Assembly (NCBI GenBank): GCA_027294455.1
Contig: JAPULZ010000068.1
Span: forward strand, 1-64,000
Source of the DNA: Gemmatimonadota bacterium
Lineage (GTDB): Bacteria > Gemmatimonadota > Gemmatimonadetes > Gemmatimonadales > GWC2-71-9
DNA: 64,000 nt
Direction: 5' to 3'
Under the pieces are notes generated by a model. The model made no database searches, was not told the origin of the DNA, and saw only the letters and a program-made list of their open reading frames with translations. This document shows positions 1 through 64,000 of the stretch, piece by piece. Each line of letters starts with the position of its first letter. Position 1 is the stretch's first letter. The translations under genes and the position numbers were made by a program.

Positions 1-130
1 ACACCCCCCCCCCACCCCCCACAAACCCCAAAACCTCTCCGTCAATCTTCGATTGCTCTCGTGGGCGCCCCCCCGCCCCCCCCGCAGTGCCCGCGGCGCC
101 CCCCCCCCCCCCACGGCGGCTAAGTCCGAT
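1..130. other. Low-complexity C-rich contig edge
   Basis: Long runs of C are broken by a few other bases, most extreme at 1-30 and 68-115. No gene, RNA or repeat can be supported here. The composition is unlike anything else in the window and looks like a contig end or homopolymer artefact. It directly abuts the stop of the first real gene. Confidence 0.6.
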
Positions 131-133
131 CCT

Positions 134-424
134 CTACCTTCGTTCTTCGGGATCGCGGTTGGCGAGCGATTCGTCTCGCCCTTTGGACAACAGTCTCTCG
201 GTGAAGTCGAGACGCTCCTGCAGCTCGGTCAGTTGATGATCGTGGTCCGCGCGCAGGTCATCGATCTCGAGCCGGAGGCTGTCGACCACCGCGTCGATTT
301 GCGGGTTGGAAGACCGATCCGGATCTTTCCTGCCGATCAAAGTCTTCAACCTGATGATGAGCAAGCCCGCCCCGCTCGCGGCGCCGACCGCCAAGGCCCA
401 TGCGATTACCCAGTCGGGACTCAT
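134..424 (-). CDS. Small membrane-anchored coiled-coil protein
   Basis: A 96-aa protein. Residues ~5-25 form one hydrophobic helix (WVIAWALAVGAASGAGLLII). A short basic stretch and a charged heptad-like region rich in E, L and R (~45-90) follow, the pattern of a single-pass protein with a cytoplasmic coiled coil. The C-terminal segment (ERLDFTERLL) recalls the tail of PspB-like proteins, but I cannot assign a family. The ATG at 424 is preferred to a longer reading because GGAGGAG lies a few bases upstream, and a TATAGT -10-like box sits at 461-466. It stands alone, separated from the tRNA genes by ~200 bases. Function unknown. Confidence 0.6.
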   Translation of the reverse strand: MSPDWVIAWALAVGAASGAGLLIIRLKTLIGRKDPDRSSNPQIDAVVDSLRLEIDDLRADHDHQLTELQERLDFTERLLSKGRDESLANRDPEERR

Positions 425-621
425 GTTGCGCGCTCCTCCGCTGGTTAGTGATGCTGTGCCACTATATACGTATTGTGCCGCGAGTAGAGCATCTCTAAGA
501 TGCAACCTGCGGGCTCACGAAGCCAGCGTGTTGAACAAGGCGCGGAGTGGTGAATGGAGCCGAAGTTCCAAATCCACCAGACTGAAATGTCCGGTCACCA
601 AACACCGGGAGTAGCCCTCTG

Positions 622-660
622 AAAAGCATAAGAGAGCCAAGCTAACTGCTTGACTCTCTT
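622..660 (-). terminator. Intrinsic terminator after tRNA-Gln
   Basis: On the minus strand a 12-bp stem (one G-T pair; arms at 649-660 and 632-643, 5-base loop) is followed by TATGCTTTTC. It begins just beyond the 3' end of the tRNA-Gln gene and would end the tRNA transcript. Confidence 0.8.
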
Positions 661-664
661 ATAG

Positions 665-737
665 TTGCCCCGCCTGGGCTCGAACCAGGACTCTTCTGAT
701 CCAGAGTCAGACGTGTTGCCAGTTACACCACGGGGCA
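665..737 (-). tRNA. tRNA-Gln (anticodon CTG)
   Basis: A complete cloverleaf of 73 nt. The acceptor stem is TGCCCCG/CGGGGCA with discriminator A. The anticodon stem TCTGA/TCAGA carries loop CTCTGGA, so the anticodon is CTG and reads CAG. The T arm has GGTTCGAGC. The 3' CCA is not encoded and must be added by the CCA enzyme. It lies one base after tRNA-Ala and is followed by a strong intrinsic terminator, so both are probably cut from one transcript. Confidence 0.95.
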
Positions 738-738
738 G

Positions 739-811
<73 letters not shown>

Positions 812-844
812 AAAAACTACTTCCCACCTCACCGAGGGAAGAAA

Positions 845-873
845 AACGTAGAAACCACCCCATACCGAGTCAA
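845..873 (-). promoter_or_regulatory. Promoter for the tRNA-Ala/tRNA-Gln transcript
   Basis: On the minus strand TTGACT (868-873) and TACGTT (845-850) are separated by 17 bases, a good sigma-70-type arrangement. The -35 box overlaps the last codons of rnz. Transcription would start near 838. The leader contains a small inverted repeat (821-840), probably a processing feature. Confidence 0.6.
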
Positions 874-1799
874 CCCTCGGACCCGGCGTCGGCAAACGGC
901 ACATCGATGGTCATGCCGTCCTTGGCCACCACCACCTCGGGAAACACCGCCCGGGCCTCCTCTAGAACCGGCCCGAAATCTCGGGAATACCTGGCCGAAA
1001 GATGGCACAGGGCGAGCTTCCGCACCCGGGCGGCCAGGGCCACTTGGGCCGCTTCCCGGGCGGTGGAGTGGCCGGTTTCCCTGGCACGATCCTCCTCCTC
1101 CTGCGCGAACGTCGCTTCGTGCACCAGCAAATCGGCTCCTTCGGCCGCGGCCGCCACCGATTCGCACGGCCTGGTGTCGCCGGTGAGGACCACCTTCCGC
1201 CCCGACCGGGCAGGGCCCACCAGCTCCTCGGGGCCGATCGTCCGCCCGTCCTCCAGCGTCACCGACTTGCCGGCGTGGATCATGCCCCACATGGGACCCT
1301 CCGGGATGCCCAGCGCGCGGGCCTTCTCCGGATCGAACCGGCCCAGGCGCTGGTGCTCGACGATCGCGTACCCCACCGAGTGGCGCGTGTGCTCGGTGGA
1401 GAACACTTCGATGTCGTAATCACCCCGGTCGAGACGCTCCCCGGCTCTGATCTCCTTCACCTCGATCTCGAACGGCACGCGCTCGATACCCAGCGTCAGC
1501 GCCTGGCCCAATACGTCCTTGGCACCGGGCGGGCCGTGAAGACACATGGGGTCCGTCCGGCCTTGCAAGCCCAGCGTACGAACCAATCCCGTCACCCCCA
1601 GAATGTGGTCCGCATGAAAATGGGTGAAGAAGATGTCACGCAGCGTGAAGGACACGCCGTAACGCATCATCTGGCGCTGCGTGCCTTCGCCGCAGTCGAA
1701 CATGAGCGTCTCGCCCTCTCGCGCAACGGTGATCGATGAGACGTTGCGTTCGACGGTGGGGCGCGCCGCGGATGTGCCGAGGAAGGTGACGGCGAGCAC
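870..1799 (-). CDS. rnz: Ribonuclease Z (tRNA 3'-endonuclease)
   Basis: A 309-aa metallo-beta-lactamase-fold nuclease that cuts the 3' trailer from tRNA precursors. This fits the two neighbouring tRNA genes, neither of which encodes CCA. The zinc motif HxHxDH is at residues 60-65 (HFHADH). The N-terminal FLGTSAARPT and the FDCGEGTQ motif are typical of the short RNase Z family, and downstream zinc ligands fall in GDTRPC and in the C-terminal CHLSARY segment. It starts with GTG six bases after the stop of mlaD (AGGG upstream), so it is probably the last gene of the mla operon. Confidence 0.95.
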   Translation of the reverse strand: MLAVTFLGTSAARPTVERNVSSITVAREGETLMFDCGEGTQRQMMRYGVSFTLRDIFFTHFHADHILGVTGLVRTLGLQGRTDPMCLHGPPGAKDVLGQALTLGIERVPFEIEVKEIRAGERLDRGDYDIEVFSTEHTRHSVGYAIVEHQRLGRFDPEKARALGIPEGPMWGMIHAGKSVTLEDGRTIGPEELVGPARSGRKVVLTGDTRPCESVAAAAEGADLLVHEATFAQEEEDRARETGHSTAREAAQVALAARVRKLALCHLSARYSRDFGPVLEEARAVFPEVVVAKDGMTIDVPFADAGSEG

Positions 1800-1805
1800 C
1801 GAGCC

Positions 1806-2699
1806 CTAGAACACCTTCAGATGGAAATACCGACCGGGGCGTTCGCGCAGATCGTCGAGCAACATTCTGAGCGAGACGAGTACGTCGTTGAGATTGTTGT
1901 ACATCGACGAGTCGCGAAGCGCCATCGCCACCGATCCGTCGCCGTTCTGCACTTCGTCGAGGATGCCGTTCAGCGATGTGGTGGCACGAGTCAGGCCCTC
2001 GGTCATCTCCTGCATGCCCGCGGTCATCTCGTCCAGCCGGCCCACCGATTGCTCGATCGCCGGATTGGCGAGCAGCGAATCGATGCGCACCATGACACTC
2101 GCGGCCGACTGCATCACGCTGGTGGCCTCGGACCGAAGCGGGCCCTCGGCAATTTCGGTGATCACGGTGAGCGCGCCGCGGGCGGCCTGGAGCGTCTCCA
2201 TCAGCTCGGTGAGCACCTCGGGGGCCACGAACGTCTGCACACCTTCGAGCACCCCCGCCGCCTGATCGACCAAGTCGCCCGCCCCTTCCAGCGGATCGGA
2301 CGACCGCCGCCCTCGAATGACCTGTTCTTCCGTGAGGAACTGCTGGGCCCGACCGGGGAAATAGTTGATGAACTTGGAGCCCAAGAAGTCGAACGACTCC
2401 ACGGACGCCTCGGCGTCGATGCGCGGCTTCCAGGTATCCGTGTCCAGACGAAGCTCGACGCGCACTTCCCCCACCCCCTCCAACTCCACGGCGGAAACAC
2501 GACCCACCTGCATTCCCGACACCAACACGGCATCGCCCGGGCTCAAGCCCCGCACGTCTGCGAACTGCACCGCGACGGTCACTTGGCGATTCCCCACAAG
2601 CGGAATACCCGCAAGCCACATCGCACCACCGATGAATATCACGGCGGCGGCCATCACGAGAAGTCCAACGGTGATTTCCTGCTTGTAATGAAGGTCCAT
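1806..2699 (-). CDS. mlaD: MlaD-family MCE substrate-binding protein
   Basis: A 297-aa inner-membrane-anchored MCE protein. One N-terminal transmembrane helix (residues ~9-30) is followed by an MCE domain (~37-115, with VRGLSPGDAV and VGRV motifs) and a long helical tail that would sit in the periplasm. MlaD proteins form a hexameric lipid-binding ring on the MlaFE transporter and move phospholipids between the membranes. It is third in mlaE-mlaF-mlaD. Its 297 residues exceed the E. coli protein because of the helical C-terminus, which may help form a tube. No mlaB, mlaC or mlaA lies nearby. Confidence 0.9.
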   Translation of the reverse strand: MDLHYKQEITVGLLVMAAAVIFIGGAMWLAGIPLVGNRQVTVAVQFADVRGLSPGDAVLVSGMQVGRVSAVELEGVGEVRVELRLDTDTWKPRIDAEASVESFDFLGSKFINYFPGRAQQFLTEEQVIRGRRSSDPLEGAGDLVDQAAGVLEGVQTFVAPEVLTELMETLQAARGALTVITEIAEGPLRSEATSVMQSAASVMVRIDSLLANPAIEQSVGRLDEMTAGMQEMTEGLTRATTSLNGILDEVQNGDGSVAMALRDSSMYNNLNDVLVSLRMLLDDLRERPGRYFHLKVF

Positions 2700-2712
2700 G
2701 ATTACCAGACAG

Positions 2713-3462
2713 CTAGGATTTGATTACGTCCTTGCGATCGCGCTCCAAGAACTCCCGCACGGCCTCGTCATCGCTCGCGGCCAGCTCCTCCGCCGTTCCC
2801 ATCGCCCTGATCTTGCCGTCCTTCAAGAGCGCGATCCGATCGGCCACCCGAAACGCCCCGCGCACGTCGTGCGTCACCATCACGCTCGTCATGCCCAACT
2901 CGCTCTGCAGCTTCTCCACCAGCGAGTCGATGATATCGGCGTTGACGGGATCCAGCCCGGATGTCGGCTCGTCGTACAACAGATACGTCGGCGACCCGGC
3001 GATGGCCCGGGCAATGCCCACGCGTTTCTTCATTCCGCCCGATATCTCCGCCGGGTACTTCCTCGCCACCGACGCTTCCAGATTCACCAGCTCCAGACAC
3101 TCGATGACGCGGATTCCGGAGTACCCGACGTCTTTGACTTGATCCTCATCGGTGATGCCGAGCATCACGTTGTCGAACACGGTTTCCGAATCGAACAGGG
3201 CCCCGTACTGAAACACATATCCGATCCTCCGCCGCAGCCGCGCCAGGTCCTCTCCCCGCAAATCGGTAACGCATTCGCCGTCCACCATCACTTCGCCGCT
3301 GTCCGGCTGGATGAGACCGTTCATGTGCTTGAGCAACACGCTCTTGCCGACCCCCGAGGCCCCCAGTAAGGCAACGGTCTCCCCCTCCTTCACCTCGAAG
3401 TCCACGCCGTCCAGCACGACATGCGTGTCGAACGCCTTGTACACGTTGCGCAGAGAAATCAC
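2713..3462 (-). CDS. mlaF: MlaF-type ABC transporter ATP-binding protein
   Basis: A 249-aa cytoplasmic ATPase. It has Walker A GASGVGKS, ABC signature ISGGMKKR, Walker B YLLYDEPTSGLDP and a switch His in MVTHD. ISGGMKKR is characteristic of the MlaF/Ttg2A lipid-transport subgroup. It energises lipid movement through MlaE. Translation starts at a GTG with a GGAGAG-like site upstream. A 163-base gap separates it from mlaE, which is long for this otherwise tight operon, and I see no gene in that gap. Confidence 0.92.
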   Translation of the reverse strand: MISLRNVYKAFDTHVVLDGVDFEVKEGETVALLGASGVGKSVLLKHMNGLIQPDSGEVMVDGECVTDLRGEDLARLRRRIGYVFQYGALFDSETVFDNVMLGITDEDQVKDVGYSGIRVIECLELVNLEASVARKYPAEISGGMKKRVGIARAIAGSPTYLLYDEPTSGLDPVNADIIDSLVEKLQSELGMTSVMVTHDVRGAFRVADRIALLKDGKIRAMGTAEELAASDDEAVREFLERDRKDVIKS

Positions 3463-3625
3463 GGGGCGCCGCTCTCCGCTCGCTGGTGTCGGAGTTCATG
3501 CGGCAGCGGACGCAGGTATCCCGGGTGCAGCAATATCACCGGGCATTCGTGACGCGCTACCCCTCGGTGAGCGCCCTCACCGGAGACCCTTCGCCGCCCT
3601 GATCGATGGGAAGAATGCTTGACGC

Positions 3626-4417
3626 TCATTGGGGGAGCAGCAGCTTCGCCAGCAACGCGTTCAAGAACAGGATCAACACCGAGCTAGTCACCACCGCCGC
3701 CGTCGTCGAACGCCCCACGCCTTCCGCGCCGTGACTCGTGGTGAACCCCACATAGCAGGGCACGATGGCGATGGCGAGTCCGAAGAAGAACGACTTGATG
3801 AGCGAGTACCACACGTAGAACGGCTTGAAGAAGTACCGGGCGCCATAGACGAAGTCGGCGTTGGTCATGTCCATGGGCCCCCGCGCCGCCAACCACCCTG
3901 CCAGGACCGCGATGAAGTCGGCGATGATACAGAGGACGGGCACCATCAACGTGGCGGCCAGGACCCGTGGCAGCAGCACGTGGGTGACGCTGGAGCGGCC
4001 GAGACTCTCCAACGCGTCGATCTGCTCGGTCACGCGCATGGTGCCGAGCTCCGCTGCGTAGCGGGCGCCCACGCGACCGGCCAGGATGAGGGCTGTGAGC
4101 ACGGGCCCGAGCTCCAGAATGATCGTCGAGACCACGACGCCGGCGGCGAAATACACCGGGATCCCCGCCGTGAGCTGATATCCCGCCTGCAACGCCGTCA
4201 CCGCACCGGCGAACGACGCGGTGATCAACACGATGAAGAGGGAGCCGTAGCCGATGTCCTGCGCCTGCCGCATGGCGGGGTGGAGCCACTGCTTCCACTC
4301 CTTGAGGCCACGCAGCAACTCGAAACTGAAAAGGGCCACGCGGCCGACCTGGGTTGCCCACCTGAGCACCAGGCGACCAACGACACGGCGGGGATCCATC
4401 GTCACCGCGTTCGCCAT
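3626..4417 (-). CDS. mlaE: MlaE-type lipid transport permease
   Basis: A 263-aa polytopic inner-membrane protein of the MlaE/Ttg2B permease family. It has about five or six hydrophobic segments and the family motif region LELGPVLTALILAGRVGARYAAELGTM, which contains the conserved coupling region; IDALESLG follows. It pairs with MlaF and MlaD for phospholipid trafficking at the inner membrane. The ATG has GGAGGAG five bases upstream. It follows the CopD-like gene by 28 bases in the same operon. Confidence 0.92.
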   Translation of the reverse strand: MANAVTMDPRRVVGRLVLRWATQVGRVALFSFELLRGLKEWKQWLHPAMRQAQDIGYGSLFIVLITASFAGAVTALQAGYQLTAGIPVYFAAGVVVSTIILELGPVLTALILAGRVGARYAAELGTMRVTEQIDALESLGRSSVTHVLLPRVLAATLMVPVLCIIADFIAVLAGWLAARGPMDMTNADFVYGARYFFKPFYVWYSLIKSFFFGLAIAIVPCYVGFTTSHGAEGVGRSTTAAVVTSSVLILFLNALLAKLLLPQ

Positions 4418-4445
4418 CAGGACTCCTCCACCCTGCCCGCGATGC

Positions 4446-4910
4446 TCATCGCACCGCCGTCGCGAAATAAATGGCCACTACGAACAGCACCGCTACGAGC
4501 TGCGTCACCACCGACAAACGGCGTTGTAGCCGGTCGAAGGCCGGCGAGGTTCCCCCCTCGTTCAGCGAGCCCGCCAGACGGGCCAGGCCCGTGGCCGAGG
4601 GGAGCTCGACGAACATGGCGAGCAACGCGGCCACCAAACCGGCCACCTGCATGACCCACACCCGGGGCTGCCCCATGGCGGCGCTTCCCACCCGCTGCGC
4701 CAGGGACATCGTGAGTGCGAGACCGGTCACCGCGGTGATCAACACGGCAGGCCCAATAACAATGGAATACACTTTTCCCAGCAACCCGTAGGAAGACCGC
4801 CGCTCCAGCCCCGTCTGCGCGCGGCCCTGGGTCGCGATCACCATGCCTGCGAACAACCCGCCGATCCAGACCGACATCGCCAGCACGTGGGCGAACCGCA
4901 TCAGCAACAT
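4446..4910 (-). CDS. Four-helix membrane protein, CopD/DUF4149-like
   Basis: A 154-aa integral membrane protein with four hydrophobic segments. It begins RFAHVLAMSVWIGGLFAG, a heme- or copper-binding-like His in helix 1 that is common to the CopD/YebZ and DUF2269/DUF4149 superfamily. The substrate cannot be inferred. It sits between the DUF2203 gene (4-base gap) and mlaE in a likely operon. A GGAG lies 11 bases before the ATG. Confidence 0.65.
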   Translation of the reverse strand: MLLMRFAHVLAMSVWIGGLFAGMVIATQGRAQTGLERRSSYGLLGKVYSIVIGPAVLITAVTGLALTMSLAQRVGSAAMGQPRVWVMQVAGLVAALLAMFVELPSATGLARLAGSLNEGGTSPAFDRLQRRLSVVTQLVAVLFVVAIYFATAVR

Positions 4911-4913
4911 GGG

Positions 4914-5330
4914 TCAGGCGTCTCCCGCAACTGGCGCCTCCACCGGCTGCCGCCCGGTGAATCCCCCTTCCAGCTCGTGCCAATGCTCCACGGCCGACTC
5001 ACCGTACTTCCAGCATAGAAACACGTCTCGGTCGTCGCGTTTGCTGTAGAAATCGACGAGTCCCTCATCGAAGCCCTTGAACAGACACCCGATCTGGGCC
5101 AGCTCGTCCATGTATCCGTTGATGCGATGTGCCACCTCGTCCACCTGCTCCCGCAACGCCACCTGGTCAGGCGACTCGCCGGACTCGGCCGTGGCCTGGC
5201 TCGACAACAGCTCGTACCGGCGTATGCGATCCCGCCAGATCTCGAAATCGTGAAGAATATCGGCCACGATGCGATTCACCAGCGGGAGCGCCTTGTTGGC
5301 TCCATCGAGCGTGAAATACTTTATCGCCAT
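4914..5330 (-). CDS. DUF2203 family protein
   Basis: A 138-aa soluble protein. It begins KYFTLDGANKALPLVNRIV, the hallmark N-terminus of DUF2203 (a helical region followed by a small domain). The conserved C-terminal part has CLFKGFDEGLVDF and FLCWKYGE, which often carry the family signature. Biochemical role unknown. I chose ATG 5330 because GAGG lies 8 bases upstream; a GTG at 5339 in the same frame is possible. It is first in the operon leading to mlaEFD and rnz, with a promoter ~30 bases upstream. Confidence 0.8.
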   Translation of the reverse strand: MAIKYFTLDGANKALPLVNRIVADILHDFEIWRDRIRRYELLSSQATAESGESPDQVALREQVDEVAHRINGYMDELAQIGCLFKGFDEGLVDFYSKRDDRDVFLCWKYGESAVEHWHELEGGFTGRQPVEAPVAGDA

Positions 5331-5357
5331 CCCCTCCACCTCGAGAGATCCTGCCGC

Positions 5358-5385
5358 CCTGTAAGGTAAAACACCTTCGGGTCAA
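5358..5385 (-). promoter_or_regulatory. Promoter of the DUF2203-mlaEFD-rnz operon
   Basis: On the minus strand TTGACC (5380-5385) and TACAGG (5358-5363) are separated by 16 bases, in the gap between the patatin gene and the DUF2203 gene. It is the only promoter-like sequence seen upstream of this run of six genes. Confidence 0.45.
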
Positions 5386-5408
5386 CCCCCACCGCCTTTG
5401 GGGCCCGA

Positions 5409-6236
5409 TCACGGGCGTTCCCAGTCCGCCAAGGCGCGGTGGGCGGCCCGGTACCCCCGCTCCACGTACCCAACAATGCGATCGACGGCAAACGTCGTAC
5501 GACCTTTGATCCGGGGCTGGACCAACACGAGCTTCTCAGGCTGCTCCCGCACCCACCGTCCGACGACCTCCTCGGTCTGCGCCGCCATCATGATGCGCAT
5601 CGCGTTGCGGTGTCCGCGAATCAGTCCCGGCGGGGGACGTTCGTTGGTGGGCGCCGCAGCGGCCAGCATCGGCCCGGTGTTGACGGCGAACAGTATGTCG
5701 GGATCGAACTGGCCCGCCACGTCCAGCGGCAGCACCGCGCGCAACCCGCCATCGACGTACTCGCGGTCGCCGATCCTGGCGGGCGGGAAGTACAGCGGCA
5801 AGGCGCACGAGGCGCACAACGCGTCGACCAGCGCAACGTGGGAACGTCCACCCGCCCCGAACAACACCAGATCGCCGCTTGCCGCGTCCACGGCCGTGAC
5901 CGTGAGCGGCGTCTCGAGATCGTCGAAACTGCGCGCGGGCACGAGCGCCTCGATGGTCTCGCGCCATACGCTCGGCTTGAACAGATGGCCCGCGAAGATT
6001 CCCAGGAAGGCCCGGGGCGACAGCGATGCCACGTCGCGCCGCGACAGCGTGGAGACGCGCCGGAGGATCTCGTCGTAACCCAATCCACTGGCGAAACACG
6101 CGGCCATCACCGAGCCGATGGACGTCCCCACGTAGTGCGCCACTTCCAGGTCCCACTCCGTCAGCGCCTTGATCGCCCCGACCTGCGCCGCCCCCTTCGC
6201 CGATCCCCCGCTCAGGGCACAGACGACCCGCTTCAG
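5409..6236 (-). CDS. Patatin-like phospholipase, CTG start
   Basis: A 275-aa serine lipid acyl hydrolase. In order: oxyanion-hole loop SGGSAKGA (residues 9-16, in place of the usual GGGxRG), nucleophile elbow GTSIG, and catalytic Asp in VDGGL, giving a Ser-Asp dyad. A conventional ATG/GTG start would fall at 6143 and delete the oxyanion loop. The frame stays open upstream with no ATG, GTG or TTG until CTG at 6236. GGAGGAG lies five bases before it, and it overlaps the thioesterase stop as CTGA. I infer CTG initiation by translational coupling. Substrate unknown; with the adjacent thioesterase it suggests acyl-lipid turnover. Confidence 0.85.
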   Translation of the reverse strand: MKRVVCALSGGSAKGAAQVGAIKALTEWDLEVAHYVGTSIGSVMAACFASGLGYDEILRRVSTLSRRDVASLSPRAFLGIFAGHLFKPSVWRETIEALVPARSFDDLETPLTVTAVDAASGDLVLFGAGGRSHVALVDALCASCALPLYFPPARIGDREYVDGGLRAVLPLDVAGQFDPDILFAVNTGPMLAAAAPTNERPPPGLIRGHRNAMRIMMAAQTEEVVGRWVREQPEKLVLVQPRIKGRTTFAVDRIVGYVERGYRAAHRALADWERP

Positions 6237-6712
6237 TGTCGCTCCTCCAAGCGCCGGACCCGGCGCGCTTCCGCGCGCTGGTACCTGGTCTTCTCCTCCT
6301 CCGTCTCCGGGAGCACCTTGGGCACCGGCACGGGGCGCCGGCGGGCGTCGATGGCCACGTAAGTCACGTGACAGCTGTTGGTGTGCCGCCGACTGCCGGT
6401 CAAAAGGTTCTCCGCTTCGACCTTGACCCCCACCTCCATGGACGTGCGGCCCACGAAGTTCACACTCGCCTGGGCGATCACGAGCTCACCGAGGTGGATT
6501 GGCTCCAGGAACACCACCCGATCCATGGACACGGTGACGCAGGGCTGGCGTGCGTGGCGGGTCGCCGCCACCGCGCCAACCCGGTCGACGAGAGACAGGA
6601 TCACACCGCCGAACACGTTGCCATGGTTGTTGGCCATGTTCGGCATCATGAGTTCACTCATGACGGACTTCGAATCGCGGACCGGACGCGGACCGGTGTC
6701 TTTGGTCGCCAT
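6233..6712 (-). CDS. Hotdog-fold acyl-CoA thioesterase
   Basis: A 159-aa cytoplasmic thioesterase of the YciA/BFIT-type hotdog family. The motif MMPNMANNHGNVFGGVIL carries the catalytic region (the N-H-G-N-x-F-G-G pattern with the acid replaced further on), followed by the central helix LVDRVGAVAATRHA and a conserved SMDRVVFLEPIHLG strand. It hydrolyses acyl-CoA to free acid and CoA. It overlaps the patatin start by four bases and lies 28 bases after nadE. Confidence 0.88.
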   Translation of the reverse strand: MATKDTGPRPVRDSKSVMSELMMPNMANNHGNVFGGVILSLVDRVGAVAATRHARQPCVTVSMDRVVFLEPIHLGELVIAQASVNFVGRTSMEVGVKVEAENLLTGSRRHTNSCHVTYVAIDARRRPVPVPKVLPETEEEKTRYQRAEARRVRRLEERH

Positions 6713-6740
6713 AACAATCGTTTCGTGGTTCGGCGGCGAG

Positions 6741-8555
6741 CTAGTAATCGACGGGGCGGAGGTAGTACTCGCCGATGGCCGTCTCGCTCACCATGGCCAC
6801 CGTCGGCAGGCGGCGCTTCCAATGTGTGGAACCGAGGCGCTTTTGTACAACATGAATCGCCTCTGGCGCAAACCCACGCGCCTGTAGCTCCGCCACGGTG
6901 TAACCCCGAAGCAGATGAGAAAGGATGAGATCGGCGCGGGGGTACGACACGCCGAGATCCCCCTCGTCGGTTTGCCCGGCGATGAGATCCGCCGTGGCCG
7001 GCTTGGAGACGATCTCCTCCGGAACGCCGACGTGGCGAGCCAGAGCCCACACCTGCGTCTTGAACAAATCGCCGAGGGGGTTGATGGGCGGGGAGTCGTC
7101 GGCGTGCCACGTGAAGTACCCGAGCAAACGCTCGGTCTTGTTGCCCGTCCCCAAGGGAAGTGCACGGTACGCTGCCGCAAGATCGAAGAGGGTGATCATG
7201 CGCATCCGGGCCATTACGTTGCCCAGACGGGTGGGATCCGGTGGTGAGCTGGTCGCGCCGGCGTAGCCGTCCACCGCAGCCGTGATTGCCACCGTCTCCA
7301 GCTTGATGCCGAGCCGGTCGGCCACCATGGCGGCGTGCTCCAGACTCTCGGGGCTCGATGTGGCGTACGGCATGCGCACCCCGATGACGTTTTCGGCGCC
7401 AAGGGCGCGCGCGGCGAGAAACGCGGTGAGCGAAGAATCCACCCCGCCCGACAACCCCACCACACCCTTCTCGAATCCGCGCCGCACCACACACTCCTCC
7501 CGGAGAAATGCAACGAGCCAACGCTCCAGCAACGCCGGATCCACGTCCAGCGGGTCGGGTGAGTCCTCCTCGCCGACGACGGGATACGTGGCAGCTTCGG
7601 TGCTGGCCTCGGTGACGCGGACGGGGCCGTCGTCGTAGTCGATTTCCTCGTCGTCTTCTTCCAGCGGCGACTCTTCCATGAGCGTCGCCCACTCCGCGCG
7701 TAGATCCGAGAGCAACGGTTGCTCGGTGCGCGCGCGGAGCACCTCCCGCTCGTCCACATCCGCTACGAGGAGCGATTCCTCGAACAACGGCCCGCGCGTC
7801 ATCACGTTGCCGTCGGGAGCGACGATCGTCGACGCACCGGGAAATCCCTTGCCGCCCTCGAACCCCACGAGTTGTGTCATGAACACGTACGTCCCGTGCT
7901 CCGCCGCGATGGTGCGGGCCAGCCGCTCCCAGTGCTCGAGGCTCGCGGGAATGGTTTCGTCTTCGCCGCTTTGCTCCACCACTTTGGCGGGAACCACACC
8001 CCGGGCCGGCGACGCGCTGGGAATGAAGATGTATTGCGCCCCGTCGAGCGCGGCGAGCGTCGGCAGAATAGAGTGCCATGCGTCTTCGCAGATCAGCATG
8101 GCCGCGCGGCCCCACTGCGTGTCGAACGCCCGCACGCCATGCGCCGGCTGCACGAACCGGCTTTCGTCGAACACGCCGTACGTGGGAAGAAATACCTTCC
8201 GGTGCACGTGGGTGATGCCCGGGGCGTCGCCGCCGAGTGTGGCATACAGCGCCGAGTTGTGGATCTGGGATCCGTACTTCTCGTAGAAGCCGATCACGAC
8301 GTCGAGGGGCGGCGCGCCGGCCTCGCCGTGCTGCAGCTCCAAATCGCGTTGGAGTGTTCCCGCGGTGACGGCGAGCTCGGCCACGCCGCCTTCGAGGAAG
8401 TAGCCCGACGTGGCGGCCTCGGGAAACACCACGACTTGCGGCGGTTCATCGAGCTTGGCCACCTGGGAGAAGACGGCACCCATGCGACGCAGATTGTCGG
8501 CATAGCGCCCCTTATCCGGCCGAAACTGCACGACGACGACGCGGTGGTGGGCCAT
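6741..8555 (-). CDS. nadE: Glutamine-dependent NAD+ synthetase
   Basis: A 604-aa two-domain enzyme making NAD+ from deamido-NAD+ with ammonia from glutamine, the last step of NAD synthesis. Residues ~1-285 are a nitrilase-type glutaminase: Glu46 in PEAATSGY, Lys in HRKVFLPTYG, and nucleophile Cys in LICEDAWHS. Residues ~345-600 are the NAD synthetase ATP-pyrophosphatase with the P loop GLSGGVDSS. Between them is a very acidic linker (EEDDEEIDYDDG) that I do not recognise from other members. Upstream neighbours are TupA and DUF72; the thioesterase follows. Confidence 0.93.
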   Translation of the reverse strand: MAHHRVVVVQFRPDKGRYADNLRRMGAVFSQVAKLDEPPQVVVFPEAATSGYFLEGGVAELAVTAGTLQRDLELQHGEAGAPPLDVVIGFYEKYGSQIHNSALYATLGGDAPGITHVHRKVFLPTYGVFDESRFVQPAHGVRAFDTQWGRAAMLICEDAWHSILPTLAALDGAQYIFIPSASPARGVVPAKVVEQSGEDETIPASLEHWERLARTIAAEHGTYVFMTQLVGFEGGKGFPGASTIVAPDGNVMTRGPLFEESLLVADVDEREVLRARTEQPLLSDLRAEWATLMEESPLEEDDEEIDYDDGPVRVTEASTEAATYPVVGEEDSPDPLDVDPALLERWLVAFLREECVVRRGFEKGVVGLSGGVDSSLTAFLAARALGAENVIGVRMPYATSSPESLEHAAMVADRLGIKLETVAITAAVDGYAGATSSPPDPTRLGNVMARMRMITLFDLAAAYRALPLGTGNKTERLLGYFTWHADDSPPINPLGDLFKTQVWALARHVGVPEEIVSKPATADLIAGQTDEGDLGVSYPRADLILSHLLRGYTVAELQARGFAPEAIHVVQKRLGSTHWKRRLPTVAMVSETAIGEYYLRPVDY

Positions 8556-8602
8556 GTCAGAAAAGTAGCGTCAGATGGATGCTTGGCGAGGGGGCGTGTT
8601 CA

Positions 8603-9445
8603 TTAGAGACGTCCGCTCGCGGGCGCGGCGTCGGGCACGAAGAGCCCGCGTCCGTCCGCCGCCCTGAACGCCCCGATAGCCGTCTGCGCCTCCCGTGACC
8701 GAAGATAGGCCGCAAGGGCGAGTCCGCCGTCACGGTTCACCCAGGGGAAACGCTCCGCATTGGGCAGCACGATGTGATACGGGTTGTACAGTGCCGGGTC
8801 GTCGTCGATGAGCACCGCGAGGTCGAGGGGGGTGTCGTGGGTCCAAAACGAGGCCACGTCGGTGATGGTGTACGCACCCAGTTCGTGAGCCACTTGCAGC
8901 GTGGCACTCATGCCCTGGCCGGTTTCCCGATACCACGCCAAGCCGGGTTCGATGCCGCCGCCGCGCCACAACTCGAGCTCCTTCACGTGCGTGCCGGAGC
9001 CGTCACCTCGGGAAACGAACAACGCGCCCACCTGGGCGACGCGCGCGAGCACCTCGAGTACGCCGCCGGCCTCCCGCGCGCCGGCGGGATCGGCCCGTGG
9101 ACCCACGAGGGCGAAGTAATTGTGCATGAGCGGGTAGCGCTCCACGCCGAAGCCTTCCGCCATGAACGCTTCCTCTCCGGCGGGATCGTGGAGAATCAGA
9201 ACATCGGCTTCTCCGCGGCGGCCCAGCGCCATCGCCTGGCCACTCCCCACGGCGAGCACTCGCACCGTGATCCCGGTCATGCGCTCGAACGCCGGCAGCA
9301 GGTGTTCCAGCAAGCCGGCGTCGCGCACCGAGGTGGTCGTCGCCAACACGACGTCGCCGCGGGTTTGTGCCTCACCGGCAGTTGCGATGCCGGGCCCAAG
9401 AAACACCAACGCGCCGAACGCGCGGCGCCATGCGATGCGACTCAC
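8603..9445 (-). CDS. tupA: TupA-type tungstate-binding protein, orphan
   Basis: A 280-aa periplasmic solute-binding protein. A signal peptide (RR, then AFGALVFLGPGIATAGEA) precedes LATTTSVRDAGLLEHLLPAF, the anion-binding motif TTTS of the TupA/WtpA tungstate family, and ADVLILHDP is also typical. GTG at 9445 is chosen because it places the signal peptide at the N-terminus; it is five bases after the DUF72 stop. No permease (TupB) or ATPase (TupC) lies beside it, so it must use partners elsewhere or have another role. Confidence 0.85.
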   Translation of the reverse strand: MSRIAWRRAFGALVFLGPGIATAGEAQTRGDVVLATTTSVRDAGLLEHLLPAFERMTGITVRVLAVGSGQAMALGRRGEADVLILHDPAGEEAFMAEGFGVERYPLMHNYFALVGPRADPAGAREAGGVLEVLARVAQVGALFVSRGDGSGTHVKELELWRGGGIEPGLAWYRETGQGMSATLQVAHELGAYTITDVASFWTHDTPLDLAVLIDDDPALYNPYHIVLPNAERFPWVNRDGGLALAAYLRSREAQTAIGAFRAADGRGLFVPDAAPASGRL

Positions 9446-9450
9446 GGCGC

Positions 9451-10260
9451 TCAGAACAGTTCGGCCTGTGGACGCACCGCCGTGGGCGCCACCGTTTCCT
9501 GGCCCAACAGTTTCTGCATCTCTCTGACGCTGTGCGGGCTGTGTCCCTGAAACTGATTGTTGAAGTAACCGAACACCGTCTCGACTCGGGGCTCCAGCGC
9601 CTGCAGCACCTCCGCCCATTCGCTCAACTCCTCGTCCCGCTCGAGTTGGGGATGGGAGAAATCGGTCAAGCGCCTATCGAGACCCATCCACCTGACATAC
9701 GTGAAGTTCGCCGTGGGCTGGGACGCCAACTCCAGCATCCGGGAGCGCTTCATCCAACGACCGTCCACCAGCGTGAGGGCCACGTTGCGATCGCGCAGCA
9801 ACGCCAAGGTATCTTCGTCCACCCAGCCGGGATGCCTGAACTCGATGGTCCAACGCAACTTGGGCGCGAGCTTCGCGAGAAAACCCTGGACGAGGCCGCG
9901 GTTGTCTCGCGACGGTAGAAAGTCCGGCGGTAGCTGCAGCAGAATGGGACCGAGCGAATTACCCAAAAACTCAACCCGGTCGACGAACCGAGCCAGCACC
10001 TCCTCGCCACCCACCAGCCGTCGGGAGTGGGTGATCTCCTGGGGGAGCTTGAGCGAAAAGACGAAGTCATCCGGCACCTTCTCCTTCCACCCTTTCAGCA
10101 CTGCCTCGGCGGGAACGCCGTAGAACGTGGAGTCGACCTCGAGGGTGGAAAACATCCGGCCGTACCATCGAAGCAAATCGGGATTCTTCGTGTTCGGGGG
10201 ATAGAACGGTCCAATCCACGCACGATAGTTCCAGTTTTGCGTTCCCAGCAGGATGGCCAA
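9451..10260 (-). CDS. DUF72 (YecE-like) TIM-barrel protein
   Basis: A 269-aa protein of the DUF72/YecE family, thought to have a TIM-barrel fold of unknown biochemical function. Typical segments are LLGTQNWNYRAWIGPFYP at the N-terminus, SLKLPQEITH, WTIEFRHPGW, YVRWMG, and the C-terminal FGYFNNQFQGHSP. The start is TTG at 10260 with AGAGGA seven bases upstream. A longer reading in this frame would run through the whole upstream NTF2 gene and has no protein-like features. The gap to that gene is one base. Confidence 0.88.
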   Translation of the reverse strand: MAILLGTQNWNYRAWIGPFYPPNTKNPDLLRWYGRMFSTLEVDSTFYGVPAEAVLKGWKEKVPDDFVFSLKLPQEITHSRRLVGGEEVLARFVDRVEFLGNSLGPILLQLPPDFLPSRDNRGLVQGFLAKLAPKLRWTIEFRHPGWVDEDTLALLRDRNVALTLVDGRWMKRSRMLELASQPTANFTYVRWMGLDRRLTDFSHPQLERDEELSEWAEVLQALEPRVETVFGYFNNQFQGHSPHSVREMQKLLGQETVAPTAVRPQAELF

Positions 10261-10261
10261 A

Positions 10262-10678
10262 CTAACTTTCCTCTGACTTGGTGGAACGGTGCCAGTACAT
10301 GCGCATCTCGGAGATCTTTTCATCCGTCGTTTCGCAAAAGAGCGCGCCGCGGACATCGACCCACTCACCGGTCCGGCGGCGGCGAAACCGGCAGCGAAAC
10401 TCCACCGAGAACCACGGACCCACCGTGAAGATCTCGCCGATGCGAAACGAGATCTCGGACTGCTCGCGGGGGATGTCCTTCCAGTACTCGAGGATGACCT
10501 CCCGGCCACGCAGCGGTGCGTCGAACGGATCGGCGAGGAACACGGCGTCATCCGTAAAAACGTCGGCAATTTTCTCGCCCTTGCCCATCTCCCAGCCCTT
10601 CCCGAACGCTTCGATGAGTGACGCGTATTGCTTCTTGGGCTCGGGCGTTTGAGCTTCCGACGATGACTTCGCGGTCAA
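10262..10678 (-). CDS. NTF2/SnoaL-like protein
   Basis: A 138-aa protein. Pattern: ~25-residue polar N-terminus, then FGKGWEMGKGEKIADVFTDDAVFLADPF (the helical opening and first strand of the NTF2-like cone), LRGREVILEYWKDI, then four strands ending in EMRMYW. NTF2-like proteins include isomerases, small hydrolases and binding proteins; no catalytic set can be assigned. It is first in a minus-strand trio with DUF72 and TupA, and divergent from the nucleoside hydrolase with an 86-base shared upstream region. Confidence 0.75.
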   Translation of the reverse strand: MTAKSSSEAQTPEPKKQYASLIEAFGKGWEMGKGEKIADVFTDDAVFLADPFDAPLRGREVILEYWKDIPREQSEISFRIGEIFTVGPWFSVEFRCRFRRRRTGEWVDVRGALFCETTDEKISEMRMYWHRSTKSEES

Positions 10679-10764
10679 AGCATCTCCTTCGAACTGGGGA
10701 CTGCGTTGAAGGTTAGATCCACCCCCCGCCAGCCGCCAGGCTCGCCCCAGTCGCTCCCGAGCCC

Positions 10765-11721
10765 ATGAGCATTCCCCGGCGCGTGGTCATCGACACCGAT
10801 CCCGGCATCGACGACGTCGTGACGCTAGCCCTGGCTGCCCGCTCCCCGGAGATTCAGATCCTGGCGGTGACCACGACCTACGGCAACGCGCCGGTGGAGC
10901 TGACCACCAGGAACGCCCGCGCCATCTTGCGGTTGGCCGGCCGGCCCGACGTGCCCGTGGTGCCTGGCGCGGCGCGGCCCCTCTCGCGGCCACTCGTCAC
11001 CGCTCCCGAAACCCACGGCGAGTCGGGCGTGGGCCACGCTCCCGTGGGATCGGGCATTCCCCCCGTTTCCCCCCGCCCCACGGCCCTGCTGGAGGTGTTG
11101 CGTGGCGTCAGGGGCCCGATCACCCTCCTCACCCTGGGCCCCCTCACCAACCTGGCCGTGGCTCTCGCCACCGACGAGGCCCTGGTGCGCCGGCGCGTGG
11201 CCCACCACATCGGCATGTTCGGCAGCATCCACGAGCGGGGAAACACCAACCGCTGGGCCGATTTCAACGCATGGTGCGACCCGGAGGCAGCCGATCTGGT
11301 AATCCGGAGCCGCATCCCCACCCACATGGTGGGGCTCGACGTGACCAGACTCATGACCCTCTCGGCCCGGGAGGTGCGATTTCTGGCCGATTCTCCGTCC
11401 AAAATGGTGCGTTGGCTCACCGCGGCATTGCAGTTCTACGTCGAGTTTCATCGCAGTCAAGAACGATTGGACGGGTGTGTGGTGAACGACGTGCTGACCG
11501 TAGGAGAGCTGCTGGCCCGGGGAACGCTCGGCTTCCAACCCTTGGGGCTAGCCGTGGATCTTGACGACAATGAGCACCGCGGCCATACAAGGGAAACCCG
11601 GGCGGAGCCGCCGCTGCCGGTGGCAATGACCGTGCACGTGGGTCGCATGCGCCATCTGATGAGTCGCATCTTCGGGAACGCGTGGCTTGGTGAACATGGA
11701 CAGAAAGGTTCGAATGGATAA
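10765..11721 (+). CDS. Inosine/uridine-preferring nucleoside hydrolase
   Basis: A 318-aa N-ribohydrolase of the IUNH family, which cleaves the N-glycosidic bond of nucleosides for salvage. The calcium-binding N-terminal motif DTDPGIDD is at residues 11-18, with TTYGN following. The conserved LTLGPLTNLA and the central N-x-W-x-D/F-N-x-W-x-D-P-E-A (ADFNAWCDPEAAD) segment are also present. A C-terminal Asp in VNDVL replaces the usual H-D-x-L active-site helix, where canonical enzymes have His; this may shift nucleobase specificity. It overlaps the next gene by 8 bases. Confidence 0.88.
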   Translation: MSIPRRVVIDTDPGIDDVVTLALAARSPEIQILAVTTTYGNAPVELTTRNARAILRLAGRPDVPVVPGAARPLSRPLVTAPETHGESGVGHAPVGSGIPPVSPRPTALLEVLRGVRGPITLLTLGPLTNLAVALATDEALVRRRVAHHIGMFGSIHERGNTNRWADFNAWCDPEAADLVIRSRIPTHMVGLDVTRLMTLSAREVRFLADSPSKMVRWLTAALQFYVEFHRSQERLDGCVVNDVLTVGELLARGTLGFQPLGLAVDLDDNEHRGHTRETRAEPPLPVAMTVHVGRMRHLMSRIFGNAWLGEHGQKGSNG

Positions 11722-12667
11722 CGGCACCGTGCGGGTAGCGATCGTGGGTGGAGGAGATATCGGGCGGGGGTGGGCGGCACTCATCGCCGCGGCGGGATGG
11801 CCGGTCTCCCTGTACGACAACAGCGCCGCCGCGCTTCGGGACGCCCCCGGAGAGATATTCGCCCGAGCTCGCCGGCTGGTGGAACTTCATCGCGCGCAGG
11901 CAGCCGCCACGGAGAACGGCATCAAGCAGTTCAATGTCGGCCGGAGTCTCTTGCAGGCGTGCAGCGACGCCGACTGGATTATCGAAGCCATTCCCGAAGA
12001 CATCAAGGCGAAACAGAAGTTGGTCGAGACCCTCGAGGGCGTCGCCCCCAACGCACGCCTGATCTCGAGCTCCTCCAGCGCGCTCACCCCCACCGACCTC
12101 GTCGCTCGGGCGAGCCGCCCCGAGCGATGCATGATCGTGCACCCGTTGAACCCGCCCGAGCTCATTCCCCTGGTCGAGATCGTGCCCGGCCCCGCCACCG
12201 ACAACGCCCTCGTCTCCGTGGTAAAAGGATGGCTACAGGCGCTGGGACGGTTTCCAGTGGTGGTGAAGAAGCCGGTCATGGGCAACGTGGTGGGACGGAT
12301 CTCGGCGGCGTTGTGGCGGGAAGCGGTCGACCTGGTGCTCGAGGGCGTCATCGACATCGACGATCTCGACCGGGCCGTGTCGCTGGGTCCGGCCCTGGGG
12401 TGGGCCGCCGCCGGACCGCACCTGAGCTACCACCTGGGCGCCGGCAATGAAGGGGTGGGAGGATTCTTCCAGCACCTGCTCAAGACCCTCGAGTCCGTGT
12501 GGGGCGACCTGGCCACGTGGACCGAGCTCGAACCCGAGCGGCGCCGGGCGTTCATCAACAAGGTGGAACACGCCTACGGCGACAGACTGTCGTCGATTCG
12601 CATCGCGAGAGATCGCAGGTTGGCGGCGATCTTGCGGGGGTTGGAGGACGCGCGCGAAGCCGAATAG
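11714..12667 (+). CDS. 3-hydroxyacyl-CoA dehydrogenase family oxidoreductase
   Basis: A 317-aa NAD-binding oxidoreductase. Rossmann motif VAIVGGGDIGRGWA lies at the N-terminus, followed by EAIPEDIKAKQKL and SSSSALTPTD, then the His-containing HPLNPPELIPLVEIVPG segment that holds the catalytic His, and a C-terminal helical domain. The short single-domain size and the HPLNPP motif match the lambda-crystallin/L-gulonate 3-dehydrogenase and carnitine dehydrogenase branch rather than the fatty-acid enzyme. Substrate not determined. ATG 11714 has AAAGG upstream; ATG 11696 is an alternative. Confidence 0.82.
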   Translation: MDNGTVRVAIVGGGDIGRGWAALIAAAGWPVSLYDNSAAALRDAPGEIFARARRLVELHRAQAAATENGIKQFNVGRSLLQACSDADWIIEAIPEDIKAKQKLVETLEGVAPNARLISSSSSALTPTDLVARASRPERCMIVHPLNPPELIPLVEIVPGPATDNALVSVVKGWLQALGRFPVVVKKPVMGNVVGRISAALWREAVDLVLEGVIDIDDLDRAVSLGPALGWAAAGPHLSYHLGAGNEGVGGFFQHLLKTLESVWGDLATWTELEPERRRAFINKVEHAYGDRLSSIRIARDRRLAAILRGLEDAREAE

Positions 12668-12694
12668 CCGCCGCGGCGCGATGCCATACAGGCG

Positions 12695-13384
12695 TCAGGA
12701 TTCCTTGGCGATCTCACAGCGCAACGAGGTCGCCAACTCGTGTCCGATGATCTGTTCACGCTCGTCTTCGAACCGAACGGTGATCGGGCCGTTGAACGGC
12801 TGCCGCGCCGCAACCGTGAACTTGACTGCCGGACGCAGTCCCAGCGACGCGATGAATTTCAGTCGCTCGGAATCGTGATCGCCGACCATCCGCAGCACGG
12901 CCCGCTCGCCGGTTGCGATATCACTCATCCGCACAAACTCGGTCTCTTCGATGGCACCTGCCGCGTTGGGAATGGGCGCACCATGGGGGTCGTAGGCGGG
13001 GTTGCCAAGGGCGTCGGCCATCCGGGCGATGAGATCGTCGGAGACCGCGTGCTCCATGCGTTCCGCCTCGTCGTGCACGTTGTCCCAGTCATAACCCAGC
13101 TCGGCGATCAAGTACGACTCCAGCATGCGATGGCGGCGCAACATCTTGAGCGCCTGGCGCCGCCCCGTCTCGGTGAGCCGCACGCCCCGGTAGGGCACGT
13201 GCTCCGCCAGTCCGGCTTCGGCCAGGCGCTTCACCATGCCGCTCACCGACGGCGCTGCAATGGAGAGGGCTTCCGCGATGGCGCTCGTTTGGGCCGATTT
13301 GCTGGCGAGTTCCAGCTTGTAGATGACTTTCAGGTAGTCTTCGATGGAACGGGAGAGGCCTTGGCGGGACTCGGATTCTGGCAT
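12695..13384 (-). CDS. DtxR/MntR-family metal-dependent repressor
   Basis: A 229-aa regulator. An N-terminal winged helix (SIEDYLKVIYKLE ... TSAIAEAL ... PSVSGMVKRLAEAGL) is followed by the metal-binding dimerisation domain (RHRMLESYLIAELGYDWDNVHDEAERMEHAVSD, with conserved M, E, H ligands) and a C-terminal SH3-like FeoA domain (SLGLRPAVKFTV). Family members repress iron or manganese uptake when metal is bound. ATG 13384 is chosen for the AGGTGA five bases upstream; a GTG at 13438 gives 18 unconserved extra residues. It follows the NUDIX gene. Confidence 0.9.
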   Translation of the reverse strand: MPESESRQGLSRSIEDYLKVIYKLELASKSAQTSAIAEALSIAAPSVSGMVKRLAEAGLAEHVPYRGVRLTETGRRQALKMLRRHRMLESYLIAELGYDWDNVHDEAERMEHAVSDDLIARMADALGNPAYDPHGAPIPNAAGAIEETEFVRMSDIATGERAVLRMVGDHDSERLKFIASLGLRPAVKFTVAARQPFNGPITVRFEDEREQIIGHELATSLRCEIAKES

Positions 13385-13468
13385 GGCTTCACCTGGAGGG
13401 CACGGCGTAACCTCAAATTTAACCCCGCCTAAATCCACAATGCAACTCCAGCCGAACCCGCCCGGTGT

Positions 13469-14035
13469 TCATGCCGTCAAATCCAAGAATGGCAACAAGA
13501 TCCGGTGTGTCATCCCCCAGATTACATGACCTCCCACCACGAAGGCTTCCACGGTTCGGAAACTGCCTCGCACCTCCACCTCGGTCCGCCGCCCGGCAAT
13601 CCTCAGCGTATCGAGCCCCAGCCAGACATGGGCCGCCACCTCCTCGTTGGGGGTCACCACCGGCCGCTCGGCCAACCCGAAGACGAAGGGCCGTACCACG
13701 ACCGAGGGCAGCACCTTGATGTTGGGGAACAAGTCGTCGAGCTCGCCGAGCAAGGCCGTGTCCGGAAGCACGATGCCCGTCTCCTCGAACGTCTCTCGCA
13801 AGGCGGTCCCCAGCAGTGTGTCGTCGGCGTCGTCTTTTCGTCCACCGGGCAACGCCATCTGCCCCGACCACGGATCCCCCGCGCGCTCGGCCCGCTTGAT
13901 GAAGAGCATCTCCGGCGCCCCCGCCGCACTCGGCACGACGATCACGGCCACCGCCGCCTGCCACGCGTCCGGCTCGCACACTCGGCTTGGGCTTCGCCGG
14001 TCGAGTCGCTCTTTCAGTGCCGCGATTGCATCCAT
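13469..14035 (-). CDS. NUDIX hydrolase, CoA pyrophosphatase-like
   Basis: A 188-aa NUDIX protein. The box starting GGRKDDADDT and ending RETFEETGI supplies the metal ligands; Asp replaces the first Glu of the canonical box. Upstream, LFIKRAERAGDPWSGQMALPGG matches the UPF0035 motif of NudL-type CoA pyrophosphatases, which split CoA into 4'-phosphopantetheine and 3',5'-ADP. That substrate is inferred from the motif. It lies 84 bases upstream of the DtxR gene on the same strand. Confidence 0.88.
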   Translation of the reverse strand: MDAIAALKERLDRRSPSRVCEPDAWQAAVAVIVVPSAAGAPEMLFIKRAERAGDPWSGQMALPGGRKDDADDTLLGTALRETFEETGIVLPDTALLGELDDLFPNIKVLPSVVVRPFVFGLAERPVVTPNEEVAAHVWLGLDTLRIAGRRTEVEVRGSFRTVEAFVVGGHVIWGMTHRILLPFLDLTA

Positions 14036-14071
14036 GACGGTGGCCGGGGAACGATGATTGCCGTCGAGGTG

Positions 14072-14101
14072 TTACAAACGAAGGGACCGCAAGTGTTTAT
14101 A
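14072..14101 (+). promoter_or_regulatory. Promoter for the small membrane peptide gene
   Basis: TTACAA (14072-14077) and TTTATA (14096-14101) are separated by 18 bases. Transcription would start near 14108, upstream of a perfect AAGGAGGAG at 14131. It lies between the start of the NUDIX gene and the small gene, and runs away from NUDIX. Confidence 0.4.
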
Positions 14102-14142
14102 TTGTGTGCGTACGTCGTCTCGACCCCAACAAGGAGGAGACC

Positions 14143-14292
14143 ATCTGGAACAAGTTAACTGTCGGAATGTTGGCTATTGCCACGGTCGCTGCAGCCCACG
14201 CCCTGCTCCGCCGAAAACGGCCTCCCCCCGCAGTGGAGGTCCAGGCGAGTGACACGACGGACGTGCAGGATCTGTACGCGGCCGGCCTCTAG
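14143..14292 (+). CDS. Small single-helix membrane peptide, possible ATC start
   Basis: A 49-aa peptide with one hydrophobic helix (VGMLAIATVAAAHALL), a basic RRKRPPP stop-transfer and an acidic tail ending DLYAAGL. It is framed by a promoter and ends five bases before an intrinsic terminator, so a short transcript is clearly made. The strong ribosome site (AAGGAGGAG, 14131-14139) points to ATC 14143. The in-frame GTG at 14104 would precede the expected transcription start, and ATG 14167 is 29 bases from the site. CTG at 14145 in another frame gives a 35-aa Pro/Arg/Cys peptide and is less likely. Confidence 0.5.
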   Translation: MWNKLTVGMLAIATVAAAHALLRRKRPPPAVEVQASDTTDVQDLYAAGL

Positions 14293-14296
14293 CCGC

Positions 14297-14336
14297 AAGC
14301 GGGGCGGCTGTGATGCAGTCGCCCCGCTTGGTTTTT
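14297..14336 (+). terminator. Intrinsic terminator after the small peptide gene
   Basis: A 10-bp perfect stem (arms 14297-14306 and 14320-14329), extendable by a CTG/CAG pair inside the loop, is followed by GGTTTTTC. The T tract runs into the stop codon of the convergent hydrolase gene, so it may act in both directions. Confidence 0.85.
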
Positions 14337-15184
14337 CAGAACAAGGTTCTCACGAACCACCCCACCGTTTCCCCCATCGCCAATTCCAGTTCCGGTGTCG
14401 CTCCGGCCCACGGGTGCCGGCCGCCCATGGTGTGAGAGCCCCCTTCGACGATTTGTAGCGTGGCCGTGTCATTGGTCGCCTTCGCCAGCGCCTCGGCGTC
14501 GCTCGACGGAACGGTCTCATCTGCGTCCCCGTGCATGATGAGCCACGGCGCCCGAATCCGGGCGGCGGCGACGACGACGTCGAGCTTACCTACGGCGTGC
14601 GCATCGATGTCGTCGAGAATGTCGGTGTAGAGAGGAAGGATCTGGCCCGTCCGCGCATTGGCCACGTCGATCTTGCCCTCCTTCCGCCATGTGGCCACGG
14701 TCGCGTCCGGCCAGCGTTGCACACTGCCAATCGCCGCCCACGTCACGAGCGCGGCGATGGCATCGTGGTCCGCCGCGTACAGCACGGAGGTCCCGCCGCC
14801 GCGGCTGTGTCCGAACAACCCCAGCTTCGTGGGCGCCATCACACCCTCGGCGATCGTGCCGTTCAGCACGCCGTCGCACACGAGTCGGACGTCCTTGAGA
14901 TCTTTGGAGAACGTGGCGTGACCGAAACGCTCCTCTTCGGTGAAGTTCTCGCGGTCGGGGCCGATGCCGCTCCCGGTGAAGTTGAATGACACTGCCGTGA
15001 TCCCGGCCCTCGCCAGACGGTCCGCCAGTTTCGGAAAGAACCCCCAATCCATGAAGCCCTTGAAACCGTGACAGATCACGACCGCCGGCCGGTCGGCTCC
15101 GCGCTCTGCCGTCTTCACCTCACCCCGCAGCGGTCCTCCGTCGGCCCCGGCGAGCTGGAAGGCGGTGGTCATAACGGTGGCCAT
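14336..15184 (-). CDS. Alpha/beta hydrolase, serine esterase-like
   Basis: A 282-aa cytoplasmic alpha/beta-hydrolase. ICHGFKGFMDWGFFP holds the oxyanion HG, GHSRGGGTS the nucleophile Ser, MHGDADETVP the acid, and GGSHTMGG the catalytic His. This pattern is shared with the osmotically inducible or dienelactone-hydrolase-like esterases of COG1073. Substrate unknown. AAGGAGG lies 13 bases before the ATG; a second ATG four codons later is possible. It diverges from the RsbRD-like gene. Confidence 0.85.
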   Translation of the reverse strand: MATVMTTAFQLAGADGGPLRGEVKTAERGADRPAVVICHGFKGFMDWGFFPKLADRLARAGITAVSFNFTGSGIGPDRENFTEEERFGHATFSKDLKDVRLVCDGVLNGTIAEGVMAPTKLGLFGHSRGGGTSVLYAADHDAIAALVTWAAIGSVQRWPDATVATWRKEGKIDVANARTGQILPLYTDILDDIDAHAVGKLDVVVAAARIRAPWLIMHGDADETVPSSDAEALAKATNDTATLQIVEGGSHTMGGRHPWAGATPELELAMGETVGWFVRTLF

Positions 15185-15257
15185 GTGGTTTCTTTAACCT
15201 CCTTTTTGCGGGCCCTCCGCGAATCGGCGGGAGGCACCAATTTCGATGGAGGCAACC

Positions 15258-15818
15258 ATGCGACCCTCCACTAGTGCGCTGGCAGCCGTAGGCCAAATGC
15301 TGACATCGAGCCGGGATCAAATCCATGCCGAGTGGACCGCGTGGATCGTCAAGCGGCTGCCCTCCAGCCAACCTCACCGGCGCGACACCATCGAACGACA
15401 GTTGGGCCTCTTGCTGGACCTCCTGAATCAGGTGGCCGGGCCGCTGCGTCGGGAAGCCACCGAATTGTGGCTCAACGCCTCAGAATGGTACGGCCGCACG
15501 GCCGCGCAACGCGGACTGGCCGCAGGCGAAGTGGTCGAGGAGTTTCAATACCTCCGGGGACTCTTGATTCGGCATCTCTTCGAAATTGTCACCACTCTCC
15601 CCGCCCGACAATCGTTGGCCAACGTGCTTCGCCTCAACCGGCTGCTGGACTCGGGCGTCGCGCACGCCGTGGTGGGCTACACCGACGTCCTGGTCGAATC
15701 CCTGCTCGACCGGCATGGGATTCCCGTCGGAGCACTGGAAACCGCCGAATCGGAAATGGAAACCCGCCTCGATCAATTTGAACGCGATCTGGCCGAGCTC
15801 AAAGGGTTGAGCGGCTAA
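15258..15818 (+). CDS. RsbRD N-terminal-like regulatory protein
   Basis: A 186-aa all-helical protein. The order (SSRDQIHAEWTAWIV, GLLLDLLNQVAGPL, GEVVEEFQYLRGLLIRHL, LNRLLDSGVAHAVVGYTDVL) matches the RsbRD_N-type sensor domain, a globin-like helical fold found at the N-terminus of stressosome RsbR proteins and sometimes alone. No STAS domain follows, so it would act through a partner. ATG 15258 is chosen because GGAGG lies five bases upstream; ATG 15246 is less well placed. It precedes the symporter gene by 17 bases. Confidence 0.65.
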   Translation: MRPSTSALAAVGQMLTSSRDQIHAEWTAWIVKRLPSSQPHRRDTIERQLGLLLDLLNQVAGPLRREATELWLNASEWYGRTAAQRGLAAGEVVEEFQYLRGLLIRHLFEIVTTLPARQSLANVLRLNRLLDSGVAHAVVGYTDVLVESLLDRHGIPVGALETAESEMETRLDQFERDLAELKGLSG

Positions 15819-15835
15819 CCCCCCGGACCTCATCT

Positions 15836-17047
15836 ATGAACAATCAAATCGCCATCGCCATCGGGCTCGCCGCAGGCCTGCTCTTCGGACTCCTGGCCGC
15901 CGCTACAGGCTCGTCCACGTTGACGAACATGGCCACCAGCGTGCAACCCATCGGCACGGCGTTCGTGAACCTCGTGCGCATGGTGGTCATCCCGCTCGTG
16001 GCCACCACCATTTTCACCGGCGTGGCGGGGCTCGGCGATCCCAAGAAGCTTGGCAAGCTCGGCGGCTCCACCTTGGCGTTCTTCTGGTCCACCACGTTCA
16101 TCGCCATCATGATTGGCATGGCGGTGATGAAGCTGGCCCTGATCGTGGCACCCGTCACCGTGCAGTTGATCCCGGCTGGCGAGGCGGCGCAAGAGCTTCC
16201 GTCGACCATGGACTTCCTGCTCGGCTTGATTCCGTCCAATCCGTTCGAGAGCGCGGCCAACGGAGCGCTGTTGCCCCTCATCGTGTTCATGGTGCTCTTC
16301 GGCACCGCGGCCGGCACCCTCGAGGACCGATACCGTACGCCCCTCTTGAATCTGGCCGAGGCGGTGACGACCACCCTCATCAAGCTCGTGCGCTGGATTT
16401 TGTGGACCGCACCCGTGGGCGTGTTTGCACTGGCCGCGCCGATGACGGCCACGTCGGGCATCGCCATGTTGCAAAACCTCGCCGTGTTCGTGATCGCCGT
16501 GGCGGTCGGCCTCTTCATCTTCGTGGCAGTCGTGTACCTGCCATGCGTCGTGTTCCTGGGCGGGATGAACCTCAAGCGGTTCATCGAAGGCAGCTCGGAA
16601 CCGGTGATCATCGCCACTGGTGCCACCAGCTCCGCGGCGGCACTCCCGGCAATGCTGGAGCAGGGACAGGCCAAGCTCGGCGTGTCACGCGCCGTGGCGG
16701 GCCTCGTCTACTCAATGGGCGCCGCCATCGGCCGCGGCGGGAGCGCGCTGTTTCAGGGCACCGCGGTCATCTTCCTCGCCGCCCTGTACGGCGTATCCCT
16801 CAACCCGGCCGTCATCGTCTCGGCCATCATCGCCGTGTTTCTCGTGTCGATGACGGTAGCGGGGGTGCCGAGTGCGAGCCTCGTGACATTGGCTCCCGCA
16901 CTCGACGTGGCCGGCGTACCGTTCTCCGGCTTGGCCGTCCTCTTCGGCATCGACCGGATCCCCGACATGCTGCGCACCGCCGTCAACGTCACGGGACACA
17001 TGACCACGTCCGTCGTGGTGGAGAAGCAGATCGCGCAAGTGCAGTGA
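15836..17047 (+). CDS. Dicarboxylate/amino acid:cation symporter (DAACS)
   Basis: A 403-aa inner-membrane transporter of the GltP/DctA family. Eight transmembrane helices and two re-entrant hairpins are visible: the serine-rich HP1 (TSSAAALPAML) and HP2 (GVPSASLV). Helix 8 carries DMLRTAVNVTGH. Asp, Arg, Thr and Asn of the substrate/sodium site are kept, but the final position is His where archaeal GltPh has Asp (NVTGD). This could change the coupling ion. The substrate is probably glutamate, aspartate or a C4-dicarboxylate. It overlaps the DUF2784 gene by four bases (GTGA). Confidence 0.9.
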   Translation: MNNQIAIAIGLAAGLLFGLLAAATGSSTLTNMATSVQPIGTAFVNLVRMVVIPLVATTIFTGVAGLGDPKKLGKLGGSTLAFFWSTTFIAIMIGMAVMKLALIVAPVTVQLIPAGEAAQELPSTMDFLLGLIPSNPFESAANGALLPLIVFMVLFGTAAGTLEDRYRTPLLNLAEAVTTTLIKLVRWILWTAPVGVFALAAPMTATSGIAMLQNLAVFVIAVAVGLFIFVAVVYLPCVVFLGGMNLKRFIEGSSEPVIIATGATSSAAALPAMLEQGQAKLGVSRAVAGLVYSMGAAIGRGGSALFQGTAVIFLAALYGVSLNPAVIVSAIIAVFLVSMTVAGVPSASLVTLAPALDVAGVPFSGLAVLFGIDRIPDMLRTAVNVTGHMTTSVVVEKQIAQVQ

Positions 17048-17442
17048 TATTTCGTCTCGGCGCCGATTTCGTCGTCCTCATCCATTTCTCGTTCGTCGTG
17101 TTCGTGGTGGTGGGCGGATTTGCTGCGTTGCGATGGCCAAAGCTGATCTATCTGCATGTTCCGGCGGCGCTGTGGGGCGCGTGGATCGAGTTGGCGGGAT
17201 GGATTTGCCCCCTGACACCACTGGAGAATCACCTGCGCCAGCTGGCGGGGGACTCTGGATACGCCGGAGGATTCATCGAGCATCACATCACGGACGTGCT
17301 GTACCCCCGGGGCTTGACCACGCAAATTCAAGTCATGCTGGGAATCGCCGTCGTAGCCGTGAACGCCGTGGCCTATGGTCTGTACATCCGCCGCCGCCGT
17401 CACCAATCCACCGCTGAACCGAAAGCCGATGCCGCAGAATAA
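17044..17442 (+). CDS. DUF2784 family membrane protein
   Basis: A 132-aa protein with three or four transmembrane segments and the DUF2784 hallmarks: N-terminal ADFVVLIHFSFVVFVV, the KLIYLHVPAALWGAWIELAGWICPLTPLE core, and a short C-terminal tail. Function unknown. The start is GTG at 17044, sharing GTGA with the symporter stop, so translation is probably coupled. The same frame is open far upstream inside the symporter but codes nothing recognisable there. Confidence 0.82.
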   Translation: MIFRLGADFVVLIHFSFVVFVVVGGFAALRWPKLIYLHVPAALWGAWIELAGWICPLTPLENHLRQLAGDSGYAGGFIEHHITDVLYPRGLTTQIQVMLGIAVVAVNAVAYGLYIRRRRHQSTAEPKADAAE

Positions 17443-19282
17443 CTCCACCATCACACCGCTCATTCCTCGAGAGATCCTGTTCGGCAATCCAACCAAGGCC
17501 AATCCTCAGATTGCACCCGACGGCACGCGCATGGCATATCTCGCGCCCGTGGACGACGTGCTGAACGTCTGGGTAGGCGAGATCGACGGTGACGAGTACC
17601 GGCCGGTGACGAGCGATCGGGAGCGCGGTGTCCGGGTGTACTTCTGGGCCTACGACGGGGAGACGATCTACTACCTCCAGGACGTGGGGGGCAACGAGGA
17701 CTGGAGCCTCTACGCAACCGACATTCACACCGCCGACACCAGGCATCTCACGCCGGTCGACGAGGTGCAGGTGCAGATCCTGGCCTACCGCAAGCAGTTT
17801 CCCAACGAGATGATCCTGGCGATGAACCGAGACGATCCCTCCAGACACGACGCCTATCATCTCGATCTCACGACACACGAACTGCAGAAGATCGCCGAAA
17901 ACCCGGGGAACGTCACCACCTGGGTCACCGACGCCGCCTTGCAGGTGCGGGGCGCCCATGCGGCGACGGCGGATGGGGGATTCGAGCTCCTGATTCGGGA
18001 GACCGTGGCCGACGACTGGACCACCCTCGTCACGTGGCACGCTGAAGACGGTCTCGGTAGCGGGCCCGTGGGCTTCACGGGAGACGGCAAGGCGATCTAT
18101 CTGTCCGACTCCCGCCACGCCAACGCCGCGCGGCTCGTCAAGATGGAAATCGAGAGCGGCGCGGTGGAGGTGCTGGCGGAAGACCCCGACTACGACGCCG
18201 ACGACGTCATCATCCATCCGGACACCCGGGAGGTGCAGGCCGTGGGGTTCACCCGGGCCCGGCGGGAGTGGCTCGTGCTGGACGAGACGATCGAGGACGA
18301 TCTCGCGGCGATCCGCCGGCTGAACCCGGGCGACTTCTCCCTGGAAGATCGTACCGCGGCGGACGATCGCTGGTTGGTCGGCTTCAATCGCGACGTGGAT
18401 TCGGTTTCGTTCTACACATTCGATCGAGCCACCAAGCAAGGGCAGTTCCTGTTCCATACCAGACCGCAACTCGCCGAGGCGGATCTGGCGCCGATGGAGC
18501 CGATTGCATTCGCCTCCCGGGACGGCCTCACCATTCACGGATACCTTACCCGTCCGCCAGGGTCCGCCGGTGAATGCCTCCCCATGGTGCTCAACGTGCA
18601 CGGGGGCCCGTGGCACCGCGACGCGTGGGGGTACGACCCGGAGGCGCAGTGGCTCGCGAATCGGGGGTACGCGTGCCTACAAGTGAACTTCCGCGGCTCC
18701 ACCGGATACGGCAAAGCGTTCCTCAACGCCGGCGATCACGAGTGGGGCGGCCGGATGCACGACGATCTCCTCGACGCCGTGGATTTCGCCGTCAAAGAGG
18801 GGTGGGCCGATCGGGACCGCATCGCCATCTTTGGCGGGTCCTATGGCGGCTACGCTGCCCTGGTGGGTGCGACGTTCACGCCGGACGTGTTCCGCTGCGC
18901 CGTGGACATCGTGGGGCCCAGTAACTTGCTCACCTTCATCAATACGGTGCCCGCTTACTGGGAAGCGCTACTCGAGATGCTCTACCGGCGCGTGGGACAT
19001 CCGGAGAGGGACGAGGCCTTTCTACGCGAACGATCGCCCCTGTTCCACGTGGACAACATCAAGATCCCCATGTTGATCGCCCAGGGCGCCAACGATCCAC
19101 GCGTGAAGCAGGCCGAATCGGAGCAGATCGTCCAGGCCATGCGGGACAAGCACATCGATCACGAGTACCTGCTGTTTCCGGACGAGGGCCACGGATTCGC
19201 GAAGCCGGAAAATCGCCTGCGGTTCTACGCCGTGGCGGAAAAATTTCTGGCCAGGCATCTGGGCGGCCGGTGCGAGGACTGA
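17429..19282 (+). CDS. S9 family peptidase (acylaminoacyl-peptidase-like)
   Basis: A 617-aa serine peptidase. Residues ~20-350 form a WD40-like beta-propeller of the prolyl oligopeptidase group, and ~360-615 the alpha/beta-hydrolase domain: oxyanion HGGPWHRD, nucleophile Ser in GGSYGGYAAL, Asp in GANDPRV, His in DEGHGF. No signal peptide is seen, so it is probably cytoplasmic, trimming oligopeptides. ATG 17429 is preferred because GNPTKANPQIAPDG (the propeller start) follows soon after. It overlaps the DUF2784 gene by 14 bases and the next gene by one. Confidence 0.92.
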   Translation: MPQNNSTITPLIPREILFGNPTKANPQIAPDGTRMAYLAPVDDVLNVWVGEIDGDEYRPVTSDRERGVRVYFWAYDGETIYYLQDVGGNEDWSLYATDIHTADTRHLTPVDEVQVQILAYRKQFPNEMILAMNRDDPSRHDAYHLDLTTHELQKIAENPGNVTTWVTDAALQVRGAHAATADGGFELLIRETVADDWTTLVTWHAEDGLGSGPVGFTGDGKAIYLSDSRHANAARLVKMEIESGAVEVLAEDPDYDADDVIIHPDTREVQAVGFTRARREWLVLDETIEDDLAAIRRLNPGDFSLEDRTAADDRWLVGFNRDVDSVSFYTFDRATKQGQFLFHTRPQLAEADLAPMEPIAFASRDGLTIHGYLTRPPGSAGECLPMVLNVHGGPWHRDAWGYDPEAQWLANRGYACLQVNFRGSTGYGKAFLNAGDHEWGGRMHDDLLDAVDFAVKEGWADRDRIAIFGGSYGGYAALVGATFTPDVFRCAVDIVGPSNLLTFINTVPAYWEALLEMLYRRVGHPERDEAFLRERSPLFHVDNIKIPMLIAQGANDPRVKQAESEQIVQAMRDKHIDHEYLLFPDEGHGFAKPENRLRFYAVAEKFLARHLGGRCED

Positions 19283-19806
19283 TGCCCCGGCCCATTCATT
19301 ATATCTACTCGCGCCCGGGGAAGAGCGTCGGCACGTACGACCACCAGTTGATCGTCGACCATCCCGACCTCAAGATCATGCTCATGGAAGGCTACGACGG
19401 CGAGCCGTTGCGTATCGAGGGCGAAGCCGCAGTCGAGCCGGGTGCCTCACTGCTCTGGTTCGTGTTCCCGGGGGCGTGGCACGACATCGGGCGATTTCAC
19501 CTCGCCGATGGCACCTTCACCGGGTGGTACACCAACCTCTGCACTCCGGTGAAGATGGAAGGGGATACCTGGTCGAGTACCGACCTGTTTCTGGACCACT
19601 GGATGACGCCGGATGGCTTGCACGTGTGGCTCGACGAGGACGAGCTCCTCGGCGCCATCGATGCCGGCCATGTGAGCGAAGAAATGCAGCGGTTCATCGA
19701 AAAGGAACGGGCATTCATCCAGTCCAATCTGGATGTGGGCTCCTGGCCGCCGCCCATCGCCCTGGAATTCCGCCTGGAAGACGCGCGAGATCTGCTCGCT
19801 CCGTGA
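19282..19806 (+). CDS. DUF402 family protein
   Basis: A 174-aa protein of the DUF402/FomD-like group, a small beta-barrel with metal-dependent phosphatase or hydrolase activity in studied members. Diagnostic segments: GASLLWFVFPGAWHDIGRFH, TGWYTNLCTPVKM (with conserved W-Y-N) and STDLFLDHWMTPDG (conserved D-L-x-L-D). The residues that hold divalent metal appear intact. It starts at ATG 19282 within TGATG, one base into the S9 stop, with GAGG upstream, so the two are translationally coupled. Confidence 0.78.
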   Translation: MPRPIHYIYSRPGKSVGTYDHQLIVDHPDLKIMLMEGYDGEPLRIEGEAAVEPGASLLWFVFPGAWHDIGRFHLADGTFTGWYTNLCTPVKMEGDTWSSTDLFLDHWMTPDGLHVWLDEDELLGAIDAGHVSEEMQRFIEKERAFIQSNLDVGSWPPPIALEFRLEDARDLLAP

Positions 19807-19810
19807 TCGC

Positions 19811-20518
19811 CTACTCCTCCCGGTCGTCGCCCCGGGGTTTCGCCGCCGCCAAAATTCGCTCGTCGTAATAATCCAGCTTGTGGAGCGGCATGACGACGCC
19901 CGACAGGATGTTGAGCAGGTGTGCGCTGATCCGCTTGTAGAAGCGCGTGCCCATGACCACCGCCGTCGTCGTCGACGCGTCGTAGTCGCTGCTGGCGATG
20001 CGATTGATCAAACGGTCCAGCCGCGCATTCATGTCGCGGCCCTGGCGAATCAACTCCACGGCCTCCTCGACGTCCGAGTTGTCGAACACTTCCGACACGG
20101 AGGCAAAGGTGGTCTCCACGCCGGCACGTATTTCCTTGAGCTCCGCGACGATCTCGTCGTCTGGCAACGTGGCGCCGGAGACGTCCCTGATTTCGGCGAG
20201 ATTCTTGGCGTAGTCACCAATCCGTTCAACGTCCTTCACGAGGCTCATCAGCAACAGGCTGTACGGCACGTCGGCCGAATGGCCACCCACTGATAGGTGG
20301 GCGATGACTTGCTTGCGGATCTTTCGCTCCAGCTTGTTGACCTTCACGTCCTGCTTGTAGATGGCGGTCCGCTCATCGGGAGTCGGCGGATCGTCGAAGA
20401 AGCACTTGCCGGCCGTCACCGTCAGGTCTCTCGTGAGCTTGAGCATCTTGTTGAAGTTGTCGCCCGGTCTGCGAAGCGGAATGTTTCCGCTCAAGATCTT
20501 GATCAGATCGCGTAGCAT
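19811..20518 (-). CDS. PhoU-domain / DUF47-like regulator
   Basis: A 235-aa all-helical protein of the PhoU family. A PhoU repeat is seen in residues ~20-120 (TAIYKQDVKVNKLERKIRKQVIAHL, then SLVKDVERIGDYAKNLAEI, the metal-binding ERIGDxxxN motif). The second half (~120-215) is a weaker PhoU repeat, DYYDE being the last motif. It follows nptA by 19 bases, and PhoU proteins modulate phosphate transport, so it probably controls the adjacent Na/Pi carrier. A 3-base gap separates its end from the convergent DUF402 gene. Confidence 0.82.
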   Translation of the reverse strand: MLRDLIKILSGNIPLRRPGDNFNKMLKLTRDLTVTAGKCFFDDPPTPDERTAIYKQDVKVNKLERKIRKQVIAHLSVGGHSADVPYSLLLMSLVKDVERIGDYAKNLAEIRDVSGATLPDDEIVAELKEIRAGVETTFASVSEVFDNSDVEEAVELIRQGRDMNARLDRLINRIASSDYDASTTTAVVMGTRFYKRISAHLLNILSGVVMPLHKLDYYDERILAAAKPRGDDREE

Positions 20519-20537
20519 AGTACTTTCTGCCCTCAGA

Positions 20538-21707
20538 CTAACCGAAAAGGATGTTCAGAAACGCCAACGCTCCCGGCAGTCCGTAAAAGAGTACAACGAC
20601 GTAAACCAGCGCCCACTTGCGGGACTCGACTGCAATGTCGGCCAGCTTCCGGGCAGCCGCCAGCGGAATGTTGCGAATGGCCTCGACGGGATACACCAGC
20701 AAGGTGCCGCTCAGATTGAATAATAGGTGCACCAACGCAATCGTGAGCCCCGCCTCGGCGTTTTGATCCGTGGCGGCCAGCGCGGCCAGCAGTGCGGTAA
20801 CCGTGGTCCCGATGTTGGCCCCCATGGTGATGGGAAACGCCTGTCGCAACGAGAGGATGCCGGCGCCTGCCAACGGCACCAACAACGACGTGGTGATGGA
20901 GCTCGACTGGACCATCACCGTGACCACGACGCCCACGATCATGGCCATCACGGCGTGCTGTTTGAACGTCCGGGAAACGACGGCTTCGACCCGCCCCACC
21001 ATGGCCACCCGCATCACCTTCACAATGAGCAGCAACGCCACGAAGATGAGCACCCCACTGGCGAGGATGTAGACGAGGGCGCCGAAGCCGGTCGTGCCGA
21101 ACACGGCGTCGATGGCCGCCTTCATCGGTGCGCTGCCGGCCTTGATGGCGCCCTTGATGGGACTGTCGTAGGTCGCACCGCCGAAGCTGCCGATGAGCTG
21201 CACCAACATCGTGGCCGTCTTTCGTAGATACCCGGTGAGGAGCTCCAGTGGGAGCAACACCGCCACGGCGAGGTAATTGAAGAAATCATGGCACGTCGCC
21301 ACGGCGAATGCGCGGCGGAACTCTTCCTTACGTCCCATGTGAGCCAACGACGCGATGGTGTTGGTGACGGTCGTGCCGATGTTGGCCCCCATGATCATGG
21401 GAACCGCGTTGATCACGGGAAGGGGGTTGTCTGGTGCGGCCACCAAGCCCACGATGGTGGCCGTCGTGACGGAGGAGCTCTGTACCAGCGTGGTGGCCAG
21501 AATCCCCACGATGAGCCCCATGAAGGGGTTCTCCGTGGCGGCAAAGAACGAATCCAGCAACCCTTCGCCCAGGGATTGGAATCCCTTGCCGAGCCCGTTG
21601 ACGCCGACCAGAAAGATGTAAAGAAGAAGCAATACCTCCGCCCCGCGAACCAGCGGATGCTTGAGCCACGAAGGCGGCGCCTGCGTGGATACCGGGGCAG
21701 AACTCAT
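20538..21707 (-). CDS. Na+/phosphate cotransporter (NptA/PF02690)
   Basis: A 389-aa inner-membrane carrier. Two inverted Na/Pi cotransporter repeats each hold the QSSS motif (VQSSSVTTATI and VQSSSITTSLL), followed by MGANIGTTVTN and MGANIGTTVTALL. These repeats are the family's transport core. It has eight or more transmembrane helices. ATG 21707 is used; TTG 21746 with GAGG four bases upstream would add 13 polar residues and cannot be excluded. It forms an operon with the PhoU-like gene and diverges from the mutasome cassette. Confidence 0.9.
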   Translation of the reverse strand: MSSAPVSTQAPPSWLKHPLVRGAEVLLLLYIFLVGVNGLGKGFQSLGEGLLDSFFAATENPFMGLIVGILATTLVQSSSVTTATIVGLVAAPDNPLPVINAVPMIMGANIGTTVTNTIASLAHMGRKEEFRRAFAVATCHDFFNYLAVAVLLPLELLTGYLRKTATMLVQLIGSFGGATYDSPIKGAIKAGSAPMKAAIDAVFGTTGFGALVYILASGVLIFVALLLIVKVMRVAMVGRVEAVVSRTFKQHAVMAMIVGVVVTVMVQSSSITTSLLVPLAGAGILSLRQAFPITMGANIGTTVTALLAALAATDQNAEAGLTIALVHLLFNLSGTLLVYPVEAIRNIPLAAARKLADIAVESRKWALVYVVVLFYGLPGALAFLNILFG

Positions 21708-21863
21708 AGGGGCACTCTGGACGGAGCGATCGCGGTTGAAAACCAACGAGCCTCAGGGATGCGGCAGAAGTATCGTCCCATGACCTCGATGTAGCAAGCA
21801 GTCCATAGGCCCTTGTTTCCCAACGACTTCGAGGTTGCAAAACATTGCCGATCGCCCGGGCCA

Positions 21864-21894
21864 AAAGACGGTAAAGTCTTTTAAATCAAAGACA
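21864..21894. repeat. Alternating inverted repeats upstream of the mutasome operon
   Basis: AAAAGAC (21864-21870), GTCTTTT (21877-21883) and AAAGAC (21889-21894) form two overlapping inverted repeats in the gap between nptA and the zinc-ribbon gene. They fit a dimeric regulator's operator. No T tract in the proper place suggests termination. Which gene they serve is unclear. Confidence 0.4.
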
Positions 21895-21904
21895 TAAAGA
21901 AAAC

Positions 21905-21941
21905 TTGCTTCGGCATATTTTCGGTGTATATTCGGGGAATC
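21905..21941 (+). promoter_or_regulatory. Mutasome operon promoter with three 11-bp direct repeats
   Basis: TTGCTT (21905-21910) and TATATT (21927-21932) are 16 bases apart. Three copies of TTCGG begin at 21909, 21920 and 21931, each 11 bases after the last, covering the -35 edge, spacer and -10 region on one DNA face. A regulator bound here would block RNA polymerase. The expected start (near 21939) almost coincides with the ATG at 21942, so the mRNA may be leaderless. Confidence 0.55.
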
Positions 21942-22133
21942 ATGGCCGAAGAAACACCGAAACTCCGCCCTACCAGATACCTCCCTCGGCGGCCCTGTCA
22001 CAACCGGCCCCGCACGTACGGCGCACCCTCCCGGGGGCCGGGTGTCTGCTGGTGTCCGGATTGTGGCGGGCCCGTTTTTCCGGCTGCGGCGTGCTTTTCG
22101 TGTCCGTTCTGCGGCTGGGGACGCTGCGGCTGA
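21942..22133 (+). CDS. Small zinc-ribbon protein at head of mutasome operon
   Basis: A 63-aa basic peptide. The N-terminal half is Arg/Pro-rich (RPTRYLPRRP). The C-terminal half has CPDCGG and CPFCGWGRC, two CxxC knuckles that would bind zinc. It has its own promoter and is first in the radical SAM/ImuB/DnaE2 operon (18 bases to the next gene). Role unknown; a DNA- or RNA-contacting accessory is inferred from its charge and zinc ribbon. Start at ATG 21942, perhaps leaderless. Confidence 0.55.
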   Translation: MAEETPKLRPTRYLPRRPCHNRPRTYGAPSRGPGVCWCPDCGGPVFPAAACFSCPFCGWGRCG

Positions 22134-22151
22134 GCCGCACGAGCACACACG

Positions 22152-23222
22152 GTGATTCAAACCGAAATGTTCCGCCTCCCACCCGTAGTGTCGCCACGAC
22201 CCGCGTTGCGCATCCTCGATACGCGCAAACGCGGAGCGACCTTCGTGGAGCACCGCATCAAGACCCTGGTGAACTCTCCCGAGAGCACCGGCATGGGTTT
22301 CTGGTCCATCAATCCCTACGTGGGATGTGAATTCGGCTGTACCTACTGCTACGCACGTTACGCCCACCGCTACGTCATCGAGCGTGCCCACGGCAGCGGC
22401 AAGATCACCGATGACGAGTTGACGGAGTTCCGCCAATCGGCAAAATGGGAGGCGTTCGAGCAACACATCTTCGTCAAACAGCGAGCGTCCGTTCTCGCCG
22501 CACTCGAGCGGGATCTGTCCCGCATCAAATCACGCCAGGGCGGGCGGTCCTACCCCATCGTCATCGGCACGGCGACCGATCCCTACCAACCCGCCGAGCG
22601 AGCGTTTCACATCACCCGTACCGTGCTCGAACGTCTGGCGCACGAGTCGAATCTTTCCGTCGGCATCATCACCAAGAGTCCGACGATCTGTCAGGATATC
22701 GACGTGCTCCAAAAACTTGGACGGCGCAATCGCGTCAGTGTCTACATCTCGCTCATCACCACCGACCCCAAAATCATCCGTCTCTTCGAAGCGCGATCGC
22801 CGCTGCCCCACGTGCGGCTCAAGGCATTGAAGCGGCTGACCGATGCGGGCATCAACGCCGGGCTCATCGTGGCTCCCGTGTTGCCCGGCATTACCGATAC
22901 CGTGCCACAGATACGCGCGCTGGCCGGGGCATTGAAGAAGGCGGGAGGCCGGTTCGCCAATCCTTCACCACTCAGGCTCTATCCCGCTCTCCATAGCAAT
23001 TTCCTGCCGATCATCAAGGAGCATTTTCCGGAGTTGTACCCGAAGTACCGGCGGGCCTATCGGGGAACGGGGGCGGCACCCAGGAGCTACACCGACGCGA
23101 TCGTGAAGCGGTTTCGCCAGATCGCCCTGGAGTTCGATATCCCGGTGAAGGATCCGGTCATGGAGCGCGTGACGGGCCGGAGTAGCGGAGACCGGCGGCA
23201 GTTGAAGCTGTGGAATGGGTAA
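22152..23222 (+). CDS. SplB-like radical SAM protein
   Basis: A 356-aa radical SAM protein of the spore-photoproduct-lyase-related group (COG1533, Rv2578c/PA0069-like). It has the cluster motif C-x3-C-x2-C in CEFGCTYCYAR at residues ~56-66, followed by GTATDPYQPAE (the SAM-binding region) and VLPGITDT. Members of this family are linked to DNA repair, but only SplB itself has a proven substrate (a thymine dimer). It sits directly before imuB (8-base overlap), where ImuA is usually found in proteobacterial and actinobacterial cassettes. GTG start; ATG 22167 is possible. Confidence 0.85.
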   Translation: MIQTEMFRLPPVVSPRPALRILDTRKRGATFVEHRIKTLVNSPESTGMGFWSINPYVGCEFGCTYCYARYAHRYVIERAHGSGKITDDELTEFRQSAKWEAFEQHIFVKQRASVLAALERDLSRIKSRQGGRSYPIVIGTATDPYQPAERAFHITRTVLERLAHESNLSVGIITKSPTICQDIDVLQKLGRRNRVSVYISLITTDPKIIRLFEARSPLPHVRLKALKRLTDAGINAGLIVAPVLPGITDTVPQIRALAGALKKAGGRFANPSPLRLYPALHSNFLPIIKEHFPELYPKYRRAYRGTGAAPRSYTDAIVKRFRQIALEFDIPVKDPVMERVTGRSSGDRRQLKLWNG

Positions 23223-24516
23223 GGAGAATCGCTTTTCCAGCGAGCACGCGGTTTGCGTGTGGATTCCGCTTTTTGCGCTTCGCGCCGAAGAGCGGCGACG
23301 CCCCGAGCTTTGTGAGCAACCCACTGCCGTGTTGTCCGCCGAAGATACCAGGCGATTGTGGCGGGTCTCCCACCTGGCAAAACGCGCCGGCGTCACCCCG
23401 GGGATGACGGTGAGTCAATCCATCGGCCTCTGCGCGACACTCATCTTGTTGGAAGCCGATCCGGTGCATTACGACGAGTTGTTTTCCCGCATCGTCCTGG
23501 CGCTCAGCAACGTCAGCCCCGTGGTAGAGCCAGCCGAGCTCGGGCGGATCTATGTCGGTGTCGACGGACTGGAAAAATTGATCGGCGACCCGAAGAAGGT
23601 ACTGGCGATCATCGACGAGACATTGGGAAAAGCGTGGGGCGGCGAGCAGAAACGCCGGCGGTGGGGGCATAAGGGCAAGCAGGAGAGCGAATCGAAGCGG
23701 GGCGATATCGTGTGGCGGTTGGGTTGGGCGAAGGGCAAGTTCGCCAGCTGGGTCGCGGCGACACGAGCGAAGCCGGGAACGCCGGTCATCGTCACCGACG
23801 ATCGGCAAACCGCATTCCTGCAGCAACAGCGCATCGGGACGTTGCCTCTCGAGCCAGATACCCACCGCCGGCTCTGGCAGCTCGGCCTGCGAACGCTGAG
23901 CGATCTCACCACACTTCCCGAACAGGCGGTCGTGTCGCAATTCGGCCGCGAAGGCCGGCTGGCCTGGCGGCTCGCGGCGGGATTGATCGTCGAGCCGGTG
24001 ACGGGGCAGCAGGCGCCGCGAGTCATCCTGGCATCGATGGACTTTCCAACGCCCATTGCCGATCGGGGCATTCTCGCGAACACCATCAAGAAGCTGATCG
24101 ATCAAGCGCTCAATCATCCCCAGCGCATCGGGTGGCGGGTGCGTTCGGTGCGCGTCCTCGCCGCCCTCGAGCACGACTCCTCCTGGATGGTCGATGTGAC
24201 ACTCAAAGACCCATCCGCGGATCGGGACCATATCGCCGCGCCGCTCCTCACGAAGCTCGAACACGCCCCGCCTGGTGGCGGCATCGAACATCTTCTCGTG
24301 CAATTCACCGCGTTCGTTCGAGGCACGAAAGAACTCCAGCTATTCGCTCGCGACGCCGAAGCGGCGGCACGAACCGGCCGGCGGCACTCGCTGCGATGGG
24401 CGGCACATGAAATCAAGACGCGCCTGAGCCACCCCATGCTCCACAATGTCATCGAGGTGTATCCATGCTCGCGAATACCCGAGCGCCGCTACGCGCTAAT
24501 CGACTTCGACCCCTGA
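23215..24516 (+). CDS. imuB: ImuB, Y-family polymerase-like mutasome protein
   Basis: A 433-aa Y-family polymerase relative. The fingers/palm and little-finger layout is kept (WIPLFALRAEE, ... GRIYVGVDGLEKL, ... RTLSDLTTLPEQAV helix-hairpin-helix). The catalytic acids of DinB-type enzymes are missing: the first-strand Asp and the SxDE motif are replaced (IYVGVDG). ImuB proteins of this type are inactive hubs that join DnaE2 to the beta clamp; LPLEP-type segments could serve clamp contact but no clear QxxLF is seen. Translation starts at ATG 23215, inside the radical SAM gene. The stop falls earlier than in one-piece ImuB. Confidence 0.9.
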   Translation: MGKENRFSSEHAVCVWIPLFALRAEERRRPELCEQPTAVLSAEDTRRLWRVSHLAKRAGVTPGMTVSQSIGLCATLILLEADPVHYDELFSRIVLALSNVSPVVEPAELGRIYVGVDGLEKLIGDPKKVLAIIDETLGKAWGGEQKRRRWGHKGKQESESKRGDIVWRLGWAKGKFASWVAATRAKPGTPVIVTDDRQTAFLQQQRIGTLPLEPDTHRRLWQLGLRTLSDLTTLPEQAVVSQFGREGRLAWRLAAGLIVEPVTGQQAPRVILASMDFPTPIADRGILANTIKKLIDQALNHPQRIGWRVRSVRVLAALEHDSSWMVDVTLKDPSADRDHIAAPLLTKLEHAPPGGGIEHLLVQFTAFVRGTKELQLFARDAEAAARTGRRHSLRWAAHEIKTRLSHPMLHNVIEVYPCSRIPERRYALIDFDP

Positions 24517-24743
24517 ACTTGCCGCGGGCGATCGAGACGACGCTGGTAGACAACCTGCCCGCGGCGATCACCCTCGACGGCAAATCGAAAAGAATCGAAG
24601 TCATCAGGGAAACGTGGCGCATCGACGACGAGTGGTGGAGAGATCAGATCGCCCGGAGCTACATGGAAGTGATACTCGAAGGCGGCGGTCGCGTCATGCT
24701 GTACGAAGATCTCCTGACGGGCGAGTGGTTTCTCCAACGATGA
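24465..24743 (+). CDS. Separate ImuB C-terminal (DUF6504-like) domain
   Basis: A 92-aa protein. After ~15 leader residues it reads RPLNLPRAIETTLV, RIEVIRETWRIDDEWWRDQIARSYMEVI and VMLYEDLLTGEWFLQR, a domain that ends one-piece ImuB proteins and also occurs alone as DUF6504. It overlaps the end of imuB by 52 bases in the -1 frame. GAGG seven bases before ATG 24465 argues for a separate start. A -1 slip on the CCCC at 24510-24513, just before the imuB TGA, would join both halves and is an alternative. The dnaE2 gene follows 30 bases later. Confidence 0.75.
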   Translation: MLANTRAPLRANRLRPLNLPRAIETTLVDNLPAAITLDGKSKRIEVIRETWRIDDEWWRDQIARSYMEVILEGGGRVMLYEDLLTGEWFLQR

Positions 24744-24773
24744 CACGGAGCGAGATGGAGCCTGTGAACCGTC

Positions 24774-27700
24774 ATGTACATCGAACTCCATTGTCATTCG
24801 GCGTATTCGTTTCTAGATGGGGCCTCCCAACCCGACGAGCTCGTCATGGAGGCGGCAACTCTGGGCTACCCCGCCCTGGCGCTCACCGACACCAACGGTC
24901 TGTATGGCTCGATGGCGTTTGCCCAGGCGGCAAAACACATCGGGATCCAGCCGATCACAGGTGCGGAGGTGGCCTTGTTGGATGGATCGCGTATCACCCT
25001 GCTGGCCGAGACTGTGCAGGGTTACTCCAACCTCTGCCGGCTGATTACCGAATCCCATCTGGGTCGAGAAGACCGATTCGACCCGCGGCTCCCATTCAGT
25101 GCTCTCGAGGAACGTCGTGACGGGCTGATCGTTCTCTCGGGTTCCCGCGACGGCCTCCTCCCCACCGTCCTGGCACAAAAAGGCTTTTCCGCAGCGAAGC
25201 GGCTGGCCACCCACTGCCGAGCCGTGTTCGGCGCCGACCGATTCTTTATCGAGCTGCAGCGCAATGCCGTGCGCGGCGACCGGGATCGCACCAAGGCCCT
25301 GGCCGACATAGCCGATACGGTCGGTCTTCGTGTGGTCGCAACCGGTGACGTGCACTATCACAAACAAGAACGCTACCGCTTGCACGACGTGCTCGTCACC
25401 ATCAAGAACCGCAGCACGCTGGACGGCTCCCACGCGGTGAGACAACCCAACAACGAATTCTATCTCCGTCCGCCCCAGGAAGTCGCAAAGATCTTCCGCG
25501 ACCGGCCCGACGCCGTTGCGAACACGCTAGTAATCGCAGAGCGCTGCGCGGCATTCGATCTCACGGAAGACCTGGGCTACACCTTTCCCGACTTTCACAG
25601 CCAAGAAAAACAAACGGCCCACAGTGCACTGGCGGAGCTCTGCTGGGCGAAAGTGGAAGAGTACTATCCCCAGGGGTCCCCCTATCGCGCGCAAGCCGAG
25701 TCGCGGTTGGAGGAAGAATTGCGGCTGGTGGCACACCTCAAACTCTGCGGGTTTTTCCTGGTCTATCGCGATTTGATGGAGCTCGCCCGAGAGGTAGCCA
25801 TCGATGTACGGCGGGGATCCCGACGCGCACACGGCAACCTCCTGCCCGGCCGGGGCCGGGGATCGTCGGTCTCTTCCATCATCTGTTATTTTCTCGGCCT
25901 GTCCCACATCGACCCCGTCGAAAACAATCTCTTCCTGGGACGCTTCCTCAACGAGACCATCGCCTCGGTCCCGGACATCGATCTCGACTTCCCCCGGGAG
26001 ATCCGCGAGGAGCTCATCCGCCGCGTGTACACCCGCTACGGCGCGGAGCACACGGGTCTGGTCTGCACGTTTCCCACGTACCGCATGCGGTCCGCCGTCA
26101 GGGAAATAGGCAAGGCCCTCGACCTGCCCATCGGAGAGCTGGAACAAGTCGCCAAGCTCGCCAACCACTATTCCTCGCCGGCCGAGTTGGCCGAAGAACT
26201 CGAAAAGTTGCCCGGCTTCACCGGACGGTCCAAGGCACCCCTGTGGCGTGACCTCTGTGAGCTGGCCGTCGAGATTGCCGGTCTTCCACGACACATCTCC
26301 CAGCACGTGGGCGGCATGATCATCTCCAGCAAACCCCTGGTGGAGATCGTTCCCTTGGAGCGATCGGCCATGCCCGATCGCGTGCTGTGCCAGTGGGACA
26401 AGGATTCGTGCGATGACGCGCGGTTCATCAAGATCGACTTCCTGGCCTTGGGGATGCTCTCCCTGGTCGAGGAATGCGTGGAGCTCATCAGCAGAAAGGA
26501 AGGCAAGCCGCCCGACTTGACCCGGATCGATTTCGAGGACGAGAAGGTCTACGATGCCATCTGCAAAGGCGACACCATCGGGGTTTTCCAAATCGAAAGT
26601 CGCGCGCAGATCCAAATGTTACGGCGTGCTCGGCCCCGCAACCTGAAAGATCTCGCCGTCGAGGTCGCCATCATCAGACCCGGACCCATCGTGGGTGGCG
26701 CGGTGAACCCATACGTGCGCCGCCGGGAAGAAGAACGCAAGGCGATCAGCGAGGGCCGCACGTACAAGCCGCCCCTGGAACATCCTCTTCTGGCCGACGC
26801 CCTCGAGGAGACGCTGGGCGTGGTGCTCTACCAGGATCAGGTGTTGCAAATTTGTGAAGCCCTCGCCGGATTCACCCCGGGACAGGGCGAAGAACTGCGC
26901 CGCGCCATGAGCCGGCGCCGCTCACGCGAGCTCATGGAGGATTTCTGGGAAGCGTTTCGTGCGGGGGCCGCCGCGCGGGGCGTCTCCGAGAACACGGCGA
27001 AAACCGTCTTCGGAAAAGTGGTGGCGTTCTCGGAGTTCGGGTTCCCCAAGTCCCACGCCGCCGCATTCGGTCTGCTGGCATATCAGTCCGCGTGGCTCCG
27101 GTTTTACTATCCCTTGGAGTTTTACGTCGCGCTCTTCAACAATCAGCCCATGGGATTTTATTCTCTCGATGCCCTGACGCGAGACGCACGCCGGCACGGT
27201 GTGGAGGCTCTCCTCCCCGACATCAACGTCAGCGACGTCTATTGCACCGCCGACCACGGCTCGCTGCGCGTCGGTCTCGGATTCACGCGGGACTGGGGAC
27301 TGGAGGTCACCGAAGAGCTGGTGGTGGAACGAGAGCGCAACGGACCGTTTCAGAGCCTCAGCGATTTCGTGCGCCGCGCCCCACCCGGGTTATCCCGCAA
27401 AGCCATCGAGAACCTGGTATGGGTGGGAGCGTGTGATTCGCTGGGTCTCACGCGACGCGAGCTGCTCTGGCAAGTCGGTCTGTGGTTGCCGCCCAAGACC
27501 GAGGCGACGAAGCAGCGACGTGTGCGGCGTCAGCTCGAGCTCCCGCTGGATCATCCTCACGAAAACATCCGCTTCCGCGGCTTGGTGAACCAGGAACGCA
27601 TGTTGGCCGAGTACCAGATGTTGGGGTTTGCTGCCAGCGGGCATCCGTTCACGGTGATGCACGATGCGTTGCCGCCCGGTTTGATACGATGCACCGAGCT

Positions 27701-28064
27701 CGCCAACCTCGACCACGGCACCGAGGTGGAAGTCGCCGGTCTCGTGGTCGCACGGCAACGTCCCTCCACCGCCAAGGGGACGGTGTTCGTGCTCCTGGAA
27801 GACGAAACCGGAATGATCAACGTCATCGTGCGTCCGAACATTTACGACCGGGACCGTGTGACCGTGCGTAGCGAGCCCTTCGTGTGCGTGACGGGAACAT
27901 TATCCAAGGACGACGGCACGTTCAATGTCATTGCGGACGCGCTGCGTCCCCTCGTGGTAAAGATGCCCGTCTTGCCCAAATTCGATGAGCCACCCCGTTA
28001 CTCCCCATACAAGTTCTTGAAAACACTTCGGCAACATCCTCCCGCCGCCAAGAGCTGGGGGTAA
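24774..28064 (+). CDS. dnaE2: Error-prone DNA polymerase DnaE2 (ImuC)
   Basis: A 1096-aa C-family polymerase alpha subunit of the translesion type. PHP domain at 1-~200 (ELHCHSAYSFLDGAS, LTDTNGLYG, with some metal ligands kept), palm with catalytic DIDLDF near residue 405, fingers and beta-clamp region (FSEFGFPKSHAAAFGLLAYQSAW), helix-hairpin-helix, and a C-terminal OB fold (GTEVEVAGLVVARQRP, ... GTVFVLLEDETGMINVIV) typical of DnaE2. It is shorter than replicative DnaE1. It carries out mutagenic lesion bypass with ImuB. Last gene of the cassette; GGAG lies 11 bases before the ATG. Confidence 0.95.
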   Translation: MYIELHCHSAYSFLDGASQPDELVMEAATLGYPALALTDTNGLYGSMAFAQAAKHIGIQPITGAEVALLDGSRITLLAETVQGYSNLCRLITESHLGREDRFDPRLPFSALEERRDGLIVLSGSRDGLLPTVLAQKGFSAAKRLATHCRAVFGADRFFIELQRNAVRGDRDRTKALADIADTVGLRVVATGDVHYHKQERYRLHDVLVTIKNRSTLDGSHAVRQPNNEFYLRPPQEVAKIFRDRPDAVANTLVIAERCAAFDLTEDLGYTFPDFHSQEKQTAHSALAELCWAKVEEYYPQGSPYRAQAESRLEEELRLVAHLKLCGFFLVYRDLMELAREVAIDVRRGSRRAHGNLLPGRGRGSSVSSIICYFLGLSHIDPVENNLFLGRFLNETIASVPDIDLDFPREIREELIRRVYTRYGAEHTGLVCTFPTYRMRSAVREIGKALDLPIGELEQVAKLANHYSSPAELAEELEKLPGFTGRSKAPLWRDLCELAVEIAGLPRHISQHVGGMIISSKPLVEIVPLERSAMPDRVLCQWDKDSCDDARFIKIDFLALGMLSLVEECVELISRKEGKPPDLTRIDFEDEKVYDAICKGDTIGVFQIESRAQIQMLRRARPRNLKDLAVEVAIIRPGPIVGGAVNPYVRRREEERKAISEGRTYKPPLEHPLLADALEETLGVVLYQDQVLQICEALAGFTPGQGEELRRAMSRRRSRELMEDFWEAFRAGAAARGVSENTAKTVFGKVVAFSEFGFPKSHAAAFGLLAYQSAWLRFYYPLEFYVALFNNQPMGFYSLDALTRDARRHGVEALLPDINVSDVYCTADHGSLRVGLGFTRDWGLEVTEELVVERERNGPFQSLSDFVRRAPPGLSRKAIENLVWVGACDSLGLTRRELLWQVGLWLPPKTEATKQRRVRRQLELPLDHPHENIRFRGLVNQERMLAEYQMLGFAASGHPFTVMHDALPPGLIRCTELANLDHGTEVEVAGLVVARQRPSTAKGTVFVLLEDETGMINVIVRPNIYDRDRVTVRSEPFVCVTGTLSKDDGTFNVIADALRPLVVKMPVLPKFDEPPRYSPYKFLKTLRQHPPAAKSWG

Positions 28065-28144
28065 TCCTTTACAACGCATGGGGGGCCTGTACCTTTGCAC
28101 GACGGGATTCGGCCCTTCCTGCAGCTCCCACTCTGGAGTTTCCC

Positions 28145-29821
28145 ATGACCCGACGGCTGTCCTGTCTCTCCCTCGTCATTCTCTTTGCCATGACCGCCAA
28201 TACACAAGCACAGCAGACGCGCCCGCCGTCGCTCTCGGGTCGCTCCACAGTGTACGCACCCCGGGGTGCGATTGCCACGAGCCAGCCGCTGGCAACCGCC
28301 GCAGGGCTCGCAGTCCTCGGCGCCGGCGGAAACGCCATCGACGCCGCCGTGGCGGCCGCCGCCGTCCTGAACGTGGTGGAGCCCCACATGACCGGCATAG
28401 GCGGCGACCTGTTCGCTCTGTTCTGGTCCGCCCGGGAAAACAAGCTGATTGGCCTCGATGCCAGCGGCCGCGCGGGGGCCCTCATGACCCGCGAGGAGTT
28501 GATCCGCCGGGGGCGGGACGGCATGCCCGGCCGGGGTGCCGAAGCCATCACCGTACCCGGCGCTCTGTCCGGTTGGTCGGCGTTGTTGGCGGAGTACGGA
28601 TCCGTCACCCTCGCCGAGGCTCTCGGCCCGGCGATTCGCATCGCCGAGGAGGGATTTCCGGTTACACCCATCATCGCAGGGCAGTGGGCCGCCGAGGTGG
28701 ACAAGCTCTCTGCCAACGAAGGCGCCAGCCAGACGTATCTCGTCGGCGGCGTCCGAGCGCCGCAAGCGGGAGAGTGGTTCAGCAATCCCGATCTCGCCGC
28801 CACGTTTCGCCTCATCGCGGATCAAGGACCCGCGGTGTTCTACGGCGGCGCGCTTGGCCAACGCGTCGTCGATGGCGTGCAGTTGCTGGGCGGTTTCTTG
28901 ACCCTGGAAGACCTGGCCACGCACCGTCCCGAGTGGGTGGAGCCTATCTCGGCCGACTACCGTGGCTACCGCGTGTGGGAGCTCCCACCCAGCGGACAGG
29001 GCGTCGCCGCGTTGGAGATGCTTCGCATTCTCCAACCCTTCGCCCTGAAGTCCATGGGTCACAATTCGCCGGAGTACCTACATCATCTGATCGAGGCCAA
29101 GAAGCTGGCGTACGCCGATCTCGCGCGTTACGTCGCCGACCGGGATCACATGACGATCTCCACCGACGAGCTCCTGTCCGACGAGTTCATAGACGCCAGG
29201 CGGAGCTTGCTCGATCCGTCCCGGGCCGCCGATCGCCCGAGCCCCGGGCCGGCGGTGACGTCCAGTGAAACGATTTACCTGAGCGTCGCCGACCGAGACG
29301 GCAACATGGTCTCGTTTATCAACAGCGTCTATTCGGCATTCGGCTCCGGCGTGGTCGTGCCGGGAACCGGGTTCGCCTTGCAAAATCGCGGGGGGGGATT
29401 CACCCTCGAAGCAGACCACCCCAACATGGTGGCACCCGGCAAGCGTCCCTTCCATACCATCATTCCGGCATTCGTCACGAAGGACAACGGCAATGGTCAC
29501 GAACCGTGGTTGAGCTATGGCGTCATGGGCGGCTCCATGCAGCCGCAGGGACACGTCCAGGTGCTGCTGAACCTCGTGTTGTTCGACATGGATCTGCAGG
29601 ACGCGGTGGATGCGGGACGGTTCCGCCACATGGGGGGCCGCCGCATCGCGCTGGAGACACCCATCACGGATGAGGTTCGGCAGGCTCTCGAGGCCATGGG
29701 ACACGAGATCGTGGATGAAACCTCGGTCTCGTTCGGCGGGTCGCAGGCGGTGATGCGCCTGCCACGGGGATGGGCCGCGGCGTCAGACCCGCGGAAGGAC
29801 GGAATGGCCGCGGGGCATTAA
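28145..29821 (+). CDS. Gamma-glutamyltransferase family protein (YwrD-like)
   Basis: A 558-aa secreted Ntn-hydrolase. The signal peptide MTRRLSCLSLVILFAMTANTQAQ is followed by the large-subunit region (GGNAIDAAVAAAAVLNVVEPHMTGIGGD). Autocatalytic cleavage would fall before Thr in SETIYLSVADRDGN. The nucleophile is kept, but the usual TTH is TIY, as in the YwrD-type branch. NSVYSAFGSGVVVPGTGF and the C-terminal GGSMQPQGHVQ complete the fold. It may cleave glutathione or other gamma-glutamyl compounds in the periplasm. GGAG lies seven bases before the ATG; a weak promoter is at 28068-28095. Confidence 0.9.
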   Translation: MTRRLSCLSLVILFAMTANTQAQQTRPPSLSGRSTVYAPRGAIATSQPLATAAGLAVLGAGGNAIDAAVAAAAVLNVVEPHMTGIGGDLFALFWSARENKLIGLDASGRAGALMTREELIRRGRDGMPGRGAEAITVPGALSGWSALLAEYGSVTLAEALGPAIRIAEEGFPVTPIIAGQWAAEVDKLSANEGASQTYLVGGVRAPQAGEWFSNPDLAATFRLIADQGPAVFYGGALGQRVVDGVQLLGGFLTLEDLATHRPEWVEPISADYRGYRVWELPPSGQGVAALEMLRILQPFALKSMGHNSPEYLHHLIEAKKLAYADLARYVADRDHMTISTDELLSDEFIDARRSLLDPSRAADRPSPGPAVTSSETIYLSVADRDGNMVSFINSVYSAFGSGVVVPGTGFALQNRGGGFTLEADHPNMVAPGKRPFHTIIPAFVTKDNGNGHEPWLSYGVMGGSMQPQGHVQVLLNLVLFDMDLQDAVDAGRFRHMGGRRIALETPITDEVRQALEAMGHEIVDETSVSFGGSQAVMRLPRGWAAASDPRKDGMAAGH

Positions 29822-29833
29822 CGACACCCGTCC

Positions 29834-30538
29834 TTACAGCGACCGCGCCAGCCCACCATCCACCCGAATGTTTTGTCCCGTGATGAAACTCGCATCCGGC
29901 GACAGCAGGAACGCCACTGTCTTGGCCAGTTCCCCGACTGTGCCGGTCCGCTGCATGGGAATCGCCGTGCGCGTCTCTTCGTCAACTTCGTAGCTGTCGA
30001 TGAATCCGGGAAGAACGTTGTTCATCCGGATGCCTACCGTGGCGTAGCGGTCGACGTAGAGTTTGGTGTATGCGGAAAGCGCGGCACGCAAGGTTGAAGA
30101 AACCGGGAACCGCTCGTCGGGTTCTTCGGCGCCGAGGGTGGAGATATTCACCATGGCACCCCCGCCCTGTTCGGTCATCACCGGTGTGACGAGCCGTGCC
30201 ATGCGGGCCACATTCAACACCAACAGATCGAGTCCCGCGTGCCAGGCGTCGTCACCAATCTCGAGAAGCGGCCCCTTGGGCGCCGCACCCGTATTGTTGA
30301 CCACGGCGTTCACCCGGCCGTGGGTGTCGAGCGCGAGATCGACGAGTCGCTCGAGATCGGATACTTCCGTCACCGATCCCGACAGGCCCACACCACCCAG
30401 TTCCTTCGCCAGAGCCATGGCCGCATCGGACCGGGACATGAGAACGACGTGATAGCCGCGGTCCGCCAGCTCCCGGGCGCACGCGGCCCCGATGCCACGG
30501 CCCGCCGCGGTCACGATGGCAACCGGCTGCTCGCTCAA
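29834..30538 (-). CDS. Short-chain dehydrogenase/reductase with altered active site
   Basis: A 234-aa SDR. The NAD(P) motif is TAAGRGIG, the structural NNTGAA replaces NNAG, and MNNVLPGFIDS and GQNIRVDGG are typical of the C-terminal half. In the catalytic segment the expected YxxxK is absent: SSTLRAALSAYTKLY aligns R-A-A-L with K-A-A-L, putting Ser at the Tyr and Arg at the Lys. This deviation suggests either a different chemistry or loss of activity. TTG start at 30538, with GGGGA upstream; it follows msrA by 16 bases. Confidence 0.85.
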   Translation of the reverse strand: MSEQPVAIVTAAGRGIGAACARELADRGYHVVLMSRSDAAMALAKELGGVGLSGSVTEVSDLERLVDLALDTHGRVNAVVNNTGAAPKGPLLEIGDDAWHAGLDLLVLNVARMARLVTPVMTEQGGGAMVNISTLGAEEPDERFPVSSTLRAALSAYTKLYVDRYATVGIRMNNVLPGFIDSYEVDEETRTAIPMQRTGTVGELAKTVAFLLSPDASFITGQNIRVDGGLARSL

Positions 30539-30554
30539 CGGTCCGTCCCCGGGT

Positions 30555-31031
30555 TCAACCGATGCGGCACGTCGCCAGGCCGCGCTTTTCCAGATACTGC
30601 TGGTGGTAATCCTCGGCCACGTAAAACGTCGAGGCCGGCGTGATCTCGGTGACGATGGGCTTACTGCCCAGCACTCGCTGCCGCTCGGTCTTGGATTCCT
30701 TCGCGGCCGACTCCTGCTCCGGCGTGTGAAAGAAAATCGCCGATCGGTATTGTGACCCCACGTCCGGACCCTGTCGGTTGAGCTGCGTGGCATCGTGACA
30801 GCCCCAGAACGTCTCCAACAGCTTGCCGTACGACACGCGACTCGAAGCAAACTCGATCTGGACCACCTCCGCATGGCCGGTGTTGCCCGAACACACGTCT
30901 TTGTACGTGGGGTTCTCGAAACTGCCTCCGGAGTAACCCACGGTCGTCGCCACGATTTCCTTCACTTCCCGAAAGGCTGCCTCCACACCCCAAAAACACC
31001 CAGCTCCAAATGTTGCCAATTGCGTGTCCAT
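30555..31031 (-). CDS. msrA: Peptide methionine sulfoxide reductase MsrA
   Basis: A 158-aa repair enzyme that reduces methionine-S-sulfoxide in proteins and free methionine. The catalytic motif GAGCFWGVEAAF lies near the N-terminus, VGYSGGSFENPTY and HAEVVQIEFA follow, and EDYHQQYLEK ends the core. The C-terminal CRIG has one Cys that could serve as the resolving residue. The active site uses Cys, not selenocysteine. ATG 31031 is chosen because GGGAGG lies five bases upstream; a start at 31073 would add 14 unconserved residues. Confidence 0.95.
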   Translation of the reverse strand: MDTQLATFGAGCFWGVEAAFREVKEIVATTVGYSGGSFENPTYKDVCSGNTGHAEVVQIEFASSRVSYGKLLETFWGCHDATQLNRQGPDVGSQYRSAIFFHTPEQESAAKESKTERQRVLGSKPIVTEITPASTFYVAEDYHQQYLEKRGLATCRIG

Positions 31032-31109
31032 CGAAGGCCTCCCACCTACGCCGCGAGGATAATCCCTCCGCACGCAATATAGCCAGGCTATCGACGGGGG
31101 ACGACGACG

Positions 31110-31859
31110 TCAGGGCTTCTCGAAGAGGATCTGCATGCGAGCCCGAGACGGGTCTGGCACCAGCGTTTCGTCATAGCTGGCGCACGAGCGGAGCACCTCC
31201 AGGCCACAGGCTCTGCCTACGGCCTCGATCTCGTCACAGGTATACAGGTGCCAGTCGAACACGTCCGACACACCGCCGTCGCCGTAGCGCAGTTCCACAC
31301 GCCAGCGTTTGTCGGCCAGCCGTGACGTCTGCGTCACCGTCTCCCCCGCCCGGCGGAATGTCCGGGATCCCTCGCGCGCCGCGAAGTGATCACGATTGTA
31401 GATATCGAGGAGAAAGCGACCGCCGGCGTCGAGTCTTCCGGCCACTTGTCTGATCACGTCGGCGTTGGTCTCCTCGTCGTAATACCCGAAGCTCTGCCAG
31501 AGACAGATCACCGCGTCGGCCGTGGGCATGTCCCGCAAGTCCCGCATGTCGGCGTGGATGTATTGCACCCGCTCGCCTGCCGCCTCCCTGGCGACGGCGA
31601 TGGCTTTCGTGTTGGCATCGATGCCCACCACCCGATACCCACACTCCGCCAGGGGCAAGGCGTGGCGCCCCGAGCCGCAACACAGATCCACCAGGCGGGC
31701 AAACCGGGGGAGCGGCAGGAGGCGTGTCAGGAACGCGATTTCGTGCTCGGTCTGTCGCGGATGGATACTGTCGAGAAAGGTCGCGAACCAGGTATCGGAA
31801 TACGACTCTGCTTCGCTCACCGGTGGCGGCGACGCCGGAGAGGATCGCTCACTGGCCAT
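31110..31859 (-). CDS. Class I SAM-dependent methyltransferase
   Basis: A 249-aa Rossmann-fold methyltransferase. SAM motif I is LVDLCCGSGRHALPLAECGYRVVGID, motif II ERVQYIHADMRDL, motif III with GRFLLDIYNRD. The N-terminal ~40 residues hold DSIHPRQTEHEI, seen in a group of uncharacterised COG2226-type enzymes. Substrate unknown. It overlaps the cyclophilin gene by 11 bases and is the last gene of that pair. Confidence 0.85.
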   Translation of the reverse strand: MASERSSPASPPPVSEAESYSDTWFATFLDSIHPRQTEHEIAFLTRLLPLPRFARLVDLCCGSGRHALPLAECGYRVVGIDANTKAIAVAREAAGERVQYIHADMRDLRDMPTADAVICLWQSFGYYDEETNADVIRQVAGRLDAGGRFLLDIYNRDHFAAREGSRTFRRAGETVTQTSRLADKRWRVELRYGDGGVSDVFDWHLYTCDEIEAVGRACGLEVLRSCASYDETLVPDPSRARMQILFEKP

Positions 31860-32529
31860 CCACGATGCTCGCGCGGATCAGACGATCCAGATTGGGAAAC
31901 TCGGCGTCCAGGTGTGCGTTGCCTCCTGCCACGATCTTGCCCTGCCGGCCGCCACGCATTCCGCCTCCCGCCGATTCGTCGTACTCCGCATGGAGTTGGT
32001 CCACCACGTCCATTCCGCCGATCACTCGCCCCAGGGGTGCAAAGCCCTGCTCGTCCAGGCGCACGTTGTCCTCGTCGAGATTGATGTAGATCTGGGTGGT
32101 CCGTGTGTCGGGACCCGTCATGGCATAGGCGAACGCGCCGCGAGTGTTGCTTTCCACCACGGGATCGTCAGGCATGGCCGCGTCGTACCACACAGCGGCG
32201 ACATCCGGGTCTCCGGGAAGGCCGAACTGCACGATGAACCCGGCACGCACCCGGTAGAATCTGGAATCGTCGTAAAAGCCGGTCCGTATCAAGTTGTACA
32301 AGCGGTCGACTCCGATGGGGGCCCACGCACGGTGAACCTCCATGACGACATCACCCTTGGTGGTCTCGATCTTGACTTGAAACACTTCAGGCGCGGGCTC
32401 ACTCCAAATCGCGTGCGCCGGGTCCATCAACGCGTCGTGGAGATCTTGGGCACTCCACCCGGAGTCGCAGCCCGTAACGCCGGCCACGAGCGCCGCGAGA
32501 CCAATTTGCGTCGCGCGCTTTCGCATCAT
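31849..32529 (-). CDS. Cyclophilin-type peptidyl-prolyl isomerase lipoprotein
   Basis: A 226-aa envelope protein. The N-terminus LAALVAGVTGC is a lipobox, so it is probably lipidated and exported. The cyclophilin fold follows: MEVHRAWAPIGVDRLYNLIRTGFYDDSRFYRV with the catalytic FYRV region (Arg kept), FIVQFGLPGDP, FAYAMTGPDTRTTQIYINLD and FAPLGRVIGGMDVV. It catalyses proline isomerisation during envelope protein folding. The C-terminal ~25 residues vary. The gene runs into the methyltransferase gene. Confidence 0.9.
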   Translation of the reverse strand: MMRKRATQIGLAALVAGVTGCDSGWSAQDLHDALMDPAHAIWSEPAPEVFQVKIETTKGDVVMEVHRAWAPIGVDRLYNLIRTGFYDDSRFYRVRAGFIVQFGLPGDPDVAAVWYDAAMPDDPVVESNTRGAFAYAMTGPDTRTTQIYINLDEDNVRLDEQGFAPLGRVIGGMDVVDQLHAEYDESAGGGMRGGRQGKIVAGGNAHLDAEFPNLDRLIRASIVDGQ

Positions 32530-32596
32530 GGAAACGCTCAGCTTGTTGTGTGAGAGTCCATGATCTCAGCAAGCCGCCCCGATGGCAAGCATGCGT

Positions 32597-33679
32597 TCAA
32601 TAGGGCGGCAACAGTCGACGAAGGCCGTGCAGCAGGACCACCACGAGAAACAGGGCGTTTCGCAATACCAACCCTGGCCAGAAGTAGGGAATCGGTCTGG
32701 CGCGCTCCTCGGCGACAAGCGCGTCCGCCACCCGGCGAAACAGTCCCGCCGTCCGGGGCCAATCGCGCATCCCGGCTACCCAATCCTCGGGTATCCCTCC
32801 CTCACCAACCACGGCGCCGGCCAGCGCGCCGGCGATGGCACCGGTGGTATCGGCATCACCGCCGCAGTCGAGGACGGCGTCGATCGTCCTCTCGTAGTCG
32901 CCGAAGTGGCGGAACCAGGCATAGAGCGCGACACCCACGGTGTGATACACGTATCCCGAAACGCCCCGCTGTAGGCCGAGCCGGTCGGCAAATTGCTGCA
33001 CGCTCTCCTCGGATCCGGCGCTTTCCGCGAGGACGCCGAGCAGATCCTCCCATTCGGGTTCACCGTCGCCGACACTCCGGAGAGTCTCCGTGAGCGCCTC
33101 GGGGGTGGGACGTCCTGCCAACTCCTCACGCACCGCCCACGCGGCCACCGCCGCCACCGCCCTTGCGCCCACGATGGCCCGAGGGTCGGTGTGCGTGATC
33201 CTGGTCGACGCGTCCACGAAATCGTTCCGCTTCAGCGCGGAGTCAGGAAAGAATCCTCCGAGGGGAGCGGCGCGCATGGCCGGCCCGTTTCCGGCGGAGC
33301 GAACTCCACTCCGCGACGGGTGCGCTCCCACCCACAGCCGCAGAATGGACCGGAGAGTACCAAAGCCGACTCCCGCCGGGAGCGATAGGAGCCACCATCG
33401 CAGGCACCAAGCCAGGCGCCGGGCAAAATCCGTGGAGGATGTGGGGTGGGCGAGAAGACTCTGGGCGACGAAGAGCGTGTGCTCGGTATCGTCGCTGATC
33501 ATGCCGTTTGCAAACAGGAAGCGATGGCGCGGACGGCCGGGGAACATCCTGCGTGCCCGCCGCCGCGAAATCCCCTCGGCCGGCAATCCCAGGGCATCGC
33601 CCACGGCAGTCCCCAGCAGTATTCCTCTGAACCGTTGTTGCAGCGTCACGGTCTGTTTCACACCCGAGAGCCGCATCAT
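32597..33679 (-). CDS. ADP-ribosylglycohydrolase family protein
   Basis: A 360-aa DraG/ARH-type hydrolase that removes ADP-ribose from protein or small-molecule targets. Metal-site motifs: GTAVGDALGLPAEG, MISDDTEHTL (first Asp/Thr ligands), and CGGDADTTGAIAGALAGAVVG (second Mg site). Two features depart from the family: a WCLRWWLLSLPAGVGFGTLRSI helix and a hydrophobic C-terminal anchor (LVLRNALFLVVVLLHGLRRLL), which suggest membrane attachment. It lies downstream of a Ser/Thr kinase and an unknown gene. Confidence 0.88.
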   Translation of the reverse strand: MMRLSGVKQTVTLQQRFRGILLGTAVGDALGLPAEGISRRRARRMFPGRPRHRFLFANGMISDDTEHTLFVAQSLLAHPTSSTDFARRLAWCLRWWLLSLPAGVGFGTLRSILRLWVGAHPSRSGVRSAGNGPAMRAAPLGGFFPDSALKRNDFVDASTRITHTDPRAIVGARAVAAVAAWAVREELAGRPTPEALTETLRSVGDGEPEWEDLLGVLAESAGSEESVQQFADRLGLQRGVSGYVYHTVGVALYAWFRHFGDYERTIDAVLDCGGDADTTGAIAGALAGAVVGEGGIPEDWVAGMRDWPRTAGLFRRVADALVAEERARPIPYFWPGLVLRNALFLVVVLLHGLRRLLPPY

Positions 33680-33745
33680 CAGGGGAGTGTCTCGCAGAAC
33701 ACGGCGTCCTTTTCCCAGAGGTCGCAGTAGCAGTGTCTCTCGGGT

Positions 33746-34717
33746 TCAGACGTCGAAGCACTCATCGCCGAATGCCGCCTTGGCCCGCTCCCGGTTGCCC
33801 GCTCCGGCGGACGTCAGGGCGTGTTCCAAAAGTTTCTGCCGCAGGGCCGGCGGGATCTGCCTCAATTCGCGCTTTCGCTTTCTTCGAAACTCCCAGCCGG
33901 CAAAGAACCGCGCCGCTCCTTCGAGCCGCGCGGCAGTTGGGGGAGTCTTGGTCAGAGCGACCACGAGCTCAGCAGTGGCGTACCCGAGCAGGAGTTGCTC
34001 CGGCACGGACTCGTACGAGGGATATCCACTCCACGGGCCCTTGCCCGCTCCGAACCACTCGAAGACGGCGAGGATTCTGGTCGTCCGATCCGGATGGGCG
34101 GCTTCGAGGGCCTGGTGCATCGGGTCGAGATCGAGATCGAACTCATGCATGCGCGGCCAGAACGACGCCAGGCACTGGGGCATGGCCTGGCGCCATCGCC
34201 CCGCCGCCTCTTCGTATTCCCACGAGAGACGCCGCGCGGATTCGTGCTGGTCCTTGGGTCCGGTGACCCCGCGGTCGGCGAGCCAGCCGAGGAGTGCGAG
34301 TCCATCCTGCAATAACGCGTCGTGCTTCCACGCGTGCCACCGAATCGACCGGCCGTGGTGCATGCCAATGGTGGCCACCAGCTCGGACTCGTCGTACAAC
34401 TCGATGGCGAGATCCCCGAGACACATGCAGTGCCCGAAGCTCCGCGGGTCATCCACGATCTCCAGACACCTGCGCAGCGCCCGGATCGACCGCTTGTCCG
34501 CGGTGTCCAGCAACACGGTCATGCCCATCGCGCTTCCGTCCAGCACGCCGTCCTCCAGCACACGCGCTCGGGTCACGCCGGTGAGCATGGATGTGAGCAT
34601 GTCTTGAGAAGGCTCGACGGGAGTCGCTTCGGGCCGCTGTTCTTGATCGACATCGACGGCCTCACTCGAGGATCCGTCTTCGCCAAACAGCTTTGCCAAC
34701 CGGTGTTTGATCGTCAC
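33746..34717 (-). CDS. Protein of unknown function
   Basis: A 323-aa soluble protein. It begins with ~40 acidic/polar residues, then MLTSMLTGVTRARVLEDGVLDG. The central part has DDPRSFGHCMCLGDLAIELYD, MHHGRSIRWHAWKHDALLQDG and WLADRG. The C-terminal 100 residues are helical and rich in Arg and Ala (RRKRKRELRQIPPALRQKLLEHAL). I recognise no family. The charged N-terminus and lack of membrane segments suggest a cytoplasmic protein. It lies 58 bases after the Ser/Thr kinase gene and 66 bases before the ADP-ribosylglycohydrolase gene on the same strand. Confidence 0.6.
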   Translation of the reverse strand: MTIKHRLAKLFGEDGSSSEAVDVDQEQRPEATPVEPSQDMLTSMLTGVTRARVLEDGVLDGSAMGMTVLLDTADKRSIRALRRCLEIVDDPRSFGHCMCLGDLAIELYDESELVATIGMHHGRSIRWHAWKHDALLQDGLALLGWLADRGVTGPKDQHESARRLSWEYEEAAGRWRQAMPQCLASFWPRMHEFDLDLDPMHQALEAAHPDRTTRILAVFEWFGAGKGPWSGYPSYESVPEQLLLGYATAELVVALTKTPPTAARLEGAARFFAGWEFRRKRKRELRQIPPALRQKLLEHALTSAGAGNRERAKAAFGDECFDV

Positions 34718-34775
34718 GATCTCACTCGGGGGGGCAACGTCGACGCCACGGCTGATGCGCCTTGCACCTATCGCA

Positions 34776-37085
34776 TCAGAAGGCGGGGACCGAAATCGTC
34801 ACCGTTCCGGGGAAGGTCTCGATGCGCCCTCTGAAGTCGGTCACGTCGCGGAACGTTCCACGGGTGCCTCGCCGGGCATCGTAGAACCGGACGACGGAGT
34901 TCTGCAGGAGGGGGTAGTAGCCGATGTGCATGCCCACGGTGCCGGCGCGGATCCGGCAGTTGCATGCGACCTCGTTGCTCGTGCCCGGGTTGATGACCGC
35001 GATCACATCCCGCGTCGTCCGATTGCTGACCCTCGGTGCGAACAGCGGTTGCTCGCCCGACCGCGCGGAGACCGTTGAGTACCAATTTCCGTCTGCCTCC
35101 ACACCCTGTCTCACCAGCGCCGACAAACTGGCACCCATCTCCCGATTGTTGGCGCTGGGACGCAACAACCGCCAGGTGATCTCGACCGATTCGTCCAGCA
35201 GCATGGAATCGCGAAAGCCCGGTTGAAGCGTGCTCACCACCTCACCATCCACCAGAATCTCCACCGGGAATACCAAGGAGTTGGAGACGAACCGGAACAA
35301 GGGGGCGTTGGAGTCCCTCGCCTGGGCTCCTCCCCCCGGAAGCACGGACGTGAGACCACCCTTGGTGATCCACAACCCGGCCGCGCCCAACAGCGCGATC
35401 ACGGGCAGCACCGCGAGGGCTCGCCCCCGGCGCTTGGACCGAGGCCTGGGAGCTTCCGACGGGGACCTTCGCCGGGGCGGCAACCGCTCCGGGGTGGCTT
35501 CTTCATCGGCCCGGGGCTCTGCACCCACGGGCGTTTGCGGACCAGAGCTCGACACGGCCGGCTGAGCAGGCCGGGGATCCGGAGTCGGCCTTCCCTCCTG
35601 CGCCGGGGGAGGTGATGCCTGGTCCGGCGGCGCGGGCGGGGTGGCGATCGGCTCCGCCCTGGTGATTTCAGGGGCGTGCTCGATGCCCAGCGAGCCCGCC
35701 CCCACATCGGGCGCGTCCGGAGAGTCCGGCGAGTCGTCGGCCGGCGCGTCTTGTTCCTGCGTCGGCAACCAGGCTTGGTCGAACGGATCCTGCTCCACCA
35801 CCGGGGTGCTCACGTCGTAAACCTTGGTCTCGGGACCCTGCGGGCGGGCCTCGTCCGCCCACACGGCCAGGTCGATGTCCCAGGCACTGCCACGAACGAC
35901 CACCCCCTCGTCATCCGGGTCGAGCTTGAGGGCACTTCCGCCCAGCGGAGTCGACGGAGACTCCAGGGCGGCCAGGACCTCCGCGGCCGTCTGGAAGCGG
36001 TCGTCGGGGTGCTTCTCGAGACATTTGACGATGGCGTCGGACAACCACAGCGGAATGTGCTCGTCGAGGTGGATGGGCTCTCGAACCTTGTCACCCAGAT
36101 GCTGGCCGATGATCTCCTGAGTGGTGTCGCCGTCGAAGGGTTTCTCGCCCGTCACCGCCTCGAACAGCATGGCCCCGAAAGAATACAGGTCCGACCGGCC
36201 ATCCAGCTCTCCGCCAAGTGCCTGTTCGGGACTCATGAAGTGGGGAGTGCCCACCGCGAAGCCGGTCTGCGTGACATTGGAGGCCTTCGTCGGATCCACA
36301 GCCTTGGCAATCCCGAAGTCCACGAGGAGGGCACGGTTGGTCTTGGTCTCCAACATGACGTTGTCGGGCTTGATGTCCCGATGGACGAGCCCGGCGTCAT
36401 GGGCGTGCTGGAGTGCGGCGAGAACGGGCAAGGCGATGCTTACCACCTCGGTGGGGTTGAGCTTTTTCCGCTCGTTGATCATCTCCCGCAGCGAGACGCC
36501 CTCCACGAAGGGCATCACGTAGTAGGCCAGATCCTGGGCCGTACCGACGAAGTGAATGGGGAGAATCGCCGGATGGGTCAGGCGCGCCACCGTCCGGGCC
36601 TCGTGGGTGAACCGCTCACGAGTTCCGGGGGACGAGGCGATCTCAGGGCTCAGTACTTTGGCCGCCAGCCGCCGCTCCAGGTTTCGGTCCCAGATCTCGA
36701 ACACCTCGGCGAAGCCCCCACGCCCCACGCTGCCCCTAACCTGGTAGTCCGGCCCCAGAGCCGCGGCCAGCCGCTCCTCGATCGTCCCCTCGGCCGACAG
36801 CCCCAGCATGGCGGCGCTGGGCGAGAAAGGCTGGGTCTTGCCGGCCGCCGCCGGCTGCGGGATCGGGGGCGGCGCCGGCTCGGAGGCCTGGATCGGAGAC
36901 TCTACCGAAGCTGAAGCCGGCTGTTCCTGAGTGAGGGCGAGATCTGGGACCGTAGACTGGACGGGTTGGTCGATGGGCGTGGGCGCTGACCCATCCACCG
37001 GGGTCGGGGCATCCGCCCCGCACGCCGGACAGTGGACCAGTTCGGCCGGTATCAGTGCACTGCATTTGGAACACGCAGCTGTCAT
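34776..37085 (-). CDS. Membrane Ser/Thr protein kinase with N-terminal zinc ribbon
   Basis: A 769-aa eukaryotic-type kinase. Residues 5-23 are a zinc ribbon (CSKC ... CPAC), then ~70 Pro/Ala-rich residues. The kinase domain runs ~95-370: GRGGFAEVF glycine loop, AAKVLS Lys, HRDIKPDN catalytic loop, DFGIA, GTPHFMSPEQ. A Pro-rich linker, a transmembrane helix (ALAVLPVIALLGAAGLWI) near residue 555 and a ~190-residue extracytoplasmic domain complete it. The outer domain (FPVEILVDGEVVSTLQPG, a PEGA-like opening) could sense an envelope cue. The ATG lies in a 12-bp perfect palindrome; no clear RBS. Confidence 0.92.
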   Translation of the reverse strand: MTAACSKCSALIPAELVHCPACGADAPTPVDGSAPTPIDQPVQSTVPDLALTQEQPASASVESPIQASEPAPPPIPQPAAAGKTQPFSPSAAMLGLSAEGTIEERLAAALGPDYQVRGSVGRGGFAEVFEIWDRNLERRLAAKVLSPEIASSPGTRERFTHEARTVARLTHPAILPIHFVGTAQDLAYYVMPFVEGVSLREMINERKKLNPTEVVSIALPVLAALQHAHDAGLVHRDIKPDNVMLETKTNRALLVDFGIAKAVDPTKASNVTQTGFAVGTPHFMSPEQALGGELDGRSDLYSFGAMLFEAVTGEKPFDGDTTQEIIGQHLGDKVREPIHLDEHIPLWLSDAIVKCLEKHPDDRFQTAAEVLAALESPSTPLGGSALKLDPDDEGVVVRGSAWDIDLAVWADEARPQGPETKVYDVSTPVVEQDPFDQAWLPTQEQDAPADDSPDSPDAPDVGAGSLGIEHAPEITRAEPIATPPAPPDQASPPPAQEGRPTPDPRPAQPAVSSSGPQTPVGAEPRADEEATPERLPPRRRSPSEAPRPRSKRRGRALAVLPVIALLGAAGLWITKGGLTSVLPGGGAQARDSNAPLFRFVSNSLVFPVEILVDGEVVSTLQPGFRDSMLLDESVEITWRLLRPSANNREMGASLSALVRQGVEADGNWYSTVSARSGEQPLFAPRVSNRTTRDVIAVINPGTSNEVACNCRIRAGTVGMHIGYYPLLQNSVVRFYDARRGTRGTFRDVTDFRGRIETFPGTVTISVPAF

Positions 37086-37095
37086 ATCGCGATAT
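37084..37095. repeat. 12-bp palindrome over the kinase start codon
   Basis: ATATCGCGATAT is a perfect palindrome that includes part of the kinase ATG and the bases just upstream, where an RBS is expected but missing. It may be an operator. A separate GGCAT-N7-ATGCC inverted repeat lies ~30 bases further upstream. Confidence 0.35.
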
Positions 37096-37246
37096 CACGC
37101 CCCGAAAACCATGCATTTTCACAGGCATTTCTGAGATGCCCTCGACCAAGACAGGCTAATACCGGGAGTGGTGTAGTTCCGTGACAGGCCGCACACTGAC
37201 CGGAGGCAGGGATGGCTGGCGGATCGGGGCTACTCCGTCCGCGCGT

Positions 37247-37813
37247 TCAGGTATTGCCCTCTGAAGTCTCATACGCCCCGTGCGGCGGGACGGGCCTCGC
37301 CTCGGCCCGGCCTCTCCCATCGCGCAATGCCGCGATCCCCCAGAACACGGACCAACCGAAGATCAGCACGCCGGCGAAGTGAATGGCCCGGGCGATCTCC
37401 TGATCGTGGAGCAGCAGGTCGGTGCGTGCGAGCAAGTAGCGCCAATCGTGCTGTCCCCCACCCACGAGGGGAAGCAGCTGGCTCCGGGCGTCCTGCACGT
37501 AGACGGAGACATTCCAAAGGTTCTGCGCAAACCACCACAGGGGAATCGAGGCAGCGTGCCGATCGCCCTGGTACACGAAATGGAAGACGAACGCAGCGGG
37601 CATGATCAGCTGAAACAGGGTGCCGCCCAGAAAGCCCATGAATTCACCGAACGGCCCAAATACCAGGTGGCCCGTTTCATGAATGGCCAGGTCCACGTGG
37701 TCCAGCAGCCGGTAGCTCTCCGGATGGCTGAGAATCACGACCCCGTAGACGGCCAGCCCGATCGTCAGCGCCAGTCGGGCGACGCGATGGGTGGGACGGC
37801 GCGGCGGCTTCAT
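37247..37813 (-). CDS. HETGH-motif membrane protein, possible metalloprotease
   Basis: A 188-aa integral membrane protein with about four hydrophobic segments. Right after the first, it has LAIHETGHLVFGPFGEFMGFLGGTLFQ, an HExxH zinc motif next to a glycine-rich stretch, which recalls site-2-type metallopeptidases. A third zinc ligand is not obvious; candidates are His in QHDW and HDQE. ATG 37813 with GGAG eight bases upstream is chosen over a longer frame. It lies 23 bases after a small zinc-ribbon gene. Family not recognised. Confidence 0.6.
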   Translation of the reverse strand: MKPPRRPTHRVARLALTIGLAVYGVVILSHPESYRLLDHVDLAIHETGHLVFGPFGEFMGFLGGTLFQLIMPAAFVFHFVYQGDRHAASIPLWWFAQNLWNVSVYVQDARSQLLPLVGGGQHDWRYLLARTDLLLHDQEIARAIHFAGVLIFGWSVFWGIAALRDGRGRAEARPVPPHGAYETSEGNT

Positions 37814-37836
37814 GCGAGGTGCTCCATGGCCGCAGC

Positions 37837-38013
37837 TTAGCCCATCCAGAGCCCCTTGCGATGTGACACGCCTAACACCTTGGCACAGCTCGGACAGAAA
37901 TAGACGTAGCGTTTCCCCAAGAAACCTCTGATCACCTGACACCACATGGTGTCGATGCCGCGTTCACAATGCGGACAGACGACCGTCACGTCGTTTCGTT
38001 CCTGAATGAACAT
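37837..38013 (-). CDS. Small zinc-ribbon protein
   Basis: A 58-aa protein. CPHC and CPSC pairs 26 residues apart form a rubredoxin-like zinc ribbon, with a WCQVIRGFLGKRYVYF insert between. The ATG at 38013 has GGAG seven bases upstream; the same frame upstream has no conserved features. It is too small for catalysis and probably binds nucleic acid or a partner protein, perhaps the HETGH protein encoded just downstream. Confidence 0.65.
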   Translation of the reverse strand: MFIQERNDVTVVCPHCERGIDTMWCQVIRGFLGKRYVYFCPSCAKVLGVSHRKGLWMG

Positions 38014-38180
38014 GGCGCATCTCCAAGAAAAGCGGGCGCGAGACTCCGGAGGATTACACGCGGGGCGCCGGGATATTCGCCGCCAGTGAAACGGTAGGAG
38101 GAAATGCGGGAGGTGGGCTGCCGGTGGGCGTGGAGCCGAGGAGCAACGAGTAGCGTTCGCGTCAAGCAATCGGCAGAGGC

Positions 38181-39401
38181 TCAGTTGTCACTTTCGCCCG
38201 GCTCGTCGAAGGCAAACTCCACGCCTCGCGTCCTCATGGCCAGCTCCATGGCCTCGCCAATCTTGTTATTGGGCGTGGAGGCTCCCGCCGTGATCCCGAT
38301 GACGAGCTCGTCTCCGGCGAGCCACTCGCCGACTTGCACTTCGTCGTGTGCGCCCACGGGCTTGTGGCGAATCGTTCCGTTGACCGGATCGATACATGAT
38401 GCATCGGCGATATGATAGGTCGTCGTGCGCTCAGAACACATCCTGGCGAGGTTGTTCGTGTTGCTCGAGTTGTATCCGCCGATCACGATCATCAAATCGA
38501 GGGGCTGCGCAATGAGATCCAGGACGGCGTCTTGGCGTTCCTGCGTGGCCGAGCAAATCGTGTCGAAGCTGCGAAAGTGATCGACAAAGGCCTCGTCGCC
38601 GTAGCGCGTGATCATGGACTCTCGCACGCGCGCCGCGATGGCCAGCGATTCGTTGGCCAGCATCGTAGTCTGATTCGCCACGCCGATGCGCTGCAAGTCG
38701 CGATCAGCCGAGAAGCCCTCTGACGTGGCGTGGCGGAATCGTTGCTCGAATCCGCCGGCGTCTCCGCCGTCTTCGACGAACCGGCACACGATCAAGGCTT
38801 CGTCCATATCCCGTATGATGATGTACCTGCCGCCATCGTAGCGGGTTACCTGACTGGCCGTGGCCTTGGACTCTTCGTGGAAATATTTGCCGTGGATGAG
38901 CGCCGTGAAACCTTCCTTGGCATACTGTTCGACCCGCTTCCACACGTTCAAAACCGAACCACAGGTGGTGTCCACCAACACGCATTCGATTTCGTGGAGA
39001 CGCTTCAGGTCCTTCACGGTGACACCGAACGCCGGGATGATCACCACGTCCTCCTGCTGGATACCCGAGAAGTCGAAGGTGCCTTGCGCGTCGGGACCGA
39101 GGATGGTGATGCCCATGCCCACGAGCTTCTCGTTCACATGCGGATTGTGAATGATCTCGCCCACGAGAAAGACTTTCTTGTCGGGAAACTTGGTTTCGGC
39201 CTGGTAGGCGTACTCGACGGCCCGGTCGACGCCGTAGCAAAATCCGAATTCCCGCGCCAGCCTGAATGTCAGTCCCCCGGCGGATACCTGGTAGTCCTCA
39301 TGGCGCAAGTGGTCGACCAGTCGGCTGTGATAATCCGAGCTGAGCGCCCCGGCCACGGCCTGCTTGAGGCCGAAGCCTTTGCGGAAGTAAGTCTGGTCCA
39401 T
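38181..39401 (-). CDS. ispH: 4-hydroxy-3-methylbut-2-enyl diphosphate reductase (long form)
   Basis: A 406-aa [4Fe-4S] enzyme for the last step of the MEP pathway, making IPP and DMAPP. The three cluster cysteines are in FGFCYGV, DTTCGSV and DTICSAT; the catalytic Glu is in the IPAFGVT/HGKYFHEE region. It is longer than the ~315-aa E. coli type, with a ~40-residue N-terminal extension and inserts, like the cyanobacterial and plant form. It follows the lipoprotein gene by 7 bases on the same strand. The MEP pathway is therefore expected in this organism. Confidence 0.95.
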   Translation of the reverse strand: MDQTYFRKGFGLKQAVAGALSSDYHSRLVDHLRHEDYQVSAGGLTFRLAREFGFCYGVDRAVEYAYQAETKFPDKKVFLVGEIIHNPHVNEKLVGMGITILGPDAQGTFDFSGIQQEDVVIIPAFGVTVKDLKRLHEIECVLVDTTCGSVLNVWKRVEQYAKEGFTALIHGKYFHEESKATASQVTRYDGGRYIIIRDMDEALIVCRFVEDGGDAGGFEQRFRHATSEGFSADRDLQRIGVANQTTMLANESLAIAARVRESMITRYGDEAFVDHFRSFDTICSATQERQDAVLDLIAQPLDLMIVIGGYNSSNTNNLARMCSERTTTYHIADASCIDPVNGTIRHKPVGAHDEVQVGEWLAGDELVIGITAGASTPNNKIGEAMELAMRTRGVEFAFDEPGESDN

Positions 39402-39408
39402 GGCCGAT

Positions 39409-40005
39409 CTAATCTAACGGGTCCCCCATGACGCGGCAGGAGGCATCGCTGCCATTGCGCACCGCAACGTCGAAGGCCCCCGAGAGAAAGATAGTGTCGG
39501 AGTATCGCGGCTCCTCGGCGATCACGGCCAGATGGCCCACCAAGGTGGCGTTCAGGCTCTCGATCTCGAGGGTACCGCGGATCCCGACGAACGCGGCCCG
39601 CCGCGCGCCCTCCGGATAGACCTGCACGCCGACCCGGGCGGTGGAGGAATCCGGCAGATTGGCGGTTCCCTCCAGGATATCGTACACGCCGGCGGCACCT
39701 CCGCCCTCGGGGGGGGCGAAGAGAATGATGGCGCCGAAGGCCGGGTCCTGGGCAATCAGCTGCACGAGGGGAGGACGCCGACACAACGCGGCCTCGGCGT
39801 GCCACGAGCCAGAGGCGTCGATGTCCCGGCGCGTCGCCACCGCCGCGGTGACGAGGCGCTCGGGTCGCTGGTGGGGACGGTCGGGGACGGTCAGGCTCGT
39901 GGTGTCGCCAGCTACGGCAGTGCCGGAAGAATCCTCTCCATCAGGGCCGGGGGCCCGTGAACAGGCGAGGACGAAGACCGCGACGCCGGCAAGCAGAGTC
40001 CTCAC
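39409..40005 (-). CDS. Putative lipoprotein of unknown function
   Basis: A 198-aa protein. The N-terminal LLAGVAVFVLAC is a lipobox; ~50 low-complexity residues follow. The C-terminal ~130 residues form mostly beta strands (AIILFAPPEG, GVYDILEG, VGVQVYPEG) and end with a single Cys in ASCRVMG that could pair with the Cys in AALCRRPP. No family is recognised. The start is GTG at 40005, overlapping the thioesterase stop as GTGA. It precedes ispH. Confidence 0.6.
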   Translation of the reverse strand: MRTLLAGVAVFVLACSRAPGPDGEDSSGTAVAGDTTSLTVPDRPHQRPERLVTAAVATRRDIDASGSWHAEAALCRRPPLVQLIAQDPAFGAIILFAPPEGGGAAGVYDILEGTANLPDSSTARVGVQVYPEGARRAAFVGIRGTLEIESLNATLVGHLAVIAEEPRYSDTIFLSGAFDVAVRNGSDASCRVMGDPLD

Positions 40006-40472
40006 GCGCCCGCCTCCGCCGATGCTAGGAGATGTTTCCGCCCAGCTTCCGCAGACATGTGAAACGGGGCCAGGATCGAACGGAGTCCTTCCGGCAGCGG
40101 GCGCGGCTTCAGCGTGCTGCGTTCGGTGGCCACCAGCACTTCATGGCCCGCCGCCGCGAGTTGCATCGACCCGAGATGAAGCACGTCGAAGTTGAGCGTG
40201 ATGGAGGTGTTGCCGAACCTGGCGACATACGCGGCGACCCGCAGGCGATCGTCCAATCGCGCTGGATACATGAAGTCACACTCGAAGTGAACCCGAGGCA
40301 GCCAGATGTCGAATCGGTCGAATACCTCGCTGTAGGGCACGCCCAGGCTCCGGAAGAGTTCCGTCTCGGCGATCTCAAAAAACCGCACATATGCGCCATA
40401 GAAAATGATGCCGGCGTAATCCACATCGGACCACCGCACGTATTCATCTATAATGAAAGGAATGTCGCTCAT
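40002..40472 (-). CDS. YbgC-like 4-hydroxybenzoyl-CoA-type thioesterase
   Basis: A 156-aa hotdog-fold thioesterase. VRWSDVDYAGIIFYGAYVRFFEIAETELFR carries the catalytic Asp and the family's D-x-x-G-x-x-x-x-x-x-Y/F signature, with FECDFMYPARLDD and ITLNFDVLH following. It probably hydrolyses aromatic or short acyl-CoA. In this sequence its frame is continuous with the upstream barrel gene because of a frameshift there. I place the true start at ATG 40472, 43 bases after the barrel's corrected stop, though no Shine-Dalgarno sequence is visible. Confidence 0.85.
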   Translation of the reverse strand: MSDIPFIIDEYVRWSDVDYAGIIFYGAYVRFFEIAETELFRSLGVPYSEVFDRFDIWLPRVHFECDFMYPARLDDRLRVAAYVARFGNTSITLNFDVLHLGSMQLAAAGHEVLVATERSTLKPRPLPEGLRSILAPFHMSAEAGRKHLLASAEAGA

Positions 40473-40515
40473 GTCGAAGAAACGTATGTGAGGGCGGCGA
40501 TCCACGAAAGGCGAT

Positions 40516-42710
40516 TCAGCGAGGCGCCCGGAACAGCAGATCGAAGCGAAGGTCCGCGTCCGGCACGAGGCTTTGGAGACGTTGAAGCGGATCCATCCTT
40601 GGATGAGAGACACCCCGCCGCCCACGGCAACCAACGGATCGAACGTCGAAAACGTCGCGTCCCCGATGTCGGCGAATACCACGGGCGAGACGGCGGCGTC
40701 TTTCAGCAGGCTCACGTCGATCTGCGCCGACCAGAACGCGCTTCCCATCCGCGCTCCGTAGTCGAAGCCCCGTACCGTCTGGGGGCCGCCCACCCGGTAG
40801 CGCATCTGCAATACCTCGTCTCCGGCGAGCCCTCCCGCACGGACATTCAACTCCCCGCTTCGCTGCACCACCCTGAACGGGAGCCGGCCGGCACCCCAGA
40901 GACGGCCGGAGAACATGCCTTCCCCCACCAGTGCCTCGACACCTTGCTGCAGCTCGATGGGGCCCACAAACGAACGGCGCGTGGCATACGCTCGCACGAA
41001 GTCGCCCTCGAGTACCGGCGTATTCGCGGGAAACACGCCACTCCCACCGAAGAAGTCGTTGATCCCCGACGACGCCGCCGTCACCATGGATCGCTGTTGC
41101 TCGAAGAGGATCGCGAACGTGGCGTTCCGAAGCAGCCCTCTTCCATAACTCTGAAAAGAGATGCCGGCGCCAAGGGCCAAGTAGTAGTCGGCGTCGTCGT
41201 TCCCGGCAAAGATGGCGTTGAGCGAATTCCCGAAGCCGGAACCTCTGGTCCAAGACTCGACCTCGCGAACGTATCGAAAGCCGGAGATGTCGAGGCGGCC
41301 GCCGGGGGCATCACGCCGCCAGGTCAACGACCCCGTGGGGCGCTTGTCCGAAAACCCGTAGCGCGCAATCCCGTGCAGCGTGGTGAACGCCGGTCCCGGC
41401 CGAATTAGATACCCTGCGCCCACTGACGATCCCTGTACCCTGTTGAACCGGAAGATGTCCGAGAAACTCTCGAACGCGACATGGCGTGGCATCCGGCCCA
41501 CCCACTGGTCGGGGAGCCCTTCCTCCAGTTCCCCCAACGACGCGATCGCGTCCTTGATGCGCTCTTCGTCTTCGGGCCGGAGATCGAGTTGCAAGGGCTC
41601 CGCCCAGCCCGCGTAGGCCTCGAGGGAATCCTTGGAGGAGTAGTGCACCTCCCACCGGCCGCCGTTACTCGCCGGCCCGGCGCGAGAGTAACCCAGGTCT
41701 TCGTCGCATCCCATGTAGACACCGGCGGCGTCCCGGTCCAAACAGACTCGTCGGTTCTGTATCCGCCGGCCCTCCCGCCGCCGCCAGCGGCGTTCCCCCG
41801 CGTCGTCTTCTTCCAGAACGCTGTCGATATCCACTTCGAAGTGGGGCAGGACCGAAGCGTTGACGTCGTAATCGCTGAACGTCGTCAGAAAGCGGATGGG
41901 GATCTTTGCATTGATGAACCACGGTATGTCCACCGTCAACTGCAACAATTGGCGGTAGGGCATCCAATACAGCCGGTCGTAGAGCGCGTACTCGAGATCA
42001 GCTTCGAGTTTGACGATGCGTTGCGCCCACGTATTGCCCCGCCGAGCGGCGGCGCTGTCTTCGGGCGTGGGCTCGTCGGGCGCCACCCACGTGTGGTGGC
42101 CAAGAAAGATGAACGTCAACCGCACCACCTCGAGGGTTTGACCGTCGAACCACATGTCGCCGGCGATGAGTGACGGCCCCAGCTCCTTGGGCTCGACGCG
42201 CACCTTGATGGCCCGGACCGTCCGCCCCGGGATCACCAGTGTCAGCGAATCAACGATGGCATAGCGATAGAACTCCTCTGCACCGTAGGCCAGCGGGTGC
42301 AACGCCGCGGTGGTGGGAATTTCGTCGTCCACCATGCGAATGCTGTCACCGAGACCCCGGGGAACGAACCATGGCCGGTCGAACTCCGCCTCGATGTCTT
42401 CACCCGGAAAGATCGACACGGCGCGCTGGCCGACCACGTCGACCTTGAGATCGTTGGGGAGCGCCCAGCTGATTCTCGCCGCGGTCTCGTGCGCCACGAT
42501 GGGCGGCACTCGGGCGAAACGACTCCGGCCGAAACCCACGTCGATGCGGGTTTGCACCAAGGCCGAATAGTCGCGGATCAGCGAGTCCTGATAGGCGTGT
42601 CGGCCCCGAGCCTGCACGATGAGGGTATCGGTGTCGGCGTCGACGTAGGTGGAGGTGTCCGGCACCTGGAGGAGTGAGGCGGCGGCGAGCAACAACAACG
42701 CGTGGGTCAT
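40516..42710 (-). CDS. Omp85-type outer-membrane barrel, frameshifted near its end
   Basis: About 731 aa when corrected. A signal peptide (THALLLLAAASLLQ) is followed by ~380 residues of periplasmic strands with a carboxypeptidase-regulatory-like region (WFDGQTLEVVRLTF). A surface-array barrel follows, holding the Omp85 motif QTVRGFDYG and ending DLLFRAPR*. In the DNA a single G is missing at about 40571: the frame reads SKASCRTRTF instead of SKGLVPDADL and runs on through the downstream thioesterase, giving a false 902-aa fusion. Inserting one base restores a normal stop at 40516. Sequencing error or true mutation cannot be told apart. No RBS is clear. Confidence 0.8.
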
Positions 42711-42741
42711 CTGGGGAAGCAGACGGTCGGCAGACCGTGGA

Positions 42742-43203
42742 TCACGTATTCTCGTCCCACCGCCCGCGAGAATCGCGATCCAACCCGTACGCCTTCAGGC
42801 GACGCCAGAGCGTCGTTCGAGAGATCCCCAAGAGGCGCGCCGACTCGGCCAGGCGCCAGCTCGTCTTGTCCAGCGTGTCGACGATGGCCTGGCGTTCCCG
42901 GTCGGCCAGTGAGCGGGGGTTCTTCGCCGCAGGCAGGAAGACGGCCTCACCGACGGTCAGCGATCCTACCCGGAGCGATGCGATGCGTCCGCCGAGTCGC
43001 GCCAGCAAGGGCATGAGGTTTTCGGCGTCGTCGGCTGCCGCATCGACCAGATTATCGAGGACCGCACGCCCATGGCTGTTGGCATAGGTGAGCCGACCTT
43101 CGTGATCGAAGACCACGACGCCCTCGTTGAACGAATCGAGGACCGCCTTGGCAAGCGGTGAAAAGACCGATGTCCGGTTGGGGTGTATGTCGATGCCGCC
43201 CAT
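42742..43203 (-). CDS. PAS-Fis type DNA-binding regulator without AAA domain
   Basis: A 153-aa regulator. Residues ~18-60 are a PAS-like domain (FNEGVVVFDHEGRLTYANSHGRAVLD). The C-terminal ~50 residues are a Fis-type helix-turn-helix (QAIVDTLDKTSWRLAESARLLGISRTTLWRRLKAYGL), as in NtrC-family activators. The sigma-54 AAA+ domain is absent, so it should act as a PAS-controlled DNA binder. AAGGA lies just before the ATG. It sits head-to-head with the TetR gene and precedes the barrel operon. Confidence 0.85.
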   Translation of the reverse strand: MGGIDIHPNRTSVFSPLAKAVLDSFNEGVVVFDHEGRLTYANSHGRAVLDNLVDAAADDAENLMPLLARLGGRIASLRVGSLTVGEAVFLPAAKNPRSLADRERQAIVDTLDKTSWRLAESARLLGISRTTLWRRLKAYGLDRDSRGRWDENT

Positions 43204-43301
43204 AATCCTTGTGTGGCGTTAGTTCGTACTTGGGGATACGCCGGACCCCCCCTCAAGGTTTCAGAATGCGTCGTATTTTGCAACACCCTGGCGCGCCGGG
43301 C

Positions 43302-43349
43302 TTGGCAATCGGCACGGGAGGCAATATAATTGACTGGGCGAACAGTCAA
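43302..43349 (+). promoter_or_regulatory. TetR promoter and autoregulatory operator
   Basis: TTGGCA (43302-43307) and TATAAT (43325-43330) are 17 bases apart, the best sigma-70 promoter in the window. A perfect inverted repeat, TTGACTG-GGCGAA-CAGTCAA, at 43330-43349 covers the transcription start and ends five bases before the TetR ATG. This is the standard layout for TetR self-repression. A close copy lies at 47878-47897. Confidence 0.75.
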
Positions 43350-43354
43350 CTAAT

Positions 43355-43936
43355 ATGCCACGCTCGAAACAGAAATCTCGAGAATCCATCCTCAACGCCG
43401 TGGAGTCGGTCTTGAGGAAACGGGGTGCCCACAACACGACAATGGACACCGTGGCCACTGCGGCGGGATGCGCCAAGGGACTCGTCCATTACCACTTCGA
43501 GACCAAGCAAAAGCTCCTCGTCGAAGCCGCTACCCGGATCGCCCGGGCCCGCGAGACGGCGTGGAGGGAAGCATTCGACACGCCGGACCCCCAGGAGGTG
43601 GTGGATCGGACGTGGGCCCTCATACGAAAAGAGGCGGACTCCGGCACCCTCCGGGCCTGGTCGTCCCTCGTGGCCCTGGCCGATCCAAAAGTTGACCAAG
43701 CGGCCAGTATGGCGGCGGGTAGGCTTCGCGACCTCATGGGCGAGGGCACCGCACGGCTCCTCGAGACCACGGGCGTCGAGGCAAGCGTCCCCACCCGGGA
43801 GATGGGATGGCTCCTCGCGGCGGTGGTCCACGGCATGTCGTTTCAGGCGGCGGCGGGCGCCGACCTGGACGTTCTGGAGAACGCCTACGCCGCCGCGTGG
43901 CTAGGTTTGCTCTCCCTTACTACGCAGCGAGACTAG
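43355..43936 (+). CDS. TetR-family transcriptional repressor
   Basis: A 193-aa repressor. Helix-turn-helix at 10-55 (RESILNAVESVLRKRGAHNTTMDTVATAAGCAKGLVHYHFETKQKLL), with the C-terminal ligand domain variable. YHFETKQKLL is a standard TetR signature. Its own promoter has a perfect TTGACTG-N6-CAGTCAA operator, also found between selW and the MCP-like gene. The ligand is unknown. The gene ends in a four-base overlap with the convergent helicase gene. Confidence 0.93.
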   Translation: MPRSKQKSRESILNAVESVLRKRGAHNTTMDTVATAAGCAKGLVHYHFETKQKLLVEAATRIARARETAWREAFDTPDPQEVVDRTWALIRKEADSGTLRAWSSLVALADPKVDQAASMAAGRLRDLMGEGTARLLETTGVEASVPTREMGWLLAAVVHGMSFQAAAGADLDVLENAYAAAWLGLLSLTTQRD

Positions 43937-46509
43937 CGGCGTCGGCGGTGGCCGCCGCGGTGGTGCTTTCGGCCAAAGGGGTGTCGCTCCTTTTTCCGGG
44001 GCATAGCCGCGAGGAGGGCGGCGAGCCCCTCGAGATTCTGCGCGTGGATCGCCGCGCGCTTGCCCCGCACCACGGTGTAACGCAGCGGCCGGTCGACCTC
44101 GGGAAGATCGCACGCTCGCAGCCGGCGCGCTTGTCCCTCTCGCAAACGCAACCGCACCACCCCTTCGCCGTTCTCGATCTCGTAATCCAGCGGCACCCGG
44201 TCCCCGAAGACCGCGGCGGATTTCGGTAGGGCGTCCAGCTGCCCCCTCACGTCGGACGGTACGATGTCCCCCACGTCCAATCGGATGGGCGTCTCGAAAA
44301 AATCATGCAGGTCAGCGACAGCGGCCAGCTGCCCCTCCAACAGATCGTGCACGAATTTGGGATCGGCCTCGGGGAGCGTACCGCCGGAACGTCGCCAGTA
44401 CTCGCCCAGCCGATCCAGCGCGCGGCGCGCGCTGCTCTGGTGGGGGTGGTCGGTGATGCCCGCCGCGACACCTTTGGCAAGCGCGGCCCGCGCCGCATCG
44501 GCCAGCGCCGGAGGAAACGTGCCGACCAAGGGCTTCCGCGTCTGATCGAGTTCGAAGCCAAAGTAGTCGGTACGCTGCACCGTGAACAGGCCGTTGAATT
44601 TGCGCTCTCGGCGGTATTCCACGGACAGATCCGAGTGCCGGGCGAAGCGTTTGATGAGGCTCAACGGCAGATTGGTTCCCTCGATGGCCGCACGGGCTCT
44701 GCCGAAGCGACCGGCGAAGAAACGAATCGTGCCGGTTACCGCGCCCCACGGGTTGCACACGGACCCCCGGGAGACCTTTGCGGGTTCTCCGCTCGCCGTC
44801 TGCTCGTCGATGACAAGATCGAACGGCATGATCCCGGCCACGAATTCCTGAAACATCCGCAGTGTCTTGCCCGATGCAGGCGCGAAAGTCGCCGGCAGCG
44901 GAAGCTCCAGTGTGCGGTATACCGACGCCGCCCCCAGGGCCATGTCTTCCACGGCCTTGATGAGCACGCCACGCTCCTCGGCCCACTCTTCCAGCGATTC
45001 GTCAAACAGGTGTCGGGACAGTCCGAAAACCTTGCCCAGGTATCCGTGCTCGTTCACGGCCTCCGCGAAGATGTTGTAGGCTGTGAGATGATCACTGCCC
45101 TGGATGACGAGACCGCGCAGATCCGTCTTGTCTCGGGTCATGCGATGGAGCGAGTCCACGTTCGACATGACTGCCAGGAACGGAATGAGCGCGGCGTCAG
45201 CCTGGACCAGAAGTTCGCCCCACGCGCGATCCACGGGCATGGCCTCGACGTCGGCGCCATACCGCGTGAGCCTGTTGCCTTCGATGATGCCCCGCTCCGT
45301 CATGCAGTGCACGGCAGCGGTGTACGCGGCGGCGTCCAACGGGACGGGCAGCTCGAGATCGGTGAGGTCCACACCGATGGCTGCGGCGGTGATGGCCACC
45401 CGCTCGGAATCTCCCCCGAGTTGGAACTCGGGAGCAGACGGCCGCAGCGCGTCGAAATGCACCTCCCGATCCGTCAAGATATGCACCTCGCCATTCGCCA
45501 CGCGGCCGTGCACCCGCCCGGCCATCTGGAGCAGCTCGTTGGCGCCGAGGTAGCAGCGGGTCAACACGTTCCGGCCACGCTCGATCACGTTGGTGAACCG
45601 CGCGTCGTAGATCACGACCGTATCGAGTCCCTGAATGTTGAGGGCAGATTGGCCTGCCGCGGTCATCGCCAACAAGAACGGCTTTTCGGCCGCGCCATCC
45701 AAGAACGGTCGAATGACCCGGATGGGCTGTCCTCCGTGATAAAACGCGGTGTGCAATTCGCTCCGGCGGTCTCCCACTTGCGATGCGACCTCCTCCACTT
45801 CGGCGCGTGTGGGCAGGAACACCGCAACGCCCCGCCGCTCACGAATCACCCCCTTCAGGAATCGTCCGTCGAGAAAATCCAGCGGTCGACGAGCGTGCGT
45901 CGTGATGCGCGCCGCCAGCTTGGGATCGAAGGCGGTCGTCTCCAGGACGTCGCTCGAACTCAGATACCGGGCATAGAACTCGGCGTCCACCGTCGCCGAG
46001 AGCCAGAGGAATCTGCAGCCGATGCGCTTGCCGAGAGCCAAGCACAGTTCGAGCTCGGCGGACGTCTGGTGAATCTCGTCCACCACCAACGTGTCGGCCG
46101 CCTGTATCAACTCGCCCTGGAACCACCGTCGTGCGATTCCGGTGGTAACGATCACGACGTTCCACGTGGGCGTCTCCGGAGTCGCTTCGCGTTCCCGGTT
46201 GACCACGCCCACCCTGAGCGGCGCTCGAAGGATTTGTTCCGCGATGGGTCGAATGGCGAGTGTCTTGCCTGTGCCGGTGCCGGCGATGATGCCGAACCCG
46301 AGCCCGCGACGCGCCAGGTCACGAATCTCCTCTCCGTGCTCCCGCTCCAGCAACGTGTCGATCTTCACCTTCAGCGCCCGCTCGATGGTCTCGCACGCCG
46401 CCCGGGTGGGTGCGATGACGATGACACGCCCCGTAGGCGATTCCGCCCGGCGAAATGCGTTGGCATCCGGCGGGAGAAAATGATCGCGGACGGGCGAGTG
46501 TGAGCTCAC
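43933..46509 (-). CDS. DEAH-type superfamily 2 helicase (HrpA/HrpB-like)
   Basis: An 858-aa ATP-dependent helicase. Walker A AGTGTGKT near residue 75, motif II VDEIH (an Ile variant of DEAH), motif III SATVD and motif VI QMAGRVHGR. A C-terminal ~450 residues after the helicase core includes an HrpA/B-like winged-helix region (DLELPVPLDAAAYTAAVHCM), and the last residues are His/Arg-rich (KKERHPFGRKHHRGGHRRRR), probably for RNA binding. I use GTG 46509 because PVRDHFLPPDANAF begins the conserved region. The longer frame overlaps pfkA without homology. Confidence 0.82.
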   Translation of the reverse strand: MSSHSPVRDHFLPPDANAFRRAESPTGRVIVIAPTRAACETIERALKVKIDTLLEREHGEEIRDLARRGLGFGIIAGTGTGKTLAIRPIAEQILRAPLRVGVVNREREATPETPTWNVVIVTTGIARRWFQGELIQAADTLVVDEIHQTSAELELCLALGKRIGCRFLWLSATVDAEFYARYLSSSDVLETTAFDPKLAARITTHARRPLDFLDGRFLKGVIRERRGVAVFLPTRAEVEEVASQVGDRRSELHTAFYHGGQPIRVIRPFLDGAAEKPFLLAMTAAGQSALNIQGLDTVVIYDARFTNVIERGRNVLTRCYLGANELLQMAGRVHGRVANGEVHILTDREVHFDALRPSAPEFQLGGDSERVAITAAAIGVDLTDLELPVPLDAAAYTAAVHCMTERGIIEGNRLTRYGADVEAMPVDRAWGELLVQADAALIPFLAVMSNVDSLHRMTRDKTDLRGLVIQGSDHLTAYNIFAEAVNEHGYLGKVFGLSRHLFDESLEEWAEERGVLIKAVEDMALGAASVYRTLELPLPATFAPASGKTLRMFQEFVAGIMPFDLVIDEQTASGEPAKVSRGSVCNPWGAVTGTIRFFAGRFGRARAAIEGTNLPLSLIKRFARHSDLSVEYRRERKFNGLFTVQRTDYFGFELDQTRKPLVGTFPPALADAARAALAKGVAAGITDHPHQSSARRALDRLGEYWRRSGGTLPEADPKFVHDLLEGQLAAVADLHDFFETPIRLDVGDIVPSDVRGQLDALPKSAAVFGDRVPLDYEIENGEGVVRLRLREGQARRLRACDLPEVDRPLRYTVVRGKRAAIHAQNLEGLAALLAAMPRKKERHPFGRKHHRGGHRRRR

Positions 46510-46531
46510 CCGGGGGACGTCGTCAAATCCA

Positions 46532-47611
46532 TCAATCTCCCAACGAAACCCCGAGCTCCCGCGCCGTACAGATCGTATCCCCGTCGAGCGGCACGAGCTT
46601 CGCCTGTCCCAGCACCACCTCGAGAGACAAGGTTTCCACCTTGGGGGGTTTGTACGCCACCATGTCCCCGAAGCGTCCCGCCGCCACGGCCCGAGTCGCC
46701 TCCGCGCCGAAGCGCAGTGCCAAGAGCCGGTCGAACGTGGTCGGCGTGCCCCCGCGCTGCAGATGCCCCAGGGCCACCGCACGTGTCTCCTTCCCCGTCA
46801 TCTCCGAGATCCACTGCGCGACCTTGTTCCCCATGCCGCCCAGGCGTGCGGAAAAACCCGGGCCAGCCGCCGCGTTGAGGGAGACCTCCCCGGATTTCGG
46901 CGCGGCGCCCTCGGCCACGACCACGATGCTATGGTGGAGTCCCCGCTCCTCCCGCTCGAGGATCTTGGCGCAGACTTTCTCCATCTCGAAAGGGATCTCC
47001 GGAATGAGAACGACGTCGGCGTCGCCGGCCAATCCGGAATTGAGCGCAATCCATCCCGCATTCCGGCCCATCAATTCCACCACCAGCACGCGACGGTGAC
47101 TCGCGGCCGTCGAGCGTACCTTGTCGATGGCATCCGTCGCCGTCGACACCGCCGTGTCGAACCCGAACGTCACGAGCGTTCCGCCGACGTCGTTGTCGAT
47201 CGTCTTCGGAATACCCACGACAGGCAGTCCTTTCTTCCACAGCTCGAACGCGATGTGGAGGGTGCCGTCTCCACCCACGACGATGAGCGCATCGAGCCGG
47301 TGCTCGCGGAACGCTGCCAGCACCTCGTTGGATCGGTCGACCTCCGACCACGAGCCGTCGGCCTCCCGTCGGGGCCACTTGAATGGGTTGCCCCGATTGG
47401 TGGTTCCGAGAATCGTTCCCCCCACATGCGTGATGCCGTACACCTCACGCCGACCCAGGGACACGACATCCGCCTCGCCGAGCAGACCCCCGAAACCTTG
47501 CTCGACGCCGTGCATCTCCCACCCGCGATTAGTTCCCGTCAGCACCACGCTCCGGATGACGGCGTTCAGGCCGGGTGCGTCACCACCCCCGGTACAAATG
47601 GCGACGCGCAT
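46532..47611 (-). CDS. pfkA: 6-phosphofructokinase, group III-like
   Basis: A 359-aa glycolytic kinase that phosphorylates fructose-6-phosphate. ICTGGGDAPGLNAVIR, VVGGDGTL and GIPKTIDNDV are the main motifs, with MGRNAGWIA and HLQRGGTPTTFDRL following. ATP enzymes have Gly in GGDGT; pyrophosphate enzymes usually have Asp there and Lys in PKTIDND. This protein has Gly plus Lys, the mixed signature of group III enzymes such as those in actinobacteria, so the phosphoryl donor is uncertain, most likely ATP. The start ATG lies five bases after the selW stop. Confidence 0.92.
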   Translation of the reverse strand: MRVAICTGGGDAPGLNAVIRSVVLTGTNRGWEMHGVEQGFGGLLGEADVVSLGRREVYGITHVGGTILGTTNRGNPFKWPRREADGSWSEVDRSNEVLAAFREHRLDALIVVGGDGTLHIAFELWKKGLPVVGIPKTIDNDVGGTLVTFGFDTAVSTATDAIDKVRSTAASHRRVLVVELMGRNAGWIALNSGLAGDADVVLIPEIPFEMEKVCAKILEREERGLHHSIVVVAEGAAPKSGEVSLNAAAGPGFSARLGGMGNKVAQWISEMTGKETRAVALGHLQRGGTPTTFDRLLALRFGAEATRAVAAGRFGDMVAYKPPKVETLSLEVVLGQAKLVPLDGDTICTARELGVSLGD

Positions 47612-47616
47612 CAAAC

Positions 47617-47850
47617 TCAGCTCGCCCGATGTTGACGGATGACCTCGAGCACCTCTCCCGGCTCGGCGTGGCGCCCGAGGGATCGCTTCGAGAAAACGAG
47701 ATCTCCGTCGACCACGACCTCGAACAGACCCCCGGACGCCTCCACGAGCTTCACCTCGGTATCCGGGTATTCCTTTTCGACCTCCGCCGCCAAACTGGTG
47801 GCTCTGGGGCCGTAGTCTCAGACGACGCAATATTGGATGCTGACTCGCAT
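47617..47850 (-). CDS. SelW/Rdx-family selenoprotein with in-frame UGA
   Basis: A 77-residue thioredoxin-like redox protein when UGA at 47818-47820 is read as selenocysteine (U). It then begins MRVSIQYCVVUDYGPRATSL, with the family's CxxU redox motif at residues 8-11, PRA after it, and later SGGLFEVVVDGDLVFSK and GRHAEPGEVLEVI, all hallmarks of SelW/SelT/SelH proteins. Frame is intact on both sides of UGA. ATG has GGAGAG just upstream. A SECIS-like hairpin follows UGA. It precedes pfkA by five bases. A conventional gene caller sees no gene here. It requires SelA, SelB, SelC and SelD elsewhere in the genome. Confidence 0.85.
47786..47802 (-). promoter_or_regulatory. Bacterial SECIS-like hairpin in selW
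   Basis: In the mRNA, GCC-A-CCA pairs with UGG-C-GGC (three pairs, one A-C mismatch, three pairs) to leave the loop GUU. The loop begins 22 bases after UGA. This fits the bacterial SECIS rule of a small loop with G in the first two places, about 16-37 bases from UGA, recognised by SelB. Confidence 0.65.
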
Positions 47851-47877
47851 GATCTCTCCGGTGGGAAGAATACGCTA

Positions 47878-47897
47878 TTGACTGTCTGTACAGTCAG
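47878..47897. promoter_or_regulatory. Second copy of the TetR-type operator, between selW and MCP gene
   Basis: TTGACTG-TCTGTA-CAGTCAG matches the TetR autoregulatory palindrome (TTGACTG-N6-CAGTCAA) at 19 of the 20 positions if the spacer is ignored. It lies in the divergent intergenic region, 28 bases upstream of selW's ATG on one side and ahead of the MCP-like gene on the other. The likely binder is the TetR protein encoded at 43355-43936. Confidence 0.6.
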
Positions 47898-47978
47898 TAT
47901 CCGTAACCCCAACTGGGACTTGCACATTTGGGGTCGGTGGGCCACATTCTCGCCGCTGTCCCACAGGTAAGAATCTCC

Positions 47979-50126
47979 GTGACGAAAACCTCCAACGTCA
48001 ATGTGGCCCCGTTGATACGGCTGGGAGTCCAGGCGGTGGCGCTGGTTTTTCTCATCGCGGCCGTGGGTGGCCTCGCTGGCAGCATCGACACCCAACAAGG
48101 TAGCTTTGCCGCCGAACTCGTGCTGCTGGTCATGGCGGCTGCGCTGACTCGGCGGTTCGGCTTTGCCCTACCGGGCCAGGGGTTCACTTCCTTGATCATG
48201 GGAGTGGTGTGGGTCGCGCTGTTCAGCCGGGGCTGGCCATTCGCCGTCCTCGTCGCCGGCATTGGAACAGCCACAGGAGATCTCCTGTTCCGGAGACTGG
48301 GCGGCCGGGAGGTTCTCCTGAACATGGGACACCTGGCCACAGCCACGGGACTGGTCGGGGTCCTGTACGGCTGGATCGGCGGCGAGCTCGGGGCCGGGGC
48401 GGTGACGCTCCTCAACCTGGGTCCCCTTTCGGCGGCCATCGTTCTCCTTTCGCTGCTCACGAATACCACCTTCTACCTGGAGCTGGCATCGTCCCGCGGG
48501 TTCGCATGGGTGGATGCCTGGCTGACCCTGAGGTGGGAGGCGGTGATGACGTTGGTCGCGGCCGGCCTGGGCCTGGGATGGCTGGCGGTCGCCACGTCTG
48601 ACGCCTCCGTGATCGAGGGCCTCGTTGCGGGAGGCGCCATGATCGCCGCGACCATGGTCATGCAATACCTCCTGGACAAGGCGATACACGCCGACCACTT
48701 GTTCCTCATACAGAAGCTGGCGGGCACGGTAGCGGCGGACGTGAGCATCGCCCGGAGCTTCGAGCGCCTCCAAGAGGTGACCGCGCGACTCGTTCCCTGG
48801 GAGCACATGGGCTTCGCTCGATATGACGAGGGACGCCATGAGATGGAGCTGATCGCCGATACCGGCACCACCGAACCACTTCGGTTCGACACGAGGTCGG
48901 GCCCCACCGGTCGGGCGGTGGAGACCGGCGCTCCCGTCGTCTCCGGCAAACACGCCGTCGGCGACATGATCCTTCCGGCTGGGGAAACCCCCGGGGCCGA
49001 GATTCTCATCCCCCTGCTTCACGGCGGGCGCCTCGTGGGGCTGTGGAGCGTGCGACACTCGAACAGTGCGATGTACAGCGAGGCGGACGGAGAGCTGTTG
49101 AACAAGCTGGCCCCCCATCTCGGCCTGGTGATCGCGCTGTCGGCCGTGTTGACTCCCATGGCCAACTCGTCGGAGCTCGCCGCCAAGCACGTTCGGGATC
49201 TGGAGTCGGGGTGTCACGCCCTCGGCGCGTCGGCCGAAGGCGCGTCCGACAGCGCCCGCCGGGCAGAGGAGGAGGCTGAGGAGGCTGGGACCAGGCTGGC
49301 CTCGATCGGTCAGACGATCAACCGGCTCCTCGAGGGAATCGCTGAAGCGTCTACAACGGGCCAGGATGTCGGCAACGCCACCCAGGAAGTGGCCTCCGCC
49401 GCCTCCGGGCTCCACGAGTCCAGCTCTCACGCCGTGGACCGATTGGCCCATCTGTCCGAGACGATCCAGGCGAGCGCCGCCGAGGTGGTGCAACTCCGGG
49501 AGGCCGCCAACGAGGTGGAGGGGTTCTCCGAGACCATTGCCACGATCGCCAACCAGACCAATCTGCTAGCCCTCAATGCCACCATCGAAGCGGCACGGGC
49601 AGGCGTCCACGGCCGCGGGTTTGCCGTGGTGGCCGACGAGGTACGGGGACTGGCCGAGGAGAGCGCTCGCGCCGCCCGCAGCATCGGGCGCAGCGCTCAG
49701 AGAACTCGTCGGGTCGTCGATAGCTCCGCGAAACTCATGGAGGAAATCGCGGACCGGCTGGGAGAGCTGTCCCGCAACTCGGTGATGTGGGGCGCAGAAC
49801 TGGACAAAATCGTGGATTCAGCCCGGTCGACTAGCCACCTGGCGGACCGAATGCGTGACCTGCCCCGGGCCAACATGAAGATCGCGACACAGACTCGCGA
49901 GATGCTGGAGCAGGCCCAGCAACTTGCGAGACACGCGGCGGAGGACGCCCGCGCTGTCAAGGAAACGTTGCACGAGCAGCGGCACTCCGTCCGGCAACTC
50001 TCCGACTCGGCTGCCCGGCTCGCCCAGGTGGCGACACAGCTCGAGGAGGGAGCGAGCTTCATTCGCGGGAACGGCTCCGGCGGCACCGGGCCCGCCCGCC
50101 CGGATCCCCGGCCAAAGAATGGGTGA
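47979..50126 (+). CDS. Membrane-GAF-methyl-accepting signalling protein
   Basis: A 715-aa signal transducer. Residues ~8-235 hold seven or eight transmembrane helices with no large periplasmic loop (a MASE-like sensor). A GAF domain follows (~245-410). The last ~280 residues are an MCP signalling coiled coil, with the hairpin tip [20 protein letters not shown] and [25 protein letters not shown]. It should signal to CheA/CheW. GTG 47979 has AGG 11 bases upstream and puts the first helix at the N-terminus; a longer start at 47928 is possible. A TetR-type operator lies upstream. Confidence 0.85.
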
Positions 50127-50226
50127 TAAGCGTCACTGTGCCCTCTCGAGCATCGTAGCATCGTGGTGCGGAAACGTTTGCCATGAATGGGCTTAAGGAC
50201 GGCTCGGAAGTTTCAGGAGGTCCCCA

Positions 50227-51813
50227 TTGACGACTCCGACAACAAAGAGAGCGGCCACCGTCGCGAATCTCGTGCTCGCGCTGACGGCCATCGCGGCTCC
50301 CGCGGTCGCACAGGCCGGCAAGGTGAAACAAGTGGAGCTCGGTCTATACGGGGTCTTCACGAAGTTCGATAACTCCAACCTCGGCCTCGACGACAAGTTC
50401 GGCGCCGGTGGACGGCTCAGCTACTTCCTTACCCGGACGCTCTCCATCGAAGCATCGGGCGATTTCACCGAAACACAAACGCTGGCGAACAGCGAGACCG
50501 TTCGCGCCACGCGGATGGCGGGAACCATCTTCGCCCACGCGCCCATCTTCGGATCCACCGCCTTTTACGTCGGTGCGGGATACGAGCAGACTTTCTACCG
50601 GTCGTCGCAGGAGTTCAACGACGGCGGAATTCATTTGATCGTCGGGCCGCGCTTGCCCGTCGGCGGACGTGCGGCGTTTCGCCTCGAGGGCCGAGCCACC
50701 TACGTCCCCAGTTCCAACGCGCCGGGCGCTTCCGGAGGTTCGTTCAATATCGGTGCGTCCATCGGCTTGTCGGTGTACGCGTTCGGCGGACCACCGCGGG
50801 ATGCCGACGGCGACGGTGTGGGTAACGTAGACGACAACTGTCCCGATACCCCCCGGGGCGCCGATGTCGATACCGTGGGTTGCCCGAACGACTCGGACAA
50901 CGACTCGGTCCTCGACGGCATCGACGAGTGTCCCGCGACGCCGGTCGGTGCCGACGTGAACGACGCCGGGTGTCCGTCCGACGACGACCTGGACACCGTG
51001 TACAACGGCATCGACATCTGTCCGGATACGCCCGCCGGCGCCCTGGCCGACGAGAACGGCTGCCCGCCCGATTCCGATAGCGACTCGGTCTTCGACGGCA
51101 TCGACCAGTGCCCCGACACCCCCATGGGTGCCGACGTGAACGCACTGGGCTGTCCGTCTGACGAAGACTCGGATCTCGTGTACGACGGCATCGACCAGTG
51201 CGCCGGCACGCCCCCGGGCATGGCCGTGGACGCCATGGGTTGCGCCGCACCGGTGGACTCCGACATGGACGGGGTGTTCGACACCCTCGACGAGTGCCCC
51301 AACACCCCGCCGGGCAGTATCGTGGACGCCCGGGGCTGCCTGCCCGACAGCGACACCGATTTGGATGGGGTGGCGGACCGTCTGGACCGGTGCCCGAGCA
51401 CCCCGCCGGGGACCACCGTGGACAACGTCGGTTGTCCGGTGTTATTCGTTGTAGACGAGGTAACGCAGGAAACGCAGCCGCTGATCCTTCAAGGGGTGAA
51501 CTTCGCCATCGGGCGGTCCATCCTCACCGAAGCGTCCTACGCGGTGCTCAACGTGGTGGCGATGTCGCTGCTCGCGAATCCCGATGTGAGCATCCAGATC
51601 GGAGGCCACACCGACGCGACAGGGTCTCTCTCCACGAACATGAGCCTTTCCCTTGGCCGGGCCGAGGCCGTGCGCGCTTATCTGGCACGCCAAGGTGTCC
51701 CGCTTGGCCAGATGGAAACACGAGGATACGGCCCCGACCGGCCCATCGCCACGAACGCAACTGTGGATGGTCGGTCTCTGAACCGGAGAGTCGAGCTCAC
51801 GAGAATCAACTAG
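50227..51813 (+). CDS. OmpA-family outer-membrane protein with thrombospondin type 3 repeats
   Basis: A 528-aa envelope protein. A signal peptide ends AVAQA. Residues ~32-190 form an eight-stranded-type barrel (VELGLYGVFTKFD ... YVGAGYEQTFY ... SIGLSVYAFGG), ~192-405 seven acidic TSP3 calcium repeats, and ~410-528 an OmpA/MotB domain (GVNFAIGRSILTEASYAVL, GGHTDATGS, GRAEAVRAYLARQGV, NRRVEL) that binds peptidoglycan. Calcium probably stiffens the linker across the periplasm. The start is TTG with AGGAGGT six bases upstream. It is followed by a strong hairpin. Confidence 0.93.
   Translation: MTTPTTKRAATVANLVLALTAIAAPAVAQAGKVKQVELGLYGVFTKFDNSNLGLDDKFGAGGRLSYFLTRTLSIEASGDFTETQTLANSETVRATRMAGTIFAHAPIFGSTAFYVGAGYEQTFYRSSQEFNDGGIHLIVGPRLPVGGRAAFRLEGRATYVPSSNAPGASGGSFNIGASIGLSVYAFGGPPRDADGDGVGNVDDNCPDTPRGADVDTVGCPNDSDNDSVLDGIDECPATPVGADVNDAGCPSDDDLDTVYNGIDICPDTPAGALADENGCPPDSDSDSVFDGIDQCPDTPMGADVNALGCPSDEDSDLVYDGIDQCAGTPPGMAVDAMGCAAPVDSDMDGVFDTLDECPNTPPGSIVDARGCLPDSDTDLDGVADRLDRCPSTPPGTTVDNVGCPVLFVVDEVTQETQPLILQGVNFAIGRSILTEASYAVLNVVAMSLLANPDVSIQIGGHTDATGSLSTNMSLSLGRAEAVRAYLARQGVPLGQMETRGYGPDRPIATNATVDGRSLNRRVELTRIN
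50800..51441 (+). repeat. Seven tandem TSP3 coding repeats of ~90 bases
   Basis: Seven units of about 30 codons, each with a D-x-D-x-D-x-V-x-x-x-x-D acidic loop and a C-P-x-T-P segment ending G-C-P. The fifth has extra residues (CAAPVDS). The DNA copies have diverged, so they are old, but enough identity remains to invite recombination. Confidence 0.9.
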
Positions 51814-51850
51814 GAGTCTTCGAGTTATTCGTAGCCAGCTGATCACCCGG

Positions 51851-53122
51851 TTGCCGGGTGTTGCGCTGCTGACGGCCCGTCCGTCAGCAGCGTATTTTAT
51901 CCTCTTTTGCCTTGGTGGCATTCTCTGCTCCGCCCCGCTGGCGGCGCAGGATTCGACGCGCGCGCACCGGTGGCGTGGGGTTCTGCGCGACACACACCGT
52001 CCCAACTACGGCAGGGAGGTGCTGCCTGCGGCCCTCCAGCCGATTCGCCTCCCCGCACCTCCCCCCGGCGAAGCGCCCCCGGTCGTGCGCGGCCTGTACA
52101 TCAACGCCTGGATCTTCGGCAGCCAGCGCTTCTACAACATCGTGAGACTCGCCGACACCACCGAGGTCAACGCCCTCGTCATCGACGTCAAGGACGACAC
52201 CGGTTACCTCACGTACCGGTCGAGTGTCCCAACCGCCATCGAGATCGGTGCCAACGGCTTGGTGAGGGCACCCGATGTGCGCGAACGCCTGGCGTTCTTG
52301 AGAAACCGCGGGATCCATCCCATCGCCCGCATCGTCGTCGCCAAAGATGCGCTCCTCGCCAAAGCCAAACCCGAATGGGCCGTGCACGACACCGCGGGAG
52401 GATTGTGGGAAGATCGCATGGGTGATCACTGGGTCGACGCCTATCGGGATTCGGTGTGGCTCTACGCCGCCGATATCGCGGAGGAAGCGGTGCTCATGGG
52501 CTTTGCGGAAGTACAGTTCGACTACGTCCGCTTCCCCGATGAGCCCGCCGAACTTCTGGATCGCGCCATCTTCCCGGCACGAAGAGAGGGACAAAGCCGG
52601 CGCGACGGTGTGCGCACGAACCTGCGCATGATCCGGGATCGGATCGCCCCCATGGGCGTGCCGTTCACCGTCGATATCTTCGGCCTCACGACGAGCGCAA
52701 AGAGTGACATGGGCATCGGCCAGTACTGGGAAGACATCGCCGGTATCGCCGACGTCGTGCTGCCGATGGTGTACCCCAGCCATTACTCCCGCGGGGCGTA
52801 CGGCTACGCACGCCCCAACCACGAGCCGTACAACATCGTGCGTCGAGCGCTGGAAGACGGGTTGAAACGGTCTGCCAACATTGCCCACGCCGCGCGGATT
52901 CGCCCCTTTCTGCAGTCGTTCTCCATCCGACGGGTTCGCTATACCGCCGTGGAGATCCGCGCCCAGATGGAAGCGGTATACGATCTCGGACTGACAGATT
53001 GGGTGTTGTGGAACGCCAGCGGCCGATACCCGCCGGATGCGTTCCTGCCGAACGACGCGTCGGCGGCCGTAGATCCGGCCTCGAGGTCGCAGCTTCGCTG
53101 GCGACCCGTTCCAGATCAGTGA
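51851..53122 (+). CDS. DUF4015 family putative glycoside hydrolase
   Basis: A 423-aa exported protein. The N-terminal stretch FILFCLGGILCSAPLAAQ is a signal peptide. The DUF4015 TIM-barrel follows: VRGLYINAWIFGS, VIDVKDDTGYLTY, IARIVVAKD, EVQFDYVRFPD (probable catalytic Asp/Glu), PFTVDIFGLTT, VLPMVYPSHY and VLWNASGRY. This family is classed as a putative glycoside hydrolase; substrate unknown. The start is unclear: TTG 51851 sits in a hairpin, and no ATG or GTG occurs before the signal peptide. It converges with the aconitase gene. Confidence 0.78.
   Translation: MPGVALLTARPSAAYFILFCLGGILCSAPLAAQDSTRAHRWRGVLRDTHRPNYGREVLPAALQPIRLPAPPPGEAPPVVRGLYINAWIFGSQRFYNIVRLADTTEVNALVIDVKDDTGYLTYRSSVPTAIEIGANGLVRAPDVRERLAFLRNRGIHPIARIVVAKDALLAKAKPEWAVHDTAGGLWEDRMGDHWVDAYRDSVWLYAADIAEEAVLMGFAEVQFDYVRFPDEPAELLDRAIFPARREGQSRRDGVRTNLRMIRDRIAPMGVPFTVDIFGLTTSAKSDMGIGQYWEDIAGIADVVLPMVYPSHYSRGAYGYARPNHEPYNIVRRALEDGLKRSANIAHAARIRPFLQSFSIRRVRYTAVEIRAQMEAVYDLGLTDWVLWNASGRYPPDAFLPNDASAAVDPASRSQLRWRPVPDQ
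51864..51900 (+). terminator. Strong hairpin after ompA, overlapping the next gene's start
   Basis: A perfect 12-bp stem (arms 51864-51875 and 51881-51892, loop CCCGT) is followed by TATTTTAT. It is a good intrinsic terminator for the OmpA-like gene. It lies within the reading frame of the DUF4015 gene. A second perfect hairpin (CACCCGG-ttg-CCGGGTG) immediately precedes it. Confidence 0.7.
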
Positions 53123-53125
53123 TTC

Positions 53126-55165
53126 CTAGAGCCCCGCGGCCTCCAATGCCCGGTCGGGTTGCCACTCGGTGATGTACCCCGCGATGGCACTCGCCGCGGT
53201 CGTGTATGGACTCGCGAGATAGAGTTGGCCCGGTCCGGAGCGGCCGGGGAAATTGCGGTTGATGGCGCTGATGGTCACCGTCTCTGTATCATAGGAGACA
53301 CCGGGGCCGGCGTTGATGCACGCGCCGCAGGAAGGCTCGACGAACGTGGCGCCGACTCTTTCGAACAGATCGAGATACCCCTTTTCCTCGCAGTACCGCT
53401 TCACTTCCTGCGAGCCACACTGGATGTAGCACTCCACGTCGCCGTGCACCCGCAGGCCGGCATCCATCGCTTGCTGAAAAACCCGGGCGTACATGTCCAT
53501 GTCCGCCTTCTTGCCCGCGGTGCACGAGCCGGCATACGCGAGATCGACCTTGACCGGGTCACCCAACTCTTCGATGAACAAACCGTTGCCGGGATCGCCG
53601 GGAAGTGCCACCATGGGTTTGAGATCCCCGGCATCGATCTCGATGATCTCCTCGTACTCCGCGCCTTCGTCGGCGAACAACCCTTCCAACAACGGGCGCA
53701 TGTCATCCGGATCGACTCCACGCTCGCGTGCGAAGAATTCCAGCGCTCTTTCGTCGGGGGCCACGAGCCCGGTGAACGCGCCGACCTCCGCAGCCATGTT
53801 GGTCATCGTGGCCCGCTCGTCGATGGAGAGCGCTCGCACGGCCTCGCCCGCGTACTCCACGATCTTGCCGATGGCGTGACCGTTGCGCACGTAGTGTTGG
53901 CGCAGGATATGCAGCATGAAATCCTTGGCGGTGACCTGGTCCGGTTTGACCCCACTCACCCGAATCAACACGGACCGCGGCACGGTGATCCGCACATCCT
54001 TGGTGAGCCACGAGTTGAAGATGGCCGTGGTCCCCACCCCGAACGCGACGCAGCCTATGGCGCCCGCATGAGGCGTGTGGGAATCGCTGCCGATGATCAG
54101 GTGTCCGGGAAGCGCGTGTTGCTCCAGAATCTTCGAGTGGCAGATCGCTTCCGATCCCTGCACCACCGCGTTCGGTCCCAGACGCGGCAGCTCACCATAG
54201 AGTTTGACCCCCTGCTGCTCGGCAAAGGCCTCCTGCTGGCTCTTGAGTTCGAGTGCGACGTCCAACAGGCCCTCCGCCTTCCGCTCGTCGGTCATCGCCA
54301 ACTCGAGGAAAGTGAGGTGGTCTCTAAAAAGGAATACCGAATCCGGGTCGACGATCTTCTCGTCGGCGCCGACGTGTTGTTGCCAGAAGATGGCGGCCAT
54401 CGGTGTCACGTACTCGTGACTGAACCGGATGTCGGTCCGGACGAATCCCTCGTCGCCCGGCCGCACGCTGGGAACGCCGACCCGATCGTTGGACAAATCG
54501 GTCACCCAATGCCGCGCGATGATCTTTTCGCCAAGTGTCATGGGACGGCGGTCCGCCGAAACCGGCGGAACCTGCACCTCGCCCTGCAGCCTGGCGACGT
54601 TGTACTGGAACAGCCCGCCGTACTCGATGATGCCACGGGTGATAGGGCCCTCGCCGTCGGTGAAGACGTTCAAGGGAATCGCATCGCCGCTTCGTACCCG
54701 GCCGATGAGCGAGAAATCCGTACTCGTCAAGATGCCGAGGTTCTGACAGTTTTCCTCATAGATGCGCTCGATGCTTTCGGCGATCACGAGCTGGATACCG
54801 GCGCGGAGCTCGGCGTAGGGTGACTGCTCTCGCGACGATCCCTTCCCCCGGCGCTTGCCGCTCACGGAGCACACGAACCCTCCGGCCTTCACGCTCCCCC
54901 GCGTGACGGGCAGCTCATCGCCACACTTGAGCCCCAGATAGGGAAACTCTCCCAGGGTCTCGTCATAGTAGTAGCAGATGTACGCCGGTGTGATTTCGTC
55001 CGTCGAGATGTTGTCCCGCAGTGCGAAATCACCCGGCCAGGCGAGATCCTCTCCGGCCAGCTGTCGCTTCACCAAATCGGGATCGGAGGCGAGGAAAAAA
55101 ACCCGCCCGGAGAGCCGGACACTGTCGGGGCGCTTCTCCAGGAGTATGTCCTTCAGGACTGGCAT
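53126..55165 (-). CDS. Permuted aconitase/homoaconitase-family hydratase
   Basis: A 679-aa [4Fe-4S] lyase. The order is swivel (LeuD-like) domain first (~20-190, with KGSSREQSPYAE), then the LeuC/aconitase catalytic domains (~210-660). This is AcnB's order without the HEAT-like N-terminal domain. Cluster-site motifs are GSDSHTP, AGSCTAGKKADM and PSCGACINAGPG. SCTAG replaces the canonical SCTNS. The substrate may be citrate, homocitrate or a methyl analogue. No RBS stands out. It converges with the DUF4015 gene, leaving three bases between the stops. Confidence 0.88.
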   Translation of the reverse strand: MPVLKDILLEKRPDSVRLSGRVFFLASDPDLVKRQLAGEDLAWPGDFALRDNISTDEITPAYICYYYDETLGEFPYLGLKCGDELPVTRGSVKAGGFVCSVSGKRRGKGSSREQSPYAELRAGIQLVIAESIERIYEENCQNLGILTSTDFSLIGRVRSGDAIPLNVFTDGEGPITRGIIEYGGLFQYNVARLQGEVQVPPVSADRRPMTLGEKIIARHWVTDLSNDRVGVPSVRPGDEGFVRTDIRFSHEYVTPMAAIFWQQHVGADEKIVDPDSVFLFRDHLTFLELAMTDERKAEGLLDVALELKSQQEAFAEQQGVKLYGELPRLGPNAVVQGSEAICHSKILEQHALPGHLIIGSDSHTPHAGAIGCVAFGVGTTAIFNSWLTKDVRITVPRSVLIRVSGVKPDQVTAKDFMLHILRQHYVRNGHAIGKIVEYAGEAVRALSIDERATMTNMAAEVGAFTGLVAPDERALEFFARERGVDPDDMRPLLEGLFADEGAEYEEIIEIDAGDLKPMVALPGDPGNGLFIEELGDPVKVDLAYAGSCTAGKKADMDMYARVFQQAMDAGLRVHGDVECYIQCGSQEVKRYCEEKGYLDLFERVGATFVEPSCGACINAGPGVSYDTETVTISAINRNFPGRSGPGQLYLASPYTTAASAIAGYITEWQPDRALEAAGL

Positions 55166-55224
55166 GGCTGCAAGATCATCGAGCGGTCACTCCATGGCAA
55201 GCTCGGGAGGTGTATTGTTCATTC

Positions 55225-56160
55225 ATGACCCTTCGTCCTAACCGCTTGTACCTTTTGTGGTTGGAGATGCTGTGGACGGTAATCGCCGGCTGCTCGGAGC
55301 CGGCACGACAGGTCGTCTCCCGGCAACTGTCGGCGCGACCCCCCGGCCCTACTTTCCGCGTCCGCGCGGGGTACGTCCCCCGTGAGTTGCGAGAGAGTTC
55401 CGGCGTGGCGGTGAGCCGTCAGCACAACGGCATCCTTTGGTCGCACAACGATTCCCGAAACGAGAACCTTCTCTTCGCCACGAGCTTGGGCGGCGAGCTT
55501 CGCGGCACCTTCCGAGTCGCCGGCGCCACCAACCGCGACTGGGAAGACATCGCGTTGGCGCCCTGTCCTGGCGAGCCGGGTGACTGCCTGTACATCGGCG
55601 ACACCGGCGACAACGGACGCAATAGAAAAGATGTGGCCATCTATGTGGTTCCTGAGCCGTCGCCACGGCAGGGCGACGCATCAGAGATTCGCGAAACCGC
55701 ACCTGCCGTGAGGTGGACCGTCCGGTACGACGACGGACCCGAGGATGTGGAGGCTCTCGCCGTCACGCTCGATGGAACGGTGTTGCTGGTGACGAAGGGG
55801 CGGCACGGCCCTATCCGACTCTACGCGGTGAAGCCCGAGGAGGTCCACGACGGACAGCCCACAACGGCCCGCCTCGTTCGCGAAATGGATATCGCGCCGA
55901 TCAGACTCCTTGGCCGGTGGGTGACGGGTGCCGCAATCTCTCCCAACGGCCGCCGCATGGTAATTCGCACCTATACGGAGCTATTTTTCTACCAGTTCGA
56001 TGCAGCCGGTCGGTTGACTCTCACGGGAGACTGTTTCCTGGGTGCCCAGGAACCCCAGGGGGAAGGAGTCGATTTCCTGGACGACGAGACTCTGGTATTG
56101 ACGAGCGAGGCAGTCCTCGGCCGCCGCGGGCCCATCACGGTGGTTCGGTGCTCGCCATGA
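55225..56160 (+). CDS. Putative beta-propeller lipoprotein
   Basis: A 311-aa protein. The N-terminus (LYLLWLEMLWTVIAGC) is hydrophobic with a lipobox-like AGC. The rest is a series of beta strands with D-W-E-D-I-A, YIGDTGDNGRNR (a calcium-loop-like turn), DVEALAV, VTGAAISPNGRRMVIRT and FLDDETLVLTSEA, which suggests a propeller similar to phytase or NHL-type folds. Function unknown. ATG 55225 has GGGAGG ~14 bases upstream. The stop overlaps the M28 start as ATGA. Confidence 0.65.
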   Translation: MTLRPNRLYLLWLEMLWTVIAGCSEPARQVVSRQLSARPPGPTFRVRAGYVPRELRESSGVAVSRQHNGILWSHNDSRNENLLFATSLGGELRGTFRVAGATNRDWEDIALAPCPGEPGDCLYIGDTGDNGRNRKDVAIYVVPEPSPRQGDASEIRETAPAVRWTVRYDDGPEDVEALAVTLDGTVLLVTKGRHGPIRLYAVKPEEVHDGQPTTARLVREMDIAPIRLLGRWVTGAAISPNGRRMVIRTYTELFFYQFDAAGRLTLTGDCFLGAQEPQGEGVDFLDDETLVLTSEAVLGRRGPITVVRCSP

Positions 56161-57818
56161 GTCGGTCCGCTACCGGAGCGGCGTTTCTTCTGCTGGCGGC
56201 GTCCGCCCATTCTGCCGCGACGCCCTCAATCAGCTTGCAGGATGATGCGCGACTCGCCGACGCCCTCGCCGTCCCCGACGAGCGGTTGGTGAGGGCGCAT
56301 GTCCAGTTTCTCGCCGACGACGTCCTGGAGGGACGCGCCCCCGGCACCCGCGGGGGTGCCACCGCCGCCCGGTACATCCGAGCACAGTTCCAACAGGCCG
56401 GCCTCCAGCCAGGTGCTTCCAACGGCACATTCTTCGAGCCAGTGCGAATGACGGGGGTCTATCCTTCTCCTTCGATCGTCATCGGCATCGCCCGTCGGAC
56501 CATGGCGTTGCGCTACCTCGAAGATTTTGTCGCGTGGCCCACGGGACCGGACGCGGCTCTCGTCGCCGACGCCGACATCGTCTTCGCAGGTTACGGGATC
56601 GTCGCCCCGGAATGGAAATGGGACGACTACAAGGCATCGCCGGTGACGGGGAAGATCGCCATGATCCTTCCGGGCGGCCCGGAGTTCTCCGACTCCACCA
56701 GGGTCGACGGACGCACGTGGACGCGCTACCGGCGGTGGGATTACAAGCTCGAACAGGCTGCCCGCATGGGTGCCATCGGCGCAATTCTCGTCCACACCGA
56801 CGAAGGCGTTTCCAACCCCTGGTCCGCCGTTCGCAACACATGGTCCGGAGAACGCTTGCAACTCGAGGCCGGCGCCAACCGGTCGCTCAAGTTCGGCATC
56901 TGGATGAGCGAAGCCGCCACGAGGCGGATCATTGCCGCCACCGGCATCGACTACGACCTCCTGTTGCGGCGGACCGCCCGCCAGGATTTTCGCCCCATCA
57001 CCATCGGCGCGCATGCGGTCGTGGACATCGCTAGCCGCGTGCGCCCCGTGGAATCGGTGAACGTGATCGCCAAGCTGCCGGCTCAGAATCCTGCCGGCGG
57101 CGAGGCCGTGGTGCTGATGGCTCACTACGATCACTTGGGCGTAGCATCCGCTGCCGGCACGGATTCCATCTTCAACGGAGCCATCGACAACGCGTCCGGT
57201 GTGGCGACCATGTTGATGGCGGCTGCCGGACTGGCGGCCGCAGGGTCACCTGATCGACGCACCATCTATTTCGTGGCGACCACAGCCAAGGAATCCGGAT
57301 CGCTGGGAGCGGCATCCTACCTCAACTCGCCACCCGTGCCCCTGTCCCAAACGGCGGCGGTCATCAACATCGATGGGGGAAACCTGTGGGGCGCCACCAG
57401 AGACCTGGCGGCCCTCGACGCCGAGCAGTCGACCCTGGACGCATCGGTGCGGAGCGTGGTGGGGATCGAGGGAATGTTGTTGAGTGAGGCGCCCGCCCCG
57501 ACGGCGGGACTTTTCTTTGGTTCTGACCATTACATGTTCGCACGCCGGGGGGTGCCAGCTCTGTCGATTGCGGGGGGCCTGGATTTCCTGGATCGTCCTG
57601 CCGGGTGGGGTCTGGAACAGGTCGAGGATTACGTGGCGAATCATTATCACGGTCCCTCCGACGAGGTGGAGGCCGACTTCCGCTATGACGGTGCCGTCCA
57701 ACACGCCAGGATCCTCATCCGGCTCGCATGGCACCTGGCGGGTCCCGTCCCCTTCCCCGTCTGGCATGAAACCTCCGAGTTTCGATCCGCCGGCCGAGCC
57801 CTCCAGAGGGGCAGGTAG
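56157..57818 (+). CDS. M28-family peptidase with PA domain and altered catalytic Glu
   Basis: A 553-aa exported zinc aminopeptidase-like protein. A signal peptide ends SAHSAA. A PA-type domain (~110-270) is followed by the M28 catalytic domain. Zinc ligands are AHYDHLG, AIDNASGVA and NHYHGPSDE. The expected catalytic A-E-E motif is TTAKESGSLGA: Lys replaces the general-base Glu, while the zinc-binding Glu remains. So the enzyme may be inactive or work differently. ATG 56157 overlaps the lipoprotein stop by four bases. Confidence 0.88.
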   Translation: MSRSATGAAFLLLAASAHSAATPSISLQDDARLADALAVPDERLVRAHVQFLADDVLEGRAPGTRGGATAARYIRAQFQQAGLQPGASNGTFFEPVRMTGVYPSPSIVIGIARRTMALRYLEDFVAWPTGPDAALVADADIVFAGYGIVAPEWKWDDYKASPVTGKIAMILPGGPEFSDSTRVDGRTWTRYRRWDYKLEQAARMGAIGAILVHTDEGVSNPWSAVRNTWSGERLQLEAGANRSLKFGIWMSEAATRRIIAATGIDYDLLLRRTARQDFRPITIGAHAVVDIASRVRPVESVNVIAKLPAQNPAGGEAVVLMAHYDHLGVASAAGTDSIFNGAIDNASGVATMLMAAAGLAAAGSPDRRTIYFVATTAKESGSLGAASYLNSPPVPLSQTAAVINIDGGNLWGATRDLAALDAEQSTLDASVRSVVGIEGMLLSEAPAPTAGLFFGSDHYMFARRGVPALSIAGGLDFLDRPAGWGLEQVEDYVANHYHGPSDEVEADFRYDGAVQHARILIRLAWHLAGPVPFPVWHETSEFRSAGRALQRGR

Positions 57819-57894
57819 CCCTTACCCTGACACCGCAAAAACGGTAATTTGCCGCGCCTTTTGTACCAGTCTGGCCGCAATCGAAGGAGTACAA

Positions 57895-59001
57895 CTGCAA
57901 GTACCAACAGAGCACAGGGTGCCCGTTAGCTGGTTGCGGGCCCACGCGTCACCACCCATCCTCCTGCGCACCCTGACCGAAATCCTCCCTCCCGACGCGA
58001 CGACCCACGAGGAAGTCGAGTCCGCGAGGGAGGACTTGCTTCAGTACAAGGGTGTGACGCAAATCACAAAAAAACAGCGCACCACCGGTATCTGGGCCGG
58101 GAACATCCTCGGGACGGGTCCTTCTAAAACATTGGGAATAAAAGATATAGGATCAATCGCCCAATATCGGCGACTGATCGAGCTGGGTCTTCCTGCCGAT
58201 TCCCGCACGTTTCAGCGTGCGAACCGCATGTTCTTCCGGCTCCTCTCCCGAGACAAGGATCCCAAACTCCTGTTCGAGTACGAAAAACTCGCGTCCGAGG
58301 CCCCGGGCGTGGCCGAATGGGCCCGCCAGACCATGCGGGAAGCCGTGACTGCGGCACTGGCCCAGGCTGGGGTGCAGGACGACCCCCGGGTCCGGGGATC
58401 GGCCCATCGGATCACGAACGAGCTCTCCGAATTCCTCCGGAGCAACCTCGCCGAGAAACCCATCGCGAGAAAGGGCACCAAGCACGTCCTCGACCCGGAC
58501 GCCCACCCTCCGACTCTCCACTCCATTGCCATGATCGCCTATCTTCCCGCCCTTCAGCGGGAGCGGGCCAGTTTTGTGGACCGGCTGCAGGGCTACCTCA
58601 GCGAAGCCGGGCCCAACAAGGCCTTCGTCCTGGCCTTCGGCAAGAAGACGCTCAAGCCCACCAATTACATTCTCGGTGACCCGCTCCACAACGACAGCGC
58701 CGGGCGGCCCAAGGACCTCCCGTTCGCGCTGCATTGGATGGAGCTCCTGGCCAGGATGAACATCTTGCAGGCCTTCCCCACGGCCCAGCGGGCCCTGGGG
58801 CGGTTGCTCAAGGACTGCAACAAGGATGGTGTCTGGGAGGCCAAGAACCTCAGGGCGTTTCCGAAGAGCCCCTCCGGGTTGGCTGATTTTGCGTTCCCGC
58901 TGGAACTCGACGACCGATCGGCTGAGTCCAAGCGGGCGGATGTCACGTTCCGGTTGGCCTACCTGGCCAAGCTGACGGGTCTCGACCTCGAGTACACCTA
59001 G
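57895..59001 (+). CDS. Unrecognised 368-aa protein, probable CTG start
   Basis: A 368-aa soluble protein. It begins (with CTG read as Met) M-QVPTEHRVPVSWLRAHASPPI, then ~80 polar residues (EILPPDATTHEEVE, ITKKQRTTG), a helical centre, and a C-terminal half containing HSIAMIAYLPALQRERASF, NKAFVLAFGKKTLKPTNYILGDPLH and VTFRLAYLAKLTGLDLEYT. No family is recognised. CTG 57895 has AAGGAG five bases upstream; the next candidate, GTG 57933, lacks one. It lies next to the convergent TrmB gene, and base composition is more AT-rich around its start, hinting at acquisition. Confidence 0.6.
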   Translation: MQVPTEHRVPVSWLRAHASPPILLRTLTEILPPDATTHEEVESAREDLLQYKGVTQITKKQRTTGIWAGNILGTGPSKTLGIKDIGSIAQYRRLIELGLPADSRTFQRANRMFFRLLSRDKDPKLLFEYEKLASEAPGVAEWARQTMREAVTAALAQAGVQDDPRVRGSAHRITNELSEFLRSNLAEKPIARKGTKHVLDPDAHPPTLHSIAMIAYLPALQRERASFVDRLQGYLSEAGPNKAFVLAFGKKTLKPTNYILGDPLHNDSAGRPKDLPFALHWMELLARMNILQAFPTAQRALGRLLKDCNKDGVWEAKNLRAFPKSPSGLADFAFPLELDDRSAESKRADVTFRLAYLAKLTGLDLEYT

Positions 59002-59059
59002 CCCATATCAGCAAAAATATCTTACCATTTGCAGCGTTCCCGGCTTGCGTGCTGTTCCC

Positions 59060-59752
59060 TCAAGCGGTCAGGGCCGCGATGGCCGCTCTGACGGCCCCGA
59101 TCATAGTCAGATCACTTGTCCAATAGCCCACCCAGCTGCTGTGGTCGATCCTGGTGAATATCGCCACGTCGCCCGCAACCAGAAAAAAGACCGGTGAGTC
59201 AAAGAATTCAGCGATCCGATCGGCATGGATGGTCCCGGCTGGCTCCGTAGGCAGATCCCCCGGATCGTCTCCAAGCAGCCAAAGCGAGCTGGCCCGCTGG
59301 TCCACTGACCGCCGACGCCACCCGGGGGTCAGCTCCGCGATCAAATCCGGGGGTCCCACGCACACCACCGGACCCGGTTCCCGGGCCACGGTCTTCAGCG
59401 CCAGCCCGATCAAACCCCGGCGCCCCTCGAGCGGGATCGTGGCGGCTCCACCCCGTGGACCGATGGCCCTCACCTGATCCTCCAGGACCTCGAGTTTTCT
59501 CGCCTCCGTGTTCACGACGCGAGCCAGCACGGCGTCCGGCCGCTCCGCTCGGTACCGCTGCGGCTGGTCGCCAGCCGCCACGGCCGCTCCCTTCGAGACA
59601 AGACCGTTCAACGCCTGATATGCGTTGGCCCGGGCGATGCTCAGGTCCTTGGCCAGCCCATACCCGCTCGACGGTCCCAACTCCAGAAGAGCCCCGTAGA
59701 CCCTGTTTTCGGTGGGCGTGAAGCCGAACGGAGTGAGGTCGATATCGGGCAT
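59060..59752 (-). CDS. TrmB-family transcriptional regulator
   Basis: A 230-aa regulator. The N-terminal winged helix (LTPFGFTPTENRVYGALLELGPSSGYGLAKDLSIARANAYQALNGLVSKGAA) is the TrmB DNA-binding domain, followed by a helix and an alpha/beta effector domain with VVCVGPPDLIAEL and FFDSPVFFLV. TrmB proteins often sense sugars. ATG 59752 is used; TTG 59770 would add six residues. AGTAGT-N7-ACTACT covers the start region, so autoregulation is likely. It converges with the unknown 368-aa gene. Confidence 0.78.
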   Translation of the reverse strand: MPDIDLTPFGFTPTENRVYGALLELGPSSGYGLAKDLSIARANAYQALNGLVSKGAAVAAGDQPQRYRAERPDAVLARVVNTEARKLEVLEDQVRAIGPRGGAATIPLEGRRGLIGLALKTVAREPGPVVCVGPPDLIAELTPGWRRRSVDQRASSLWLLGDDPGDLPTEPAGTIHADRIAEFFDSPVFFLVAGDVAIFTRIDHSSWVGYWTSDLTMIGAVRAAIAALTA

Positions 59753-59756
59753 GAGA

Positions 59757-59775
59757 AGTAGTGTATGCAACTACT
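59757..59775. promoter_or_regulatory. Candidate TrmB operator
   Basis: AGTAGT (59757-59762) and ACTACT (59770-59775) form a perfect inverted repeat with a 7-base spacer at the start of the TrmB gene. Upstream on the minus strand TTGCGT and TTAGTA give a weak promoter, so the repeat would lie over the transcription start. Confidence 0.45.
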
Positions 59776-59878
59776 AAGGTGCACCGCCTATTAACGCAAC
59801 AGCGGATCATGACATGACTATTTGCAAGAGTCTGGCCCTCCAAGTGTCCCGACCCCCCACTTCAACCTCGCCAAAGAC

Positions 59879-62323
59879 CTAGTTGAGGGCCGTCAGGAGG
59901 CCGGACCCAACCGGGGGCATCGAAGATCGAGGGGACGGGCGAAGCGCTACTTCCAGAACTTCCCCGAGGTGGGAAGCGCTGTGGACGGTGATGCGATCAC
60001 GCTCCTCGGCGCTCAGATCCTCCAGATCCGGGAGGTTTTCCTCCGGCAGGACGATGTGCTGGATTCCCGCCCGGCACGCGCCGAGGATCTTCTCCTTGAC
60101 GCCGCCGATGGGAAGCACCCGACCAGAGAGGGTCACTTCGCCTGTCATGGCGATGTCGTGACGCACCGGGACGCCCGACAAGGCGCTCACGAGGGCGGTC
60201 GCCATGGTGACGCCCGCGGACGGTCCCTCCTTGGGGATCGCCCCGGCGGGGACGTGGATGTGGATATCCCGATCCGTGAGTTCTCCGGCGCCGATGCCCA
60301 ATTCCTCTGCATGGGATTTGGCAAACGTGAGGGCTGCCCTGGCCGACTCCTTCATGACGTCGCCCAAGTGGCCCGTCAGCACGAGCTCGCCCTTGCCCTT
60401 CATCACGGACACTTCGACGAACATGATGTCGCCACCGGCGGGTGTGTAGTACATGCCGGTGGCGATGCCCACCTGATCTTCCCGGGCGGCCTGCTCCGGG
60501 TGCACCGTGGGTCGGCCGATGAGATCGGTGATGGCGTCCTTCTCGAGCACGAACCCCTCGACTTCACCCGCAGCGATCTTGCGGGCAACTTTGCGAGTCA
60601 CTTTGCCGAGCTCCCGTTCGAGCTGTCGCACGCCCGCCTCTCGCGTGTATCCGGAAATGAGACTCGACAGCGCGGCGTCGCCAAGTACCAGCTGCTCCGT
60701 ATCGAGACCCGCCTCTTTGAGCCGCCGGGGCAACAGATACTGCCGAGCGATGGACAATTTTTCCCGCTCGGTGTAACCAGAAAACTCCACAACCTCCATG
60801 CGATCCAACAACGCGGCCGGAATGTTCTCGGTGAAGTTCGCAGTGGCGACGAACAGAACTTCGGAAAGGTCGAACGGCACCCCGAGATAGTGATCGGTGA
60901 ACGAATCGTTTTGTGCCGGGTCGAGCACCTCCAACAGCGCTGCGGCGGGATTGCCCTGGTACGACACGCCGAGTTTGTCGACCTCGTCCAGCAAGAACAC
61001 GGGGTTCTTGGTGCCCGCGGTCTTTATGCCGTGCATGATCCGGCCGAGCATGGCACCAACGTATGTACGACGATGCCCTCGGATGTCCGCTTCGTCCCGC
61101 GCACCGCCCAGTGAGATCCGTACGTACTTTCTCCCGAGGGCACGTGCGATGGACTTGGCAATGGAAGTCTTTCCAACACCCGGTGGACCCGTGAACAGGA
61201 GAATGGGTGCTCTCGCCTGGGCCTCGGCCTCAACCGACTCGGCCTCGTCCTTCTCGCCCTTCTTCTTGGCGCCGTTCCCCCGCGCGTTGCGGAGTTGCCG
61301 CACGGCGAGGGTTTCCAGCACACGGTCTTTCACCTTCTGCAGACCGAAGTGATCCTCATCGAGAATGGTCGCCGCGGCCTTCAAGTTCAGATGCTCTTCG
61401 TCCCGCTCGTTCCACGGCAGCTCGGCAATGGTCTCCAGGTACGTGCGGATCACCTGAGCTTCCATCGCATCGGGCGAAGCCCGTTCGAGACGTAAGAACT
61501 CCCGGTCGACTTCCTTCTTGGCTTCCGCCGGGAGGTCGAGCTCGTCCAGACGCTCACGAAGCTCGTCCCGTTCGGTTTGGGTTCCTTCTTCGCCTAGTTC
61601 CTTACGAATGGCTTTGAGTTGCTCGCGCAGAAAGATCTCGCGTTGCCGCTCACCGAGTTCTTCCTCCACCATGGACTTGATGTCCGACTGCGCGTCGATC
61701 AACCCGATCTGGCGCTCCACGTGCAGCAATACGCGACGGAGGCGCTCCTCGACACCGAGTGTCTCGAGCAGCGTTTGCCGTTCGTTCGTTGGGATGTCCA
61801 GGTAGCCCGCAACCAGATCGGCAAGGGGTCCCGCCTCGCCGACGCTTTGCATCACTTGTTCCACGATGTCCGACGCGATGCCCGTCTTCTCACCCAACTC
61901 GGCCGCCCGCTCCCGCAACTCCTTGTGCAACGCCGCAAAGGCCGGATCGTCGGGCTCGGCGGGAGGTAGATCGGCCGCACGGTGCACGAGTGCCTCGATG
62001 AAATTTCCGTTCTTCTTGTATTGCAGAACCGTGGCGCGAAACTCGCCATGCAACAGCAGCTGGATACCGCCAAGCCCTCGCTGCACCTGGCCGATCCGGG
62101 CGATGGTGCCCATGGTGTGCAACGTCTCCGGGTCGACGGCCTCGCCTCCATCGATCTGGGACACGGCGAAGATCAGCCGCTCCTCCGTCTGGAGGGCCGC
62201 TTCGATGGCCCGAAGCGTTCCCGGCCGCGCCGCGCCGATGGGCACGGTGACGCCCGGAAACAGTACGAGATTCCGCAACGGGAGAACCGGAATCTGCTGG
62301 CGGTGTTGTGTCTTATCGCTCAT
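59879..62323 (-). CDS. lon: Lon ATP-dependent protease
   Basis: An 814-aa AAA+ protease that degrades misfolded and regulatory proteins. N-terminal substrate domain ~10-200 (IPVLPLRNLVLFPGVTVPI), coiled-coil ~200-300, AAA+ ~330-570 with FTGPPGVGKTS and FLLDEVDKL, and a C-terminal Ser-Lys protease domain: GPSAGVTMATAL (Ser ~702) and GGVKEKILGA (Lys ~743). The linker between the coiled coil and AAA+ has a charged KKKGEKDEAESVEAEAQ insert. Its gene follows a small orphan gene and terminator on the same strand. Confidence 0.97.
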   Translation of the reverse strand: MSDKTQHRQQIPVLPLRNLVLFPGVTVPIGAARPGTLRAIEAALQTEERLIFAVSQIDGGEAVDPETLHTMGTIARIGQVQRGLGGIQLLLHGEFRATVLQYKKNGNFIEALVHRAADLPPAEPDDPAFAALHKELRERAAELGEKTGIASDIVEQVMQSVGEAGPLADLVAGYLDIPTNERQTLLETLGVEERLRRVLLHVERQIGLIDAQSDIKSMVEEELGERQREIFLREQLKAIRKELGEEGTQTERDELRERLDELDLPAEAKKEVDREFLRLERASPDAMEAQVIRTYLETIAELPWNERDEEHLNLKAAATILDEDHFGLQKVKDRVLETLAVRQLRNARGNGAKKKGEKDEAESVEAEAQARAPILLFTGPPGVGKTSIAKSIARALGRKYVRISLGGARDEADIRGHRRTYVGAMLGRIMHGIKTAGTKNPVFLLDEVDKLGVSYQGNPAAALLEVLDPAQNDSFTDHYLGVPFDLSEVLFVATANFTENIPAALLDRMEVVEFSGYTEREKLSIARQYLLPRRLKEAGLDTEQLVLGDAALSSLISGYTREAGVRQLERELGKVTRKVARKIAAGEVEGFVLEKDAITDLIGRPTVHPEQAAREDQVGIATGMYYTPAGGDIMFVEVSVMKGKGELVLTGHLGDVMKESARAALTFAKSHAEELGIGAGELTDRDIHIHVPAGAIPKEGPSAGVTMATALVSALSGVPVRHDIAMTGEVTLSGRVLPIGGVKEKILGACRAGIQHIVLPEENLPDLEDLSAEERDRITVHSASHLGEVLEVALRPSPRSSMPPVGSGLLTALN

Positions 62324-62416
62324 GGTCTTTTCACGCTCTCAGATTGATGATGCCCTTCGGACATTACCGCCCCGGATTCGCACCTATCGTGCCGCTGGTC
62401 AACACCCCGAAAATGC

Positions 62417-62442
62417 AAAAACACCGCCAAAATAGGCGGTGT
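62417..62442 (-). terminator. Intrinsic terminator between the small gene and lon
   Basis: On the minus strand ACACCGCC and GGCGGTGT form a perfect 8-bp stem with loop TATTTT, followed by TTTT. It would end the transcript of the 62508-62759 gene and isolate lon. Confidence 0.8.
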
Positions 62443-62469
62443 CTCATTGCCCTGGTGACAAGAATCTGT

Positions 62470-62496
62470 CAATTGCTGCCACAATGGCAGCGATTG
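62470..62496. repeat. 11-bp inverted repeat
   Basis: An 11-bp hairpin with one G-T pair and a 5-base loop (62470-62480 and 62486-62496), lying between the small gene's stop and the terminator. No T tract follows. A short TGACA-N6-TGTCA repeat is next to it. It may be an RNA processing element or an operator for lon. Confidence 0.4.
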
Positions 62497-62507
62497 TCGC
62501 TCCGGAC

Positions 62508-62759
62508 CTAGTGTCTCCGCACTATCCGGGCGGCTCCCAGGGAGGATCTCAGATCTTCCACGCTCGAGGTGGAGATTATGCCGGCCTTCATCGTTGTCTC
62601 CCGGTCGGGCTCATCGGGATCGGACTTGCAGGTAAACCGCACGATATCGGCAGGTTCGGGGAAGGACTTCTCACCGCCGCCGCTTGAGACGATGCCTGAT
62701 GTTCTGCCGATCCGGTCGGCGGCCCATTGTTTGCCCTGCTCATCCTCAAAAGTTCTCAT
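62508..62759 (-). CDS. Small protein of unknown function
   Basis: An 83-aa hydrophilic protein. MRTFEDEQGKQWAADRI opens it, followed by a glycine patch (SSGGGEKSF), a DIVRFTCKSDPDEPDRET strand and helix, and a basic tail (RIVRRH). One Cys is present. No family or membrane segment is seen. A strong intrinsic terminator ~66 bases past the stop supports its being transcribed. No clear RBS precedes the ATG. It lies upstream of lon on the same strand but in its own transcript. Confidence 0.55.
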   Translation of the reverse strand: MRTFEDEQGKQWAADRIGRTSGIVSSGGGEKSFPEPADIVRFTCKSDPDEPDRETTMKAGIISTSSVEDLRSSLGAARIVRRH

Positions 62760-62947
62760 AGAATGTCTGCGGATGCCCTAGCTGAAAGGTTGCCAGAGAG
62801 TTAGAGCCCGAGTAATCTACGGACACTTCGGGCACGACGCCATATCAAACGCTCTTGCCCTTGCGGTAGACGGGTTGACGGCATCGTCCAATTCGGTTCC
62901 AAACGACGCTGGCGCTCTCCGCAACCCACCCCACTGCGCGGAGTTCA

Positions 62948-64000
62948 ATGGAGGAAACCAACACTCCGGCCCTCGCCGCCAAGTTGGCCGACGCGATCAA
63001 GGATGAATATACCGTCGAAGGAGAGATCGGACGTGGCGGTATGGGCGTGGTCTACCTGGCCCGCGACCTGAGGCTCAAGCGCCGCGTCGCCATCAAGGTA
63101 CTTCCCCCGGAACTCGCCTTCCGGAGCGAGATCCGGACGCGGTTCAGGCGGGAAGCACAGACGGCGGCCCGCTTGTCCCATCCTCATATCGTACCCATCC
63201 ACGCGGTCGGCGAGGCGGACGGTCTCGTCTACTTCGTCATGGGATTCGTGGACGGCGAATCGCTGGGCGCGCGGCTCAAGCGCCGGGGCAAACTCCCCAT
63301 CGAGGAGGTTCGCCGGATCACCAAGGAAACGTCAGACGCCCTCGGTTTGGCGCACACGATGGGAATCATCCATCGAGACATCAAGCCGGACAACATCCTC
63401 CTCGACGGCACCAGACGTCGAGTGATGATGACGGATTTCGGGATTGCCAAGGCGCTGACTGACGTCGGGGGGGGCACGCTCACCGGAACCGGCGTCGCCA
63501 TCGGCACGCCCGCCTACATGAGCCCCGAGCAAGCCGCCGGCGACGGCGACATCGATGCCCGCAGCGATCTCTACGCCCTGGGCGTGGTCGCCTACGAGAT
63601 GCTGCTCGGGACCGTGCCGTTCAAGGCACCGACCATCCCAGGGATCCTCATGAAGCAGATCACCGAGCCCGCCCCGGACATCCTGGCCGGCAGGCCCGAA
63701 TGCCCGGAGGAATTGGCCGCCACGGTCATGCGGTGCCTCGAGAAGGACCCGGAAAACCGCTGGCCCACGGCAGATGCCCTGCGCCGTGCCCTGGAAAGCC
63801 GCACGTCGGTCCCCTACCGGCGGTCCCGGTCGTCTTCGTCGGCGCGCCGACGCCCCAAGGACGTCAGCCAGCGGGACAGGAGCCGGCCGTGGACAGCGTG
63901 GGACGAAGAGCACGGTTCGGCTCCCGGTTCCCGGCGCTCCAGCCATCGCGGCGCCCGCAAGCTGCCGGCGAAGCGGGAACGGTCCCGGACCCAACCGGCC
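62948..64000 (+). CDS. Ser/Thr protein kinase, cut by window end
   Basis: At least 351 residues, with no stop before the end of the window. The kinase domain spans ~20-280: GRGGMGVVYLARD, AIKVLP, HRDIKPDN, DFGIAKAL, GTPAYMSPEQAAG and a long activation loop (GGGTLTGTGVAIGTP). It then becomes Arg/Ser-rich (RRSRSSSSARRR), probably a linker before a transmembrane or sensor part that lies beyond the window. It starts at ATG 62948, with GGAGGAAACC just after the ATG and only GAGTTCA upstream. Confidence 0.92.
   Translation, partial: MEETNTPALAAKLADAIKDEYTVEGEIGRGGMGVVYLARDLRLKRRVAIKVLPPELAFRSEIRTRFRREAQTAARLSHPHIVPIHAVGEADGLVYFVMGFVDGESLGARLKRRGKLPIEEVRRITKETSDALGLAHTMGIIHRDIKPDNILLDGTRRRVMMTDFGIAKALTDVGGGTLTGTGVAIGTPAYMSPEQAAGDGDIDARSDLYALGVVAYEMLLGTVPFKAPTIPGILMKQITEPAPDILAGRPECPEELAATVMRCLEKDPENRWPTADALRRALESRTSVPYRRSRSSSSARRRPKDVSQRDRSRPWTAWDEEHGSAPGSRRSSHRGARKLPAKRERSRTQPA

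Follow-up and report, generated by a model that had tools for sequence, protein, structure and literature searches.

The window, by which is meant the whole 64,000-nucleotide stretch of DNA analysed, carries on its minus strand a short gene of the selW type, read through a single in-frame UGA, and directly downstream of it a gene for a phosphofructokinase. The elements of the locus are as follows:

47617..47850, minus strand: selW-like selenoprotein gene, 77 codons plus a TGA stop, from translation with UGA as selenocysteine (Sec) and from profile matches
47818..47820, minus strand: in-frame UGA, Sec codon 11, present as TGA in 92/92 relatives and 80/80 wider relatives
47818..47829, minus strand: CxxU redox motif, Cys8-Val-Val-Sec11, C8 and U11 being the same in all 92 homologues
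47854..47859, minus strand: ribosome-binding site GGAGAG, read from the sequence, 4-9 nt 5' of the ATG
47617..47619, minus strand: terminal stop, again TGA, from translation
47785..47803, minus strand: SECIS hairpin, with a GUU loop at 47795-47793, 22 nt after the UGA, from pairing conservation and covariation
46532..47611, minus strand: pfkA, ATP-dependent 6-phosphofructokinase, Pfam PFK 339 bits, its ATG 5 nt past the selW stop

The frame opens with the ATG at 47850 and closes with the TGA at 47617, the UGA at codon 11 being the sole interruption of its 77 codons. Translated with this UGA as Sec, it yields the protein MRVSIQYCVVUDYGPRATSLAAEVEKEYPDTEVKLVEASGGLFEVVVDGDLVFSKRSLGRHAEPGEVLEVIRQHRAS. 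An earlier note on this DNA had proposed the 77-codon frame read through the UGA at 47818-47820, with CxxU, PRA and FEVVVDG elements and a ribosome-binding site before the ATG. Translation of the minus strand bears out the frame and all three elements, and the GGAGAG lies at 47859-47854; every feature described in that note stands, while the strand, which it left unstated, is the minus one. A scan for sigma-70 promoters at the selW locus, uninformative for Gemmatimonadota, gave no match.

Judged from the sequences, the UGA frame is no chance event, because UGA stands at codon 11 in all 92 homologues found among 121 related genomes, Cys8 being likewise kept. The best 80 relatives from a collection of 84,980 species have TGA at the Sec codon without exception (80/80); these are mostly Gemmatimonadota, which assigns the window to this phylum, and the remainder are bins that carry the names Chloroflexi or Anaerolineae, Actinobacteria, Armatimonadota, Acidobacteria, Pirellulaceae, Paenibacillaceae and Fibrobacter. 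In addition, a sample of the phylum (298 genomes) gave 150 matches, 148 of them with an in-frame TGA, so that Gemmatimonadota which have SelW at all have, as a rule, the Sec type. On the 3' side of the UGA, comparison with the nearest relative gave a pS of 0.70 against a pN of 0.13, which indicates purifying selection; synonymous change far exceeds non-synonymous change after the UGA, and the part downstream of it is therefore translated. These data bear on the possibility of a pseudogene or a sequencing error, in which a single-base change to TGA would have disrupted a Cys-type SelW (TGC or TGT). The two codons are indeed one base away, and a TGC form exists in the genome G177, but the same TGA recurs throughout the 92 and the 80 genomes, which come from different assemblies, and it is followed by codons under purifying selection and by a conserved hairpin, leaving this explanation with practically no probability. 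As a separate observation, the genome G034 holds a second, weak match of 33% identity with three TGA codons.

Membership of the product in the Rdx / SelT-SelW-SelH family is supported by profile searches and by fold prediction, Sec being entered as Cys in all profile, fold and PDB-match runs. The read-through protein scored 69.6 bits with Pfam Rdx (PF10262; cut-off 22.6), 91.5 with NCBIfam NF041051 (SelTWH_Campy; curated cut-off 88) and 63.6 with TIGR02174 (cut-off 34.2), and a profile built from 20 homologues matched solved SelW-family chains, mouse SelW included. AlphaFold2, given the window protein together with 43 homologues, predicted with a pLDDT of 95.6 a strand at residues 2-8 and a helix at 14-27, that is, a thioredoxin-like fold with the CxxU between the first strand and the first helix, and the best PDB match of this fold was a SelW-related protein, 2fa8 (TM 0.85). 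The full-length Rdx/SelW protein that the earlier note had recognised is thereby upheld by three profile cut-offs as well as by a fold match. The solved SelW-related structures 2fa8, 3dex and 2obk have the fold in common with the window protein at a TM of about 0.85, and mouse SelW (2npb) at 0.68, although identity to the solved structures of the family is just 23-38%. From the CxxU motif and the predicted fold, a redox role may be assigned to the 77-residue product, which is probably a small thiol/selenol oxidoreductase.

The hairpin with a GUU loop 22 nt past the UGA had been pointed out as well; its position proved exact, and the loop, GUU or GUC, is conserved among the homologues. In the window it reads GCC-a-CCA-GUU-UGG-c-GGC. 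Published criteria for bacterial SECIS elements comprise an apical loop of 3-9 nt on an upper stem of 4-16 bp, a G within the first two loop positions, a UGA-to-loop spacing of 16-37 nt and a minimum free energy of -7.5 kcal/mol or lower (PMC13188914). The window hairpin, with a loop of 3 nt on 6 pairs, the loop bases GUU, a spacing of 22 nt and -8.0 kcal/mol, lies within these bounds on all four counts, its energy when folded alone being only just past the limit. Since Rfam gave no SECIS-family match at the hairpin region, the hairpin was tested by covariation, on a gap-free alignment of the 51 bases from the UGA in 92 genes. The consensus has a stem of eight pairs and a three-base loop, with pairs kept in 95.9% of the cells over the 92 genes. 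Compensatory double changes occur in 42 cells as compared with 10 in shuffles, and the pairing is lost when the partner positions are shifted by 1-3 bases.

A hairpin at this place could also be a mere by-product of conserved codons (RA-A/T-G/S-LAAE) and no SECIS element, and because the hairpin is itself coding sequence, synonymous recoding was chosen as the null. The amino acids are in fact conserved there, and the window copy taken by itself, which is among the weaker ones, does not differ significantly from its synonymous null (p 0.1 for pairs, 0.21 for energy); it keeps 6 of the 8 consensus pairs, with mismatches A-G at the base and A-C in the middle. Over the set of 92 genes, in contrast, the hairpin surpasses the null both in pairs (7.67 of 8 versus 5.66) and in energy (-13.6 versus -8.6 kcal/mol), and the loop starts with GU in 92% of the homologues when 8% would be expected. 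Moreover, the loop-forming codon 19 is GGT in 50/50 cases of Gly and AGT in 35/35 cases of Ser, whereas later in the same genes GGT makes up about 10% of the Gly codons and AGT about 3% of the Ser codons, and codons within the hairpin show on average half the synonymous difference of the remaining codons. Taken together, these figures make the by-product explanation extremely unlikely, and the 92 aligned sequences, in which SECIS element and coding sequence overlap, offer a clear-cut example of a reading frame under constraint at the RNA level. Other loop codons were seen at a few loci, namely AGG (Arg), with a loop starting GG and not GU, in L067, L090, L093, L095 and L110, GCG in L054 and CGG in L063. 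In the window copy a rival fold has the greater stability as long as the first six or so nucleotides after the UGA can pair, and loses out once at least 6 nt after the UGA are removed; these first nucleotides would presumably sit inside a ribosome standing at the UGA, which would disfavour the rival fold.

The draft assembly of the source genome comprises 254 contigs, with a completeness of 94% and an estimated contamination of 6%. The earlier note had proposed a search of it for selA, selB, selC and selD, and all four are present. SelA scored 482 bits and SelB 324 bits, the latter with the GTPase and the SelB winged-helix domains, while tRNA-Sec (locus L114) scored 69.8 bits, the Rfam gathering score being 47, and its anticodon UCA (TCA in DNA) is readable in the sequence. 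On the same stretch ARAGORN reported no tRNA despite this Rfam score, which is taken as a miss of the tool. SelD (L113, contig C149; 360 bits) and the alpha subunit of formate dehydrogenase, FdhA (L196, contig C237; 725 bits), were examined as selenoprotein families of this genome, and each has one in-frame TGA, that of SelD in the context SHGAGUACK. The TGA of FdhA is followed by a hairpin whose GGUCU loop, on comparison with the E. coli sequence, proved to be the same as in E. coli fdhF. The selD of this genome is itself a selenoprotein gene, with a GUC-loop hairpin about 33 nt downstream of its in-frame TGA.

Since the source genome has no fewer than three genes in which an in-frame UGA is read through, a genome-wide assignment of UGA to Trp, Gly or Cys, by misreading or by a recoded tRNA, might be considered instead of Sec. 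Nevertheless, UGA is also the normal stop of selW and of 56 out of 90 homologues, each of the three read-through genes falls in an established selenoprotein family, the genome holds the Sec machinery in full, and without such machinery the residue is Cys, as in G177, or the gene is absent; a general recoding is accordingly highly improbable. In fact, among 18 genomes lacking both selC and selD, SelW was absent from 16 (Fisher p about 2e-10, kinship being ignored). Two genomes, G020 and G092, carry the UGA form yet have neither selC nor selD over the cut-off, and tRNA-Sec, when rechecked in both, again gave nothing over the cut-off. As these two fragmented assemblies both carry selB, assembly gaps are the likeliest reason.

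G177, a complete genome (one contig, 100% complete), constitutes the single clear Sec-to-Cys difference, and serves as a natural control for selenoprotein evolution. Its SelW orthologue (L198, contig C1:2896497-2898706) reads CVGCNYQPRAA..., with TGC exactly at the Sec codon and pfkA downstream, and a search of this genome found no SelD and no tRNA-Sec over the cut-off. Its loop codon is GCG in place of GGT or AGT, and, as judged by eye from the sequence, the stem has lost the pairing of the consensus. The comparison of homologues for UGC in place of UGA, likewise suggested in the earlier note, has thus found its case, and the assignment of the UGA to Sec made there agrees with the UGA of the 92 and 80 relatives, with the full machinery and with this TGC orthologue. 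The other match without TGA, in G136, is only distantly related and of a different type, with a CTGCRW motif.

The locus is almost certainly a selenocysteine-encoding selW-like gene of the Rdx family in Gemmatimonadota, the first in a probable selW-pfkA operon, Sec insertion being inferred. Ribosomes would start at the ATG at 47850. Once the UGA of codon 11 has reached the A site, Sec-tRNA(Sec), made by SelA and SelD, would be delivered by SelB, itself bound to the GUU-loop hairpin just downstream. Translation would then run past codon 11 until it meets the UGA that serves as the normal terminal stop, giving a product of thioredoxin-like fold in which Cys8 and Sec11 of the CxxU could form a Cys-Sec bond. 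The steps involving SelA, SelB, SelC, SelD and the SECIS element are those established in E. coli, and would apply here by homology.

A PFK gene lies directly downstream of selW at 78 of the 92 homologous loci, which represent three families of the order (loci L001-L111), often at a spacing of a few bases or with an overlap. At 17 loci examined in other phyla no PFK was found near selW, and no paper was found connecting SelW and PFK. selW is probably the first gene of a minus-strand operon with pfkA, and a functional link between the two is put forward as a hypothesis. A more specific proposal would make selW a selenium-dependent control element for pfkA: when Sec-tRNA is scarce, ribosomes would stop at the UGA, some 200 nt short of the start of pfkA, translational coupling would be lost and less phosphofructokinase made, while with selenium read-through would bring ribosomes to pfkA. 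The gap of 5 nt and the adjacency at most of the loci are compatible with this proposal, which is nonetheless unlikely, and the two genes are still neighbours in G177, whose selW no longer has the UGA. The persistence of the pair without the UGA therefore favours a link to the SelW protein rather than to the UGA, and the conserved selW-pfkA neighbourhood provides a testable hint at what SelW may be linked with in this group.

The Gemmatimonadota gene is a clear and well-supported new member of a protein family known before. SelW-like selenoproteins were described in bacteria no later than 2005 (PMC1088965), rank among the most abundant selenoproteins of the sea (PMC2398784) and, in organisms that use Sec, were reported to occur very seldom in a Cys form (PMC1794560). 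The SelW-like sets of the Sargasso Sea and the GOS (PMC1088965, PMC2398784, PMC1794560) resemble the present gene in the CxxU, the Rdx family and a SECIS element directly after the UGA, as well as in the near absence of Cys forms among Sec users, and differ from it in phylum and in the pfkA adjacency seen in this order. In the Epsilonproteobacteria, SelW genes have been missed by annotation (PMC4607533). The SelW of Campylobacterales (NF041051; PMC4607533), above whose family cut-off the window protein scores and whose genes were likewise missed, belongs to another phylum, while the hairpin found here has a G+C-rich stem and an apex of the GGUCU or AGUUU type. The present results confirm a gene of the kind which annotation tends to miss. 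As regards the SECIS element of E. coli fdhF, roughly half of the 92 selW hairpins from Gemmatimonadota share its GGUCU apex, as does the FdhA of the source genome, whereas in selW the distance from the UGA to the apex is greater by one codon and the apex of the window copy is AGUUU. In the literature searched no paper was found joining SelW, selenoprotein and Gemmatimonadota, a result which by itself leaves absence from the wider literature unproven.

On the other side of the locus, a divergent chemoreceptor-like gene with GAF and MCP signalling domains (47928-50126, plus strand) adjoins the start of selW. Beyond it, at 50227-51813 on the plus strand, a frame of 528 residues shows by eye many D-rich repeats of the DSDSDSVFDGIDQCPDTP type and an OmpA-like C-terminus.
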